This document shows positions 1 to 53,880 of a DNA stretch of 53,880 nt, piece by piece. This stretch comes from Promethearchaeota archaeon. GTDB taxonomy: Archaea; Asgardarchaeota; Lokiarchaeia; Sigyniarchaeales; SOKP01. Positions within the stretch are counted from its first letter, which is position 1. Each line of letters opens with the position of its first letter. The notes under the pieces are model-generated. The model searched no databases. It saw nothing but the letters and a program-made list of their open reading frames with translations, and was not told the DNA's origin. A program made the translations under genes and the position numbers. The stretch is taken from contig SDNY01000006.1 of NCBI GenBank assembly GCA_004524535.1, positions 1 through 53,880 on the forward strand, read 5' to 3'.

Positions 1-125
1 ATTAATTATTCAATAAAAATTAAGTCCATTAAATGTCACTTTGATTAAAAATATATTTAAATTTTTATTAAAACTAATTTGTAGTAATTAATTAATAGAA
101 TATGAAAAAAAGGTGTATAAATTAA

Positions 126-1394
126 ATGGTAAATTATAAAGTAGCCGATGAGAATTTAGCAGAAAAAGGTAAAGAAGCGATATATATTGCTGAAAATAAA
201 ATGCCTGTCATTGCAAAAATTATTCGTGAAAGATTTATGAAAGAAAAACCTCTTGAAGGGATAAAAATTGCAGGTTGTTTACATATTACAAAAGAGACCG
301 CAAATTTAGCAAGAACATTAAAAGCAGGTGGTGCTGAAGTATATTTATGTGGGAGCAATCCTCTCTCTACACAAGATGATGTTGCTGCAGCCTTAATTAA
401 GGAGGATATTAATGTTTTTGCATGGCATGGAAATACTGACGAAGAATTCTATTGGTGTATTAGAGAATGTTTAAAAGCAAATCCTAATATTTTAATTGAC
501 GACGGTGCTGACATGATAGTTACTGCTCATAAAGAATTTCCTGAACTTATTTCATCTGGGACTATTATTGCTTGTCAAGAAGAAACTACCACTGGTGTAA
601 AAAGGTTCAGAGCAATGGATAAGCAAGGTGTATTAAAAGTACCATTATATCCAGTAAACGATGCGCGTTGTAAAAATCAATTTGATAATGAATTAGGCAC
701 CGGACAAGGTATTGTATCTGCTATTTATGGTATGCACGTTCTTTTTGCTGGAAGAACAGTCGTGATTGCAGGTTATGGACATTGTTCTTCAGGAATGGCA
801 CTTAGAGCGAGAGGATTAGGATCAAATGTTATTGTTACAGAAGTAGATCCTATAAAAGCACTCCAAGCAAGGTTTGCTGGATATCAAGTAATGCCTATTG
901 CCAAAGCTCTTCCAGATGCAGATATAGTCCTTACTGCTACAGGTTGTAAACATGTCATAGCGCCAAATAAAGAAATGTTTGATTTACTCAAGGATGGTGT
1001 AATTCTTGGGAATCTAGGACATTTTGATATTGAAATACCTACCAAAGAATTATATGAATATGCTAAGGAAATTAAACCTATTCGTAGCAACGTTGAGGAA
1101 TTAATCTTTCCTGATGGAAAGAAAGTATATTTATTAGCAAAAGGAAGATTAGCAAATTTAGTTCTATCCGAAGGTCATCCGAGCGAAGTTATGGATATGT
1201 CTTTCTCACTTCAATCTTTAATGTCCGAGTATATCGTTAAGAATAAGCATTCTTTAAAACCAGGAATTATTGAAGTTCCTGAAGAAATTGATGATAAAAT
1301 TGGTTTCCTTAAATTAAAATCAATGGGCATCGAGATTGACACACTAACAGAAGAACAATACAATTATATTCATGGTTTTGAAGAAGGAACTTAA
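126..1394 (+). CDS. ahcY: S-adenosylhomocysteine hydrolase (adenosylhomocysteinase)
   Basis: Cytosolic NAD-dependent enzyme that splits S-adenosylhomocysteine into adenosine and homocysteine and so relieves product inhibition of methyltransferases. The 422-residue protein has the family's full archaeal length. The N-terminal substrate half carries the QEETTTG stretch (residues about 156-162). The central Rossmann segment has GYGHCSSGMA, the equivalent of the GYGDVGKG-type NAD loop, followed by VTEVDP. NLGHFD and the C-terminal tail are also typical. The ATG is preceded by AGGTG at 111-115. The last 74 bases recur at 2291-2364 on the far side of a toxin-antitoxin pair, so this gene's 3' end appears to have been an insertion point. 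Function is certain; the history of the 3' end is inference. Confidence 0.97.
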   Translation: MVNYKVADENLAEKGKEAIYIAENKMPVIAKIIRERFMKEKPLEGIKIAGCLHITKETANLARTLKAGGAEVYLCGSNPLSTQDDVAAALIKEDINVFAWHGNTDEEFYWCIRECLKANPNILIDDGADMIVTAHKEFPELISSGTIIACQEETTTGVKRFRAMDKQGVLKVPLYPVNDARCKNQFDNELGTGQGIVSAIYGMHVLFAGRTVVIAGYGHCSSGMALRARGLGSNVIVTEVDPIKALQARFAGYQVMPIAKALPDADIVLTATGCKHVIAPNKEMFDLLKDGVILGNLGHFDIEIPTKELYEYAKEIKPIRSNVEELIFPDGKKVYLLAKGRLANLVLSEGHPSEVMDMSFSLQSLMSEYIVKNKHSLKPGIIEVPEEIDDKIGFLKLKSMGIEIDTLTEEQYNYIHGFEEGT

Positions 1395-1404
1395 TCTATA
1401 TCCT

Positions 1405-1722
1405 TTATAACTTTTTATATTTTTTTAATATTTTTTCAATTTCTAATTCTGCTTCTGACATCTTATATTTTAAAGAGATGTTTCTTTTATGTAATTCGTC
1501 GTGAAATTCCCAAATGGATATTCCTGCAATTTCTGAAGCTTTTCCTAAAGATATTTTATCTTCGAGATATTGCTTTAGCGCATATTCTATTTTTTCTTGT
1601 GCAATACTTTTCCACAATAACTTTCTAATATAAGAGGACTGGTCTTCATTATTTAATTCCTTTAATTTATCAATTTCTTCTTTCAAATCATCTGGCAGAA
1701 TGATAGATATTTTATCCCCCAT
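1405..1722 (-). CDS. Antitoxin: ribbon-helix-helix plus UPF0175-like domain
   Basis: Predicted antitoxin of 105 residues. The N-terminus (KISIILPDDLKEEIDKL) looks like a ribbon-helix-helix DNA-binding strand and helix. The C-terminal half (about residues 55-85, LEDKISLGKASEIAGIS) matches the UPF0175 pattern known from antitoxins paired with DUF3368 PIN-like toxins. I chose the ATG at 1722 because GGTGAG lies at the right distance upstream; a GTG three codons earlier is possible. The gene overlaps the 3' end of the toxin gene, which is transcribed first. It ends 10 bases from the end of ahcY in convergent orientation. Expected role: neutralise the neighbouring toxin and repress the operon. Confidence 0.85.
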   Translation of the reverse strand: MGDKISIILPDDLKEEIDKLKELNNEDQSSYIRKLLWKSIAQEKIEYALKQYLEDKISLGKASEIAGISIWEFHDELHKRNISLKYKMSEAELEIEKILKKYKKL

Positions 1723-2209
1723 ATTTCTCACCTTTTTCTATATATTCTTGAATTACGTCTGCAGAAATCCAACTATTTTCTGCATATTGTTTAATATTTG
1801 ATTTATATTCTGAAAAATCTATAATCTCTGAAATTAATAACTCGAAAATAGTGGCAATTGTTGTTTGATGTTCAATCTGAAGGATTTGAGCCAAATTCCG
1901 AGCTTTCTTATCATCAATTAATAGTAATTCGTTCTGTTGTTTAGCTAACTCAATTGCTTCCAATTCTCCTATACCTAAGGGTGGGTAGAATGACTCATCG
2001 AATGACTCTAAATTAGTTACAATTATTTTTTCTTCTTTTATAAAACTCTCAATGGTAAAAGCTTCAGAATAATTTTTTAATTTTCCTTTTACTACGACTT
2101 CATCGAAAACAGCTTTAGGGATAGTTACGTTTTTAATTAATCTAAATAAATATTGTATCTTTCCCAATCTTATTAGATGTATCAATGGACTTGAATTAGA
2201 TATGACCAT
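1712..2209 (-). CDS. PIN-like toxin (DUF3368 family)
   Basis: A 165-residue predicted ribonuclease toxin. The start VISNSSPLIHL matches the DUF3368 opening, in which the catalytic Asp of classical PIN domains (VVDSS) is replaced by Asn. The acidic positions GIGELEAIELA and LLIDDKKAR are the expected remaining metal-binding residues. The gene is upstream of its antitoxin, the reverse of the commonest order, with a short overlap. It starts at ATG 2209 with no Shine-Dalgarno and a TATA-like box about 25 bases upstream, so the message may be leaderless. The pair is the only content of the DNA between two copies of the ahcY 3' end. Confidence 0.87.
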   Translation of the reverse strand: MVISNSSPLIHLIRLGKIQYLFRLIKNVTIPKAVFDEVVVKGKLKNYSEAFTIESFIKEEKIIVTNLESFDESFYPPLGIGELEAIELAKQQNELLLIDDKKARNLAQILQIEHQTTIATIFELLISEIIDFSEYKSNIKQYAENSWISADVIQEYIEKGEKYGG

Positions 2210-2239
2210 ATGACATTATATGATTTTGTCATATATAAA
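2208..2239 (-). promoter_or_regulatory. Promoter and palindromic operator of the toxin-antitoxin operon
   Basis: ATATGACA at 2208-2215 and its exact reverse complement TGTCATAT at 2227-2234 form an 8-bp inverted repeat with an 11-base spacer. It overlaps a TATA-like stretch (TTTATATAT on the minus strand, 2231-2239) placed about 25 bases from the toxin ATG. The arrangement suits autorepression by a ribbon-helix-helix antitoxin. The palindrome is seen directly; the regulatory role is inferred. Confidence 0.55.
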
Positions 2240-2290
2240 TATTACCAAATCTGTTATTATCATATCATAAAAGTATTCTAAAGCTTCAAT

Positions 2291-2364
2291 CCATGGGCAT
2301 TGAGATTGATACACTGACAGAAGAACAATACAATTACATTCATGGTTTCGAAGAAGGAACTTAA
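2291..2364 (+). pseudogene. Displaced second copy of the ahcY 3' end
   Basis: These 74 bases repeat positions 1321-1394, the last codons of ahcY including the stop, with six differences. Five of the six are synonymous third-codon changes. From MGIEIDTLTEEQYN to the stop the encoded peptide is identical to the AhcY C-terminus. The copy has no gene body in front of it; the toxin-antitoxin pair separates it from ahcY. It marks the far edge of an insertion at the ahcY 3' end, either as the original tail pushed away or as a tail brought in from a related genome. Confidence 0.9.
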
Positions 2365-2498
2365 GATTTTTTTTTTTTAGTTTTTTATCTCTAAACTGCT
2401 ATTGATGAGTCAATGCTTTCATTTTGATTTAATTAAAAAAAAAATTTATTAACATCCAAAATTTAGAGAATGCATCTAAAGTCAATTGGTACATTACT

Positions 2499-3116
2499 AT
2501 GAGTAAAACAATAAAAAAGCTACCCCTATATCTTATATCTGTTATATTAACCAATATTTTTTATTATTCACTTTTAATTCCGGCTGCTTTTTTATATCCT
2601 GGATATTCGCCTTTTATAAACTCGGTTTCTTCCTTAGGACATACCACGAAAAATCCCAATGGTTGGTTTCTATTTCCCATATCCCTATTTTTAATGAGCA
2701 TCGCATTAATTCCATTTATATTTGGCACAAAAAAATGGTATGAATCTCAGCCATCTGTAAAAAAATCAATAATAGCTATACAGATAATTGGATTATTCAA
2801 TAGTCTCTCGATGATAATGATTGGAATTTATCCAACTAATGTGGCTCCTGTGGAACATGAGTTTTGGAGCCTAATGAATTTCATATGTATTGAATTGGTA
2901 ATACTAATCGCCATTGTCGGTTTAAGAAATCACCCTTCTTATTGGAAGCGGATTTCAATAATTGCTATTATTGCTTTTGTATTGTGTATAGCATATATAT
3001 TCTTATTACGTATCATTCACTACCCTTATGCGACAATTTTTGAGTGGTTAACGTTCATATTAATCTTAGGATTTCTTTTAATACTAAGTATAAACATGTA
3101 TAAAGAAGAACTATAA
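2499..3116 (+). CDS. DUF998-like integral membrane protein
   Basis: A 205-residue protein with about six hydrophobic helices (roughly residues 10-33, 55-75, 88-108, 120-140, 150-170 and 178-198). The loop PGYSPFINSVSSLGHTTKNP after helix 1 resembles the conserved loop of DUF998 membrane proteins, whose function is not established. Two further short loops hold Asn and Pro residues near the membrane. The gene stands alone between the ahcY insertion and the aminopeptidase gene, each more than 100 bases away. Family assignment is by pattern only. Confidence 0.7.
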   Translation: MSKTIKKLPLYLISVILTNIFYYSLLIPAAFLYPGYSPFINSVSSLGHTTKNPNGWFLFPISLFLMSIALIPFIFGTKKWYESQPSVKKSIIAIQIIGLFNSLSMIMIGIYPTNVAPVEHEFWSLMNFICIELVILIAIVGLRNHPSYWKRISIIAIIAFVLCIAYIFLLRIIHYPYATIFEWLTFILILGFLLILSINMYKEEL

Positions 3117-3338
3117 AAAAATCCTATAGTTAAGAATTAGATTCCTGAGACGATTTTAATCCTAATGCTTTAGTATTTTTCAAAAAAATCGAATTTTAGA
3201 TGAGGATGAGAATAAATCTATAGAGTTAATTTAAATATAATCTAAACAATATATCTTTTATAAAGAAATATAATTAAATCATAAAGAATATCTATGAGAT
3301 AATTATTTATTGAATTCTATAAATTTTGTGATTAATAA

Positions 3339-4289
3339 ATGAGTTTAAGTGAAGGAGCTAAAGTAATTGTAGAAACATGCATGGGAATAAAACCAAATGA
3401 AAATGTGTTAATCATTACAATGAAACGATTCTCTAAGAAAGCGAAACTTTTAGCTGAACAAGCAGAATTATTAGGAGCAAATACAAATATTTTAACCGTT
3501 GATAATGAAGTCTTGCTAAGTGAACCTCCCGAGGCGATAGCTAAAAAGATGCGTGAGTCAGATGTGGTTTTAGCAACACTTAATCTTACTACAATACAAT
3601 ATTTTTTACAAACAAATGCGAGAAATGCAGCAATTCAAAAAGGTGCAAGAGTTGCGGCTGTTCCTTATATAAGGACTGATATCACCAAAGAAGATGTTTA
3701 TAAAATTACTGAATTAACTGAAAAACTTGGAGAGATTTTAACAAATGGTTCCGAAGCAAGGATCTCAACTAATGCAGGAACTAATCTTGTAATGTCAATC
3801 AAAGATCGCGTTTCAGCTCTTTTAAGAGTTAGACACGTAGTTCCTGGCGCATTTGGGGCTGTTCCAGATTATGCTGAAGCTTGTATAGCACCTATAGAAG
3901 ATAAAACGGAAGGTATAGCTATAATAGATGTATTTTTTGAAAAAGTTGGGAAAATTAGCAATCCAGTAAAAATCACAATTGAAAATGGGAGAGCAGTGAA
4001 AATCGAAGGAAAAGAAGAAGCAGAAAAAATTAGAAATATTATAAAAAATGCAGATGAGAATGGAAATGTTATTGCTGAATTAGGAATTGGAACAAATCAT
4101 ATATTAAAACAATTTACAGGGACTATCGGTGATAAAATGAGAATAGGTACTGCTCATATTGCTATTGGCAAAAGTCTAAACATTGGAGGTGAAGTATATA
4201 GCAATATTCATCATGATGGTGTTATGAATAATGTAACAATTGAAATTGATAGGCAAGAAATACTTAAAGATGGACACTTTACTCTTTAG
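3339..4289 (+). CDS. Aminopeptidase T-like (M29-related) metallopeptidase
   Basis: A 316-residue protein resembling the short leucyl-aminopeptidase group related to peptidase family M29. The N-terminal half (KPNENVLIITMKRFSKKAKLL, then SDVVLATLNLT) is the typical alpha/beta domain. The C-terminal half carries candidate metal ligands in order: IAELGIGTNH, GTAHIAIG and SNIHHDGVM, matching the Glu, His and His-x-Asp ligand pattern of the family. Likely a cytosolic enzyme trimming N-terminal residues from peptides. The ATG follows a GTGATT motif. Related dioxygenases share the fold, so peptidase activity is probable rather than proven. Confidence 0.82.
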   Translation: MSLSEGAKVIVETCMGIKPNENVLIITMKRFSKKAKLLAEQAELLGANTNILTVDNEVLLSEPPEAIAKKMRESDVVLATLNLTTIQYFLQTNARNAAIQKGARVAAVPYIRTDITKEDVYKITELTEKLGEILTNGSEARISTNAGTNLVMSIKDRVSALLRVRHVVPGAFGAVPDYAEACIAPIEDKTEGIAIIDVFFEKVGKISNPVKITIENGRAVKIEGKEEAEKIRNIIKNADENGNVIAELGIGTNHILKQFTGTIGDKMRIGTAHIAIGKSLNIGGEVYSNIHHDGVMNNVTIEIDRQEILKDGHFTL

Positions 4290-4396
4290 TGAATAAAAGG
4301 ATTAGATTTATATCTTATGAATAAAAGTAACATAATTGAACTTAAATCTGGAAAGATTCAAGTTTTTTCTTATTTTTCTAATAAAAACTAAAATAT

Positions 4397-5443
4397 TCAA
4401 GGTTTAGGGTATAACATTTCTTTTGCACCCGCATCTCCATAAATTTCACGTGCAAGATTTCTTAGCCCATCTAATCCAATTGGTTCTTCCTTAAGCCTAA
4501 TGGATTGCCAAATTTTTATATTATTAAACTCATTTATTATATCTTCTACATAATTAAGTTGCATAGAACGCATACTATTACAAAAGTCACATTTTTTTGC
4601 TTTAGGAGTTATCATGTTAATATGGACTGCATCAAGACTAATATATTTTTTAGTCAAATCTCTCGCTCTTTTAATCTCTTCGAATGATGGTTTCTCCGCA
4701 ATAGTTACTAGTCTAAGTGATCCTACGTCGTGGATTAAATTTGATATACGTTCTCCTCTCTGTTCCAGATCATTTAACATTTTTACTATTTCATCTCCGA
4801 TACTTACTCTCTTTCCCTCCTGTTCGAAAGGATGAAGAGAATTTTTTATTGAATTATAAAAGTTTAAAGAATACTTTAAGACTCCTTTAAGAGAATTTTT
4901 TATTGAATTATAAAAGTTTAAAGAATACTTTAAAACTACTTTAACTTGATCTTCTGGAATATCGAAAAGAGCTACCATATTTGCTGTTGGGGGAAAATCT
5001 GCAACAATGACATCAAATTGTACACCCTGAGCATTTATATCCTCCGCATCTAAGATTTTTTGGAAAAACATAGCATTTTTAAGGGCTAATGGGATTGAAT
5101 CTGCTGTAAAAGTAGTATCTATAAAATTTTTTATTTGTGGAATTAAACCTACGATGGGCATTTTTTTTAACAAACTTCGCAATTTTTTTGCGAAAAGATC
5201 AGTATATTCTTTTGCATAAACATCTGGATCCGGTTCAATAGCCCAAAGATTTTTTGTCAATGGAGTTAATTTATCACCAATATCGCATGCAAATAGATCG
5301 CTAAGATTATGTGCCATATCGAAAGAGATGAGAAGAAATCTTTTATCTGGAAGGAGATCAGATAAAGCAACAGCAGTTGCTGCACTAATACTGCTTTTTC
5401 CAACGCCCCCTTTACCACCCAATACAAGTATTCTTTCAATCAT
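4397..5443 (-). CDS. ArsA/Get3-family ATPase
   Basis: Single-domain, 348-residue ATPase of the ArsA/Get3 group, which in eukaryotes and archaea delivers tail-anchored proteins and in some bacteria drives arsenite export. Seen: deviant Walker A GGKGGVGKSS right after the start, switch I-like FDMAHNLSDL, switch II-like VADFPPTANM, and a CDFC pair near residue 285 like the zinc CxxC of Get3. I start at ATG 5443 (MIERILVLGG), because the upstream in-frame GTG at 5458 lies inside a duplicated leader. Two oddities: an 18-residue helix after switch II is duplicated in tandem, and the first codons are duplicated upstream out of frame. No ars genes are nearby, which favours a membrane-protein targeting role. 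Confidence 0.9.
   Translation of the reverse strand: MIERILVLGGKGGVGKSSISAATAVALSDLLPDKRFLLISFDMAHNLSDLFACDIGDKLTPLTKNLWAIEPDPDVYAKEYTDLFAKKLRSLLKKMPIVGLIPQIKNFIDTTFTADSIPLALKNAMFFQKILDAEDINAQGVQFDVIVADFPPTANMVALFDIPEDQVKVVLKYSLNFYNSIKNSLKGVLKYSLNFYNSIKNSLHPFEQEGKRVSIGDEIVKMLNDLEQRGERISNLIHDVGSLRLVTIAEKPSFEEIKRARDLTKKYISLDAVHINMITPKAKKCDFCNSMRSMQLNYVEDIINEFNNIKIWQSIRLKEEPIGLDGLRNLAREIYGDAGAKEMLYPKP
4835..4942 (-). repeat. 54-bp in-frame tandem duplication inside the ArsA/Get3 gene
   Basis: Two adjacent 54-bp units (4835-4888 and 4889-4942) are identical at 52 positions. They add 18 residues: the motif LKYSLNFYNSIKNSL occurs twice in a row. The period is a multiple of three, so the frame is kept. 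In Get3 the segment after switch II is helical and contributes to the client-binding groove, so the repeat may lengthen that region. The duplication is seen; the effect is inference. Confidence 0.93.
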
Positions 5444-5483
5444 CCACCAATCATCCACCTAATACAAGTATTCTTTCAATCAT
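5421..5483 (-). repeat. 40-bp duplication of the ArsA/Get3 start region
   Basis: The 23 bases at 5421-5443 (the ATG and first codons of the ATPase) recur exactly at 5461-5483, a 40-bp offset. The upstream copy reads MIERILVLGG and then stops at TGA. Since 40 is not a multiple of three it is out of frame with the gene. It leaves a 10-codon upstream reading frame ending just before the true start, which could influence translation or may only be a scar. Confidence 0.9.
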
Positions 5484-5975
5484 TTAATAAAATAAACTTT
5501 TTTTTTTTAAAAAGAAAGATTATGAATTAAAAATAAGAATTCAATAAAAATCATTAAGATTTAAATTTGAATTTATCGCCAATATTTATTTGTAAAAAAT
5601 TTTATTAGATGCCAAATTAAATTATACTTGATCATTAATAATTTGATTAATAATTAACATTTAAAAATAACAATAAATCATTAAACAAATAAATTAAAAT
5701 TATCAATCATATCAAAAAATCAGAATTTTTACTCATAAAAGTAAAATATAATTAATTAACTTATCAAAAAACAAGAATTATTAACCACATAAATAAATTA
5801 CAGTTATCACTTAAATTCAGACGTAATAGCCATGCTTATAATAGCAAATTATAAGGTGGCGTTTGTATTCGAAATTATAAGTTAAGATTATAATTCGAAA
5901 TTATAAGTTGAGATTTTAATTCTGATTTTTTTTAATCAAAATATAAGAAATGTAACTAAAAAAAATCATATAGGA
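5484..5975. other. AT-rich intergenic region between divergent arsA/get3 and dnaG
   Basis: About 490 bases with no credible reading frame or RNA gene, very rich in A and T. It must hold both divergent promoters. Near the dnaG side is a two-copy direct repeat of period 26 (5868-5919), core TTCGAAATTATAAGTT, which could be an operator or a simple duplication. I see nothing else in it. Confidence 0.6.
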
Positions 5976-7148
5976 GTGATTAAGATTACAAATAGTCAGA
6001 CTGATTTTACCACTAAATATATAATCGATGCAAATTTTACAATCAAGGGCGTAGTTGAGAAATCAGATATCGTTGGAGCGGTTTTTGGCCAGACAGAAGG
6101 ACTCCTCTTAGACCTTGATTTAAGAGATCTTCAAAAATCAGGTCGAATAGGAAGGATAGAAGTAGAAAATGAATCTAAGGAAGGAATTTCCGAGGGCGTC
6201 ATCAAAATCCCTTCCAGTCTTACCCGTAAAGAAACAGCGCTACTTGCTGCGACCATAGAAACTGTATCTCGCGTAGGACCTTGTGAAGCTGAAATAAAAT
6301 TAATTGAAATTAAAGATGTCCGGGAAACAAAACGTAAGCAAATCATAGAAAGAGCAGCCGAACTATTAAAAGAATGGGATTCAAAATCTATGGAACCTTC
6401 TGAAATAGAAGAAAAAATAGATAAAGACATTAAACTTGGAGAAATAACCTCTTGGGGACCGGAAAAACTACCAGCTGGACCTGAAATTAATGATAGTTCC
6501 GAAATTATAATCGTAGAAGGGAGAGCTGATGTTTTAAATTTGCTAAGAATTGACGTTAAAAATACGGTTGCTGTTCAAGGAACAGAAATACCCAAATCAA
6601 TCATTGACTTAACAAAGAGTAAATCAACTGTAACAGCATTTTTAGATGGTGATAGAGGAGGTACAATTATCTTAAACGAGCTATTACAAATAGCTAAAAT
6701 AGATTATGTTGCAAGAGCCCCAGATGGATATGAGGTTGAGGAGCTAACGAGAAAGCAAATGATAAAAGCGCTACAAAATAAAAGGCCTATAAATAAATTA
6801 AATAAAAAAGATATGCCTAAGGATGAAAGCAAAGAAAATGCACTTAGTAATATCTTGAAAAAACTTAAAGTAAAGAACGAGGATTTAATAATTGAAGAGA
6901 TTAATAATATTAAACCTGGACAGAGCATAGGATTTAATAAAAAATTGGATAAACTTTTTGAGATGTCTGTCGGAGAAATCTTTAAAAAAATACGCGATTA
7001 TAAGGATATAACATACATAATTATTGATGGAGTGTTAACAAAACGTTTGCTTTCAATTTGCGTTAATTTAAAAATAAAATTTATAGCATGTAAAACTAAG
7101 GAAAATAAATTAAGAGTTCCAAAAAATATCTCAATTTATTTTTTTTAA
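5976..7148 (+). CDS. dnaG: Archaeal DnaG-like primase (TOPRIM protein)
   Basis: Archaeal DnaG, a TOPRIM-domain protein known as a primase and as a subunit of the RNA exosome. Seen: the conserved N-terminus GVVEKSDIVGAVFGQTEGLL, then LQKSGRIGRIEVE; TOPRIM motifs IIIVEGRADVLNLL (about residue 177) and AFLDGDRGG (about 222); and the C-terminal DGVLTKRLL segment typical of the family. Length 390 is normal. The start is unclear: the GTG at 5976 overlaps the Shine-Dalgarno-like AGGAGTGAT, whereas an in-frame ATT at 5985 lies 8 bases after AGGAG. Convergent with the secE tail fragment, 37 bases away. Confidence 0.95.
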   Translation: MIKITNSQTDFTTKYIIDANFTIKGVVEKSDIVGAVFGQTEGLLLDLDLRDLQKSGRIGRIEVENESKEGISEGVIKIPSSLTRKETALLAATIETVSRVGPCEAEIKLIEIKDVRETKRKQIIERAAELLKEWDSKSMEPSEIEEKIDKDIKLGEITSWGPEKLPAGPEINDSSEIIIVEGRADVLNLLRIDVKNTVAVQGTEIPKSIIDLTKSKSTVTAFLDGDRGGTIILNELLQIAKIDYVARAPDGYEVEELTRKQMIKALQNKRPINKLNKKDMPKDESKENALSNILKKLKVKNEDLIIEEINNIKPGQSIGFNKKLDKLFEMSVGEIFKKIRDYKDITYIIIDGVLTKRLLSICVNLKIKFIACKTKENKLRVPKNISIYFF

Positions 7149-7185
7149 ATTAAACTTTTATATAATTTTTTAAAATAGAAAAAGA

Positions 7186-7233
7186 TTACTTGCCGATTGG
7201 GAGAGCTACAGAAAAGATTAACTGAATAACGTA
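7186..7233 (-). pseudogene. Orphan 3' end of secE (outer copy)
   Basis: On the minus strand these bases read YVIQLIFSVALPIGK and a stop, with no start or gene body in front. The 14 residues from V to the final K are identical to those encoded at 18553-18597 next to the real secE, but 14 of 44 aligned bases differ, nearly all at third codon positions. The hydrophobic tail fits the C-terminal end of a SecE/Sec61-gamma helix. It marks the left edge of an 11.3-kb accessory block. That the fragment was coding is well supported; assignment to SecE rests on position and fit. Confidence 0.75.
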
Positions 7234-7235
7234 GG

Positions 7236-7463
7236 TTATTTTTCTTCATTTATTCCGTTTGTTTCGTCAATTAAAGCCTTTAATAATAAATACGCGGTTT
7301 CTCCTTTCTCGGTAAGCTCAATTGATTTATTCTTTACCTTAATCAAACCATGTTCAATCATTTGTGGTTTTACCCGATAATAAGCATTATGGTAGGATTC
7401 CTTTATTAATTCTGTAAAGAGTTCCTTTTCTTTCTTGATTTCAGGGTTATCATGAAGAATCAT
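7236..7463 (-). CDS. Small winged-helix-like protein
   Basis: A 75-residue protein. LFTELIKESYHNAYYRVKPQ reads as a helix pair and IKVKNKSIELTEKGETAYLL as a wing followed by a helix, a pattern common in small archaeal winged-helix regulators (the TEKG turn is characteristic). A stop codon lies directly before the ATG, and the first helix of a full winged-helix domain seems short or absent, so it may be a fragment. It starts only 17 bases from the divergent giant surface-protein gene, and its stop abuts the orphan secE tail. Confidence 0.5.
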   Translation of the reverse strand: MILHDNPEIKKEKELFTELIKESYHNAYYRVKPQMIEHGLIKVKNKSIELTEKGETAYLLLKALIDETNGINEEK

Positions 7464-7479
7464 TTAACGTTCCCCTTCC

Positions 7480-10400
7480 GTGATCTATCCACAAAATGGG
7501 TCCTATGTATATCATATCTATGAGAATGAGGGGCTTTATCTTATTACTGCTACTATTTTTGATGGTATCATGACTACTAAAACGATGGTCCTTATTGAAG
7601 TCCTTAATAAAATACCTGAAGTATCCATCCAAAAGATGCTCAACGCCAGCCAAGATGAGGAGGTTGAGTTAGGAGATAAATTTTCATATACAGATTCTGG
7701 TTCTGATGTGGAATCATTACGGTTTTATTGGGAATTTGGCGATGGGATGTTCTCACCCTATCTCAATGTCAGTCATAAATGGTGTCAGAACGGTCTAATG
7801 CCTCTGACCTTGCATGTCATTGATGATAATGGGGCCGATGGTGCATTTACCCGCATTATAAACATCACGAATTTTGATCCCGTCATTGAAGGGCCCTTTG
7901 GATTCCAAGGAGCAGAAGGTCGAGCCATAACCCTAGAGATGGCTGTATTTGACAACTTTGGAGATGAGGTTAATTTAGACTATATGTGGGATATTGCTGG
8001 TCAGCTCATCAATGAGCCGCGCCCGACTTTATTCCTTGATGATGGGAATTATACTGCATACTTAAGTGTGAGTGATGAGAATGGCGCAGAGAGTTGCGCA
8101 AATATTACTATAATTGTCGAAGATCTTCCTCCTACTGTAACAACTACCTCTAAAATTATTTATGGCAAACCAGGTGAGATTAGTTTAAAAGCTTATGCAA
8201 TTGATTCTTATATCGATACCGATGAGATGATTTTTAATTGGAATATTAATAATGAGACCTATCATCAGCATGTTGGGGGCTTTTGGTCCGAATTAATTTA
8301 TTCATATGACAGCAACTCAATTATTACTGGGCAAGTGGAAGTTGTAGATGATGCGGGAAAAGTAGGCCACACTCTTTTTAGATTGGAAATTTATATCGAT
8401 TCTGATGGGGATGGGTTATCCGATGAGTATGAAATACAACAAGACTATTCTCCTGATTCTGACGATACTGATGGAGATTTTATAACCGATTGGTATGAAA
8501 TCTATGTCACTAATACAGATCCAGCTAATCCTGATACGGATGGCGATGGACTTCCTGATGGGTATGGATTGGTCGAAGGTCAATATTGTGGTGAATTATT
8601 ACTTGGTACTGACCCGCTAAATAGCGATACTGACAATGATAATTTAACTGATGGAGTTGAGTTCTTTGGCTGGACTATATCGACTATATGGTATGACTCT
8701 GAGACAGGAGAGCAAATTACTAAAACCTATTGGACAAATTCAGATCCTTTGTTAATTGATACGGACAAAGATTTGCTTTTTGATGATGAGGAATACGATC
8801 GCGGTACAGATCCTCGAGTAAGAGATACAGATAATGATGGAAGAGATGATTATAAGGATTATTTTCCAAATAGATATGATGGAGATGGTGATGGGCTTTC
8901 GGATAAAAAGGAAGCAAAAATGGGAACCGATCCCGGAAATCCAGATACGGATGATGATGGGCTTTCTGATGGCGAAGAATATTATCCAGGTGAAGATGGT
9001 TATATAACAGATCCAAATGATGAGGATTGCGATAATGATGGATTACTTGATGGTGAGGAATTATACACTGCAACAACAAAAATTAATAGCAGGAAAAAAA
9101 TCAGCATCGGTACTAATGAATATTCGCTTGATCTTAACGAAGGAATTCGAATGTATGCGGCTTCAGTTACTATGTCTGTTTCCGTAGGTGAGTTAAGTGA
9201 GGAATTAGCAGATCTTACTGTAGAGCTTATAGTACAGGGAATATCAATATTTGAAAAGGATTATGAAAATCAACGTTATTTAGCTGATATAACTGATGTA
9301 AAAGACTTGGTGGACAATCAAGTTGGACGATATGGTGGTAAATGGGTGCTTTATATTACTAGTAATACTGAGTGTGTTCTTGAGGAGTTTACTGTCGATG
9401 TTGTAAAATATCTTAATCCATTGAATCCTGATTTCGATGGCGATGGGATTTCTGATGGCGAAGAATATTATCCTGGTGACGATGGATGGATTACCGATCC
9501 AACCAAATATGATACTGACGGCGATTCAATCAGCGATTATGTTGAAATTGATAACGGCTGGAATCCTAATTCAGTAGACACCGACGGAGATGGGTTAGAA
9601 GATTGGCGAGATATTGATCCCCTAGGTAATGTTATAGTAGAAATAGAAGTGGACAAAGGATTGTATGATGTACCATTTCCTTACACAGCCGATCCAAGAT
9701 TGCAAGTGACCTTAGAAGTTCATACTGATACAGAACATAAATACGAATTAGCCACTCCAGATGAAAAGGCAGATGATGATGAGAAGAGATTTACCATGCC
9801 CTGGTTAGAATGGAGATGGGCTTGGCATTGTATTCCTTATTATAGCTGCCACTGGAGCTGGAGTAAGATGCGAGTGAGATGTAAACGGAAATACTTCTGT
9901 TTTAGGTTTTTGGAGCCTTATTGGACGACAATAACTATTGATAAGGTATATACAGGAGCCCATTTCGGACAGAAATATTACGTTGATGTAAATGAAGAAA
10001 AAAATAACATTCTCATTAAAGCGCAACTTTGGTTAGAAGTTTTAGGAGGGTGGACTCCCGTATCGTTCGGTGTTTATAACTATGAAGTCATGGATGGAAA
10101 TACACCAAATGAAGTATATGATGAGAAGTTATATAATATATTCGGTGGAAATAATTATGTAAAATTAGACATTCGAACAGAAAGAGTAGAACGCATCAAC
10201 ACTATTGCGATTCGTGAGTTTGATGACGAATTTAATGCAGGGACTCATTATTCACAACCCGAAAAGATGGCTGTCGTGATGTTAAATGTAAATGGTAATG
10301 ATCCATTTAGCGATTTCAATCCTGGTTTCAATGCGATTCTTATTCCTACCCGCATTTTTGTTAACACTCAACTTCATGCTTTCATTGAAAGATGCGTTGA

Positions 10401-12261
10401 TGAGAATGGAATTATCGTTATCGAGGAATGGGAGAAAATTAATGATCCTAATTCAGTATATTTTGCAATTAAGAATGCCGAAGTAAGCGGGGTTGATCGA
10501 GTAACTCTTAAAGAAGAAATTAGTCCGAATGTAGAATGTGTTATCAAAAAAGCTGTAAGTATAGACCAAGCGGAAAAAATCTTAGAACAGTTAATTTTAA
10601 CAGGTGCAGATGAGTCCGAAGGTGAAGTTTACACATATAGTCGTTCATCTCGTCCAGAGGAGTTAGGTCTTGCCCCAGATGTCTTAGCTCTTATCCCCCT
10701 ACTTGCAGCCCAATATGTTAATGATGAAGTTGGTGAGTGGCCGAGAACACCGTGGGATAACTTTATCCAATTGGTTCAAGCTGTAGTGGAGTTTATCATT
10801 GATGTATTTATAGCAATCGCGACATTTTTCGTTGAACTTGGTAATGCTATTATCGAAATCGGAATGTGCATTGCCGAAGCAATTCTAGATACAGCCATAG
10901 CATTTATTGAAATGCTATTGAAAGCTTTGGCTATGGTTCATATCTATCTTTTACTCGCATTGATTACATTTGTATTTTCAATTACATTTCCCATAATAGC
11001 TTTGAGTCTAATTAGTGTAAATAAAGATTTAGGAGGCACTGGAACATCCGATTTATTTTCTATTGATCTCAATTTCCAAGATAATGAAATTGAGTTTTTA
11101 CTTGAGTTTAAATGGCGATATGATGAGGACTTAGATTTGGATGTACCTTACATAGAAGCTTCTACTCAATTCAATGGAGAATTAGAAAATATCTTAGAGC
11201 TAGATATTATCGATTCTACGGTCCTTTCTGAAAGTTATGAATTTGGTTCAGGGGAATTTGAATCATCTATTTTATCATCTCTGAATTTAGCTTCGATTAC
11301 TAAGGAGCAAGGGAAATATCCTGAATTTCAAGTGAAAGGATCTCAACAAGCGAAAACTTTAACGAGTCTAGAATTAATGCAGATACTTGCAAACGCTCCA
11401 GATATCGTAAATCAAATAAGTGTACCATTGCAAAACACAGAAGACGAAAATTATGATTATGATAATTTATACTTTTTCGTAACAGAAGTAGTTTGGTTCC
11501 TTATTGGTTGTGTTATTTATATCTATTTAAGAATTGATTATAACTTAAAGAAGGATAAGGATTATGATTTTGATCCGCCAACCGATTATTCTGGAAATAC
11601 TTTAATTCTTGTTCATGGTTTTAATGATAAAGCTATTGCTATGGAGGAGATTTACGATGATGAGGATTATCAGGAATATTATCAGAATATAATTAATATT
11701 GAATATTATGATAATCCTGGTGATATGGGAGAAAATTTTTATATACGTACACCAATTCAAGATATTGCAGAAGCTATAGCCGAGTATATAATTGATAATG
11801 ATGAATATATATGCGATAATGTGGATTTTGTATGTCATTCTATGGGCGGTATTATTATTAGATATATGATAAAGCATTATATTGTAGATATTATTGAAGA
11901 ATATGGGGAACTAAGTAGGGAATTTTCAATCAATAATATCTGCATGTTAGGAACACCAAATCATGGTACCTGGATAGGATGGATAACGATTGGAGTGTAT
12001 CAAGGTATACAAATGAAACCAGACAGCCAATTTTTAGAAAATCTTAATGATTTTGATGAGACACCGTATTCAGAGTTGTATGACATAAAATACTATACAT
12101 ATAGAGGAGATGAAGGATACGGTCATGACGGTCTTGTTTACGCTGATTCTGTTATATTATACGAGGATGATGCTACGAATAGAGGTCCATATGATTTAGG
12201 TCATGTTGCATTACTTAAAAATAATGAGCTAAGAAGTATTATATTTGATGATCTTACTTAA
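7480..12261 (+). CDS. Giant PKD / calcium-repeat surface protein with C-terminal lipase-like domain
   Basis: A 1593-residue protein from a GTG at 7480. Order of parts: the C-terminal half of a PKD-like domain (residues 1-45); further PKD-like domains (a WEFGDG motif near 85) to about 300; a long run of thrombospondin-type-3-like calcium loops (DSDGDGLSD, DTDGDGLPD) at about 305-500 and again 645-705; a strand-rich middle; hydrophobic helices near 1100-1190 and 1340-1360; and an alpha/beta-hydrolase domain from about 1370. That domain has ILVHGFND, nucleophile motif CHSMGG (Ser1454), GTPNHGT, and likely triad partners Asp1550 and His1575. No signal peptide is present and the first PKD domain is cut, so the 5' end looks lost. 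The stop just upstream (7465-7467) gives no room to extend. Likely an extracellular adhesion or lipid-cleaving protein, or its truncated remnant. Confidence 0.85.
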   Translation: MIYPQNGSYVYHIYENEGLYLITATIFDGIMTTKTMVLIEVLNKIPEVSIQKMLNASQDEEVELGDKFSYTDSGSDVESLRFYWEFGDGMFSPYLNVSHKWCQNGLMPLTLHVIDDNGADGAFTRIINITNFDPVIEGPFGFQGAEGRAITLEMAVFDNFGDEVNLDYMWDIAGQLINEPRPTLFLDDGNYTAYLSVSDENGAESCANITIIVEDLPPTVTTTSKIIYGKPGEISLKAYAIDSYIDTDEMIFNWNINNETYHQHVGGFWSELIYSYDSNSIITGQVEVVDDAGKVGHTLFRLEIYIDSDGDGLSDEYEIQQDYSPDSDDTDGDFITDWYEIYVTNTDPANPDTDGDGLPDGYGLVEGQYCGELLLGTDPLNSDTDNDNLTDGVEFFGWTISTIWYDSETGEQITKTYWTNSDPLLIDTDKDLLFDDEEYDRGTDPRVRDTDNDGRDDYKDYFPNRYDGDGDGLSDKKEAKMGTDPGNPDTDDDGLSDGEEYYPGEDGYITDPNDEDCDNDGLLDGEELYTATTKINSRKKISIGTNEYSLDLNEGIRMYAASVTMSVSVGELSEELADLTVELIVQGISIFEKDYENQRYLADITDVKDLVDNQVGRYGGKWVLYITSNTECVLEEFTVDVVKYLNPLNPDFDGDGISDGEEYYPGDDGWITDPTKYDTDGDSISDYVEIDNGWNPNSVDTDGDGLEDWRDIDPLGNVIVEIEVDKGLYDVPFPYTADPRLQVTLEVHTDTEHKYELATPDEKADDDEKRFTMPWLEWRWAWHCIPYYSCHWSWSKMRVRCKRKYFCFRFLEPYWTTITIDKVYTGAHFGQKYYVDVNEEKNNILIKAQLWLEVLGGWTPVSFGVYNYEVMDGNTPNEVYDEKLYNIFGGNNYVKLDIRTERVERINTIAIREFDDEFNAGTHYSQPEKMAVVMLNVNGNDPFSDFNPGFNAILIPTRIFVNTQLHAFIERCVDENGIIVIEEWEKINDPNSVYFAIKNAEVSGVDRVTLKEEISPNVECVIKKAVSIDQAEKILEQLILTGADESEGEVYTYSRSSRPEELGLAPDVLALIPLLAAQYVNDEVGEWPRTPWDNFIQLVQAVVEFIIDVFIAIATFFVELGNAIIEIGMCIAEAILDTAIAFIEMLLKALAMVHIYLLLALITFVFSITFPIIALSLISVNKDLGGTGTSDLFSIDLNFQDNEIEFLLEFKWRYDEDLDLDVPYIEASTQFNGELENILELDIIDSTVLSESYEFGSGEFESSILSSLNLASITKEQGKYPEFQVKGSQQAKTLTSLELMQILANAPDIVNQISVPLQNTEDENYDYDNLYFFVTEVVWFLIGCVIYIYLRIDYNLKKDKDYDFDPPTDYSGNTLILVHGFNDKAIAMEEIYDDEDYQEYYQNIINIEYYDNPGDMGENFYIRTPIQDIAEAIAEYIIDNDEYICDNVDFVCHSMGGIIIRYMIKHYIVDIIEEYGELSREFSINNICMLGTPNHGTWIGWITIGVYQGIQMKPDSQFLENLNDFDETPYSELYDIKYYTYRGDEGYGHDGLVYADSVILYEDDATNRGPYDLGHVALLKNNELRSIIFDDLT

Positions 12262-12789
12262 CACCTTGGTTGAAATCAATTATTTAAAATTTTTTTTTCT
12301 TTTTTTCATTATGTTTTATAATAATAAGCTATAAAGATTAAATTAATAAAATTCATATTTTAATATAAGGATTTAGAGTCAAATATTAATACAAACAGTC
12401 ACAGTTTAAATAGATTTAAATATCTACTTCCTTAGAAACTTTTTATGATTTATTTTTATTATAAAATTTTAAAAGAAGTTAATCTTTAAATCTTATTAAG
12501 TTTAAAACTCTAATATTAAAAAATTAATTCTGATATTTTGTCATCTCCAAAAATTCAAAAAACAAATAAACAAACCAAAAACAAGCCACTAATAGGCTCT
12601 ACAAGATAACAAGGATTCTTTAGTTGAAGTGTGCTCCAAATAGTAAATAATAGAATGAAAAGATATTCATTAAGGTGAGAATTCTATCGGATATAAAAAA
12701 AAAATAAAGAATATTAAAAAATATACCATTAGATGCTGTTTTTAAAAAATAGTATTATTGAAAAATCAAAAAATTATAAGTAAATTAAA
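12262..12789. other. AT-rich intergenic region
   Basis: About 530 bases with no plausible gene. A T-rich run just after the giant gene (about 12290-12307) may serve as its terminator. The rest is AT-rich sequence with no clear repeat; the promoter of the downstream membrane protein must lie at its right end. Confidence 0.5.
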
Positions 12790-13347
12790 ATGCTTGAAAT
12801 AGAAAAACCTGAATCTTTTATAAAAAATATTAAAATAATTAATTTATTTTTAGGATTTATTTTAATTCAAGCTGGATTATATTATGAAATTGGACTTATC
12901 ATACGAATTTTTATAGTTCAAGGATATTTCCGAGATCCAATTATATGGGGTCTATTTGGAATACTTCTCATATCATCGGGGATAATAGGATTACTAAGTG
13001 GATTTTTTCTTTTAAAATCAAAATTTATAGGATTAAAACTAAGTATGCTTACCTTTATTATACTAAGTGGAACTTTTACATATATGGCTACTTTTACTAT
13101 TATATATACTTTTTTACATCAAATAACCGGATTATATCATTTTGCTCAAAGTGTTAGGGTTTTATTTTATACTGGAATTGTTGTATTTTCGATAATTCTC
13201 CTCTTATCAATTTATAAAAATAAAGAACTCCTTAAAGAATGTTTCTTAATAAAGACTTGTTATAATTGTCGAGCTGCATTGAAGCCTCCTTATAAATTCT
13301 GTACGAATTGTGGTTTTGAACAGAGAAGCAAAGAAAGAAAAATTTAA
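12790..13347 (+). CDS. Membrane protein with C-terminal zinc ribbon
   Basis: A 185-residue protein with about four membrane helices (roughly residues 17-40, 48-72, 80-105 and 120-142). A short cytoplasmic tail ends in a zinc-ribbon motif: TCYNCRAALKPPYKFC then TNCGFEQ, giving two CxxC pairs 14 residues apart. Such a ribbon on a small membrane protein suggests a protein-binding or regulatory tail, but I do not recognise a family. It is convergent with the large surface-protein gene that follows. Confidence 0.75.
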   Translation: MLEIEKPESFIKNIKIINLFLGFILIQAGLYYEIGLIIRIFIVQGYFRDPIIWGLFGILLISSGIIGLLSGFFLLKSKFIGLKLSMLTFIILSGTFTYMATFTIIYTFLHQITGLYHFAQSVRVLFYTGIVVFSIILLLSIYKNKELLKECFLIKTCYNCRAALKPPYKFCTNCGFEQRSKERKI

Positions 13348-13395
13348 TGATTTTTAAAATATATAAAAAAAGAGAAAATTAATTTAATATTTTTT

Positions 13396-16365
13396 TTAAG
13401 AGTTATTTGAATTTTGGATATTGGTGCCAATTTTATTTAGTTTTTTAATGCGTTTTTTCTTTCTCTTTCGCAATAAAATTATCGTTGCTCCAGCTGCTGC
13501 TCCTGAAATTGTTGCTCCTATAACTATTATAAAGAAAACATTATCATCCGTACCACCATCGTCATCGTCATCATCATCATCATCATCAGGGACTATAAGT
13601 AATTGCACCTTGATTGCAAGGCAATTGCTGCTACTATTACCAGAAGGATTATACGCAACAATCATGAAGTAGTGAGTTCCATCTTTATAGCCTGAGCAAT
13701 GATAGTTTAAGGTTGTTATGTTGCTCTTTAGACATTTTACTCCTGCTAAGTTTCCTATATCGCCAAATATAAATGCTTGAGTTGAGTAGTAGAGTGAATA
13801 GTTGGTAATCTCAATATTAAAATAACTATATTCTAAGGCTATGTTCCAATTCAATTTAAAGTTTCCATCATTGTCCGAGGGACTCCCTGCATTAGATGTT
13901 AATGTTAATGGTTTCGGTGCTAGGGAGACATTAATCTCTATCTGTAGTGGATATGTATAATTACCATTTCGATTGAATGAGACTAATCTAATGTACCATT
14001 TGCCATTTTGAGTAAGATATAATAAATATGTATATTCCTTATTAATATAAGAGATATTTATTCCATCAACTAGATTGATGTTAAAGACTGGCTTAGTGAA
14101 ATCTATTGGTTCTCGAGCAATGTATAATTTATAATAAGAACAATCTAAGGATTTATTCCACCAGGAGCGAACAATGCCATGAATTTCAGGATCTGTTGCA
14201 TTATTATAAAATTCAAACGGTCCAGGTGGTGCGTTAATCACCTCCACATAAATGATGTTTGAAGACCTATTTCCATTGACATTAAACGCTACAATACCAA
14301 AATAATAATCTCCATCATTAAGGTTTGAAATATGATAAATTAAATCTTTTACACCTGCAGCAATTCTAATCGAATTATTGAACTCAGTTATAGGGGCAGT
14401 ATGTTGATAGACAGAATAACTTTCAGCGTATAATGATTTGGTCCAATTCAAAGTAAAGCAACCATCTTTATCAGGAGTTAATGCATCTGATTCTAATGTG
14501 AAAGCTCCAGGAGGATATCTTTTTACATCAATTTGAATACAATTCGAGCTAGAATTTCCATTGATATTAAATGCAACTACTTTATAATAGTAAGTACCAT
14601 TTGCTAGATCAGAAAAGATATATGAGTAATTAGTAAGACCCTCATCTATTTTTATAGTATCATCAACTTCAATTATAAATGTATCATTCTGATAAAGTGA
14701 ATAATTCTGAGCATTTTGGGAGACTGTCCAATTAATAGTAAAAGAATTATTTATATTTGGAGAACCTGCATTGGTTGATAATACAAATGCTCCAGGAGGT
14801 GCCCTCTTTACTTCAACTTGAATACAATTTGAGCTTTCATTACCCCAACGATTAAAAGAAACTACTTTATAATAATACGTGCCATTTTGTTTATTATGAA
14901 AGTTATACTTTAAAGCTTTCAATCCTTCAAATTTGTTATCCAAACTATCATTCACCTCAGAAATATAGCTATTATGTTCATAGAGAGTATAATTCTCTGC
15001 TCCATCTGAATTATCCCAGTATACAGTATATGAGCCATTTAGGCTCGGACTCGTGCCATCAAGATATAAATTAAATTCTCCTGGGGTTTGAACAATTTTT
15101 ATTGTTAAAAAATAATCATATAATCCTGTAAACCGATATCCCCCTAAAATGATATTTTCCTCAGAATCTAGTGCTATATCATAAGCATATTCATCTTCAT
15201 TATCATAATCATAGGATTTATTCCAATAATTGTATCCTGTATTATTAAATTTCAGTAATATGATGTTTTCATTAGGAAATGGTAGATCGGTAGTATAATA
15301 TCCTGATAAATAAATGTCGTCAAAGGAATCAACAGCCACACCAGTATATTCTACTTTTATACCATTAGTATCGTATGTATAATTCCATTTATAGTGTCCA
15401 GTACTATTGAATTTGACAAGACATAATTCGGGAGGAGGACCTGCATCATTAAGGCGTCCAGAAACAAATACATTAAGATTAGAATCGATATCAATACTAT
15501 AAGCGTAATCCCACCACCCCCCACCCCATGTTGCATTCCATATTTGATTTCCAAGAGAATCTAGCTTTATTATAATAAAATCATCATCCGCATATGTTTC
15601 TGTATAACCACAAACATATATATCATCAGCATCATCTATGCAAATCCCATAACCGCCTTCATGATCATCGCTGGAGCCGATTGTATAATTCCATAGATAG
15701 TTCCCTGAGGCATCAAATTTAACAACAGTTAAATTTTTCCCAGATTCCCAAGCAAACAAGGGTGCTATCTCTCCAGCAACATATATATTATTGTTTGAAT
15801 CTAAAGCAATACCATATCCAATATCATGCATATCGGTTTTCCAAAGCACATCCCATTGATATATTCCTTCAGAATTGAACTTTACAATTAATAACTCATT
15901 ATTCCATGAGGTCGAATTAAAAAAAGTCCCTGTTACATATAAATTACCACTACCATCAATTGCTATATCTACACCAGAAACCTCTCCATCTAACCTATAC
16001 CATGTAGTATTCCATTGATATTCACCATTCGAATTATATTTTACGATAGCTATTGGGAACTGATTGTTGTTTGGATCGAAAGCTCCTCCCATTATATAAA
16101 CATTGTCTGATGCATCTATCACAATATCGTGTCCATAATTTGATGATTGACTTAAGGCCCATTCTTGATGCCAGTCTTCTTTAATTGAGCATTTAGGTAT
16201 CTCTATTACGGGAAGATCTTCATATCCTTCAGGATTTTTGATATTACTCTTTTTTGAATAAGCAGTATTGACATTGATATTAGAAAAATTTTGGATAAAT
16301 CCAGCTAAGAACATCATAAAGAAAAAAAATCCTAAAAGTATAATGCATTTATTTTTAGATTTCAT
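13396..16365 (-). CDS. Secreted surface protein: beta-propeller repeats, fibronectin-like domains, C-terminal anchor
   Basis: A 989-residue exported protein. The N-terminus (KCIILLGFFFFMMFLAGF) is a signal peptide. Residues about 60-430 hold seven or so repeats of the pattern DIVIDASDNVYIMGG...IVKYNSNGEYQWNTTW, matching SBBP-type beta-propeller repeats. Residues about 435-920 hold five fibronectin-like units, each with NW or YW then NYSLY and GTYYYKVVAFN. A run of Asp (about 930) leads to a single membrane helix (FFIIVIGATISGAAAGATII) and a basic tail, so the body faces outside. Many NxS/T sites suggest N-glycosylation. Likely an S-layer-associated or adhesion protein. Confidence 0.85.
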   Translation of the reverse strand: MKSKNKCIILLGFFFFMMFLAGFIQNFSNINVNTAYSKKSNIKNPEGYEDLPVIEIPKCSIKEDWHQEWALSQSSNYGHDIVIDASDNVYIMGGAFDPNNNQFPIAIVKYNSNGEYQWNTTWYRLDGEVSGVDIAIDGSGNLYVTGTFFNSTSWNNELLIVKFNSEGIYQWDVLWKTDMHDIGYGIALDSNNNIYVAGEIAPLFAWESGKNLTVVKFDASGNYLWNYTIGSSDDHEGGYGICIDDADDIYVCGYTETYADDDFIIIKLDSLGNQIWNATWGGGWWDYAYSIDIDSNLNVFVSGRLNDAGPPPELCLVKFNSTGHYKWNYTYDTNGIKVEYTGVAVDSFDDIYLSGYYTTDLPFPNENIILLKFNNTGYNYWNKSYDYDNEDEYAYDIALDSEENIILGGYRFTGLYDYFLTIKIVQTPGEFNLYLDGTSPSLNGSYTVYWDNSDGAENYTLYEHNSYISEVNDSLDNKFEGLKALKYNFHNKQNGTYYYKVVSFNRWGNESSNCIQVEVKRAPPGAFVLSTNAGSPNINNSFTINWTVSQNAQNYSLYQNDTFIIEVDDTIKIDEGLTNYSYIFSDLANGTYYYKVVAFNINGNSSSNCIQIDVKRYPPGAFTLESDALTPDKDGCFTLNWTKSLYAESYSVYQHTAPITEFNNSIRIAAGVKDLIYHISNLNDGDYYFGIVAFNVNGNRSSNIIYVEVINAPPGPFEFYNNATDPEIHGIVRSWWNKSLDCSYYKLYIAREPIDFTKPVFNINLVDGINISYINKEYTYLLYLTQNGKWYIRLVSFNRNGNYTYPLQIEINVSLAPKPLTLTSNAGSPSDNDGNFKLNWNIALEYSYFNIEITNYSLYYSTQAFIFGDIGNLAGVKCLKSNITTLNYHCSGYKDGTHYFMIVAYNPSGNSSSNCLAIKVQLLIVPDDDDDDDDDDGGTDDNVFFIIVIGATISGAAAGATIILLRKRKKKRIKKLNKIGTNIQNSNNS

Positions 16366-16434
16366 TGGATTTTCATTTTAAAATAATTTATATTGGTTGA
16401 ATTTTATTTTTTTTATTTTAAATAATTTTCTTTT

Positions 16435-18459
16435 TTGTCAAATGAAAAACAAGAAAAATCTCATAGTGCTAATACTCAAAATTATTGGTATGATGATACA
16501 AGAAGTTCATTTGGAATTGATTCAAGCGTGCATCCCAAATTGGATTTTGAAGAAAAATTAGAGGAGTTTAAAGAGGAAGAAATAGAAGTGGAAATAAAAG
16601 AGCCAACTCAATCTTTGGTAAATAGTGGAAAAAAAATGGGAGGTGTTGAAAGGGTTTCAAAAGAAAAAGAACAAGAAATAATAGAATATCTTAGAGAAGA
16701 AATCGAAAAAAAAGATCCGGCTTCATTAACTCAAATTTCAAAATATTTTGGATTCAAAAGCTCAAAAACAGTAACTAGATTAGCAAAACAAATATTTACT
16801 CCAGAAATTTTTGAAGAGAAATGGGGTTCTAAGAGAGGGCAAAAAATAATGTCAGATGAAATTATATATCAGAGATTAATTGAAGAACTTAAAAAACCAA
16901 ATCCAATGTCAACAGAATCTATTGGAAAAGAATTAGGTTTTTCGGATGGAGGGCCAGTAAGACGAGTTGCAAAAGAACGAATACCAAGTGAAAATTATAA
17001 TAAGATCTGGGGTAGAGATATCATAAAAGCTACCGATATTGAGGATTTAATTATTGAACGCTTAGAAAAAGAAATAAAAAGTGAAAATCCTGCTTCTTTA
17101 AGATCAATTGGAATAGAATTCGGTTTTTCTAGTGGGAATCCAGTAAAAGAAGTAGCGATTCGTCATTTTCCTAGAGAAATATATGAAGAAGTTTGGAGTC
17201 GGCAACATCTTTCGGAGGATATGGAAGCAGATATTATAGAGATTCTCAGAGATGAAATAAAAAATGATTCTCCACGACCTTTACAAGAGATAGGTCACGA
17301 TTTTGGTTTTAAATCAGGGGATCCAATCTACAGAATTGCTAAAAAAATTTTCCCAGAAGATATTTATATGAATAAATGGGGAAGACCCTCAACATCACCA
17401 ATTATAATAAAAGAAATTGAGAATTATCTAAAAGAGCAAATTGAAAGAGAAAATCCTATGAGTCTTTCTGAAATTAGTAGAAAATTTAATCTAAAAGATT
17501 ATGGCGTAGTGAGAAGAATTGCTAAGGATCTATTTCCAGAACGAATATATCAAGAGTTATGGGGAATAGAAGAAATTCCTGAAGAAATAAAAATAGCGAT
17601 AAGAAATGATATTTTAAATACAAATTTAAGCATGAATCAGATTGCTCAGAAATTTAATATTTCGGTTGTTCCAATTCGCACGATTTCTTCAAAAATAGAA
17701 CTTGAAGATCAAGATTATAGTCATAGTGAAAGATTTCCACAGATGATCTCCGCTTTTCTTGGAACACAATTCCATCTTATTATTAAAAAAATAGTAACAA
17801 AACACCTTTTAAGATTTTTCATAAAAGCATTTTCAGAGATCTTGGTGAATATTAAAACAGAGGAAAAAATTGATCTTCTGATTCCTAATATTGATAAGGA
17901 AAAGCATTTTATTGAATTAATTAATAGTCAAAATGAATCAATAAAGGTCTTAACAAGATTAAATTTAAATATTGAAAAAATAAAGGAATTTCGAGCTTTT
18001 CTTTTTGACTTTACGATGGATCTCTCAAAAAAAAATATTATTGGAAAGATTATTAAATACCAACACCCTAATATGTTATTTTTTATTGTTGATTACAGAC
18101 GAATGGGCATTTGGCGAACTCGACCATCCCATACTTTTAATATTCCTATTGATAATAGAATAAAATTCCCCCAGACCATTAAAATTATTGATTATATCTT
18201 CTTTGCTGATCTCATTGGATTGAAAGATAGATTGAGACAACTTTTCTTCGATGCTGTTGAGCTTATTGCGGATATTATGATTCTTGAATCTGAAGAAAGA
18301 AATTATAACGACAATTTGAAAAAGTTACAGACCTATCAATTTCTAATAGAACAAGATTTATTTTATAATCAAGAATTTGAAGATTTTTTAAAGTCGCATC
18401 ATCTAAATATTAATAAATTCTTACGAGAGACGGGATCTATAGATAAATTTTTGGGTTAA
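16435..18459 (+). CDS. Tandem helix-turn-helix-like repeat protein
   Basis: A 674-residue soluble protein of unknown function. Residues about 78-385 consist of five units of about 63 residues. Each has an acidic helix, a Pro-containing turn, an ISKYFGF or IGKELGF-type HTH segment, a VxRxAK helix and a closing Trp (W130, W192 and so on). A sixth partial unit follows (about 385-425). The remaining 240 residues form a helix-rich domain I cannot place. The units look like DNA-binding HTH modules strung together. The start is uncertain: TTG at 16435 gives an acidic leader, and the next Met is at residue 68. It is the last gene of the block bounded by secE tails. Confidence 0.72.
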   Translation: MSNEKQEKSHSANTQNYWYDDTRSSFGIDSSVHPKLDFEEKLEEFKEEEIEVEIKEPTQSLVNSGKKMGGVERVSKEKEQEIIEYLREEIEKKDPASLTQISKYFGFKSSKTVTRLAKQIFTPEIFEEKWGSKRGQKIMSDEIIYQRLIEELKKPNPMSTESIGKELGFSDGGPVRRVAKERIPSENYNKIWGRDIIKATDIEDLIIERLEKEIKSENPASLRSIGIEFGFSSGNPVKEVAIRHFPREIYEEVWSRQHLSEDMEADIIEILRDEIKNDSPRPLQEIGHDFGFKSGDPIYRIAKKIFPEDIYMNKWGRPSTSPIIIKEIENYLKEQIERENPMSLSEISRKFNLKDYGVVRRIAKDLFPERIYQELWGIEEIPEEIKIAIRNDILNTNLSMNQIAQKFNISVVPIRTISSKIELEDQDYSHSERFPQMISAFLGTQFHLIIKKIVTKHLLRFFIKAFSEILVNIKTEEKIDLLIPNIDKEKHFIELINSQNESIKVLTRLNLNIEKIKEFRAFLFDFTMDLSKKNIIGKIIKYQHPNMLFFIVDYRRMGIWRTRPSHTFNIPIDNRIKFPQTIKIIDYIFFADLIGLKDRLRQLFFDAVELIADIMILESEERNYNDNLKKLQTYQFLIEQDLFYNQEFEDFLKSHHLNINKFLRETGSIDKFLG

Positions 18460-18552
18460 AAATTTAACTATTTAAAAATCGACTTAAATAATAGTAAATA
18501 CTCTCTTCTATTAAATCTATTACGTAACTGATAATTAAAATATGTGGGGATT

Positions 18553-18600
18553 CTATTTACCAATAGGGAGCGCAACCGAGAAGATAAGTTGGATTACTTT
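18553..18600 (-). pseudogene. Separated 3' end of secE (inner copy)
   Basis: In the minus strand this reads KVIQLIFSVALPIGK followed by TAG. The secE reading frame stops at 18620 after GVLSYTI, exactly where this tail would be expected to continue. About 30 unrelated bases separate the two and put the tail in another frame. The same peptide, written with different synonymous codons, occurs at 7186-7233. Either the interruption truncates SecE by about a dozen residues, or the tail came in with the accessory block. Confidence 0.72.
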
Positions 18601-18619
18601 CGCCAATTCAAATGATTTT

Positions 18620-18826
18620 TTAAATTGTATACGATAACACTCCCAACACTACAATACCAATTCCACATATTTTAAATATCAACCAATATTCTTTTCTTGA
18701 AGGTTTATTCGCTGTCTTAATAATTCTCTTTGCATTTTTTAGGAATTGGGTAAGTCTTTCATACCTTCCTGGCTTCTGTTTAGATTGATACTTAGAGTAT
18801 TTATCATATTTGGGGTAACTTGACAT
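18620..18826 (-). CDS. secE: Preprotein translocase subunit SecE / Sec61 gamma (C-terminally interrupted)
   Basis: A 68-residue small translocon subunit that clamps SecY in the membrane. Seen: the amphipathic segment LTQFLKNAKRIIKTANKPSRKEYW, typical of Sec61 gamma, then one membrane helix FKICGIGIVVLGVLSYTI. The frame ends in the middle of where the usual tail continues; a matching tail lies 20 bases further on in another frame. It is the last gene of the L39e-to-SecE cluster, 65 bases after ftsY, the usual archaeal order. The nusG that often follows in archaea is absent, replaced by the accessory block. Confidence 0.88.
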   Translation of the reverse strand: MSSYPKYDKYSKYQSKQKPGRYERLTQFLKNAKRIIKTANKPSRKEYWLIFKICGIGIVVLGVLSYTI

Positions 18827-18890
18827 TCTATTCTATCCAATTAATTATTTTTAAAAAATTTATCTCTTAATTAAATATAGTAGGAAAAAT

Positions 18891-19790
18891 TCAATCTAAA
18901 TCGAGTATATTTGAGATAATTAAATCGCGATTAAATACTTCTAAATCGTTATAATCTTGTCCCACACCCATGAATATAATTGGTTTTCTTGTCTCAAAAG
19001 AGATTGACAAAGCAGCTCCACCTTTAGCGTCAGCATCTAATTTTGTTAATATATTAGCATCAATACCCACGTGCTTTTTAAATTCTTTTGCTTGAAAAAG
19101 AGCGTCATTCCCAGCAAGGCTATCGCCCACAAATATGATTAAATCTGGTTGTGCCACTCGAACGATTTTTTCAAGCTCAATCATTAAGTTCTTATCACTA
19201 ACCTGCCTCCCTGCAGTATCTATAAGAACAACATCAATCCCCTTTGCTTTAGCGTGCTCAATGGTGTCGAAAGCAACAGAAGCCGGATCCGATTTATAAT
19301 CGTGTTTAATTACTCTAATATCCACATTATTCATATGATATGAAAGCTGCTCAATAGCTCCAGCTCTAAAAGTATCAGCTGCCGCCGCCACAGAGGATAT
19401 ATTTTGCTTTTTTAAATAATGGGCGATTTTTGCCATTGTAGTTGTCTTTCCCGTTCCGTTAACTCCTAAAAAAACAATCACAAAAGGAAGATTTTTTTCG
19501 ATTTTTTTTTTAATTTCTTTTAATATATCTATCTCTTCGTCAGGAGTTAGAATCTCTGTAATAATATCTTTTAAAGTTTCAAATAGCATTTTCTTTGTAG
19601 AAGAAAATCTTCCAATTTGTTCATCTTTAAATGATTCCACAATTCTGTCGCAAATCTCATCTGCGGTATCAATTGCAACATCATTACTCAAAAGAAGTAG
19701 CTTTAAATCGGTAATTGAATTAGATATTTTTTTTTCGCTTAAAGTTTTTTTGATAAAAGAAGAGAAACCTTTTTTTAATTTATCAAGCAT
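18891..19790 (-). CDS. ftsY: Signal recognition particle receptor FtsY
   Basis: SRP receptor GTPase of 299 residues that docks SRP-ribosome complexes at the membrane. Seen in order: a short N domain (residues 1-95), G1 GVNGTGKTTT, the DTFRAGA insertion-box motif, G3 DTAGRQ, G4 TKLDADAKGG, and the closing GVGQDYNDLEVFN, all standard for FtsY. The acidic A domain of bacteria is missing, as usual in archaea. It sits between prefoldin alpha and secE in the conserved archaeal cluster and is probably co-transcribed with the ribosomal protein genes upstream. Confidence 0.97.
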   Translation of the reverse strand: MLDKLKKGFSSFIKKTLSEKKISNSITDLKLLLLSNDVAIDTADEICDRIVESFKDEQIGRFSSTKKMLFETLKDIITEILTPDEEIDILKEIKKKIEKNLPFVIVFLGVNGTGKTTTMAKIAHYLKKQNISSVAAAADTFRAGAIEQLSYHMNNVDIRVIKHDYKSDPASVAFDTIEHAKAKGIDVVLIDTAGRQVSDKNLMIELEKIVRVAQPDLIIFVGDSLAGNDALFQAKEFKKHVGIDANILTKLDADAKGGAALSISFETRKPIIFMGVGQDYNDLEVFNRDLIISNILDLD

Positions 19791-19842
19791 TAATTATATC
19801 ACATGAAATGAATTATATTTGAATTTACCTTGATTAAATTAA

Positions 19843-20262
19843 TTATCGTTGCTGAAAACCGCTTCTCTGAAAAGCCATTGACATATTTTGAAGGTTTAAA
19901 TCCAAATTTTGTATCTGGGTTCTTAAAAATTGCAATTGTTCATTGTGCTGTCCAATAATCTTATCAACAAATTCTATTGAATTATCTAAATCTTTTTCAA
20001 TCACAACGTCTTGTGAAATATAAAGTTGAATTTTTTTAGGATTCTTGATTGTAGCATAAATATTAATTAATCCGCCTATTGGGATTAAAATCTCTTCGCC
20101 TTCTTTAACAGTCTTTAAATTTTCTATGGTCTCTTTAGTATTCCGAAAATTATTAAGAGATACATTTACAAACTCTAGTTGATTAGCGAACATATCCCTT
20201 TGATCTTTTAAATACTTAAATTGATATAATAAAGCTTGTTTATTTTCTTGAGGATTTTCCAT
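19843..20262 (-). CDS. pfdA: Prefoldin alpha subunit
   Basis: A 139-residue chaperone subunit that captures nascent unfolded proteins and hands them to the thermosome. Predicted layout fits prefoldin alpha: an N-terminal coiled-coil helix (LLYQFKYLKDQRDMFANQLE), a beta-hairpin middle (EEILIPIGGLINIYATI) with the typical IPIGG, and a C-terminal coiled-coil helix. Two alpha and four beta subunits form the hexamer in known systems. The gene lies between the L20e/LX gene and ftsY, its usual place in archaea, with short gaps suggesting one operon. Confidence 0.93.
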   Translation of the reverse strand: MENPQENKQALLYQFKYLKDQRDMFANQLEFVNVSLNNFRNTKETIENLKTVKEGEEILIPIGGLINIYATIKNPKKIQLYISQDVVIEKDLDNSIEFVDKIIGQHNEQLQFLRTQIQNLDLNLQNMSMAFQRSGFQQR

Positions 20263-20293
20263 ATTTTTTCACTCAGATTGAGTTAATTATAAT

Positions 20294-20524
20294 CTATTGA
20301 GATAATTCACGTATAAGATGATCTTGACTTTCTTCTGCTGTAATTTCCTTTATTTCTTCAATTTTAATTTGTCGCCTATAAATACCTATAGATGTTATTT
20401 GTGATAATGCTTTTTCGAGAGCATCTTTTTCTTTAAGCGCACGGATTTCCTTTCTAAAAAGGTATTTTTTTTGTTTTCTAGTGTAAGTACCGATTATTTG
20501 ATATATTTTTATCTCAGATGACAT
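20294..20524 (-). CDS. rpl18a: Ribosomal protein L20e (L18a/LX)
   Basis: A 76-residue large-subunit ribosomal protein of the archaeal LX type. The start IKIYQIIGTYTRKQKKYLFRKE (split here as IKIYQIIGTY and RKQKKYLFRKE) and the later IGIYRRQIKIEEIKEI strand match LX. Length is normal for archaea. It is placed between eif6 and pfdA in the conserved cluster, in the same orientation and with a gap of about 70 bases to eif6. Confidence 0.93.
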   Translation of the reverse strand: MSSEIKIYQIIGTYTRKQKKYLFRKEIRALKEKDALEKALSQITSIGIYRRQIKIEEIKEITAEESQDHLIRELSQ

Positions 20525-20596
20525 AATTATTTGGTAAAATCATTTAAAAATTATTAAATTTTGCTTTTTTTTAGATTTAAGAGAAAATTACGTCTT

Positions 20597-21280
20597 TTAG
20601 AGCTTTAGAACGGATGTAAGCCTCATTAATTCTGGTCCAGTTGAATCCATGCCAAAAATCCCACTTTTATCATTAACTATCGCACCCGCACTAAGATATG
20701 GAATACCTCGATTGATGGTGCTTACATCAGTTTCCACTTTTAAGATTGATGAGATCTTCTCAATTTCATCGTCATTAGCAAGAGGATGGACTAAACAGCC
20801 GTTATTATTTGCTATGGATATTGAACCTGGAAGAGAAGAGCCTGCAAATTCAAATACTTCAGTTTCAATATTTAAAATATCTTCTATTTGTTTTCTATAA
20901 TCTTTTAAAAATGAGCTAATAATTGCACCCTTATCGTTGCAAAGTATTAGGTTTCCAAATGCATTATCTAAGGAATTGAGAATTCCGATTTGAGTTAACT
21001 CTCCAATATTTGATTTCAGCACGTTAAATTCATCTTCCTTTATGATATTTGGTACTATAATTCCGTATTTGTTTGATGCAGTGTATATTCCTAATAGATT
21101 AGAATTGTTTATAGTTAAAGGAAATAACGGTTCGTTAAAAACTGATTTGAACTTTTTAAGTATTGGTTTTAATAGAAGATGAGGATATAAAACATATGAA
21201 TTATTTGCTGCTAAATAAACGCCTATTAAATTATTTCCAAAAACTTGAGCTTTAAGAATAGACAACGATTTAATTTCCAC
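20597..21280 (-). CDS. eif6: Translation initiation factor 6 (aIF6)
   Basis: A 227-residue ribosome anti-association factor that binds the large subunit. The protein is built of five pseudo-symmetric repeats seen as recurring blocks such as NNSNLLGIYTASNKYGIIVP, LCNDKGAIIS, SIANNNGCLVHPLAND and YLSAGAIVNDKSGIFG, the diagnostic pentein pattern. Length matches archaeal IF6. It follows L31e by about 35 bases on the same strand, the standard order in archaeal genomes, so it is almost certainly co-expressed with the ribosomal proteins. Confidence 0.96.
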   Translation of the reverse strand: MEIKSLSILKAQVFGNNLIGVYLAANNSYVLYPHLLLKPILKKFKSVFNEPLFPLTINNSNLLGIYTASNKYGIIVPNIIKEDEFNVLKSNIGELTQIGILNSLDNAFGNLILCNDKGAIISSFLKDYRKQIEDILNIETEVFEFAGSSLPGSISIANNNGCLVHPLANDDEIEKISSILKVETDVSTINRGIPYLSAGAIVNDKSGIFGMDSTGPELMRLTSVLKL

Positions 21281-21315
21281 CGAAACTATATTTTAAAAGT
21301 AGTAAAGTTATAATC

Positions 21316-21774
21316 TCAGGCGAGATATACAACAACTAATCCATCAATATTCTTTGTTGCTCTTACTTTCAATTTTCGAGGGGGTTTTTGAGCTCCCCGT
21401 TCCCAAATCTTCTCGTTTACTTCTTGTGAAATTATTAAAGATTCCGGTTTAAAATGGCGATCTAAATATTCCCGTAAGTATCTGATCGATTTCTTTGCCC
21501 ATTTCTTTCTAGGACCTCTTCGAGCTTTCACGATTGGTATATTATATAGTCGTTCGTCAATAATCTCTTCTTTGGGGGCTTCAACTTCTTCTAACTCTTC
21601 TTCAATTTCTTCCTCAAATATTTCATCAATTTCTTGCTCTTCAGAAATCTCTTCTATTTCAAATTCTTCAATTTCTTCAATTTCTTCTTCAACTATTTCT
21701 TCTTGAATCTCTTCGGTATCTAACTCTTGTTCTAAATCATCTAAACTAATTTCTTTACTTTTTTTTTTCGCCAT
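21316..21774 (-). CDS. rpl31e: Ribosomal protein L31e with long acidic N-terminal extension
   Basis: The C-terminal half (residues about 74-152) is a complete L31e: RLYNIPIVKARRGPRKKWAK, then IRYLREYLDRHFKP, ending in IDGLVVVYLA. The family is usually 80-100 residues. Here about 70 extra residues precede it, made almost wholly of Glu, Ile, Asp and Leu after a basic start (MAKKKSKE). The extension is in frame with no later good start, and the ATG is close behind the L39e gene. Such a charged tail on a ribosomal protein near the exit tunnel is unusual and could bind a partner or act as a basic-protein mimic. Confidence 0.93.
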   Translation of the reverse strand: MAKKKSKEISLDDLEQELDTEEIQEEIVEEEIEEIEEFEIEEISEEQEIDEIFEEEIEEELEEVEAPKEEIIDERLYNIPIVKARRGPRKKWAKKSIRYLREYLDRHFKPESLIISQEVNEKIWERGAQKPPRKLKVRATKNIDGLVVVYLA

Positions 21775-21818
21775 TTTTTTTCAATTTTTTCTGTTTATTA
21801 ATGAAATTAATTGTTTTT

Positions 21819-21980
21819 CTAATCCTTTTTGAGCTTTTGGTTTCTCCATTCCCGCCTGGTGTAGGGGCTTGTTCTTGTTTTTCCCCCTGTCTTCATTGTA
21901 ACCCAACTTGGAATGGATTTACTCTGATTCAGCTTTTTAGCTCTTCTTAATTTAGAGGGTAAATCTTTATTTCTTGCCAT
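21819..21980 (-). CDS. rpl39e: Ribosomal protein L39e
   Basis: A 53-residue basic protein lining the ribosomal exit tunnel. Translation from ATG 21980 gives MARNKDLPSKLRRAKKLNQS, later IPSWVTMKTGG and the closing RREWRNQKLKKD, matching the L39e pattern (Lys-rich start, PxWV, then R-R-x-W-R). It lies between the PDCD5 and L31e genes, as in other archaea. Confidence 0.96.
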   Translation of the reverse strand: MARNKDLPSKLRRAKKLNQSKSIPSWVTMKTGGKTRTSPYTRREWRNQKLKKD

Positions 21981-22000
21981 AATATAATTTTCATCTCTCT

Positions 22001-22345
22001 TTAGATAGTTTGATCAAATTTCTTAATTTTAAAATCTTTTTTCTTACCGGAAAGTTGTTCTAACAACTTTTTAAAAGCTGCATCCGATAATGGACCTCTT
22101 AATCTTCCTGCTTGAGCTAATTGTATTAATTGAAATTCAATTTCCTGGGCAAATTCAGGCTTAACAATTCGAATGTTTTCTAATCGTTGTCTTCCTTCTT
22201 GTGAAAGTATCTTTCTCATAATCTGATATTTACGAGCTTCAAAATCTTGCTTTTGAGCCTCAGCTATTTGTTGCTGAGCGACTTGTTGTTGTATCTCTTG
22301 TAATTTCTTCCTTCTTAATTCTTCTAATTTTTCTTCGTCACTCAA
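22001..22345 (-). CDS. PDCD5-family DNA-binding protein
   Basis: A 114-residue protein of the PDCD5/TFAR19 family, conserved in archaea and eukaryotes. It has the typical charged, Gln-rich N-terminal helix (LEELRRKKLQEIQQQ), the triple-helix core with SQEGRQRLENIRIVKPE, and the C-terminal GRLRGPLSDAAFKKLLEQL. Archaeal members are small and bind nucleic acid; the cellular role is unsettled. It lies 15 bases after rpS19e and about 20 bases before L39e, the common archaeal arrangement. Confidence 0.95.
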   Translation of the reverse strand: MSDEEKLEELRRKKLQEIQQQVAQQQIAEAQKQDFEARKYQIMRKILSQEGRQRLENIRIVKPEFAQEIEFQLIQLAQAGRLRGPLSDAAFKKLLEQLSGKKKDFKIKKFDQTI

Positions 22346-22360
22346 AATAAAACACGCAAA

Positions 22361-22786
22361 TTAGCTTTTTTTTCTTGAAATAGAATATCCTGTTCTTTCT
22401 AATAAGCTTCTTCCTTCGTTAGAAAGAATTCTGCCATTTTTTTCTGTTTTCACAATTAAATTAGCATTTTCTAATTGTTGTAATGCCACTCTTATGATTT
22501 TTCCACTTCCTTTAGCACTATGTTTTAAACCAGAACCCTTTTTATTCCTGCCTCCGTATTTCTTTCTTAATCGATTTACTCCGATTGGTCCAAATTTATT
22601 AATTTTTCTTAATAATGATGCACATCGGACATACCAAAATGTATGATGATTGACTGGTGCTAATTCCTTAAAAAATGCGGTCTTCCAAAATTCCGAACCA
22701 TTTGGAGCATTGATTTCAGGGTATTCTTTTAATTTTTCAGCAACTGCTTGAATAAACGTGGATGGTTCAATGATGTATATCGACAT
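22361..22786 (-). CDS. rps19e: Ribosomal protein S19e
   Basis: A 141-residue small-subunit protein. Diagnostic parts: PEINAPNGSEFWKTAFFKEL, the WYVRCASLLRKI segment, GPIGVNRLRKKYGGRNKKG, and the winged-helix end GRILSNEGRSLLERTGY. Length is normal. It is the first gene of the minus-strand translation cluster and is divergent from the YhbY gene, with about 95 bases of shared promoter region between them. Confidence 0.97.
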   Translation of the reverse strand: MSIYIIEPSTFIQAVAEKLKEYPEINAPNGSEFWKTAFFKELAPVNHHTFWYVRCASLLRKINKFGPIGVNRLRKKYGGRNKKGSGLKHSAKGSGKIIRVALQQLENANLIVKTEKNGRILSNEGRSLLERTGYSISRKKS

Positions 22787-22881
22787 ATGCTAATATCTTT
22801 AATTCATATTTCTTATTTATTATTATAATATTTTGTAAAATCAATAGAAAATTAAAAATTTTATTATTTTAAGAACAAGAA

Positions 22882-23154
22882 ATGGGATATACTAGGGAAT
22901 TTAAAAAAGTACTTTTATCAGAACCGCACGCAACTCTAGGAAAGAATGGTATTACTGATGAATTCATAAGTCATATCTCTAAATTGCTGAAGAGATATAA
23001 AATAATTAAAATTAAAGCACTAAAATCTATTGCTATAAAATCAAATATAAAAGAAATTGCTCATAACATTTCTAAAAACACAGAATCCTATTTATTAGAT
23101 GTGCGTGGATTCACATTTATCATTTCTAAAAATCCAATTGAAAAAAACCAATAG
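22882..23154 (+). CDS. YhbY / CRS1-CRM domain RNA-binding protein
   Basis: A 90-residue protein made of a single CRM domain, an RNA-binding fold linked to large-subunit assembly. Seen: EPHATLGKNGITDEFISHI, the family's GKxGI element, then a strand VRGFTFIISKN near the end. Archaeal copies are often found beside rps19e and the RNase P Rpp21 gene, as here, which supports a ribosome-biogenesis role. It starts the plus-strand group yhbY-rnp4-nep1 with a 24-base gap to the next gene. Confidence 0.9.
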   Translation: MGYTREFKKVLLSEPHATLGKNGITDEFISHISKLLKRYKIIKIKALKSIAIKSNIKEIAHNISKNTESYLLDVRGFTFIISKNPIEKNQ

Positions 23155-23178
23155 AATTTAATTTTAACTACATATCAA

Positions 23179-23502
23179 ATGTCCAATTCTAAATATTTAA
23201 TTAAACAGATCGCAAGAAATAGAATAAATTTCTTATTTCAAAGAGCTCACGAAATATTTCATGAAAATAAGAGTTTAAGTAATAGATATGTATATTTAGC
23301 TCGCCGTTACGCTCAGCGAGCCAGAATTAAAATTCCATTTGAATGGAAAAAACGCATATGTAATGAATGTAAATCATTTTTATATCCAGGGTTAAATTGC
23401 AGGATAAGAATGCAATCTCGAAAAGGAAAGGGCTCACATGTTTCTTTAACCTGTTTTGAGTGTAATAAGACAACGCGATATTTTATTAAAACCAAGAATT
23501 AA
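23179..23502 (+). CDS. rnp4: RNase P protein component 4 (Rpp21/Rpr2)
   Basis: A 107-residue protein subunit of RNase P, which trims tRNA 5' leaders. The helical N-terminus (ARNRINFLFQRAHEIF, YVYLARRYAQRARIKIP) and the zinc ribbon with CNEC and CFEC pairs about 40 residues apart, plus LNCRIRMQSRKGKGSHV between them, match archaeal Rpp21. It is in line with yhbY and nep1. Confidence 0.94.
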   Translation: MSNSKYLIKQIARNRINFLFQRAHEIFHENKSLSNRYVYLARRYAQRARIKIPFEWKKRICNECKSFLYPGLNCRIRMQSRKGKGSHVSLTCFECNKTTRYFIKTKN

Positions 23503-23545
23503 TTGAATCATATATCTTTTTAATAAGAAAAATCATAACTTAATC

Positions 23546-24220
23546 ATGCCATTGATCATTGTTTTAGTAGAATGTGGACTCGAATTAATTCCTAAGCAAA
23601 TTCGCAATCAACCTTCTGTAAAAAGAAATTTAAAAGTTAAAAAATATTATTCACTGCTTTTAGATAACGCCTTACATCATTCCGCTATGAAAAACCTTAA
23701 AAATCACGATAAAAGAGGGCGTCCTGATATTACCCATATTTGTTTGCTTAATGCACTGGGGTCTCCTTTAAATAAGAGTGGAAATTTAAAGATATACGTT
23801 CATACAATTCATAATAGAATCTTTGATATAAATCCAGAGATTAGAATAGCAAGAAATTATAATCGGTTTAAAGGATTAATTGGAAAAACATTATTAGAGG
23901 GAGATATAATTATTAAAGATAAAAAATTAATCTCTCAAGTAGATGGAAATTTAAATGACCTAATAAAATCCATTGAAAATTCAGAAATACTATTATTTTC
24001 AAGTAGGGGATCATTAATTAAAAGCCATCAAAACTTATTTCTAAAAAACTCGTCTAAAAACTATATTGCAATTATTGGAGGCTTTCAAAAAGGTAGTTTT
24101 TCAAAAGAGATCTTATCATTATCAGATAATTTAATATCTATTTCAAAGCATCAATTAGATGCATGGGTGGTTATAAATAGAATAATTACTTACTATGAAA
24201 TTTCGCATAGTTTAATTTAA
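23546..24220 (+). CDS. nep1: Nep1/Emg1 rRNA pseudouridine N1-methyltransferase
   Basis: A 224-residue SPOUT-class methyltransferase that modifies a pseudouridine in helix 35 of 16S rRNA and aids small-subunit assembly. Seen: VLVECGLELIP at the start, LLDNALHHSAMKNL, the substrate motif KRGRPDITHICLLNALGSPL, and the SAM-binding knot around IAIIGGFQKGSFSKEI. Length is typical. It follows rnp4 by 43 bases and is followed by a tRNA-Gly gene 35 bases on. Confidence 0.95.
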   Translation: MPLIIVLVECGLELIPKQIRNQPSVKRNLKVKKYYSLLLDNALHHSAMKNLKNHDKRGRPDITHICLLNALGSPLNKSGNLKIYVHTIHNRIFDINPEIRIARNYNRFKGLIGKTLLEGDIIIKDKKLISQVDGNLNDLIKSIENSEILLFSSRGSLIKSHQNLFLKNSSKNYIAIIGGFQKGSFSKEILSLSDNLISISKHQLDAWVVINRIITYYEISHSLI

Positions 24221-24255
24221 ATAAAAAATTATACGTTATTAATATAAATAATTCT

Positions 24256-24327
24256 GCGCTCTTAGTATAGTGGTAAGAATCTCGGGTTTCCAACCCGAGG
24301 ACCCGGGTTCAATTCCCGGAGGGCGCA
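24256..24327 (+). tRNA. tRNA-Gly (UCC)
   Basis: A 72-nt intronless tRNA without encoded CCA. Acceptor GCGCTCT pairs with AGGGCGC (one G-U). The D-arm has the TAGTATAGTGGTA pattern typical of Gly. The anticodon stem TCGGG/CCCGA carries loop TTTCCAA, giving UCC. The T-arm is CCGGG/CCCGG with loop TTCAATT. Discriminator A73. A T7 run follows directly. Confidence 0.97.
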
Positions 24328-24334
24328 TTTTTTT
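24328..24334 (+). terminator. Oligo-T terminator after tRNA-Gly
   Basis: Seven T residues begin right after the discriminator base of tRNA-Gly, the usual archaeal transcription stop signal. Confidence 0.6.
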
Positions 24335-24496
24335 ATTCATTCTTCTTTCTTTGTAAATATTATAACATATCAAACTTAAATTATATAAAGTAAAAAAATA
24401 AATTGAAGAATTCCCATGATTTAGAGATTAATCTATAAATGTAAAAAATGTCATTTGAGATAATAAAGGAAAATGCTTAACAGAAAAATAATAAAA

Positions 24497-25603
24497 TTAC
24501 TTGCAAAACAGATCATTTGCCATAATTTCAGCTGGTTTAAATATATCTGTGGCTCCATCCCATACTAATAAGATATTATGATAAAGGGTTTCAAATTTAT
24601 CAACAAAATATTTTAATACAACCTTAGGAAAATTTAGTTCTTCTGAAGTATACAATATACCAGATACATTTTTTGCTTGATAGATAATCACATTCTCTCC
24701 TTTCTTTTGTAAGACCGAAATAGCATTTCGTTCCTCACCAGTTTCACTTAGTTCGCGAAGCATTATATTTATGCTGGTAATTGCAGCAGAAATTAAATTT
24801 TCATCCATTAAATCTTTTCTTTCACTGAAAACTTTATAATAAATGCAAATACCCGCACTATTCACTAGAAAAAGAGCCTCTATTTTGTCTTGCCAATCAA
24901 ATTCAGAAAACGGAGGTAAGGTCAAGAAAAAATAAGATAATATTACGACAGAAAATAACTGAAGAATAGAACCAATCATTCGACCTTCAAGACCAAAAAT
25001 CGTTATTGCGACATCTGTAGTAAGCGCAAATCCAAAAACCATTAATAAAAGACCGCTAAAAAAGAAAATTCTATTTTTCTCTAACTTTTTCATAAATTTT
25101 ATCAAATATATAACAAAAAAAGATGAAAAACTTAACCAATATATATACGTTACCGCTTGAGTTATCCTAATATCTATGAAAAACAAGATCAAAAAAATTA
25201 TAGCACATATTGAAAAGATCGTTGTAAATACATATCTTTTAAATATAAACACAATATATTTTTCAACGCAGAAAAGAAAAATCGTCGTAAAAAAAATCAT
25301 TGTAAAATACCCTAAATTTAAGAAAAACGCTCTTGCACTTCCACTTCTCCAAATAAGAAAAGGAGATATAATATCATCTTCAACAAAGTAATTCCCTATA
25401 ATATAAAAACACCACATTAGTGAAAAGCCGAAAAATAACGAAAAATATCCGACATCTTGTAAATTTCTCAATGTTTTTTCTTGTTTGAAATATCGCACTA
25501 AAAAAATAAGACTAATTTCAAAACCCGTAATTATGAAAATCCATTCCATTATCAATAATGGTAATCTTATATCTCCACTTATTGGGAATTCTAAAAACAG
25601 CAT
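24497..25603 (-). CDS. Seven-helix membrane protein with cytoplasmic longin/roadblock-like domain (copy 3)
   Basis: A 368-residue protein from ATG 25603, chosen because AAGGTGA lies 8 bases upstream. Seven hydrophobic helices span residues about 10-230; with the N-terminus outside, the C-terminal 130 residues are cytoplasmic. That tail opens with EALFLVNSAGICIYYKVF, then a helix LISAAITSINIMLRELSE, strands VIIYQ and SGILYTSEELNF, and a closing helix FVDKFETLYHN. This is the strand-helix-strand order of longin/roadblock-type domains, which regulate small GTPases. It is nearly identical to its upstream neighbour (tandem duplication). The helical part may resemble the 7TM input module of some histidine kinases. 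A sensor role is inferred. Confidence 0.75.
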   Translation of the reverse strand: MLFLEFPISGDIRLPLLIMEWIFIITGFEISLIFLVRYFKQEKTLRNLQDVGYFSLFFGFSLMWCFYIIGNYFVEDDIISPFLIWRSGSARAFFLNLGYFTMIFFTTIFLFCVEKYIVFIFKRYVFTTIFSICAIIFLILFFIDIRITQAVTYIYWLSFSSFFVIYLIKFMKKLEKNRIFFFSGLLLMVFGFALTTDVAITIFGLEGRMIGSILQLFSVVILSYFFLTLPPFSEFDWQDKIEALFLVNSAGICIYYKVFSERKDLMDENLISAAITSINIMLRELSETGEERNAISVLQKKGENVIIYQAKNVSGILYTSEELNFPKVVLKYFVDKFETLYHNILLVWDGATDIFKPAEIMANDLFCK

Positions 25604-25655
25604 GTTAATATTCACCTTTTAGTATTATAGACTTTTTAACATAAAAATAAAAGAA

Positions 25656-26762
25656 TTACTTGCGAAATAGATCATCTGCCATAATTTCAGCTGGTTTAAA
25701 TATATCTGTGACTCCATCCCATTTTATTAAGATATTATGATAAAGAGTTTCAAATTTATCAACAAAATCTTTTAATACAACCTTAGGAAAATTTAGTTCT
25801 TCTGAAGTATACAATATACCAGATACAAGTTGTCCTTGATAGATAATCACATTTTCTCCTTTCTTTTGTAAGACCGAAATACCATGTTGATGCTGACCAG
25901 TTTCACTTAGTTCGTCAAGCATTATATTTATGCTGGTAATTGCGGCAGAAATTAAATTTTCATCCACTAAATCTTTTCTTTCACTGAAAACTTTATAATA
26001 AATGCAAATACCTGCATCATTTACTAGGAAAACAGCTTCTATTTTATCTTGCCAATCAAATTCAGAAAATGGTGGTAAGGTCAAAAAATAATAAGATAGT
26101 ACTACAACAGATAATAATTGAATAATAGCACCAATCATTCGACCCTCAAGACCGAAAACCGATATTAAGGCGTCTGTAGTAAGCCCAAATCCAAATATCA
26201 TTAAGAAAAATCCGCTAAAAAGCAATATCGTGGTTTTTCCTGACTTTTTTATAAATTTTATCAAATATATAGCAAAAAAAAATAAAAAACTACTCCAATA
26301 TATATATGTTACCGTTTGAGTTATCCTAATATCGATGAAAAACAAGATCGAAAACAATATGGCACATATTAAAAAGATCGTTGTAAATACATATTTTTTA
26401 AATAGAAATACAATATATTTTTCAACACATAAAAGATAAATCATCGTAAAAGAAATCATTGAAAAATACCCTAAATTTAAGAAAAATGCTCGTGCACTTC
26501 CACTTCTCCAAATAAGAAAGGGAGATACAATATTGTCTGGAACAAAGTAATCCCCTAAAATAAAAAAAAACCACATTAGTGAAAAGCCGAAAAATAACGA
26601 AAAATATCCGACATCTTGTAAATTTCTCAATGTTTTTTCTTGTTTGAAATATCGCACTAAAAAAATAAGACTAATTTCAAACCCCGTAGTTATGAAAATC
26701 CATTCCATTATCAATAATGGTAATCTTAAATCTCCACTTATTGGGAATTCTAAAAACAGCAT
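25656..26762 (-). CDS. Seven-helix membrane protein with cytoplasmic longin/roadblock-like domain (copy 2)
   Basis: Same length and layout as copy 3: seven helices then a 130-residue longin/roadblock-like tail (AVFLVNDAGICIYYKVF, YTSEELNFPKVVLKDFVDKF). The soluble tails and the first two helices of the two copies are almost the same, while helices 3 to 6 differ more, as if the membrane part were diversifying. The ATG at 26762 has only a weakened version of the upstream motif (AATGTGA instead of AGGTGA). It begins 14 bases after the stop of copy 1, so translation may be coupled. Confidence 0.75.
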   Translation of the reverse strand: MLFLEFPISGDLRLPLLIMEWIFITTGFEISLIFLVRYFKQEKTLRNLQDVGYFSLFFGFSLMWFFFILGDYFVPDNIVSPFLIWRSGSARAFFLNLGYFSMISFTMIYLLCVEKYIVFLFKKYVFTTIFLICAILFSILFFIDIRITQTVTYIYWSSFLFFFAIYLIKFIKKSGKTTILLFSGFFLMIFGFGLTTDALISVFGLEGRMIGAIIQLLSVVVLSYYFLTLPPFSEFDWQDKIEAVFLVNDAGICIYYKVFSERKDLVDENLISAAITSINIMLDELSETGQHQHGISVLQKKGENVIIYQGQLVSGILYTSEELNFPKVVLKDFVDKFETLYHNILIKWDGVTDIFKPAEIMADDLFRK

Positions 26763-26776
26763 GTTAATATTCACAT

Positions 26777-27892
26777 TTAGTATAATAGACCTTTTATTAT
26801 TAAATCAAAACTTCCAAAAAGTTGTTCTTCACTTCCTATAAAACTATCTACTTCACTTAATATTTCTTTATAAAAAGCTTCAAACTGATTTTTAATAGTT
26901 TTTAAAAAAAAACGATTGCTATCTAAATCTTCTTTAACGATTAAGGCGTAAGCTATTTGAAGGGGGGATCTAGTTCCATATTCTAATAAAATAAGTGAAT
27001 CAGCTTGTTTAATTTTATTCATTTTTTCACCTTCCGTTTTCGTTATAGCTGAAAGAATGCTGTCGATTCCAGTAATGCCACCTGAAAATAACCTCTTATA
27101 ATCTTTGTGTTTAGATTTAAGTTCAGAGAAATCATAACTATAAAGACTAGTATGATTTTTTTGGTCGATAATAAGTAGTCTTAATAAATTATCTTTCCAT
27201 TTTAGTTCATAAAAAGCAGGGAACGAATGAACACCTAATAATACAATAATAAGACCTGCCATCAATAAAGAAATCCCCATGAAAATAAGAATATTTAAGG
27301 GATAAAAACCTGCAATTATCTCCATTACAACAAATAAGGATATTATACTTAAATCAGTACCAATAAAAATTAATAATAATCTATTTTTAATAATTCCTTT
27401 AGAAGTGTTAATTAATCTGATTTGAAAAATTAGAAAGTATATTAAAATTGCTGATAGTATTATTGTAACTATTAAAAATGTGAAAAGCTCACTTGAAGGT
27501 AAAAGAATTACAACAATAATCGGAATTAGATTAATGATTATTAGAGATTTCGCGATTTTTGTATTAATTATTTTTGAAAATTCTTTAATACTAATAAAAA
27601 ATAAAAGTGCTATAGTAGAAAGAAACATTGAAACATATCCAAATTTGTAAATGATTTCTGTCCAGATAGGATCCAAAATAAAAAGTCTATTAATAGCTAA
27701 AATAAAATCACTAATAATAAAAAATATAAAAAACACTCCAAATGACAATAATATCATATTTAAAGGGAGTCGTTCGTCTCTGATTTTATAATATCGATAA
27801 AGAAAATATATTACTAATTGAATCCCTAATATTGTGGTAGTTAAATAAAATAAGAGTTCAATCTCTTGAATTTTATTCAATTGGAACAACAT
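26777..27892 (-). CDS. Seven-helix membrane protein with cytoplasmic longin/roadblock-like domain (copy 1, divergent)
   Basis: A 371-residue first gene of the three-gene tandem array. It keeps the architecture of its neighbours (seven helices, then a soluble tail with LRLLIIDQKNHTSLYSYDF, an Ile-Leu rich helix and DSLILLEYGT) but the sequence is far less similar, sharing mainly the LPLN/LLSFGVFF region, the PAFYELKWKDNL junction (PPFSEFDWQDKI in the others) and the tail pattern. It is therefore an older paralog. About 340 bases upstream are free of genes and hold the promoter for the array. Confidence 0.7.
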   Translation of the reverse strand: MLFQLNKIQEIELLFYLTTTILGIQLVIYFLYRYYKIRDERLPLNMILLSFGVFFIFFIISDFILAINRLFILDPIWTEIIYKFGYVSMFLSTIALLFFISIKEFSKIINTKIAKSLIIINLIPIIVVILLPSSELFTFLIVTIILSAILIYFLIFQIRLINTSKGIIKNRLLLIFIGTDLSIISLFVVMEIIAGFYPLNILIFMGISLLMAGLIIVLLGVHSFPAFYELKWKDNLLRLLIIDQKNHTSLYSYDFSELKSKHKDYKRLFSGGITGIDSILSAITKTEGEKMNKIKQADSLILLEYGTRSPLQIAYALIVKEDLDSNRFFLKTIKNQFEAFYKEILSEVDSFIGSEEQLFGSFDLIIKGLLY

Positions 27893-28235
27893 GGTTAGTT
27901 AAAGCATATTAATTATATCAAAAGTATAGTCAAATATATAAATAGTTTTAGGTTTTACCAATCAAGGTTCATTTTTAAAACAATAAAAGGCGGAAAATTT
28001 TAAATGATATCTTTGAAGAATCCCTTGCAGACACATCATTTAAAGTATTATCACAAATCGTTCAATATCTAGCTGAAAAACAGTTTAGTTTTTAATGAAA
28101 TTCTTTCCTTTCAAAATGTCTTAATAATTGATAATCCTTTATAAAAAAATTTTTATGAAAACATATATTTTGTTTTCTATCTAGTTTGTGATTAAAATTT
28201 AAATTAAATCGCAAATTAAGATTAACATCATCTAT
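27893..28235. other. Intergenic region with a short coding remnant
   Basis: About 340 bases, AT-rich. On the plus strand 27979-28095 stays open for 38 codons without a start and reads DIFEESLADTSFKVLSQIVQ, YLAEKQFSF and a stop. This is amphipathic and protein-like, so it may be the tail of a lost gene; I cannot name it. The last 40 bases hold a TTTAAATT box (about 28197-28206) positioned to serve the tRNA that follows. Confidence 0.35.
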
Positions 28236-28398
28236 GCCAACGTGGCGTAGCCCGGAAAAAACTAGACTCTCCTAGTATTGGGTAGGAACGCACCAGATTC
28301 CTCGGAATTACCGATAAAGGTGAAACTGAAGATCTGGGTATCGAGAAAATTCGAGAGATTCTCTCGATTTCGATAAGGTTCAAATCCCTCCGTTGGCA
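28236..28398 (+). tRNA. tRNA-Arg (probably CCU) with three introns
   Basis: Acceptor GCCAACG/CGTTGGC, discriminator A73. Intron 1 (28257-28284, D-loop) has a helix CCCG/TGGG between 3-nt bulges GAA and TAG, and splicing gives AGCCCGGAGGA with A20, an Arg identity base. The anticodon stem CCAGA/TCTGG is split by about 28 nt (near 28303-28330), leaving loop TTCCTGA with anticodon CCU; moving the splice point by one base would give CCA (Trp), so the identity is not certain. Intron 3 (28346-28376) splits the T-stem and has ATCG/CGAT between bulges AGA and AAG; splicing gives GAGGG-TTCAAAT-CCCTC. The mature length would be 76 nt. Confidence 0.85.
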
Positions 28399-28407
28399 TT
28401 GGTCATT

Positions 28408-28437
28408 GGAGGTTTTAGTAAACCTCCTCTATTTTTT
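28408..28437. terminator. Bidirectional hairpin terminator
   Basis: GGAGGTTT (28408-28415) pairs perfectly with AAACCTCC (28420-28427) around a TAGT loop, followed by T6 at 28432-28437. It lies 10 bases after the tRNA-Arg gene and directly at the stop of the convergent small gene, so it can end transcription from both sides. Hairpin terminators are less usual in archaea than plain oligo-T. Confidence 0.6.
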
Positions 28438-28632
28438 ATAGTAATTTGGATGACGAGATTTAACAGTATTCATTTTACCTCTAAGCTGATGACTTTTATA
28501 ATTTAAAAAAGTTTGATATAATTCAATTGTATTAGGAGCTCTTCCATACTTTTTATAAAAATCATCTATATAATCATAGATATCTTGATCATTTTTCTCC
28601 TCTCCTCGATATAAGCAATTTTTTTCCATCAT
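28429..28632 (-). CDS. Small hypothetical protein
   Basis: A 67-residue protein. The centre (DYIDDFYKKYGRAPNTIELY) has the shape of a short HTH-like helix pair with the GRAPN turn resembling the G(R/Y)xPT motif before recognition helices in LexA-like proteins. The C-terminus is basic. I do not recognise a family. It is divergent from the Pelota-like gene and its stop codon abuts a hairpin terminator, which supports it as a real gene. Confidence 0.5.
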   Translation of the reverse strand: MMEKNCLYRGEEKNDQDIYDYIDDFYKKYGRAPNTIELYQTFLNYKSHQLRGKMNTVKSRHPNYYKK

Positions 28633-28743
28633 CTCATCAATTTGAGAATTAGATTATATGTAAAAATATTAAAAGAAATCTTCCATTGTTGTTGTTTATA
28701 TGTTTTATTCAATAACAACATTATTATTATCTTAATCTATAAT

Positions 28744-29490
28744 ATGTCAAAGAAAAGAAAGACTCGAGTAAAGCGTGGTCATCCCGTTTCATTACTCATT
28801 GGATTACATGATGATCGCGCAGTATTTTGGAGAATTTTCAGTGAAACTGTAAGAGCAGATATCATAATAAAGCGTGGAAGAAAAAGAAAATATCAAGATA
28901 ACAAACAATTATACCATTTTCATGAGGAGATTGTGGATAAAATAAGATCAGTTATAAAAGAAGGTATAAAAAGTAACTTAATTGTATCCCCTCCGAAAAA
29001 GGAATACTCAAAAGAGTTTTTAAGTCACGTTAAGAAGCATCATTCATGGTTATTAAAAAAGGGGAAAAATACGGTTGTTTTTAATGAAATAGTAGGTTCA
29101 GCAAACACTCAAGAAGAGGTATCTTATCTCGTAAAAAATGCGTATTTCAAAGAAGCGGTTGAAGATGTATCAAACCAAGAAGCGATGTTAATATTAGAAG
29201 ATCTGGATGAATTAATAAACAAACCCAATAAATACTCCAAAATTCTTTATACATTGGCAGAAATTGAAAGAGAAATAGATAAAAAATGGAAAAATTATGA
29301 AAGTAAGCCTAATTATATAATCCTAACAGATGAGTATCTTGAAAATCATAGGAAAAGAAATAGAACTTATCGAATATTACAAATCGCAAAAAATCACGGG
29401 ATTAAAACTAAAATTGTGAATGCTGAATCGGACGCTGGAAAAAAAGTAGAAATGTTTGGTGGGTTAGTTTGCTTTACAAAAAGAGACTAA
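28744..29490 (+). CDS. Pelota/eRF1-family protein lacking the N-terminal Lsm-like domain
   Basis: A 248-residue protein from ATG 28744 (MSKKRKTRVKRGHP). Residues about 15-115 (SLLIGLHDDRAVFWRIF, then VGSANTQEEVSYLVKNAYF) fit the RNase H-like central domain of the eRF1/Pelota/VLRF1 superfamily. Residues about 130-248 fit domain 3, closing with VNAESDAGKKVEMFGGL, the counterpart of the Pelota EsGeqLxxlGG motif. No GGQ is seen. Full Pelota (about 350 residues) has an extra N-terminal domain that recognises stalled ribosomes; it is absent here. This is probably a ribosome-rescue or peptidyl-tRNA-release paralog. The longer upstream frame is poorly coding and I left it out. Confidence 0.78.
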   Translation: MSKKRKTRVKRGHPVSLLIGLHDDRAVFWRIFSETVRADIIIKRGRKRKYQDNKQLYHFHEEIVDKIRSVIKEGIKSNLIVSPPKKEYSKEFLSHVKKHHSWLLKKGKNTVVFNEIVGSANTQEEVSYLVKNAYFKEAVEDVSNQEAMLILEDLDELINKPNKYSKILYTLAEIEREIDKKWKNYESKPNYIILTDEYLENHRKRNRTYRILQIAKNHGIKTKIVNAESDAGKKVEMFGGLVCFTKRD

Positions 29491-29576
29491 TCATGGATCT
29501 TTCTTATTAGTAGACCTTTTTGTAAAGAAGTTGTCCAAACGAGTATTAAGGATAGTTTTAGAATATTTACAATTCT

Positions 29577-30107
29577 TTATGCTTTGAATTGTTGGTTCAT
29601 ATTCTTACTCGTTAGTTCAAAACCGATTTCAATATTCGGGATTTTTTCAGATTCTATTGCGATATTATGTTTTCCTTCGGTTAATTTTCCCAAAAAGGCA
29701 TCATCCAATTTGAACATAACAGTGATCTGATCTCCCATAGCAATAGTTCTCCCTCCCATCTTGCCATCCAGAGCATCATCAAAAGAAAAAGAATCTCCCT
29801 TATGAAGAATGCGTAAACTTTGCTTAATTAATTCGACATTTGGTGATCCTTTAGAAATATCAATCTGATCTCCATTTAGGAATAACTTAACATACTCTGA
29901 GGGGTCAATCTCATCGACATTGATATCCCCTAAATCTGCTTTTGCGGGGATCTCAAATGGAGCAAACAAATTAAGGGCAACAATTTTTATCATATCAGCT
30001 TTTCCGTCTCCGGTTGTGTCTACTGTGAAGACGCTTTTTTTCGGTGGAAATAATTTCTTTATCATGGCTGTTGGAACCTTGAGGTTTTTTAAATCTTCTA
30101 ATTTCAT
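29577..30107 (-). CDS. Conserved-looking hypothetical protein
   Basis: A 176-residue soluble protein I cannot assign. It starts with a basic segment (MKLEDLKNLKVPTAMIKKLF), then FTVDTTGDGKADMIKI, a loop resembling a dockerin or EF-hand calcium site, followed by a mostly beta-strand region with LFLNGDQIDISKGSP and GGRTIAMGDQITVMFKLDD. No signal peptide or membrane helix. The composition suggests a compact beta-sandwich. It stands alone between the Pelota-like gene (convergent) and the oxidoreductase gene. Confidence 0.6.
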   Translation of the reverse strand: MKLEDLKNLKVPTAMIKKLFPPKKSVFTVDTTGDGKADMIKIVALNLFAPFEIPAKADLGDINVDEIDPSEYVKLFLNGDQIDISKGSPNVELIKQSLRILHKGDSFSFDDALDGKMGGRTIAMGDQITVMFKLDDAFLGKLTEGKHNIAIESEKIPNIEIGFELTSKNMNQQFKA

Positions 30108-30210
30108 TACTAATCAACCTACAAATTTTTTTCGCATCTAATATTTAATATTTTTTTAAGATTATTTTATTAAAAAATCGGGATTAAATTTTAATTTATG
30201 GTATAGTAAT

Positions 30211-31233
30211 TTATTTATCTACTTCTGAGATTTTTACGGGGCGATTCTCTTCATATGATTTTTGAGCGGCCATTGCTACTAAAACATTTTGAAGACCATC
30301 ATCTCCATTAGGATAAGGTATCTGATTATTTTTAAGGCATTCAAAGAAATACTTAAGTTCAGTTGCGTATGACTCCACATATCGTTCCAAGAAAAAGTAT
30401 GGAATCTTGTCGATGTTTGTACAATCGGCAGTGTAGATTCTGACTGTATTGGTGGCTTCGTTATCTGCCAATACACAACCTCTCGAGCCAAAAACTTCAA
30501 CACGTTGGTCATAACCATAGACCGCTTGACGTGTATTGTCAATTATTCCAATCGCTCCATTTCTGAATTTCAAAACTGCTACTGCTGTGTCAATATCTCC
30601 AGCTTTTCCAATTTCAGGGTCAACTAATACCGCTCCGCTTGCATATACTTCTTCCACTTCACTGCCTGCTTGGTATCGTGCCATATCCCAATCATGTATA
30701 GTCATATCTAAGAAAATCCCACCGCTAACTTTTATGTATTCTATTGGAGGGGGAGCCGGATCCCGAGAAGTTATTTTAATAATCTGGGGTGTACCTACTT
30801 GCCCTGAACTAATTGCTTCATGAACTCGCATGAAATTACGGTCAAAGCGTCTATTAAATCCAACCATTAATTTTACGCCCTCATTTTTAACTATTTCAAG
30901 CGTCTTTTTAATCCTATCAATATCTACATCAATAGGCTTTTCACAAAAAATATGCTTTTTTGATTTGGCGGCTTCTTGAATATAATTAGCGTGTGTATCT
31001 GTAGAGGAAGCAATTAATACAACATCAATTTCAGGATCGGAAAAGATTTCATTAGAATCTGTTGTGAGTTTTAATATACCTCTCTCATCAGCCCATTGTT
31101 TCAATTTATCATCTACGTTCACATCCGAAATGATTTTTAAAGAAATATCAGGGACTTTTCGTAATAGATTTTCGATATGTAGTTTGCCGATGCGTCCAGC
31201 ACCAATTACACCAACTACAAATTTTTTAACCAT
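30211..31233 (-). CDS. Gfo/Idh/MocA-family oxidoreductase, myo-inositol 2-dehydrogenase-like
   Basis: A 340-residue NAD(P)-dependent sugar or polyol dehydrogenase. The Rossmann start VGVIGAGRIGKLHIENL, the catalytic-lysine motif CEKPID (about residue 97), VGFNRRFDRNF, and GGIFLDMTIHDWDMARY with the catalytic Asp and His match IolG-type inositol dehydrogenases. TAGGAG lies 8 bases upstream of the ATG. A transporter starts 186 bases away in divergent orientation and an epimerase is 2 kb on, which suits polyol uptake and oxidation. The substrate is inferred. Confidence 0.88.
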   Translation of the reverse strand: MVKKFVVGVIGAGRIGKLHIENLLRKVPDISLKIISDVNVDDKLKQWADERGILKLTTDSNEIFSDPEIDVVLIASSTDTHANYIQEAAKSKKHIFCEKPIDVDIDRIKKTLEIVKNEGVKLMVGFNRRFDRNFMRVHEAISSGQVGTPQIIKITSRDPAPPPIEYIKVSGGIFLDMTIHDWDMARYQAGSEVEEVYASGAVLVDPEIGKAGDIDTAVAVLKFRNGAIGIIDNTRQAVYGYDQRVEVFGSRGCVLADNEATNTVRIYTADCTNIDKIPYFFLERYVESYATELKYFFECLKNNQIPYPNGDDGLQNVLVAMAAQKSYEENRPVKISEVDK

Positions 31234-31418
31234 AATAAATCTCCTAATTTATTGAAGTCTTTTTAGTTAAATCATTAAATATAAGTTTAAGAAGAGATTT
31301 TTTTGATAATAATTTTTCGTTTGAGCTTCCCAATAGTTTGGTTTTAATTCTAATGGAACTTAATATTAGATTATAAACATCTTTAAAAATTTAAATTAAA
31401 TAAATTTTAAGTGATTTT

Positions 31419-32615
31419 ATGAGTGAAATTAAAGTTTATGGATACAGATGGATTGTTCTACTATTATTCATGTTCGTAAATATAACAACTCAAATACTCT
31501 GGATAGGCTACGCTTCAGTGACTTCTTATGCAACTGCATTTTATGGTGTAGAAGAACTGATGATTTTTCTCCTTTCAGCAATGTTCATGATAGTCTATAT
31601 TCCCGTAACTTTTCTTGCATCATGGGTCATTGATAAATACGATTTTAAAATCGGGGCTGGAGTTGGAGCAATAATAGCAGGGATTTTTGGATTATTACGC
31701 TTTTTTGCTGGGACAAATTTTATGCTTGCTTTAATATTTACAATCGGAATCGCTTTTGGTCAACCCTTCATTTTAAATAGTATAACAAAATTACCTGCAA
31801 ATTGGTTTCCTGCAGACGAGCGGACCAGCGCTGCAGGACTTGCCATGGTTGCGCAGTTTGTTGGCATTGCATTGGGTTTAGTTATTACACCTTTTATCGT
31901 TGAAGGGATTAATTTTCAAACGATGATACTCATCTATGGGATATTAAGCGTAATTTCAGCAGGATTATTTTTGGTATTCGCAAAAAACGAACCTCCCACA
32001 CCACCTTCAACTGATCGGACACGAGAAAAAGTAATGATGGGAGAAGGAATGAAACAGCTGTTCAAAAACAAGTACTTTCTTATACTATTTATTATGTTTT
32101 TCTTAGGACTGGGTATTTTTAACATGATTGCGACTTATGTCGAGGTGATTTTAATTCCAAGAGATTTTGATTCTATTTTCGCAGGATTATTTGGAGGTTT
32201 AATGCTACTTGGTGGAATAGTAGGATGCATAGTAATGTCCACAATATCTGATAAATACCATAAATATAAACCTCTAATAATAATATCAATCATAATCGCT
32301 GCGATTTCATTATTTGGTATAGCATTTTCGCAAGATGGAACTCTATTACTTATTTTTGCGTTTTGCTTTGGATTTGGTTTGCTTTCTGCAGCACCCGTTG
32401 CATTAGAATATGCTGTAGATCTTACACATCCCGTTCCAGAAGCAACCTCGAATGGAGCTCTCATGATGATCGGACAAGTCGGAGGTATTATATTTATCTT
32501 AGGCTTAGAAGGCTTTACGATTGATGGTGATTATTTACCAGCATTACTATTGCAAGCAATTTTACTTGTGATTCTATTAATTATAGCGTTTTTTCTGAAG
32601 GAAAAAAAACCTTAA
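31419..32615 (+). CDS. MFS transporter, FLVCR-like
   Basis: A 398-residue major facilitator with about 12 helices. The opening YRWIVLLLFMFVNITTQILW, AFYGVEELMIFLLSAMFMIVYIP-like stretch, FGQPFILNSITKLPANWFP and ERTSAAGLAMVAQFVGIALG follow the pattern of the FLVCR group, animal members of which carry heme or choline. Helix and loop order is complete, with no truncation. GTGATT precedes the ATG. Divergent from the inositol-dehydrogenase-like gene, which suggests an organic nutrient as substrate; which one cannot be said. Confidence 0.85.
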   Translation: MSEIKVYGYRWIVLLLFMFVNITTQILWIGYASVTSYATAFYGVEELMIFLLSAMFMIVYIPVTFLASWVIDKYDFKIGAGVGAIIAGIFGLLRFFAGTNFMLALIFTIGIAFGQPFILNSITKLPANWFPADERTSAAGLAMVAQFVGIALGLVITPFIVEGINFQTMILIYGILSVISAGLFLVFAKNEPPTPPSTDRTREKVMMGEGMKQLFKNKYFLILFIMFFLGLGIFNMIATYVEVILIPRDFDSIFAGLFGGLMLLGGIVGCIVMSTISDKYHKYKPLIIISIIIAAISLFGIAFSQDGTLLLIFAFCFGFGLLSAAPVALEYAVDLTHPVPEATSNGALMMIGQVGGIIFILGLEGFTIDGDYLPALLLQAILLVILLIIAFFLKEKKP

Positions 32616-32801
32616 ATAAAAATTTTTTTTTGGATTATTATCTGTTGAGTTTTGAAATAAATTAGAAAAGGTCTTAAAATTCCAATCTATAAATGATTAA
32701 TAAAAATTAAAAAATAACAATCTACATTAACCAGAAAATCTTTAGTTCTTATTTTTTATTAATAATACCTTTTTTTACAGTTAAATAATATCATACTTAA
32801 T

Positions 32802-33143
32802 ATGATTAAGCTTATAATTTCTAAAATATTTCAAGATTATCCTGAGCCGGATTACCCCGAAAATAATCCTTATAATACTATAATGGGATTTGGAAATACG
32901 CTTCTATTCATTATAATTATTATTATCGTATGGTTCATAGTTAGTTCATTATTAGCATATTGGACTTATAAGGATATAAAAAAAAAGCAGCTTACTGGAT
33001 ATAAATACGTTCCGATTGTATTTTTTACTAGTTTTATAGGATTGGTTATTTATTATATTGTAAGATACAATGAAAAGTGTGCTCTTGAATTTGATGAGGA
33101 AGCATGTTTATTAGAGGATGATTCAGAAAACCAAAATCAATAA
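32802..33143 (+). CDS. Small two-helix membrane protein
   Basis: A 113-residue protein. An acidic, Pro-rich start (YPEPDYPENNPY) is followed by helix 1 (LLFIIIIIIVWFIVSSLLAY), the charged loop WTYKDIKKKQLTG, and helix 2 (VFFTSFIGLVIYYIVR), then an acidic tail (DDSENQNQ). The pattern of YWxYKDxxxR/K followed by GLxIYxxxR recurs in small archaeal membrane proteins of unknown role, similar in outline to phospholipase D N-terminal helices. Convergent with the epimerase gene. Confidence 0.6.
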   Translation: MIKLIISKIFQDYPEPDYPENNPYNTIMGFGNTLLFIIIIIIVWFIVSSLLAYWTYKDIKKKQLTGYKYVPIVFFTSFIGLVIYYIVRYNEKCALEFDEEACLLEDDSENQNQ

Positions 33144-33209
33144 GATATCGGTTTATAAGACTTCTATATTTTTATCTCTTCTTCCAAATTGGTATTCAAA
33201 GATCTATAA

Positions 33210-34025
33210 TTATAAAATCCTTTTTAAATATTCTGATGATTCTTTAGCCACATCTTCAAAAGAAGGCTTCATTATCGATTCAATTGACGCAAATCCTTTA
33301 AATTCAGATTCTTTAAAGATATTTAAGAAGGATTTAAAATCAAAATGGCCTGTACCTGGAGCCCGCCTATTATCATCTGATAAATGCAGATGAGCAACGT
33401 ATGGAATGATATCTTTCATATCTTCCCAAATAAATATCGGATCTTCTTCTAAATAAGTATGAAATGAATCGATTAATAGTTTTAAGTTGTCTGATCCAAT
33501 TTCTTCTAATAGTTCTATTGATTCTGAAATTGTGTTGTAAGAATCTATTTCAAACCTGTTGATCGGCTCAAATAACAATTCCACATTGTTATTTTCTGCG
33601 ATTCTACAACATTCTTTTAGTGAATGTATAATATTCAATTTTTCTTTTTTAGGACTACTTTGAGAACTATAACGCCCTCTAATTAAGCCAATGATTACTT
33701 TTGATTGCACTTCTCGAGCAAAATCAATATATTTTTCAAGCCTTTCAATAGCCTTTATTCTTATGTTTTCTTCTACATGCCCTAGGGAATAACCAAAACG
33801 GAGATAGGTGGCGCCAGTCCCTATTGCGGGAATCTCCATGTCATAAGAATCTTTAATTTCAATTAGTTTATTTGTATCAATCTTTTCTGGTTCTAATAAG
33901 CTTAGTTCAATGCCATTAAAATTTAGGGGTTTTAACAATTCACATAAATTTTTGAATCTTTCATTGATTTTCTCTTGATTGCTCTTGGATTCTTCCAATC
34001 CAGAAACAATACTTAATTTCATCAT
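33210..34025 (-). CDS. Sugar phosphate isomerase/epimerase-like TIM-barrel protein
   Basis: A 271-residue member of the xylose-isomerase-like/AP-endonuclease-2 TIM-barrel family, which includes IolE, IolI and ketose 3-epimerases. Seen: FNGIELSLLEPE, LLFEPINRFE with a metal-binding Glu, LKLLIDSFHTYLEE (Asp and His ligands), VAHLHLSDDNRRAPGTGHFD, and FKGFASIES with the final Glu. All four metal-site positions are present, so it should be active. Together with the IolG-like enzyme it suggests a small polyol or ketose pathway. Confidence 0.85.
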   Translation of the reverse strand: MMKLSIVSGLEESKSNQEKINERFKNLCELLKPLNFNGIELSLLEPEKIDTNKLIEIKDSYDMEIPAIGTGATYLRFGYSLGHVEENIRIKAIERLEKYIDFAREVQSKVIIGLIRGRYSSQSSPKKEKLNIIHSLKECCRIAENNNVELLFEPINRFEIDSYNTISESIELLEEIGSDNLKLLIDSFHTYLEEDPIFIWEDMKDIIPYVAHLHLSDDNRRAPGTGHFDFKSFLNIFKESEFKGFASIESIMKPSFEDVAKESSEYLKRIL

Positions 34026-34249
34026 TATCTTATTATGTTTGTTTTATTAAAAGCTTTGACTTGGATGTAAAATAATTATGATGAATAAAATACTCGTCTG
34101 GAAGTCATATTTATAAAAGGCAAATATTATATAGAGAATAATGATAAATTTATAAAATTAGAATTTATTGGTAATAAGGATATAGGGAATTAAATAATCA
34201 AAAATTAGCCTACAAATCTTTTATATAGGAAAAAAAAGGAGTTTCTAAT

Positions 34250-37240
34250 ATGAAGAGGAATAATAGAAAATTAATAATTTTTTTAATAATATTCATCTTC
34301 GTAGTCTCTGCTTTCAATATTAATAGTTTTTATAAGAATAACTCATCATCGAATAAGATAAATATTGAAAAATCCCAAGAGATTGAAATAATAAATAAAA
34401 ATATAACTGATCTGGAACATTTAAAATCTGCTGGAGGTGGATCAGAGCAATTACACAATTTTTCCTTTACTGCACGGATACAAGAAACATGGCAAGAGGG
34501 TATTTGGTTCGTTAACAACACTTCCACTAAACCTAACGAAAATACTGATTGGATGATATTACCCAATACAAAAAATTCCACTATTTTGGCATTTGCATGT
34601 TATATTAGTCAACTTTTAAACTCATCTACATATGAAGATTTAGAACCAAGTGATCTTACAACGATGAAATTATCTTTCATGAATGAATCAATGGAAAGAG
34701 TTAACTTAAGTGAATTTGTAATTCATACACCTCCTGAGGACTGGAGGAAATTTAATAGTTCTGGAGGGTCAATTAAAATAAATGAGAGTAATGATGCTGA
34801 ATTTGTTATTTGGAATGATTGGGAAGAAAATACTAATATAAATTATACTGCTTATATGTCTATATATGCTAGCAGGATTCATTACGTTGAAACAAGATTT
34901 ATTCCCACTATTGAAAATACCCAATCAGATATAATAACTTGGGAATTATTATATGATGGTCATAGTCAAGGCTATTATGATGGCTCCATAAGAATAGAGG
35001 ATTTAGAAAAATTTACAATTGGAAAAGTTTTAGGATTTAATGGTTCATATTGGAAACCATTAGATTATACTAAAGATAATACTCATATTTTTTTAAGTGA
35101 GGGTTGTAGAAAGTATAAAATTGAGCTCCAAACTCCAAATTATCTTTCAATAGTTTATAATGATAATTTAACTTATGCGACAAACAGTAATAGACTTCAA
35201 TTATATGCTACAGCTAAGATGGATGGGAATATGACGATTCGATTTATTAATTCTAATGGTACCTTAGTTTACGAGAACACTACTGAAGTTATAAAGGACA
35301 AAACCCTATTTTATGATTACAAAATGAATTTAAATGAATCAGGGGGAATTGGGTACCTTAATATTACACTAATAAATGGATCAAAAATCGAGTTTGGTGT
35401 GAAGATCTGTGAAATCCTATTTCATAAACAATGTATCTTTGAAGGAATGACTTCAAACACAACCGCTTTCTCTCAATTTTTTGTAGCTATGTTATATATA
35501 GATTTTAATCTCTTAATTCACTATTTAATATTAAATTCTACTGGGGAAATGCCTCTCAATATGTGGGAAGCGTTCAGTTTATCAATTATTCCCAATGCTA
35601 CTATAACATATGAATTAGGTGATTTTCAAGGGGAGTTAACATACCAATATCTAGGGGGATTTTATGGTGCACCAAATATAACCCTTTATTGGGATAATTT
35701 AGATTTAAGTGAATATCAAATCGTTCCCGGTGAATATAACCTTACTTATAAAGCAAGCAAACCTGGATACCAACCTTTAGAGTATATAACCCCTTTTATA
35801 ATCGAACCAAAAGCAGTGAATATTACTGTTGTGACTATCGATGATACTGTCGCAATAGAAGAAGAATTTTTAATTGTTTTGGAATTTTCTGAGAATGATA
35901 CAAGGCAACCTTATTTGTGGACACCAGTTACTTTGAATCTTACTTTTACTTATATTAAAACTGGAGAAATTGATGTTCAAGTTCAATGGCCAGATGCTGC
36001 AATTCAAGCTATTACAATTCAAGATGTTATAGGAAATGATACTCTTCCTGGAGACTATAATTTAACTATCACTATTGATTCCGACTATTATTATGGTGAA
36101 ACCTCGTGGATAATGCATATTACTAAAAAAGTACTTGATCTATCAGTTGATTATGATGCAGATATTAGAGCAGGAGAAGATACAAATTTTTCTTGGTCGT
36201 TAGAAAATAATAATTTTCAGGGGAATCGAGTAAATATGTCTCTACAAATCATTTTAGACAATCAACTTTATAGGGAATATAACTTAACTTCAAATTCTAC
36301 AGGATGGAAAATAATGAATTTTGCTAGTGGGACTCACAATATAACTTATCGCATAGTAAGCCCCTTTTATGAAGCTGAAACAACTGTTATTATAAAAACC
36401 GTAAAATCCTCATTACCTATCGCCGATGATGATGATGATGACGATAAAGACAAGGAAGAAAATCTGCTATTGTGGCTCATCATTATAGGTATATTAATCG
36501 CTGTGAGCATTTTAGCAGTATTCCTCTTAATTTCAAGGCATAAGGTTAAGGCGCAAAGAGAATTAGATTCTGAATTAGTTGCCTTAAAAACGAAAACAAC
36601 GGCTTCAGAACAAAAAATTTCGCTTATTGAAGCTCAGATATCCCAAATCGCTTCGATCTACTGGATAATAATCGTCCACTCGGAACAAGGAACGACAATG
36701 GTTGAAATATCAGACTTCAGATTCGGAGAAGTTTTAGATGAAAAATATAAACATTTTATAGGCAAGGGTATGATGAGGGACTCTGCTCTAATTGGTGGAT
36801 TTCTAACAGCAATACGAAATTTTAGCAGAGAAACATCGGGTACATCTTTAGAATATCAACCTGTGTTTAACAGTCAAACAGATTACAGTACAGTTGTAGA
36901 TGATAACGAAATACATAGAAGAATTTTAGAAGGAACAGATTATTTTATGGCATTTGTTTCTTCAAGAGGAACGATTGAAATTTCAGACGTTTTATCCTCA
37001 GTAAACTCAATATTTCAAGAGGAATACGGTGAAATGGTTGAAAAGTTTGATGGAGCGATTAGCCCTTTCAGACCTTTTGAAGAAATGGTCGTAGATTTTT
37101 TACATAATGAGATAAGAGAACTGCAGAAAAAATTAAAAGAAGAAGAATTAATACTTGGACAATTTGAGGGACATCTAAAAGAAGTTCAAGAAAAAATTGG
37201 ATTTAAACCGAAAAAATCAGCTGACCTCGATTATAAATAG
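34250..37240 (+). CDS. Single-pass surface receptor-like protein with cytoplasmic longin-like domain
   Basis: A 996-residue protein. A signal peptide (KLIIFLIIFIFVVSAF) leads to about 690 extracellular residues rich in strands and NxS/T sites, with an Ig-like or PKD-like repeated feel (LPGDYNLTITIDSDY). An Asp run (about 727) precedes one membrane helix (LLLWLIIIGILIAVSILAVF) and a coiled segment. The cytoplasmic end (about 800-960) has IYWIIIVHSEQGTTMVEI, DSALIGGFLTAIRNFSRE and YFMAFVSSRGTIEISD, the longin-like pattern also seen in other proteins here, then a coiled coil. GGAG is 8 bases before the ATG and a TTTTATATA box 23 bases before. It looks like an external sensor coupled to a GTPase-regulating domain; this is inference. 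Confidence 0.8.
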   Translation: MKRNNRKLIIFLIIFIFVVSAFNINSFYKNNSSSNKINIEKSQEIEIINKNITDLEHLKSAGGGSEQLHNFSFTARIQETWQEGIWFVNNTSTKPNENTDWMILPNTKNSTILAFACYISQLLNSSTYEDLEPSDLTTMKLSFMNESMERVNLSEFVIHTPPEDWRKFNSSGGSIKINESNDAEFVIWNDWEENTNINYTAYMSIYASRIHYVETRFIPTIENTQSDIITWELLYDGHSQGYYDGSIRIEDLEKFTIGKVLGFNGSYWKPLDYTKDNTHIFLSEGCRKYKIELQTPNYLSIVYNDNLTYATNSNRLQLYATAKMDGNMTIRFINSNGTLVYENTTEVIKDKTLFYDYKMNLNESGGIGYLNITLINGSKIEFGVKICEILFHKQCIFEGMTSNTTAFSQFFVAMLYIDFNLLIHYLILNSTGEMPLNMWEAFSLSIIPNATITYELGDFQGELTYQYLGGFYGAPNITLYWDNLDLSEYQIVPGEYNLTYKASKPGYQPLEYITPFIIEPKAVNITVVTIDDTVAIEEEFLIVLEFSENDTRQPYLWTPVTLNLTFTYIKTGEIDVQVQWPDAAIQAITIQDVIGNDTLPGDYNLTITIDSDYYYGETSWIMHITKKVLDLSVDYDADIRAGEDTNFSWSLENNNFQGNRVNMSLQIILDNQLYREYNLTSNSTGWKIMNFASGTHNITYRIVSPFYEAETTVIIKTVKSSLPIADDDDDDDKDKEENLLLWLIIIGILIAVSILAVFLLISRHKVKAQRELDSELVALKTKTTASEQKISLIEAQISQIASIYWIIIVHSEQGTTMVEISDFRFGEVLDEKYKHFIGKGMMRDSALIGGFLTAIRNFSRETSGTSLEYQPVFNSQTDYSTVVDDNEIHRRILEGTDYFMAFVSSRGTIEISDVLSSVNSIFQEEYGEMVEKFDGAISPFRPFEEMVVDFLHNEIRELQKKLKEEELILGQFEGHLKEVQEKIGFKPKKSADLDYK

Positions 37241-37306
37241 AAATATTTTTTCTTATTTTGAACAATTTTTCAATCTTTTTTTTCTGATTCTTTTTCTAGA
37301 AAATTA

Positions 37307-37663
37307 TTAATCAGTTTTCATACTTTTGTTAATAATATCAAAAACTTGATTAAGATCAATTTGGTCTTCTGTCAAAAGAATAATTACTTTTTCCAAAATT
37401 TTTATTGACAAAACGTAAAAATTATCAGAATGAATTAGATTAAAATCGGGGGCATGAAGACCAATCAGCTGAGTTATTTCTTCTGTCAATTCGTAGAGTT
37501 GAGAAATATCTACAGCAATGGCTGCTTTATTGAATTCATCTTCATTTATATATGATTTTATAACCACTCCATTTTCAGAAATAATTAATGTAAAATATAA
37601 TTTAGATCCTAGTTCCATTACTAATTTGTTCATAATTAGATCGAGATCTAGAGACACAGACAT
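37307..37663 (-). CDS. Roadblock/LC7-domain protein
   Basis: A 118-residue stand-alone roadblock protein. It begins with a helix (LDLIMNKLVMELG), then strand YFTLIISENGVVIKSY, a central helix VDISQLYELTEEITQLI, strand YVLSIKILEKVIILLTED and a final helix, the MglB/LC7 order. Such proteins act as dimers that bind or activate small GTPases in bacteria, archaea and eukaryotes. It is convergent with the surface receptor-like gene, ending 66 bases away, so the two may work together. Confidence 0.8.
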   Translation of the reverse strand: MSVSLDLDLIMNKLVMELGSKLYFTLIISENGVVIKSYINEDEFNKAAIAVDISQLYELTEEITQLIGLHAPDFNLIHSDNFYVLSIKILEKVIILLTEDQIDLNQVFDIINKSMKTD

Positions 37664-38072
37664 TATTCAATCAAATAACCATTATTATCTATAATTATAA
37701 CTTCCAATTTATAAATAATTTTAGGTTAAAGGGGTATAATTCAAAATTAAGGGTTCAACAACATAACTGTAAACTAAATAAATTTTATATAATGTAATAA
37801 AATTCATTATTATATTTTATCATCATTCGGAATTATTCTACTACACAATAAACGTATTATTTGTTTTAAAATATTTGGAAATTTCTTGCAGAATGTTCAG
37901 AAAAATTGCTCACTAATGGATTAAAAAATTAAGAAAAAATATAGTATAGAATTTCTATTAAAAAATAAGATATTGATGGTTTATAATATAAAAAGAAAAA
38001 TATTTTATTATAAATTTGATTACTTAATTTAATTTAATTTAATGAGAAAAAATAAAAGGGCATATTAAATTT
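37664..38072. other. AT-rich intergenic region between two roadblock genes
   Basis: About 410 bases between divergent roadblock-type genes. No reading frame of note, no RNA structure I can support; several A/T-only stretches that could be TATA elements. I see nothing else. Confidence 0.5.
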
Positions 38073-38735
38073 ATGATCGATGCGAATAAAGCTGCTCCTC
38101 AGGTAGAATTTAAGGAAGTAAGGATAGTATGTCCTCAATGTAATAAGAGAAATGAATTAACTATTCCTAGTAAAATTATAAATCAAAGTAAACAATTAAC
38201 TACTGTATCAATACCGTCTGGATTAGTATGTGAACACACATTTCAAGCTTTTATAGATAAAAATTTTAAAGTAAGAGGCTATCAAAAAATTGATTACGAA
38301 TTATCAAAAATGGAATTCTTCGAAGGATCTGGTGAAGCATTAGAAGAAAATCATAAAAAAGGAGGGGAACTTAGTACTCTCACCACTTTGCCCATGTTTC
38401 AAGAAATAATTGACCTTTTAAGGAGCATGGTCGATGATAAAGAAATATTAGGAAGCGGTTTATTCACCCTCGAAGGAAATGTCATCTACTCTTCTCTACC
38501 TCATATGACTTTATCTAATACAATTAGAGAGTTTGAATCAAGAGAAAAAAATAAACTATCAAATATAAGAAGAATGCTACTTGAATTAGATGACGAACAA
38601 AAAGTTTGTTCGCAATATATGCACATCTTAGGAGTTAAATTCATTCTAGTTTTATTGTTCAACTCCGATATAAGGTTAGGAATGGGTATAGTGTTAATGT
38701 CCAACCTGGCTAAAAAAATTGAAGAGTTAACTTAA
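38073..38735 (+). CDS. Zinc-ribbon plus roadblock-like domain protein
   Basis: A 220-residue soluble protein. The N-terminal part (residues 10-75) has VCPQCNKRNELTIP and then LVCEHTFQAFIDKNFKVRGY: a CxxC pair and a C-x-H pair that can bind one zinc. The C-terminal part (about 105-220) has ILGSGLFTLEGNVIYSSLP, a central helix and VKFILVLLFNSD, a roadblock-like order. I recall this zinc-plus-roadblock combination as typical of Asgard genomes. Likely a GTPase-associated adaptor. Confidence 0.75.
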   Translation: MIDANKAAPQVEFKEVRIVCPQCNKRNELTIPSKIINQSKQLTTVSIPSGLVCEHTFQAFIDKNFKVRGYQKIDYELSKMEFFEGSGEALEENHKKGGELSTLTTLPMFQEIIDLLRSMVDDKEILGSGLFTLEGNVIYSSLPHMTLSNTIREFESREKNKLSNIRRMLLELDDEQKVCSQYMHILGVKFILVLLFNSDIRLGMGIVLMSNLAKKIEELT

Positions 38736-38838
38736 ATTAAATATATAGAAAGCCTTAAAAAAAATAAAGAGATTCTCATTCTTTATACTTTATAAAAATT
38801 GCTAAAATTCAGTTAAGTTCTATTTTTTAATTAAAATA

Positions 38839-38942
38839 TGGGCCTGGCAGGATTCGAACCTGCGACTTTGGGTTTGATGGAAAAGCTCATCAAAAATCCC
38901 AGTCCGAAGCCGGGCACCCTATCCAGACTAGATTACAGGCCC
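38839..38942 (-). tRNA. tRNA-Arg (UCG) with an intron in the variable loop
   Basis: Acceptor GGGCCTG/CAGGCCC, discriminator A. The anticodon arm CCCGG-CTTCGGA-CTGGG is uninterrupted and gives UCG. A 29-nt intron (38867-38895) sits in the variable loop. It forms TTTGATG/CATCAAA with TGGG/CCCA between bulges ATT and AAG. Cutting after the second base of each bulge leaves variable loop ATGTC and T-stem GCAGG/CCTGC. The D-loop has A20 after GG, as expected for Arg. Mature length 75 nt. Confidence 0.93.
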
Positions 38943-39109
38943 ATGAGTATTTTTAAATTTCTCAATTTCTCTTCTAAAAAAATTAATAGATAGTAAGGAT
39001 AAAAATGCTTTTAATATTTTTATGCTTGATTTCTAAAAACTTTTTTCTCAAAAAAATTTTTATGTTATCAATTCTTTTGCTTTAGTAATTTTATTACCTT
39101 ACAATAAAA

Positions 39110-39244
39110 GCCCACATAGTGTAGAGTAAAAATTCATATCGAATAAAACACATAATTCGGTCCAGCATTCGGGACTGTCACTCCTGCGACCCGGGATGTC
39201 TATCCTTCTGAATAGACACGGGAATTCAAATCCCGGTGTGGGCG
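39110..39244 (+). tRNA. tRNA-Asp (GUC) with introns in the D-loop and before the T-loop
   Basis: Acceptor GCCCACA/TGTGGGC, discriminator G73, anticodon stem CGGGA/TCCTG with loop CTGTCAC (GUC at 39177-39179). Intron 1 (39125-39155, 31 nt) lies in the D-loop: GTGT/ACAT with bulges AGA and AAT; splicing gives AGTTCGGTCCA. Intron 2 (39196-39224, 29 nt) lies between T-stem and T-loop: CCCG/CGGG between bulges GGA and AAT, with inner stem TGTCTA/TAGACA; splicing restores CCGGG-TTCAAAT-CCCGG. Both cuts fall after the second bulge base. Mature length 75 nt. Confidence 0.94.
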
Positions 39245-39245
39245 C

Positions 39246-39253
39246 TTTTTTTT
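39246..39253 (+). terminator. Oligo-T terminator after tRNA-Asp
   Basis: Eight T residues start two bases after the discriminator of tRNA-Asp, a typical archaeal stop signal. Confidence 0.6.
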
Positions 39254-39376
39254 CTATTAGGTTTCAGCTATTAGATTTAATCTATTCGATAATCCATCAA
39301 TTCTAATCAGAGTTTTCCTTAGGGGAAGAATCTAAAATGCTCTAAATAATCCTTACGAGACGATCAGAGAAAAAAG

Positions 39377-39787
39377 TTGAAAGAAAAAAAATTAATAAAT
39401 TGGAATTGTCAATTTTTTGAAGGCCGATTCTTCTTTGATCTTCTTCTTAGCACTAGCAAGATTGATCGAAATACTAAAATAGGATATATAAATAAATATG
39501 TTTATTTCGATAAGCTTAACGACATAGCTTCTGAGATTTTGAGTGGTATAGAATTGAAGTGGTGGGGGATATTATATGATAAATATAAAGAAAATGGAGA
39601 ATTAAATGAAGATCAAGTTCGGCTTTTTATAACGCTTTTTGCTAAGATCTATGATATTAACGATATTAATCGTGAGAATCCTTTAAAATGGTATGAACTT
39701 GATCTTGATAAGTTTTATTCAACTAAGGAATATATTATTGAAGTTAATGAACGTTTTACCGAGGCATTATATCTAAATTACTTATAG
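39377..39787 (+). CDS. Hypothetical protein upstream of the LRR gene
   Basis: A 136-residue soluble protein from a TTG start. It is rich in aromatic and acidic residues (INWNCQFFEGRFFFDLLL, ELKWWGILYDKYKENGEL, NPLKWYELDLDKFYSTKEY). No domain is recognised. It lies 69 bases before the LRR gene on the same strand and may be co-transcribed. No strong Shine-Dalgarno is seen, and the start could be later. Confidence 0.5.
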   Translation: MKEKKLINWNCQFFEGRFFFDLLLSTSKIDRNTKIGYINKYVYFDKLNDIASEILSGIELKWWGILYDKYKENGELNEDQVRLFITLFAKIYDINDINRENPLKWYELDLDKFYSTKEYIIEVNERFTEALYLNYL

Positions 39788-39856
39788 TACAGTTCTGTTT
39801 TTTTAATAAGAATTTAAATAGTTGTCTAATAATTAATATATTAGTGATATTGATAG

Positions 39857-41332
39857 ATGAATAATAAGAGGTATAGCAAGAGGCATAGCAAGAGATATTA
39901 TCATCATTATGAATTGAGAAAGGTTGACGATATCAATAAAATTATAAATATAAAACCGTATTGTAAAGAATTTTTTCTTAGGCTATTAGAACATAACATT
40001 AAGCCTATATCTTGTACTTTAAATAAATATAAGGATATTATCAGTTTGGTCCTTAATTCAACACAATTAAATGAACAACTGTTTAGTAATATATCGCTAC
40101 CGTATATTAAGCAATTAGCAATAAGAGACGGCTCTTTTAATGAGTTAACATTTTTACAAGAATTTAAGGAGTTAACATCACTTGAACTCTCAAGTTGTGA
40201 ACTGACCAAGATACCTAACCTTTCTAATCTAAACTATTTAGGGCGACTCTGTCTTAATAACAATGATATTGAAGATATTAATTGGTTCGGCAATTTAGAG
40301 CGTTTAAAGTCTCTTAGTTTACTTGGAAATAATCTTACCTCACTTGAAGGGTTAGCTAATATTAAAGGCTGTAGAAATTTAAGAAAGTTAGAATTACAGA
40401 AAAATAGGATTAATGATCTCTGCGGGTTCGAATCGCTTACACATTTTCCATATTTAGAAGATGTTATTCTTAAAAACAACAACATTTCCGAGCTTAATGT
40501 GTGGTATAATGTACCGAGGTTAAAATATTTAGACCTTTCTAATAATCAAATCGAGAAGATAACCGCCCTCAAAAACCTCCCTGCTCTCAAAACTATAAAT
40601 CTTAGCAAAAATAATATTACGCATTTAGGCAATTTTGAAAACTTACCATCATTGAAAGATATCTATGTAAAAAAGAATCCTATTAAAAGTTTTTCTCACC
40701 TTGATAACTTACCTAACTTATATAGTATCGAAGATATTGATTGGGATAAAATGACACAAGCGGAATTAGATAATGCGGTTAATTATCTTCATAGAATCGC
40801 ATTAGTTCCAAATTTTTATGAATGTGGAATATATGGTCCTTTCCCCGTTAAAAGATTTCTAATAAACGAATTTTTTGAATTACGTCTCAATAAATACGGC
40901 AAGACAGAGATATATATTAAAGGTAAGCTTTATACAGATTGTTCTTCTCTTTTCCTTACCATTCCTTCGAACCAAACCCATCAACTTGATAACATTGAAT
41001 CTATCGACGAGGCTGCTGAACTTCTAGGTCAAACTCTTGACAAAGCCCCTGTTGAGCTTCATATTGACTCCGAGACGGAGTTCTGGGGGCATTGTTCCAA
41101 TCTTCAAGCATGGTATGAGTATGATTATGACACCCGTTTATTACACCATTCTTTAGCTTTTCATCTTTTACGTGAATTAACAAAAGCAGGGGATCCACTT
41201 GCAAAGCGTGTTTTTAAGGAAGAGATTGCCTCTCGATACGCATCGGGGTATCCTACAGTTGTTGAATATCTTAGAAATGAAGGGTATTTAAATTATTTAA
41301 CTGAAAATGAACTTATATCATTGAATAAATAA
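39857..41332 (+). CDS. Leucine-rich-repeat protein with conserved C-terminal domain
   Basis: A 491-residue protein. After a basic Tyr/His start (KRYSKRHSKRYYHHYE), residues about 85-290 hold eight or nine LRRs of the SDS22 kind, for example LKSLSLLGNNLTSLEGLANI and LKYLDLSNNQIEKI. Residues about 300-491 form a separate domain with ETEFWGHCSNLQAWYEYDYD, LAFHLLRELTKAGDPLAKRV and FKEEIASRY; I recall this block following LRRs in other archaeal, especially Asgard, proteins. There is no signal peptide, so it is probably a cytosolic protein-binding scaffold. Function unknown. Confidence 0.82.
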   Translation: MNNKRYSKRHSKRYYHHYELRKVDDINKIINIKPYCKEFFLRLLEHNIKPISCTLNKYKDIISLVLNSTQLNEQLFSNISLPYIKQLAIRDGSFNELTFLQEFKELTSLELSSCELTKIPNLSNLNYLGRLCLNNNDIEDINWFGNLERLKSLSLLGNNLTSLEGLANIKGCRNLRKLELQKNRINDLCGFESLTHFPYLEDVILKNNNISELNVWYNVPRLKYLDLSNNQIEKITALKNLPALKTINLSKNNITHLGNFENLPSLKDIYVKKNPIKSFSHLDNLPNLYSIEDIDWDKMTQAELDNAVNYLHRIALVPNFYECGIYGPFPVKRFLINEFFELRLNKYGKTEIYIKGKLYTDCSSLFLTIPSNQTHQLDNIESIDEAAELLGQTLDKAPVELHIDSETEFWGHCSNLQAWYEYDYDTRLLHHSLAFHLLRELTKAGDPLAKRVFKEEIASRYASGYPTVVEYLRNEGYLNYLTENELISLNK

Positions 41333-41579
41333 AGAGTAAGTAAAACTAAACATTTTAATAGATTTTCATTTTTTCATATTGCTTTTTTTTCCAAGTACTA
41401 TGTTTTAATAAATTGTCGAGTAAATGAAATCTAATAAGAGCGATTAAAGAACAATTTTAAAGAGATTTAAGAAATGATTTAGTTATTGTTCTATTCACTG
41501 TTTTAATGCAAAATGAACAAAGATCTTACTTCAAAAAGATTTTTTTGAAAAAAATATAATTTGATATATTTCTTTTAGG

Positions 41580-42818
41580 TTAATTCATTTTTTCTGAATC
41601 TTTTTGAATTTTAATAACGAAAATCGAAGTTATGACAAGGCTTATTAGGAAAACGAACGCAACTACGTAAAATCCTAAATTTAAATTAGCAGCTGCAATA
41701 AATCCGAGTAAAATCGGAGTAATTAAAAAGAATATACCAATTAAACTCTCGTTAATGCTCGAATATTTGGTGGTTTTTTTCTTAACATTAAGCGCAATAA
41801 ATAATTTTAAAGCTGAGCCGTAAAGTATGCCGCAAAAAATCCCGATTATTAAGAAAAATGCTATATAAAGAGCTGCGTTATAATCTACAACAATGCCAAA
41901 AATCAGCATTAGAGGCGTGATAAGCCCTAAGGAGATTAGAGAAAGGCATTTTAACCATTTCATGCTTAAGAAACTTGAAAGCGTAGAGAAAATTGCTTGA
42001 GTGAGAACTAATAAAAATATATATAAATACACGGTATATGTTTCAATTCCTAACATTTCGGATTTAATTGGATACAAAAACCCTATACTTCCCCTTAAAA
42101 TTGAATAACCTGCAATAACTAAAATTGGTACCATAACAGGTATGAAATACTTGGAAAAATCATTTTTATTTTGTGAGTCAGAAACATCAGTTTTTATGTT
42201 ATTTTGATTTATTGAGGAATTTTGTGAGTTTAAATAAAGTGGATCTTTAAGAAAAAACACAGAAATAACGCAGGTAATTATCAATATTAAGGGACAAAGA
42301 TAAAAAACAATTAAAACATCGTCGACAAAAAATACAACAATTGCGCCAAATAAAAGTCCACTTAAAACACCTAAATTCCAAGAAAGGTTATAAACTGCAG
42401 TGTATTTACTATGTTTATCTTCAGAGCTGTCAGATATAGTTGATTGCAAGTTAGTCCAATAGAAACCCATTATAAATCCTTCAGCAAGTCTCGCAATAAT
42501 GAATATTAAAGGTTCTAATGTGAAGTAAAAACTAATTTGTGCTGCTGTCGCACCTAAAGTTGCAATTACAACACTATTTTTCCTTCCAAATCTTTCCGAG
42601 AGTTTGTTTAATAATAAAGGCGAAAAACTGTAAGTTAATGCGATAGCCGCTGCCAAAAAACCGATAATTTCAATACATATTCCTTTACTATAATAATAAA
42701 TTGGAATTGACACGCCTAATACCGATAAATTGATTGGGTATAAAAAAGTTAGGCATAATACCGGCCAAAAATGCCATTTCCGATGATTATCTAAATTATC
42801 CCTTATTTTTTCATTCAT
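41580..42818 (-). CDS. MFS transporter
   Basis: A 412-residue major facilitator with about 12 helices. Between helices 2 and 3 it has LLLNKLSERFGRKNSVVIA, the family's D/ExxGRR/K loop. A central hydrophilic loop (NSQNSSINQNNIKTDVSDSQ) separates the two six-helix halves. The start MNEKIRDNLDNHRKWHFWPV is cytoplasmic. It has no close gene neighbours to hint at the substrate; drug or sugar efflux cannot be told apart by eye. Confidence 0.85.
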   Translation of the reverse strand: MNEKIRDNLDNHRKWHFWPVLCLTFLYPINLSVLGVSIPIYYYSKGICIEIIGFLAAAIALTYSFSPLLLNKLSERFGRKNSVVIATLGATAAQISFYFTLEPLIFIIARLAEGFIMGFYWTNLQSTISDSSEDKHSKYTAVYNLSWNLGVLSGLLFGAIVVFFVDDVLIVFYLCPLILIITCVISVFFLKDPLYLNSQNSSINQNNIKTDVSDSQNKNDFSKYFIPVMVPILVIAGYSILRGSIGFLYPIKSEMLGIETYTVYLYIFLLVLTQAIFSTLSSFLSMKWLKCLSLISLGLITPLMLIFGIVVDYNAALYIAFFLIIGIFCGILYGSALKLFIALNVKKKTTKYSSINESLIGIFFLITPILLGFIAAANLNLGFYVVAFVFLISLVITSIFVIKIQKDSEKMN

Positions 42819-43079
42819 ATAATACTTAGTAAAATTTATTTCTCAAAAACTTAACGATAAAGCTTATTAATTTTAAAGGCTGGCTTATTTTGTTATAATT
42901 TTTATGCAAAAATGAAAAAAAAAACAAAAAACAAAAAACAAATTTTAATACTTAAATATGATAAAATCTTAGAAGAGTTTGAAACCTTTTTATATTTTGA
43001 TGGGTTATTATAAATTACAATTTAATGTATTAAATAATTAACAAATATATCAAATTATAAAATAAGGTTGAAATTTAAA

Positions 43080-43514
43080 ATGGTTGATGAAGCATTATTA
43101 AAAAGTTTAAAAGCAAAATTTGATGGGGGCGCTGATGCAGCGAAGCCTGAAGATATGATAGATGTCTTTAAATTCTTCAAAGCTGTATCCAAGGAAAATG
43201 AAGACCTAGCTGAAGAATTAGAGGATATGGATATAGCTGTACAACAAATCCTAACAGATGTAGATAAGAAGTTCTGGATTAAGGCACAAAACGGTGACAT
43301 AAGTTACGGAGAAGGTGAAATAGACAATCCTAGCTTTACATTCTCATGTACAATGGCAGTTGGTGCTGGAATGCTCTTCGGCGAGGTTGACGCTACCTCA
43401 GCATATATGGCAGGAGATATTACCGTTGAAGGTAATCTTCAAGATGCGATGGCATTTCAAGAAATTATTGAATTAGCCATGGAAGCGTTCGAAGATTTAA
43501 CCGAAGATTTATAG
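43080..43514 (+). CDS. SCP2 sterol-carrier-domain protein
   Basis: A 144-residue protein resembling the lipid-binding SCP2 fold. Strands with FWIKAQNGDISYGEGEID and NPSFTFSCTMAVGAGML, then the helix-end SAYMAGDITVEGNLQDAMAF, which carries the typical G-x-I-x-V-x-G-N/D motif near the C-terminus. I chose ATG 43080 over an upstream TTG because AAGGTTGA lies 9 bases before it. SCP2 proteins bind acyl chains or other hydrophobic ligands in the cytosol. A URO-D-like gene follows about 200 bases later. Confidence 0.85.
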   Translation: MVDEALLKSLKAKFDGGADAAKPEDMIDVFKFFKAVSKENEDLAEELEDMDIAVQQILTDVDKKFWIKAQNGDISYGEGEIDNPSFTFSCTMAVGAGMLFGEVDATSAYMAGDITVEGNLQDAMAFQEIIELAMEAFEDLTEDL

Positions 43515-43710
43515 GTAATAAATTTAAAACCAGAAAATAAACACCTTTTTTTCTTTTCTTATTCTATTTTTGATTTTTTTTTTTTTTAAAAAACCTAGAT
43601 GATTAAGTTCAATTATATTACGACGAGAAATAATTCCAAAATACAGAAGACAAACTTTCTAATGTTATGGAATAATTATTACTTACAAAATCAAATATTT
43701 TGTATTAATA

Positions 43711-44886
43711 ATGAATTCATTTGAACGAGTCAAGGCAGCACAGCACTTCCAAAATCCTGATAAAGTACCCGTGTTTAATCTAGTTAAGGGAGATATTTTA
43801 CCTTTACCAGTTATTCATTCGACGAAGTGGAGACCGGGTTGGGCGGAGAATGAATATGGATTATTTCCACATGTAATCCGAGGATATAAATGGGATAGAC
43901 CTGACTGGGCAAAGAGACCGGAATTTGAGGGTGATACTTGGCGTACAGTTCCCCATGAAGAAGTGGATGAGTGGGGTTGTATATGGAATATGTCTGGAAG
44001 AGAAGATAATATGGGACATCCTGGGCGCCCTGTATTGGCAGATTGGGATCAATTAGAACAATATAAGGCTCAATATAAGTTAGAGGCAAGAGATGAGAGT
44101 AGATTTATTCTTTGCAAACGGTTGCTAGAATCAACTAAAGAAGAGGATAAAAAATACAGACTAGTCATTTATGCGTTTGGACTTTTTGAAAGAGCTTGCA
44201 AGATCAGAGGTTTTAATAATTGTTTAATAGATCATAGAAGAAATCCTGGAAAATTGAAAGAATTATTAGAGTTTATTACAGACTATCATATTCAACTTAT
44301 AGATACTTGCTTTGAGTATAATTTACAACCAAATGGATTTATGATTGCGGAGGATTTAGGTGAACAATCAAGACCTCTAATGAGTCCTAAAATATTTAAA
44401 AAAATTTATGAACCGTTTTACAGACGTATCTTTGATAGAGTTCACGAATATGGTTGCGATTATGTCATTCATAGCTGTGGTAAGATGGACGCTCTTATTC
44501 CTCCTTTAATCGAATGGGGATTAGATGCAATCGAATTTGATTCTCCTCGAATGTGTGGATATAAGGATTTACAAAAGTTTAGGGGAAAAATTATGATATG
44601 GGGCTGTGTAAATATCCAATCAATTTATGTGAATGGAACTCCCGAAGAGGTTGAACGGGAAGTATGGCATATGGTGAGAAATTTAGGCACGAAGCATGGA
44701 GGATTTGGAGCCTATTTTTATTCCGAACCAAAAGTTCTTAAAGCGCCATCAAAAAACATAAGAGCATTCAAAAAGGGGCTCGAAAAATATGGAGTCTATT
44801 CACAGATTCCTGAACACTGGTGGGATTATCCCGTCGAAGAGGAATGGAACGATAATATTGTACCTCCCTTACCTCCTTCAGAATAA
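43711..44886 (+). CDS. URO-D-family protein, corrinoid methyltransferase-like
   Basis: A 391-residue TIM-barrel protein of the uroporphyrinogen-decarboxylase superfamily, which also holds MtaA/CmuA-type methyltransferases. Seen: the opening ERVKAAQHFQNPDKVPV, GFMIAEDLGEQSRPLMSPKI, and YVIHSCGKMDALIPPLIEWG with the His-x-Cys zinc motif of the methyltransferase branch, then IEFDSPRM. No heme pathway genes are close, so methyl transfer is more likely than decarboxylation. No corrinoid protein is adjacent. Length is normal for the branch. Confidence 0.83.
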   Translation: MNSFERVKAAQHFQNPDKVPVFNLVKGDILPLPVIHSTKWRPGWAENEYGLFPHVIRGYKWDRPDWAKRPEFEGDTWRTVPHEEVDEWGCIWNMSGREDNMGHPGRPVLADWDQLEQYKAQYKLEARDESRFILCKRLLESTKEEDKKYRLVIYAFGLFERACKIRGFNNCLIDHRRNPGKLKELLEFITDYHIQLIDTCFEYNLQPNGFMIAEDLGEQSRPLMSPKIFKKIYEPFYRRIFDRVHEYGCDYVIHSCGKMDALIPPLIEWGLDAIEFDSPRMCGYKDLQKFRGKIMIWGCVNIQSIYVNGTPEEVEREVWHMVRNLGTKHGGFGAYFYSEPKVLKAPSKNIRAFKKGLEKYGVYSQIPEHWWDYPVEEEWNDNIVPPLPPSE

Positions 44887-44934
44887 ATAATATCAAGAAA
44901 TAATGAAACCACTTAATTCAGAATCTAAAATAAT

Positions 44935-46644
44935 CTAAAAAAATAAACCAGAAACCTGAATCCAGAGTAAAAAGATAATAAATCCAATTACAAAGGCAAT
45001 AATTGCCCATATATATGATGCTTGTTTTCTATAATTCTTATTTTTCTGTCCGGATGCTGATTCGATCATTTTAATCTCAAAATATGGGGAAGGTCCTCTT
45101 CTATACCAACCGATTACTCTTACTCTGTAGCCGATATATTTCTTAATTGTTCTCATTGCAAAAATTAAATTGCCAAATAATGGCAGTAGTGATTGATAGT
45201 CGAGAAACATTAAACCCGTTTCGTCTTGTAATAGCATATCTTCTCCAAAATAATATCCTGGGACTCCTCGACCGACAATTTTACCTTCTAGAATGGCTGG
45301 AATTGTTCTAATTGGCGACGCTTTCACATAAGTTACTAAATTGATAACTTCGTTTGGTTCAAATCCACTTTTATATTTAAAACCAACCTTTACAAGCACT
45401 GCGAATCCAATTAAATAGAAACCGAGAGCCCAAAAGAGGAGAAGATTCGAGATCATACTATCCAACACACCTCCAGAGCTTATATTATATAATCCAGCTA
45501 CATTGAATATCCATACTAATGTCAAAGCTATTAATGCTATAAAAATGAGAATTGGTAGATACATAATTGTTACATCCGTAAGAAATTCAGGGATCATTGA
45601 TTTTCCTGCTTGTTCCTCTTTAATTTTCTTGGCATATGAAAAATCAATTTCAGGCTTTATCCCATATATATCACACTGCTTATTTAAACGCATTATCCTT
45701 TTTGCTGGTAATGGATGTGTGCTAAAGATCTGATAATATTTTGCCCATGGATTGAATAAGTCCCATGCGGCGGCGGCTTGAATTGCATTTTTTGAATATT
45801 TTCCATCTCCTCTTGCGCTTGAAACAGCGAATGCAGTGGCGGCTTGCGGATTAAAGATTCCAAATCCTCTCAAAGCTCTAATTCTCGAAGTTCGATTTTC
45901 CTGAACATTTCTCTCCATTAATAATCCATAAGCAATTGTTACGAGTGCTGTTGATAATAAATTAGGATTTTCTGTTATTTCTCCAGCGTGTTCATCAGCA
46001 TAGTATTCTCTTATTCTACTTATTACCAATGATATTAAATAACTTATGAAGTAAGATAGATATGATAATGCAGCAACAACAGTTAAAGCTGCTCCTATGG
46101 CTACACCTACACCTTCATCATCACCACTATGAAAAAAGCCCCGACTTGCATAATAACACCATCTAGCAATTGTTAATAACAGTAAAGGAATTGCGAAAAC
46201 TAAAGTCATTAAAATAAAATCATTATGTACAACATGACCTAATTCATGAGCGACTACTGCCTTTTGTTCATCGTTATTTAAGTATTCAAGGATGCCCTGG
46301 GTGATTACTATTCTTGCGCTATTTTTTGTCCAGCCAAATGTAAATGCATTAGGATTTTTATCTGGAATAATCCCCATTAATGGAGTTTTAATTCCTCTTA
46401 TTTCTATAACTTTATCAACAGCTTCAGCCAAATGGGGATAATCTCTTCGAAACTCTTCATATGGAATCCAGTTAATATTGTAAATCCAGTTAATTATCAT
46501 GGGGCCTAATAAATATTGTAGTAAAATAATACCAATTGTTAATCCAATCATTAACCAGAGACTCCAATTATACCAAATTCCAATAGCAAAAATTATGGCA
46601 TAAATTAGACCAAATAACGCTACTACGCAAAAAAAAGAACTCAA
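44935..46644 (-). CDS. HtpX-like M48 membrane zinc metalloprotease
   Basis: A 569-residue membrane protease. Two helices at the start (residues 5-25, 30-50), then the zinc motif AHELGHVVHND with His133, Glu134 and His137, two more helices, and YYADEHAGEI near 215 giving the third ligand. About 200 further residues carry two or three helices and a soluble C-terminal part (YVKASPIRTIPAILEGKIVG, DETGLMFLDYQSLL). Classical HtpX is about 290 residues, so this is a long form with an added domain. Likely role: quality control of membrane proteins, active site facing the cytosol. Confidence 0.9.
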   Translation of the reverse strand: MSSFFCVVALFGLIYAIIFAIGIWYNWSLWLMIGLTIGIILLQYLLGPMIINWIYNINWIPYEEFRRDYPHLAEAVDKVIEIRGIKTPLMGIIPDKNPNAFTFGWTKNSARIVITQGILEYLNNDEQKAVVAHELGHVVHNDFILMTLVFAIPLLLLTIARWCYYASRGFFHSGDDEGVGVAIGAALTVVAALSYLSYFISYLISLVISRIREYYADEHAGEITENPNLLSTALVTIAYGLLMERNVQENRTSRIRALRGFGIFNPQAATAFAVSSARGDGKYSKNAIQAAAAWDLFNPWAKYYQIFSTHPLPAKRIMRLNKQCDIYGIKPEIDFSYAKKIKEEQAGKSMIPEFLTDVTIMYLPILIFIALIALTLVWIFNVAGLYNISSGGVLDSMISNLLLFWALGFYLIGFAVLVKVGFKYKSGFEPNEVINLVTYVKASPIRTIPAILEGKIVGRGVPGYYFGEDMLLQDETGLMFLDYQSLLPLFGNLIFAMRTIKKYIGYRVRVIGWYRRGPSPYFEIKMIESASGQKNKNYRKQASYIWAIIAFVIGFIIFLLWIQVSGLFF

Positions 46645-46901
46645 TCTTAATCCTATAATGATTCACCTTAAATTCTTTTAGAAAAAATCAAAAAATTCCC
46701 ATTAAATAATATAATTTCATTTAAAAATAAATTTAACGGTTTAAAAAAATAAAAAGTTAATGAATATAGATTTAGATATTACTAAATTTTAAATCGTTTT
46801 AGTAGAATTATTTATTTGAATATGCCAAAAATTAATATCATTGAATATTTATATATTATTTAAAAATTAATACTGTTTTTTTAACTGATGGTGTTTTAAG
46901 G

Positions 46902-47534
46902 GTGCATCCGGAAATTGAAAGGCTATACAATGCAACGGATAATCTCGTTAACCAACAGTTTTATGAAGAAGGATCCGATACCATTATTGGTAGAACTCCA
47001 AAAGTTAGTGTTAAGATAAAACAAAGCGGTCAAATAATTAAAAAATTTAAAGATTTATTTAATGAAAATTTAAATTCTTTTTTAGAAGGCAATTATTTGA
47101 ATTTTCTACGTCATTTTAAAAAAATTAAGGGGCTTGATGATGATCAAATTAAAGAGATTTACGATGAATTAAAAAATAAGCTTGAGGTTTTAAAAGAGAA
47201 TGCCGCTGATGAAGAGATAGTAATTTTATATACCATTGTTTTAAGCGGTATTATCTCAAAAATTAGAGACCTTCATTTTAATAGTGCAATCGATGAGGTT
47301 AAAAAACGTGTGAAAGCTAAGTCAAAAGCTATTAGAGATAATGATATCCAAGAAGTATTAAACAATCTATTCATGCGAAATAACGATAATATTTCACTTT
47401 TATACAATCTTTCTTATTTAGATGTGCTTGCTTCTAGCTTTAATTATAAAAAGGTCTCAAGAGTTACCAGAATTCAAAAAGGAAAGTATATTAATCGGAT
47501 TGTAAATTTAATTTTATCTTCAATTAATAGTTAA
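46902..47534 (+). CDS. Hypothetical helical protein
   Basis: A 210-residue soluble protein, almost all helix by composition, with charged heptad-like runs (QIKEIYDELKNKLEVLKENA, IDEVKKRVKAKSKAIRDN). It starts at a GTG with TGGTG about 10 bases upstream. No family recognised. It converges on the longin-domain gene, ending 29 bases from that gene's stop, which may be chance or a functional pairing. Confidence 0.55.
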   Translation: MHPEIERLYNATDNLVNQQFYEEGSDTIIGRTPKVSVKIKQSGQIIKKFKDLFNENLNSFLEGNYLNFLRHFKKIKGLDDDQIKEIYDELKNKLEVLKENAADEEIVILYTIVLSGIISKIRDLHFNSAIDEVKKRVKAKSKAIRDNDIQEVLNNLFMRNNDNISLLYNLSYLDVLASSFNYKKVSRVTRIQKGKYINRIVNLILSSINS

Positions 47535-47563
47535 GCGGAATTTTACTTAATTGATTACTTAAT

Positions 47564-48481
47564 TTAAATTAAATACTCGTCTATATTATCAGGCATGATT
47601 AATATTTCGGAAATCATTTTAGAAAACTCAACATGAGGAATGTTATCTTTATTCATTATATTATTTGCGAAGTCAGCATATTTTTTTTGAACGTGAGATT
47701 TTGCTAAATTTCTAAGTTTTGCACTAAAAGAGTAAAGATTTGAATAAGCTACCTTATAGTTCTTGTATTTCAAAGCTTCTTTCGTTTGTTTCAAATAATA
47801 TTGTAACCTTATCCGTCTATCTTTTATTTCATCCTTGACAGCTTTTGCATGTGGTTGAATTTTAATTAACTCTTCAGTAGCATCGAGTTTATTTAAAACC
47901 TCTATTATTTGCTCAAAGATTACTGTTTTTTCAATATAATTTTGAGTACTTGCTAGCTTATTATATAAATCTTCTTTTTTTATTAATAATTCTTCTCGTA
48001 AATTTGCAGAGATTTTACCTCTCTGAGCCCATATGGATTTAAAAACATCACTTTTTTGATCAAGTAGCGTTTCCTCAACTATATTTTTGCTAGTAATAAT
48101 TAAATTATTTACTTGTTCATCGAAAATTTTGAATTGTTCAGAGCTACCTTCCGCTTCACTAAATAACTCTGTATTATTTAAAATGATTTCTACTATTTTC
48201 GGAATTATTTTTGTCGCGGATTTATCCTCTTCCTTATCCACAACCATGACTAATTCTGAATTTATTTCAGCAATATGAGTAATTACAACGTGATAATCAC
48301 CCAGATTAATAGATTTTAAGACCTTTGAACCATCAAAAAACATTTTTGAAATGAATGTTTTTAAAGCGACTAAAAATCCACTAAACATATCTGACATATT
48401 TTCATCCATTTCATGGAAAAAAACTTTATCATATAGAAGAGTACCAGTTTCGCTCTGAAAAATAAAAAAGGCGTTTAACAT
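47564..48481 (-). CDS. Longin-like domain protein with C-terminal helical region
   Basis: A 305-residue soluble protein. Residues 1-110 follow the longin pattern seen elsewhere in the window: LNAFFIFQSETGTLLYDKVF, helix FSGFLVALKTFISKMFF, LGDYHVVITHIAEINSELVM and a helix ending IILNNTELF. Residues about 125-300 are helical and charged (IYNKLAS-type coiled segments, then FSAKLRNLAKSHVQKKY). Asgard longin proteins are candidates for small-GTPase or membrane-trafficking control. No partner GTPase gene is in the window. Confidence 0.72.
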   Translation of the reverse strand: MLNAFFIFQSETGTLLYDKVFFHEMDENMSDMFSGFLVALKTFISKMFFDGSKVLKSINLGDYHVVITHIAEINSELVMVVDKEEDKSATKIIPKIVEIILNNTELFSEAEGSSEQFKIFDEQVNNLIITSKNIVEETLLDQKSDVFKSIWAQRGKISANLREELLIKKEDLYNKLASTQNYIEKTVIFEQIIEVLNKLDATEELIKIQPHAKAVKDEIKDRRIRLQYYLKQTKEALKYKNYKVAYSNLYSFSAKLRNLAKSHVQKKYADFANNIMNKDNIPHVEFSKMISEILIMPDNIDEYLI

Positions 48482-48755
48482 ACTTAGATGCTTTTATCTT
48501 TTTTTAATTTAAAATCTTATTTAAATCTATTAAATATAATTATCTTCTATAATATTTAGAAATATTTATAGTAATTTCTTCTTGTTTTTTCCAGTCTACA
48601 AAAATAAATCCTTTCAATCTCAATCTGATCCTCTAATTATTGCTCAAGAGTTATGATATAAATCAATCGTAAAATAATCAAAATAGATAAATATGTTATG
48701 TAATATAATCCTTAGATTCTTTATTAAGTTTTAATTTTTTTTTTTATTGAAGAAT
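48482..48755. other. AT-rich divergent promoter region
   Basis: About 270 bases (330 up to the first conventional start) between the divergent longin and mutY genes. No gene or structured RNA is seen. An A/T-only block with a 13-base T run lies at about 48732-48748. AAGGTGG at 48756-48762 marks the start of mutY's translation signal. Confidence 0.5.
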
Positions 48756-48810
48756 AAGGTGGTTAGAGATACTTATAACCGAATTTCACAAATTCTATAA
48801 GCAAAATGGA

Positions 48811-49626
48811 TTGACTTCTGAAGTCATTCAAGTATTTCAAAATATTATATATTCCTATTTTAAACAATACGGTCGTAAATTCCCGTTTAGAGATAAAATT
48901 AAGCCCTATTATGTACTTATTTCAGAGATTATGCTCCAGCAAACTCAAACTAGCACTGTTTCGGAAAAATTCCTAAATTTCATAAAATCATTTCCCGATT
49001 TTGAAGCACTTTCTAAAGCACCAAAACAAAAACTCCTTAATGTTTGGCAAGGTTTAGGCTACAATCGAAGAGCTATTGCTTTAAAAACTATTGCAGAAAA
49101 AGTAGTTAATGAGTATGATGGGAAATTGCCGGATTCTGTTGAAAAGCTTAAGAAATTTCCCCAGATAGGGCACAACACCGCATCCTCTATAGTAGCATTC
49201 GCTTTCAACAAACCAACTTACTTCATTGAAACCAATATCAGACGCGTCTTTATTTACTTCTTCTTTTCCAATAAAAAAAATGTGAATGATAAAGAAATCA
49301 TATCATTTGTAGAGGCAACTGCTGATAATGAAGACCCGCGTAAATGGTATTATGCTTTAATGGATTATGGAGTGATGCTTAAAAAAACTCACCCAGAATT
49401 AAATAAGAGAAGTGCCCACTATCGAAAACAAGCAAAATTTAAGGGCTCTAATCGTGAAATAAGAGGTAAAATATTGAAAATTTTACTTAATAAAGAAAAA
49501 ATTTTAATGACAGAATTGCAGACTCAACTAAAGGTAGAGAATAAAAGAATAATTTCAATATTAAATCAATTAGAAAAAGAAGGATTTATTGAAAATAATA
49601 AAAAGGTAATAAAGATTTCAAAATAA
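48811..49626 (+). CDS. mutY: MutY-like adenine DNA glycosylase without iron-sulfur cluster
   Basis: A 271-residue HhH-GPD repair enzyme that would remove adenine opposite 8-oxoguanine. Seen: KFPFRD, LISEIMLQQTQTS with the catalytic Glu, WQGLGYNRRAIALK, and the hairpin FPQIGHNTASSIVAFAF. The catalytic Asp position reads FIETNIRRVF, a Glu variant. The four Cys for the 4Fe-4S cluster are missing. The C-terminal 60 residues look like a winged helix (LLNKEKILMTELQTQLKVEN) in place of the MutT-like domain. Conserved-looking sequence continues upstream (EFHKFYKQNG) to an in-frame ATA at 48769 that follows AAGGTGG by 6 bases, so the real start may be there. Confidence 0.88.
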   Translation: MTSEVIQVFQNIIYSYFKQYGRKFPFRDKIKPYYVLISEIMLQQTQTSTVSEKFLNFIKSFPDFEALSKAPKQKLLNVWQGLGYNRRAIALKTIAEKVVNEYDGKLPDSVEKLKKFPQIGHNTASSIVAFAFNKPTYFIETNIRRVFIYFFFSNKKNVNDKEIISFVEATADNEDPRKWYYALMDYGVMLKKTHPELNKRSAHYRKQAKFKGSNREIRGKILKILLNKEKILMTELQTQLKVENKRIISILNQLEKEGFIENNKKVIKISK

Positions 49627-49639
49627 TCCTCAGTAATAA

Positions 49640-50923
49640 TTAATTTAATTTTCCTGTTTTTAAATACTTAGAAATTTTAATTGCAAGCCCCTCTTGCTTT
49701 TTCCAGTCACCGAAGGCATAGCCCCTAGAGGTTAGTTTTTTAATTGACTTTTGTATAGACTCATGTATTTTATCAGCAGATTTTTTTGCAAAAGGAGTCT
49801 GAGGTAAAGGTATAAAGGAATGAGTATGAATTCTAGCACCCATTTTTGTTAATTTTTGCATCATCTCTATAGTATATTTTATATCCTCTTCGGTTTCATC
49901 TGGCAATCCGAAGATAAAGTCAACATTAGCTTTAAGCCCTACGTCTATAGTAAGTTCAACTGCATTATGCACATCCTCGACATCATGTCCTCTATGGCAG
50001 AGATCCAAGATTCTCTGGCTTCCCGATTGAGCGCCAATTATTATATTATCATTAAATGCATATTGTTTAATTAATCCTAATGTAGCCACATTCACATGTT
50101 CAGGTCTTACTTCTGAAGGGAATGAACCTAAAAAAATTCTTCCTTTGGAACCAATTATATTCTTTATTTTTCTTAATAATTCTTCCAGCTTTTCTAAGTT
50201 TAAGCTCTTCCCATCTTTAGAGCCATAAGAAAATGCGTTTGGTGTTATAAATCTTATATCTGTAAGATTTTTGTCTTTCATTATTTGAACATATTTGCAA
50301 ATTGACTCAATATTTCTATGCCGTGGAGTTGTTCCTGCAATATATGGTGTTTGACAGAAAAAGCATACATAAGAACAACCTCGGGTTATTTCTATAGCTC
50401 CAAACTTATTATATTTGACAGGAAATGGTGGATATATATCTAAATTAATTGGAGACCTTTTATCAGTATAAGATAACTCGTGATCCTCATTTAAATAGGC
50501 TATACCCTTTATATCCTTGTATTCTTCATTATTCCTAATTTTTTGAAAAAACTCTATTATTGTTTCTTCTCCTTCGCCAATAAAAATTATATCAAATCCC
50601 ATTTTAAGCGTTCCTAAAGGATCTCCAGTAGGATGAGGTCCACCTGCTATATATATTAATTTTTTACCATATTTCTTTATTAAAGTTTTAAGTAATCCAT
50701 TAATATCCCAAAGTTGAGTTGTAAAAAAAGAGATGCCTAAGATTACTTTTTGATATTTACTGATTAAATTTTTTAAATTATTAATAAGATTATCTTTATT
50801 CTTCAAAAAATAAATATCAATATTCTCAATGAATTCCTCTGTCTCTAAAGCCCCAATTAAAGCATTAAAAGAATATTTGTTATTATTATGGTAATATATG
50901 ACAAAAGCAATATTTTTCTGCAA
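49640..50923 (-). CDS. B12-binding-domain radical SAM protein (MJ1487-like)
   Basis: A 427-residue enzyme. The N-terminal cobalamin-binding-like half has VILGISFFTTQLWDING and YIAGGPHPTGDPLGTLKMG, then IIFIGEGEETIIEFF. The radical SAM half begins at ITRGCSYVCFFCQTPYIAG, with the CxxxCxxC cluster motif (about residue 185), followed by RFITPNAFSYGS, GAQSGSQRIL and VDFIFGLPDETEED. This matches the archaeal MJ1487-type B12/radical SAM group, whose substrate is unknown. It converges with mutY, 13 bases apart. Confidence 0.87.
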   Translation of the reverse strand: MQKNIAFVIYYHNNNKYSFNALIGALETEEFIENIDIYFLKNKDNLINNLKNLISKYQKVILGISFFTTQLWDINGLLKTLIKKYGKKLIYIAGGPHPTGDPLGTLKMGFDIIFIGEGEETIIEFFQKIRNNEEYKDIKGIAYLNEDHELSYTDKRSPINLDIYPPFPVKYNKFGAIEITRGCSYVCFFCQTPYIAGTTPRHRNIESICKYVQIMKDKNLTDIRFITPNAFSYGSKDGKSLNLEKLEELLRKIKNIIGSKGRIFLGSFPSEVRPEHVNVATLGLIKQYAFNDNIIIGAQSGSQRILDLCHRGHDVEDVHNAVELTIDVGLKANVDFIFGLPDETEEDIKYTIEMMQKLTKMGARIHTHSFIPLPQTPFAKKSADKIHESIQKSIKKLTSRGYAFGDWKKQEGLAIKISKYLKTGKLN

Positions 50924-51062
50924 TTTATATCTCGATTATTATTTTCATTATTTTAAAAAATATTAAATGATTTTATTATTAAAAATTGGATTATAAAAGA
51001 TTTAAATTTAAATTTAATAAATGAGCATTATTAATAAAAATAAAATAAAGTGAAAAAATTTT

Positions 51063-51512
51063 ATGCTATTAAACGAGATAATTGCCACGACCCCAGGAGA
51101 GGTTGGCATTAGTTGGTTCGATTTTTACTCTATTGGCCATATTTGCTTCGGAATAGGTGCTTTTTTATTAATTTCATTATTCTACACAATACCAAAGGCT
51201 AAAGGTCACACACCAATATTCTCATTGCTGCTTGTTTTTATTCTTTCTATGATAACTTTCGTTGTTTGGGAAGTAATTGAAAATTTTATACTTATTTGGA
51301 TTGGTCTAAAATTTGAAGGACGAGCTGATAGCCTGCAAAATTTGACAATGGATATTCTTTTGGGAGGTCTTGGAGCGCTGGGTGCTTGGATTTTTGCTTA
51401 TATGACCTTTGAGAAAGACAGAAAGATTTGGCCATATTACACGTTTGGGACCATAAGTTTTTGCCTTTGGATAGTGGTGTTTATTATACTCCGTTATTTA
51501 ACTATTACATAG
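51063..51512 (+). CDS. Four-helix membrane protein
   Basis: A 149-residue integral membrane protein with helices at about 25-45, 55-80, 100-120 and 125-145. Charged residues inside the membrane region (SFDFYSIGH-type start GISWFDFYSIGHICFG; TFVVWEVIENF; NLTMDILLGGLGALG) recall small VanZ/DUF2238-like proteins where such His, Glu and Asp positions are conserved. Its stop lies 32 bases before the ATG of the amidohydrolase-like gene, so the two may be co-transcribed. Confidence 0.65.
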   Translation: MLLNEIIATTPGEVGISWFDFYSIGHICFGIGAFLLISLFYTIPKAKGHTPIFSLLLVFILSMITFVVWEVIENFILIWIGLKFEGRADSLQNLTMDILLGGLGALGAWIFAYMTFEKDRKIWPYYTFGTISFCLWIVVFIILRYLTIT

Positions 51513-51544
51513 TTTTTTTTATATTTTCCTTTTTTTATTTTAAA

Positions 51545-52279
51545 ATGGTTAATTTAAAAGAATATATAGAATTTGAAAAAGGAACCTTACCTTTAATAAT
51601 ATCAGTTCCTCATGGTGGTACATTAGAATGTAGAAGCATTCCTAAAAGAACTGAAGGTATAATGGGAATTGATAAAGCTACCGACGAACTCTCTCATGAT
51701 TTAATTAATCATATAAAAAATAAGTCCGAAAGATTACCCTCATATATTATTTCAAATGTTAGACGCAGTAAAATAGATTTAAATAGAAGCGAAACCGAAG
51801 CGTATAACTCGAACTCAGATTTAGCTAGCAAAATTTATCAATTATATCATAGGAAAATTAAAGAAATCATCTCAGATAATTTAAAGACTTTCAAATATTC
51901 ACTGCTTATCGATATTCATGGTTTTGAAAAACATAAGCGACCACCAGGATATCGAGATGTAGAGCTTATACTAGGCACGAATAACTTAGAATCCATCTTT
52001 TCAAATCCAGTTCCTATAAAAGATAGAGATAAAAATATTAGGGGAAAAATTATAAAAAAATTTTTAAACTTAGGCATTCTAATAGCACCAGGTCGTCTGA
52101 GAAGGAAGGAGTATGTTTTAACAGGAGGATATATTACTAAACAATATGGGAATTCTAAAATTCCAGGGAGCCAATCTATGCAAATCGAATTTTCTGATAG
52201 AATTAGATTACATGATGTAGATTTAAGGAGAAAAGTACTAAAAGCTCTCTCAGAAGTGCTTTTGGAAGAAATTCTCTAA
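51545..52279 (+). CDS. N-formylglutamate amidohydrolase-like protein
   Basis: A 244-residue protein from ATG 51545 (MVNLKEYIEFEKG). Seen: LIISVPHGGTLECRSIPKR with the SxPHxG metal motif, IISNVRRSKIDLNRSE (R-x-x-x-DxNR, typical of the family), LLIDIHGFEKHKRPPG with D-x-HG, and MQIEFSDRIRL near the end. These match the FGase superfamily of zinc hydrolases. The exact substrate is open; formylglutamate hydrolysis would need histidine degradation genes, not seen here. An upstream in-frame extension exists but overlaps the previous gene and is poorly coding. Confidence 0.85.
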   Translation: MVNLKEYIEFEKGTLPLIISVPHGGTLECRSIPKRTEGIMGIDKATDELSHDLINHIKNKSERLPSYIISNVRRSKIDLNRSETEAYNSNSDLASKIYQLYHRKIKEIISDNLKTFKYSLLIDIHGFEKHKRPPGYRDVELILGTNNLESIFSNPVPIKDRDKNIRGKIIKKFLNLGILIAPGRLRRKEYVLTGGYITKQYGNSKIPGSQSMQIEFSDRIRLHDVDLRRKVLKALSEVLLEEIL

Positions 52280-52456
52280 GGATTAATATTTAATATTAAA
52301 TTATACTTTAGTTTAACATTTTCTTAAGAACACTTATAAACAACAAATAAAAACTCCCTTTCTTTATTTTTTATTTTTAAGAAAAAAATATATTTTCGTA
52401 TAGATATTAATATATTAAAACGAATAATCAGGTTCGGTAATTAATTTTTTTAAAAG

Positions 52457-52801
52457 ATGAGCGAAGAAGATCATTTTAGTATTGATGATATAGAGAGTTT
52501 TATTGAAGGATTGAGGGAAACTTTTGACTCGCTCAACGAATCCGATTCAAATTATCATGGAATGCAATTGCAGTTAGCGCGAGCAATATCTCTCCTTCGA
52601 AATAAAAAAGTTACAAAAATTGTACAACTTCCTAAAGTTGATTCCGAAATTCCCGAGTCTAAAGAAGATTTAAAGAATTTCTTGTTAAATAAATTAGAAT
52701 TTTTAAAAACCCATTTAGATTCTGAACGTATACCAAGCTCTAGAAAATTTGATCTTGCCATGCAGATTGCGAAATTAAGAGTAAAAATTAATAGTTTATG
52801 A
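52457..52801 (+). CDS. Hypothetical small helical protein
   Basis: A 114-residue acidic protein. The N-terminal half (FSIDDIESFIEGLRETFDSL, YHGMQLQLARAISLLRNKKV) and the C-terminal half (LLNKLEFLKTHLDSERIPSS, KFDLAMQIAKLRVKINSL) look alike, suggesting an internal duplication of a two-helix unit. No family recognised. It is followed by tatD 51 bases later on the same strand, likely one transcript. Confidence 0.6.
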   Translation: MSEEDHFSIDDIESFIEGLRETFDSLNESDSNYHGMQLQLARAISLLRNKKVTKIVQLPKVDSEIPESKEDLKNFLLNKLEFLKTHLDSERIPSSRKFDLAMQIAKLRVKINSL

Positions 52802-52852
52802 ATCTTTCATAATTTTTGTTGAAGTTTAAAGAAAAAAACGGAATTTCATAAA

Positions 52853-53608
52853 ATGTTGATAGATATACATTGTCATTGTAATCTCTATTTAAATTTGGAT
52901 GAGATAATTAAAGAAGCTAAAGATATTGGCGTTGAAAAGATTATATCTGTAGGAATGTCTGCGTTAGGTTTAGAAAGAATGCTAGAGATATCCAGACAAT
53001 ACGATTCGATATATCCCGCGTTAGGGATTCATCCAGAAGAGGTACAGATGAATAAGAACATTGAAAATCAGTTAGATTCTGTATTGGAATTAATTCGAAA
53101 AAATAAAAATAAGATATGTGCGATAGGGGAAATAGGATTAGATCATTATTTTGTTAAGAAACGAGAATTATACCCTCTACAACAAAAGATTTTTAATTCA
53201 ATGCTTTCACTTGCGCAAGAATTAGAATTACCGGTTAATTTGCACACGAAAGGAGCAGAACAAATAGTTTTTGATACCTTAACATCATTTCGCATTCCAA
53301 ATATTAATATACACTGGTATTCAGGTCCAGAAAATTTATTAAAAAAAGGCATTGATCGGGGATATTATTTCTCAATTACACCTGCTTTTTCCTATTCTCC
53401 AGCAGTTAAGAAAGTTGTGATAATGGTCGATAATGAGCATCTCCTTTTGGAAAGCGATGGTCCGGTAAAATATTCGGGGAAAATAGGAACACCGTCAATG
53501 ATTAGAGATGTTTTAAATTTTATCTCAAAATTTAAAGATGTTTCTCCTGCTATCTTAGAAAGTCAAATATTTGAAAATACCAAGAAAATTTTTCCTAAAA
53601 TTTTTTAA
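52853..53608 (+). CDS. TatD-family metal-dependent hydrolase
   Basis: A 251-residue TIM-barrel phosphoesterase of the TatD group, some members of which are DNases. Metal-ligand motifs: LIDIHCHCNLY (HxH), ICAIGEIGLDHYF (Glu), PVNLHTKGAE (His), INIHWYSGP (His) and LLLESDGP (Asp). The GIHPEE segment after the second strand is also typical. All metal positions are filled, so it is probably active. The second His of the start reads HCHC rather than the common HCHL. Confidence 0.9.
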   Translation: MLIDIHCHCNLYLNLDEIIKEAKDIGVEKIISVGMSALGLERMLEISRQYDSIYPALGIHPEEVQMNKNIENQLDSVLELIRKNKNKICAIGEIGLDHYFVKKRELYPLQQKIFNSMLSLAQELELPVNLHTKGAEQIVFDTLTSFRIPNINIHWYSGPENLLKKGIDRGYYFSITPAFSYSPAVKKVVIMVDNEHLLLESDGPVKYSGKIGTPSMIRDVLNFISKFKDVSPAILESQIFENTKKIFPKIF

Positions 53609-53880
53609 AAATTTTTAATTATTGATTTTTTTTTTAAAAAGATTATAAAAATTAAACATTTTTATTGAATAAGATTTAATTATTTAATAAATAGAAATCA
53701 GTTTTTTTTTTTGATTTAATTAAAATTCTAATAGAGTTTATTTTTAGATCTATAAATAAACCTTATTTTTAAAAATTATAAATCTTATTCCGACTAAATT
53801 TCTGATTATCCTATTTTAAATTTTGTCGCAAAAATCGAGTAAGGAGCTAGGTCCTAATAAGAAATCAAATAATATATCAG
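53609..53880. other. AT-rich end of the window with a possible gene start
   Basis: No complete gene. From TTG 53823 a reading frame stays open to the edge (LSQKSSKELGPNKKSNNIS), polar and protein-like but too short to judge. The rest is A/T-rich spacer with T runs after tatD that may end its transcript. Confidence 0.3.

Follow-up and report, generated by a model that had tools for sequence, protein, structure and literature searches.

Paired seven-helix proteins with longin tails in Lokiarchaeia and their gene linkage to small GTPases

Lokiarchaea are the archaea closest to complex cells, and to our knowledge the inputs to the dozens of small GTPases in Asgard archaea are unknown. The window analysed here, a stretch of 53,880 nucleotides from a Lokiarchaeia genome (99% complete, 3.66 Mb), contains a trio of adjacent, intact open reading frames on the minus strand (24497-27892), each encoding seven helices followed by a predicted cytoplasmic tail of about 130 residues. 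The question raised by this locus is whether such proteins could connect a membrane sensor to a small GTPase. The first-pass annotation had described three adjacent genes of this architecture, a description borne out by the intact reading frames and two structure models; the trio is composed of a subunit A, a subunit B, and a duplicate B', rather than three equivalent copies. The features are as follows.

26777..27892, minus strand: gene for subunit A (P0003, 371 aa), seven transmembrane helices and longin tail (open reading frame, translation, family A2)
27230..27874, minus strand: seven-helix region of A, residues 7-221 (model, charge bias)
26780..27208, minus strand: longin tail of A, residues 229-371 (profile A4, fold search)
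25656..26774, minus strand: gene for subunit B (P0002, 372 aa), seven transmembrane helices and longin tail (open reading frame, family A1)
26079..26726, minus strand: seven-helix region of B, residues 13-228 counted from the ATG (model, charge bias)
25659..26063, minus strand: linker motif ExxW and longin tail of B (profile A3, fold search)
24497..25615, minus strand: gene for subunit B' (P0001), an intact recent duplicate of B (identity to B)
24920..25567, minus strand: seven-helix region of B' (gapless alignment to B)
24500..24904, minus strand: longin tail of B' (alignment A3)

Subunit A is the first gene of the cluster, with 371 codons in the frame 26777-27892. The frames 25656-26774 and 24497-25615 each have 372 codons from a GTG start and a conserved ATG 12 nt inside; the start of B is likely the ATG at 26762. 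The AlphaFold2 models of A (m87a0e691df46) and B (m532df7eaaca8) both have a pLDDT of 82. The trio is also present in a Lokiarchaeota MAG (TEKIR_6S), where the middle gene is 98% identical, and none of the three proteins has a significant match in Pfam or NCBIfam. Around the receptors, positions 19843-24220 hold information-processing genes (prefoldin, eIF6, and EMG1/Nep1, identified by Pfam) with small ribosomal-protein-like reading frames between them. A tRNA-like gene with a long intron is at 28235-28400 on the plus strand (acceptor arms TGCCAACG ... CGTTGGCA); it is not called by ARAGORN, whose sole tRNA call is a tRNA-Gly at 24255-24328.

The models of A and B each have seven transmembrane segments, two of which lie within one continuous helix in B (148-195). 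In both families the mean number of K+R is 3.2-4.9 in loops 1, 3, and 5, and 0.3-1.1 in loops 0, 2, 4, and 6; because K+R alternates between loops (positive-inside bias), the N-terminus is predicted to be outside and the longin tail in the cytoplasm. Both A and B have the predicted topology of a 7TM receptor (seven helices, N-terminus out, C-terminus in), and the charge counts agree with the cytoplasmic tail of the first-pass annotation and speak against its placement outside the cell. The helices of A are more variable than those of B, in which R13, E20, D71, R91, D197, and R208 (numbered from the ATG of B) are each present in ~78-88% of sequences. Read from their place in the helices, these charged residues are at the outward helix ends and fit one shared, putative binding site in B. 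The 7TM part has no match among PDB profiles and no significant match to known 7TM sensor families; the comparison with sensor families yielded only two weak matches, both to 7TMR-DISM_7TM (best E 0.0073). Homology to GPCRs or rhodopsins was rejected on the grounds that there is no PDB profile match and that Foldseek matches to GPCR bundles have E 0.05-0.4. The architecture had initially been proposed as an analogue, and not a homologue, of GPCR-G protein coupling; the comparisons show no sequence relation to GPCRs.

The order of the tail in both models is b1-b2-a1-b3-b4-b5-a2-a3 (E E H E E E H H by DSSP), with the extra C-terminal helix and without the N-terminal helix, as in longins, so structure prediction gives the longin order of strands and helices and not an unrelated fold. 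A pooled profile of 57 diverse tails, searched against 177,635 PDB sequences, had TRAPP longins as all of its top five matches (Bet5, TRAPPC1, and Trs23; E 4.8e-4 to 1.6e-2). The best match of the B tail profile (A3) is TRAPP Trs23 (3cue_A, E=3.8e-4), and that of the A tail profile (A4) is TRAPP Bet5 (3cue_C, E=1.5e-3); the E-values of the tails against TRAPP are all modest. Weak matches below the Pfam cut-offs were found to Sybindin in 15/57 tails (best 6.8e-4) and to Intu_longin_1 (CCZ1/INTU/HPS4) in three tails (best 2.9e-4), and Fuz_longin_1 was also matched weakly. With Foldseek, the B model matched TRAPP, COPI zeta, AP2 sigma, adaptin, Ragulator, and VAMP7, and the A model matched Bet5 in 2j3t at the top, followed by LokiRagO (an Asgard Rag-like GTPase) and Mon1-Ccz1; these tail matches have E 0.007-0.1, none reaching 0.001. 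Taken together, profiles and models support the predicted longin fold well and a particular relationship to TRAPP-type longins modestly. Of the initial label "longin/roadblock-like," the longin part stands, with TRAPP subunits nearest, and the roadblock part does not: one of 50 members matches Robl_LC7 (PF03259), with E 0.095, and the Robl_LC7 domains of the same genome, considered as relatives of the tail, were rejected at an hhalign probability of 4%.

The tail is also found in other contexts. In this genome it occurs on a 12-helix MFS-like protein (L012/L048; profile E 3e-29) and on a 2116-residue protein with a membrane helix. Tail-less seven-helix proteins of 216-246 aa are present at L167, L168, L170, L172, and L174, and the one at L172 is immediately followed by a longin-like protein of 203 aa encoded on its own, so that the fusion is split in two there; these other fusions, the tail-less proteins, and the split form support a modular reading of the 7TM-longin proteins. 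The MFS-like-longin fusion (L048:8271-9923, G000:C61), judged from its sequence a possible transceptor, has a standalone 129-aa longin/roadblock-like gene nearby. Elsewhere in the window, the plus-strand gene at 34250-37240 encodes a 996-aa protein with a large extracellular part, one transmembrane helix at about residue 770, and, on the cytoplasmic side, a longin-like domain, which makes it a receptor-like candidate for another protein with the same type of tail. On the minus strand, 47564-48481 encodes a soluble protein of 305 aa whose N-terminal domain is longin-like (E ~9e-4) and whose C-terminal part is helical and resembles repeats.

The arrangement of the genes is conserved. An A-type gene (~380 aa) followed by a B-type gene (~365 aa), adjacent and co-directional, was found in ~60 neighbourhoods, with 54 A-B pairs across Lokiarchaeia and gaps mostly from -32 to 49 bp. 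The homology of A and B extends over tail and 7TM part (hhalign E 1.6e-26 and 3.9e-21, respectively); they are only distantly similar and keep separate sequence signatures. Because A and B are conserved as a gene pair, the functional unit is probably A together with B, suggestive of a heterodimer. Of 97 relative genomes, 86 have relatives of the middle gene B, although many of the weaker matches in this count cover just the tail, in proteins of other architecture. The profile of the 7TM part matches 85 of the phylum's 228 genomes, from this class and a few others; judged by these sequence matches, the presence of the family exceeds chance. In other Asgard families, outside the class, the sampled loci have solo B-like genes, single or two in a row. 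The genome G078 (L058, L090), from another family, has 20 matches, among them tandem A-B blocks with several GTPases, all of one clade, on their flanks.

The duplication in the window's cluster is recent, as initially proposed: B and B' share 83% protein identity and 90% DNA identity (reading frame from its ATG), and B' also occurs in a sister genome (L050). B and B' differ chiefly in TM3-TM6 and loop 3, consistent with the earlier observation that the copies differ mostly in the middle helices. That pattern had been taken as expected of receptors diversifying their ligand side, a proposal which was rejected: synonymous divergence varies in parallel and peaks in the same region (dS 0.25 in the middle vs 0.02 at the 5' end), and dN/dS is ~0.5. 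Since the synonymous changes follow the same course, the pattern looks like a homogenised 5' end, with no sign of diversifying selection in this comparison.

Evidence on what the tails may do also comes from neighbouring genes. A reading frame for a Ras-like GTPase is found within 300 bp of 19/59 A-B clusters, compared to 12/204 controls (Fisher 6.2e-7), the controls being co-directional gene pairs from the same loci; the control rate is if anything too high, because it counts chance neighbours of pair-linked GTPases. The GTPase is directly upstream on the same strand in 10/59 clusters. When counted by genus to allow for shared descent, linkage is present in 8/13 genera vs 2.3 expected (P ~2e-4). 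In other genera the linked GTPase precedes the pair (GTPase-A-B), follows it, or is divergent from it; genus g8 has, just downstream of GTPase-A-B, a further longin-like gene of 150 aa that stands alone (L057:7089-7544, L061:6015-6470, L063:5553-6005, and L065). The linked GTPases belong to at least four unrelated lineages, namely a Lokiarchaeales group and one each in G078, G029, and G065. In the Lokiarchaeales linked group, WDxxGE replaces WDTAGQ and often GKxD replaces NKxD. A Ras-like family in Lokiarchaeales (L060:3750-4295, L047:2021-2587, and L113-L136) has WDxxGE for WDTAGQ and often GGKxDL for NKxD, in several copies per genome, with Glu in place of the catalytic Gln.

The window's genome has 60 Ras-family matches, and on one of its other contigs (C138) the gene after a sister cluster encodes a Ras-like GTPase whose P-loop is complete. 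The best matches of that GTPase in other genera adjoin pairs in G035:C14 and G015:C56 and are a few genes off in G052:C35. No GTPase is linked to the cluster in the window or to any of the eight members of its clade, and the GTPase of the GTPase-A-B type has no close orthologue in the window's genome (best ~47-53%, vs 69-70% between the linked ones). With no adjacent GTPase and no close orthologue, coupling of the window's cluster is inferred from its relatives only. The link to small GTPases in the first-pass annotation finds support in the gene neighbourhoods of relatives, in addition to the fold.

On balance, A and B are best read as the two subunits of a membrane sensor in which the longin tails pair and control or recruit a small GTPase, with nucleotide exchange as their probable role. 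Once A and B had assembled in the membrane, their longin tails would form a pair on the inner side. The helices would sense a signal from outside or from the membrane, perhaps at the outward charged residues of B, and this would alter the geometry of the longin pair and thereby the nucleotide loading or membrane recruitment of the GTPase. In the window's cluster, the partner GTPase would act in trans. The exchange step might resemble that of tri-longin (Mon1-Ccz1-type) factors, and this was rejected because the Y-K/R motif is not kept in the linked GTPases: across 20 of these, switch I has Tyr at -3 in 3/20 and K/R at -2 in 8/20, a frequency not clearly above that in other GTPases. The mechanism cannot then be identical to the Mon1-Ccz1 type, which leaves room for a TRAPP-like or a new one. 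A bolder version, which we consider rather doubtful, is that A-B receptor heterodimers are an independently evolved GPCR counterpart, in which ligand controls exchange by the TRAPP-like tails on a Ras-like GTPase of their own, frequently encoded beside the pair, and also that receptor-bound longins of this kind are the ancestors of the longin exchange factors in eukaryotic membrane traffic.

Other explanations account for part of the same evidence. The longin pair could be an effector or docking platform that binds GTP-loaded GTPase for membrane placement without exchange, and perhaps without a ligand. Longin and roadblock dimers are often scaffolds, as in Ragulator (PMC10933270), and many linked GTPases have Glu for the catalytic Gln (WDxxGE) and GKxD for NKxD, as slow or unusual switches would; the nearest longins by profile, however, are exchange-factor subunits, a weak discriminator. 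A platform of this kind is possible although less than likely, and exchange like that of a GEF is somewhat more likely than plain docking. The helices could instead move a solute, with the longin as a regulatory or assembly module and the GTPase link secondary (a transceptor, cf. SLC38A9-Ragulator). The MFS-like fusion in this genome and the conserved charges at the outward helix ends of B are compatible with a transporter or channel, but seven short-looped helices with the N-terminus outside are more like sensor modules and no transporter family was matched convincingly, making this reading decidedly unlikely.

Less probable still, GTPase genes could lie near the pairs simply because these genomes are rich in them, with the tail serving A-B assembly only or binding other partners. 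Such genomes have ~60 Ras-like genes each, and ~2/3 of the clusters have no linked GTPase; against this, GTPases occur near other genes at a background of ~2-6%, vs 32% at A-B clusters, and the linked GTPases come from independent lineages and lie in different orientations. The two-subunit sensor remains the preferred reading, and the GTPase genes beside the pair in many relatives suggest that a receptor-to-GTPase route evolved independently in Lokiarchaea.

No published description of 7TM-longin proteins was found in the literature searched, the scope of which left out bioRxiv and most subscription journals. Genome layout has been said not to help in matching Asgard GTPases to regulators (PMC10933270), and the GTPase linkage of A-B pairs is new evidence. 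In this family a longin domain like those of eukaryotic Rab exchange factors is fused to a putative membrane sensor, and the gene neighbourhood points to specific candidate GTPase partners. With a handful of genes, signal input to Asgard GTPases becomes directly testable.

Several known systems are similar in part. The TRAPP core contains the longin heterodimer Bet5/TRAPPC1-Trs23/TRAPPC4, an exchange factor for Rab1/Ypt1. The 7TM-longin proteins share with TRAPP the longin fold, the best profile and fold matches, the occurrence of two different longins together, and the association with a Rab-like GTPase; the correspondence of A to Bet5 and B to Trs23, partners of one heterodimer, is suggestive of a putative A-B dimer. 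TRAPP, in contrast, is soluble or peripheral without membrane helices, and relies on Bet3-type subunits to complete its exchange mechanism; Bet3/TRAPPC3-type homologues are reported in Thor and V4R-like ones in Loki (PMC10933270). Mon1-Ccz1, Fuzzy-Inturned, and BLOC-3 also have paired longins as a GTPase-binding site, which is putative here, and the weak Intu_longin_1 and Fuz_longin_1 matches are a further likeness. The tri-longin Rab exchange factors have three longins per subunit, whereas here there is one and the protein is membrane-integral; they require Y-K/R in switch I of the substrate (PMC12383261), which is absent from the GTPases linked here.

Among Asgard archaea, roadblock, longin, and longin-GTPase fusion proteins have been described, with no mention of transmembrane longins, and in MK-D1 GTPases and longins are reported as a rule not to share an operon (Tran et al. 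2024, PMC10933270). The longin domains of that study are likewise tied to small GTPases, but those reported here form a conserved longin family that is transmembrane and often GTPase-linked. In SLC38A9-Ragulator-Rag, too, a membrane protein works with small GTPases and a roadblock/longin platform, but that platform is a complex of its own, whereas the one here is fused to the helices. GPCRs are alike in having seven helices, the N-terminus outside, and, by analogy, a GTPase output, yet there is no sequence relation, and the output here would run from a longin tail to a Ras-like GTPase rather than to a heterotrimeric G protein. The 7TM-longin family is, as far as these comparisons go, a member of the longin superfamily, with neither TRAPP nor GPCR identity established; if the inference holds, it would work like a receptor-coupled exchange factor.

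Follow-up and report, generated by a model that had tools for sequence, protein, structure and literature searches.

Positions 28236-28398 on the + strand of the DNA analyzed here, a 53,880-nucleotide stretch of a Lokiarchaeia genome (the window), almost certainly form a tRNA-Phe(GAA) gene with three bulge-helix-bulge (BHB) introns, which would be cut out by the tRNA-splicing endonuclease, with ligation of the exons to a normal tRNA. The original prediction for this region placed one tRNA gene with three introns between the same ends. Both points were borne out: the ends by family alignment and by ARAGORN on the spliced form, and the intron count by the finding that only removal of all three introns yields a tRNA recognized by ARAGORN. 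The identity proposed there, with the anticodon CCU (Arg) or CCA (Trp), was incorrect; uninterrupted CTGAAGA loops in relatives give the anticodon as GAA.

Identity of the Gene and Its Mature tRNA

The gene was resolved on the + strand by intron-tolerant alignment to the family consensus, as follows.

28236-28255, + strand: exon 1, positions 1-19 (5' half of the acceptor stem, 5' half of the D-stem, and start of the D-loop), from the consensus alignment; acceptor pairs 7/7
28256-28285, + strand: intron 1, 30 nt, in the D-loop after position 19; central helix GCCC/GGGT 4/4; cuts between GG and A and between AG and G; site shared by 20/48 family genes
28286-28296, + strand: exon 2, positions 20-30, from the consensus alignment
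28297-28324, + strand: intron 2, 28 nt, in the anticodon stem after position 30; central helix CACC/GGTG 4/4; cuts between AG and A and between AA and A; site shared by 24/48
28325-28345, + strand: exon 3, positions 31-51, with the anticodon GAA at 28328-28330; unbroken and the same in relatives, with 21 nt that match the consensus at 100%
28346-28376, + strand: intron 3, 31 nt, in the T-stem after position 51; central helix ATCG/CGAT 4/4, inner helix 4/4 scored pairs; site shared by 12/48
28377-28398, + strand: exon 4, positions 52-73 (T-arm, 3' half of the acceptor stem, and A73), from the consensus alignment and ARAGORN
28408-28437, + strand: terminator-like hairpin and T-run just 3' of the tRNA-Phe gene, from a pattern scan

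Joining of the exons gives a 74-nt product with all cloverleaf pairs (21/21), the anticodon GAA, G20, and A73, and ARAGORN identified the spliced sequence as tRNA-Phe(gaa). When the eight splicing states of the gene were compared, only the fully spliced one was called and the other seven remained uncalled; in the window, the unspliced gene was missed by both ARAGORN and Rfam (at the gathering threshold). Mature sequences are nearly invariant across the family tRNA-Phe genes, and this one matches the consensus at 72/74 positions (47 other family genes aligned). The two differences represent a single compensated acceptor pair, in which C6-G67 replaces the family G6-C67 with both sides changed. 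G20 and A73 are identity elements of tRNA-Phe, and both are present in 48/48 genes, the window gene included.

Chance was assessed with the same alignment. The intron-tolerant Phe alignment scored 101.0 at the gene; the highest scores elsewhere were 7.5 among 57 further pieces of the window and 4.0 among 40 shuffles of the gene region. The family tRNA-Phe genes counted below score 82.0-135.0, and chance scores under looser alignment settings reached 11.5 and 20.5. The terminator-like pattern was found twice in the scanned stretch (both strands) against 0.3 expected, and the hairpin at 28408-28437 probably functions as a terminator.

Relatives' loci, retrieved with the draft spliced sequence, contain the anticodon arm CCAGA-CTGAAGA-TCTGG, and this arm is uninterrupted, with the loop CTGAAGA, in 21/48 family genes; the anticodon is therefore GAA, for phenylalanine. 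There is scarcely any chance that the middle intron is a different one and the gene instead a tRNA-Arg(CCU) or tRNA-Trp(CCA), as originally proposed. On paper, CCAGATTCCT and the stem strand downstream can be combined into a CCU loop, but 24/48 family genes have no intron at position 30, and 21 of those also have none at position 37 and show the loop CTGAAGA. Exon 3 of the window gene is identical over 21 nt to these uninterrupted relatives, and the gene also agrees with the Phe consensus in its D-loop and T-stem. The family anticodon arms, which read GAA, contradict an Arg or Trp identity. An A20 in the spliced D-loop had been taken to favor Arg, and this argument is lost once intron 1 is correctly placed, which restores the family D-loop AGCCCGGGA with G20. 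The wrong identity, the A20 argument, and the reported lack of a clean motif in the middle intron all stem from misplaced splice sites.

Splice Motifs of the Three Introns

Each of the three introns has a BHB motif with a fully paired 4-bp central helix and predicted cuts after the second base of each bulge. Inner-helix pairs number 3/4, 2/4, and 4/4 for introns 1, 2, and 3, and outer-helix pairs 2/3, 1/3, and 3/3, respectively. Relative to the strict hBHBh' form, introns 1 and 3 are near strict, and intron 2 is a relaxed BHB lacking an outer helix. A one-base shift gives an equal product for introns 1 and 2, and the boundaries of intron 3 are unambiguous by product. The predicted fold of the pre-tRNA has an energy of -60.8 kcal/mol, below 200/200 dinucleotide shuffles (z -4.91). 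When the entire transcript is folded to its energy minimum, introns 1 and 3 show their central helices, but intron 2 does not, the anticodon stem being formed in its place.

For the D-loop and T-stem introns, BHB motifs cut behind the second base of the bulge had been predicted, and the 4/4 central helices agree with this. The predicted sizes (about 28, 28, and 31 nt) were correct for introns 2 and 3 (28 and 31 nt) but not for intron 1, which is 30 nt. A 28-nt D-loop intron also has a 4-bp core by eye (CCCG/TGGG) and was rejected, as it leaves an 11-nt D-loop, AGCCCGGAGGA, compared to 9 nt in relatives. The middle intron had been assigned to the anticodon loop and described as lacking a clean motif. 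It instead interrupts the anticodon stem, following position 30, and its central helix CACC/GGTG is present and 4/4 paired, with the outer helix missing; the motif was not seen because the wrong anticodon had been chosen.

The same motif recurs across the family. Of 113 family introns, 65.5% have a central helix with all pairs formed, compared to 2.7% with shuffled introns, and at least 3/4 central pairs are found in 98.2%, compared to 20.9%. Boundaries in this control were set by sequence alignment, and the BHB chose only among shifts of equal product, for real and shuffled introns alike. The intron at site 30 is the most conserved, with a mean identity between genera of 63% against 34% for shuffled sequences. 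In its 17 distinct sequences, 98.0% of 153 cells are paired, and two-sided changes are seen in 5/9 pairs; shuffling gave a mean of 1.4 such pairs, and sliding gave 2 at most. Most of this covariation comes from the inner helix, and only one of the four central pairs varies, remaining paired.

Intron Gain and Loss across Relatives

A pattern search over the 65 genomes of the same family, together with further searches, yielded 48 tRNA-Phe genes that could be read, window gene included, in 46 genomes; two of the genes are identical, leaving 47 distinct sequences. The count leaves out several search matches with two mismatches. Also excluded beforehand were L045, L067, and L137, none of which scored above 10; L071 and L123, where no candidate emerged; the bacterial chance matches L103 and L115; and eight genes from other families (L125-L132), which scored 50-90.5 and showed zero or one intron in the alignment. 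Of these eight, two carry a 54-nt insertion without a good BHB. Loci in the named collection comprise 37 from Candidatus Lokiarchaeota or Lokiarchaeia metagenome-assembled genomes and two bacterial chance matches.

The 48 genes contain 113 introns of 20-63 nt (median 30), with 0-4 in each: two genes have none, ten have one, 13 have two, 15 have three, and eight have four. Ten sites are used, located after position 15 (17 genes), 19 (20), 22 (3), 30 (24), 37 (4), 51 (12), 52 (6), 53 (2), 58 (6), and 59 (19). One four-intron gene (L058, the same as L083) resides on a single-contig chromosome, CP070805.1. L031 (G011), counted with three introns, shows by eye a fourth of 28 nt after position 5, in the acceptor stem, with a 4/4 central helix, and is probably a ninth four-intron gene. 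The five genomes of the window genus display five arrangements (19/30/51, 19/30/53, 52, 15/30/59, and 22). Movement of introns between tRNAs was not supported, as the only blastn match that the 113 introns had beyond the Phe genes, among all loci, was 15 nt long (E = 0.009). At L035 and L064 (G017 and G039), G039 has two different tRNA-Phe genes, one identical to that of G017 and the other with a single intron; this reflects a second copy or contamination.

A readable tRNA-Phe was missing from 19/65 family genomes, eight of which are at least 92% complete, and ten of the 19 belong to one genus, g2 (G059, G061, G062, G064, G070, G071, G073, G075, G076, and G024). A search of these 19 and G058 with the mature sequence gave matches in 18/20 genomes, and among 30 loci aligned from the longer match list, the known G058 gene was the single Phe, with the rest judged to be other tRNAs or chance. 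A 3' exon search of ten genomes returned 14 places, all chance (best score 11.5). Synteny with a neighboring protein revealed no tRNA-Phe beside the orthologues that were read, the best score being 20.5 over 30 loci with a looser intron penalty. G068 contains a 5' tRNA-Phe fragment cut by the contig end. The missing genes may reflect heavier interruption, splitting, permutation, simple misses, or assembly gaps.

Source of tRNA-Phe in the Genome

Most likely, the genome has no source of tRNA-Phe other than the window gene, since a search of that genome with the mature consensus at E values up to 10 found no other Phe gene. Five matches were obtained, of which four are pieces of the window gene and one is a 20-nt T-arm stretch (G000:C106) that is not Phe, and all three inner boundaries were bridged only by the window gene's own exons. 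A pattern match elsewhere in the genome (G000:C56; L045) scored 10 and was rejected as a tRNA-Phe. The assembly is a metagenome-derived draft of 198 contigs, with an estimated 99.1% completeness and 4.4% contamination; the case is therefore strong but not final, as a second gene could lie outside the bin.

The original prediction had named an intact second copy as the sign of a pseudogene, and none was found. Three insertions in a 74-nt gene, in a genome that is only a draft, could be read as a decaying pseudogene with a working tRNA-Phe outside the assembly, but this is very unlikely: all 21 cloverleaf pairs are kept, including the two-sided change at 6-67, each insertion has a paired BHB core, and the genome search gave no other copy. 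Furthermore, 46/48 family genes are interrupted, making interruption the usual state in this family. Even less credible is intron removal that does not involve the tRNA-splicing endonuclease, for example by self-splicing. Known group I and group II introns are far longer than the 20-63 nt (median 30) seen here, BHB cores are present at the introns, and Rfam reported no match to a group I or II intron in the window.

Other tRNA genes and neighboring proteins were also noted. A tRNA-Arg (38839-38942, - strand; anticodon TCG by eye) has an insertion of ~30 nt between the anticodon arm and the T-arm and is found by Rfam but missed by ARAGORN. It is adjoined by a zinc-ribbon-like protein (38073-38735, + strand; by eye), and relatives of this protein (L230, L231, and L232) adjoin tRNA-Phe in other genera; tblastn matches occur in 34/78 Phe loci given, several of these loci being the same place. 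Elsewhere in the genome, L020 (G000:C174) is probably a tRNA-Leu(CAA), apparently with two introns around the anticodon (by eye). Two adjacent and very similar 372-aa membrane proteins (24497-25615 and 25656-26774, - strand) represent a tandem duplication.

Splicing Machinery

The genome encodes two tRNA_int_endo genes, L001 (alpha) and L002 (beta). Within the class, at least one match was found in 82/83 genomes and at least two in 68/83. The alpha-like L001 has Aeropyrum pernix 3p1z as its best PDB match and retains the catalytic Tyr, His, and Lys; in L002, the one beta protein that was read, DSAKYL stands in the place of the catalytic His. The alpha motif GISKPR aligns with K44-P45-R46 of the A. 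pernix Crenarchaea-specific loop (CSL), and K-P-R/K is present in 30/30 lokiarchaeal alpha subunits read among those listed (29 from the same family and one from the same order). Passages of a published comparison define the CSL by a lysine in the loop, with P or V as the next residue and K or R after it, and tie the loop to endonuclease activity and broad specificity (PMC12397907). The original prediction called for an endonuclease of broad specificity; this agrees at the sequence level with the alpha and beta subunits and the CSL lysine motif in alpha, which suggest that the lokiarchaeal enzyme may be a broadly specific (alpha beta)2 tetramer. RtcB is encoded once in the genome.

Exons, cloverleaf, central helices, intron gain and loss, endonuclease subunits, and RtcB were all read at the level of sequence, and transcription, cutting, and ligation of the pre-tRNA-Phe in the cell would then proceed as follows. 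The primary transcript would form a local BHB or relaxed BHB-like motif at each intron, the alpha and beta tRNA-splicing endonuclease would cut after the second base of each bulge, and RtcB or another ligase would join the exons to give the normal 74-nt tRNA-Phe.

Discussion

Multi-intron tRNAs were described in the original prediction as known mostly from some Thermoproteota, the phylum to which the hyperthermophilic Thermoproteales belong. This view is outdated: passages on the Asgard Atabeyarchaeia and Freyarchaeia report introns in 92-95% of tRNA genes, and several in over half (PMC11291895), so the kind of gene described here is already known from other Asgard classes. Those genes share Asgard hosts, multiple introns, and non-canonical positions with the lokiarchaeal tRNA-Phe. 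They differ in belonging to other classes, and the main-text passages concerned give no per-gene maximum, endonuclease analysis, or comparison of one tRNA across relatives (PMC11291895). Thermoproteales such as Pyrobaculum calidifontis likewise have multi-intron genes with BHB cores and non-canonical sites, and the relevant passages state that archaeal tRNA genes contain up to three introns each (PMC8450103). In contrast, the present gene comes from a lokiarchaeon, and four introns in this tRNA are found in eight, probably nine, of its relatives. The A. pernix (alpha beta)2 endonuclease (PDB 3p1z, 3ajv; PMC12397907) resembles the lokiarchaeal proteins in its separate alpha and beta genes, the alpha Tyr, His, and Lys, and the KPR loop. 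However, its loop was termed Crenarchaea-specific, the main text of PMC12397907 names neither Asgard nor Lokiarch-, and the lokiarchaeal enzyme is a prediction from its genes. No study of lokiarchaeal tRNA introns was recognized in the open-access literature, judged by titles and passages, and no title there described four introns in an archaeal tRNA. Four introns per tRNA gene and a CSL-type loop in Lokiarchaeia are possibly new; the four-intron genes, the fast turnover of sites, and a CSL-type loop outside Crenarchaeota were unexpected.

A joint reading of these results is tentative and, on present evidence, rather doubtful. It holds that tRNA interruption in Lokiarchaeia goes beyond "up to three," with a single 74-nt tRNA interrupted by as many as four introns and containing more intron than exon; that sites are gained and lost within a genus and the mature tRNA stays almost unchanged; that the endonuclease has a "Crenarchaea-specific" loop; and that in the eight genomes at least 92% complete, tRNA-Phe may be in five or more exons, permuted, or split.

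Since eukaryotes have no closer known prokaryotic relatives than the Asgard archaea, a putative alpha-beta endonuclease with a CSL-type loop in this group bears on whether the loop arose repeatedly or is old. The loops compared in passages of PMC12397907 were proposed to have arisen several times. Asgard genomes will seem to be without essential tRNAs, as standard finders miss genes such as this one. At least ten intron sites in one tRNA, across 46 close genomes, provide a natural series for studying intron gain and loss. In the archaeon that carries the window gene, this essential tRNA would have to be cut and rejoined several times for protein synthesis.
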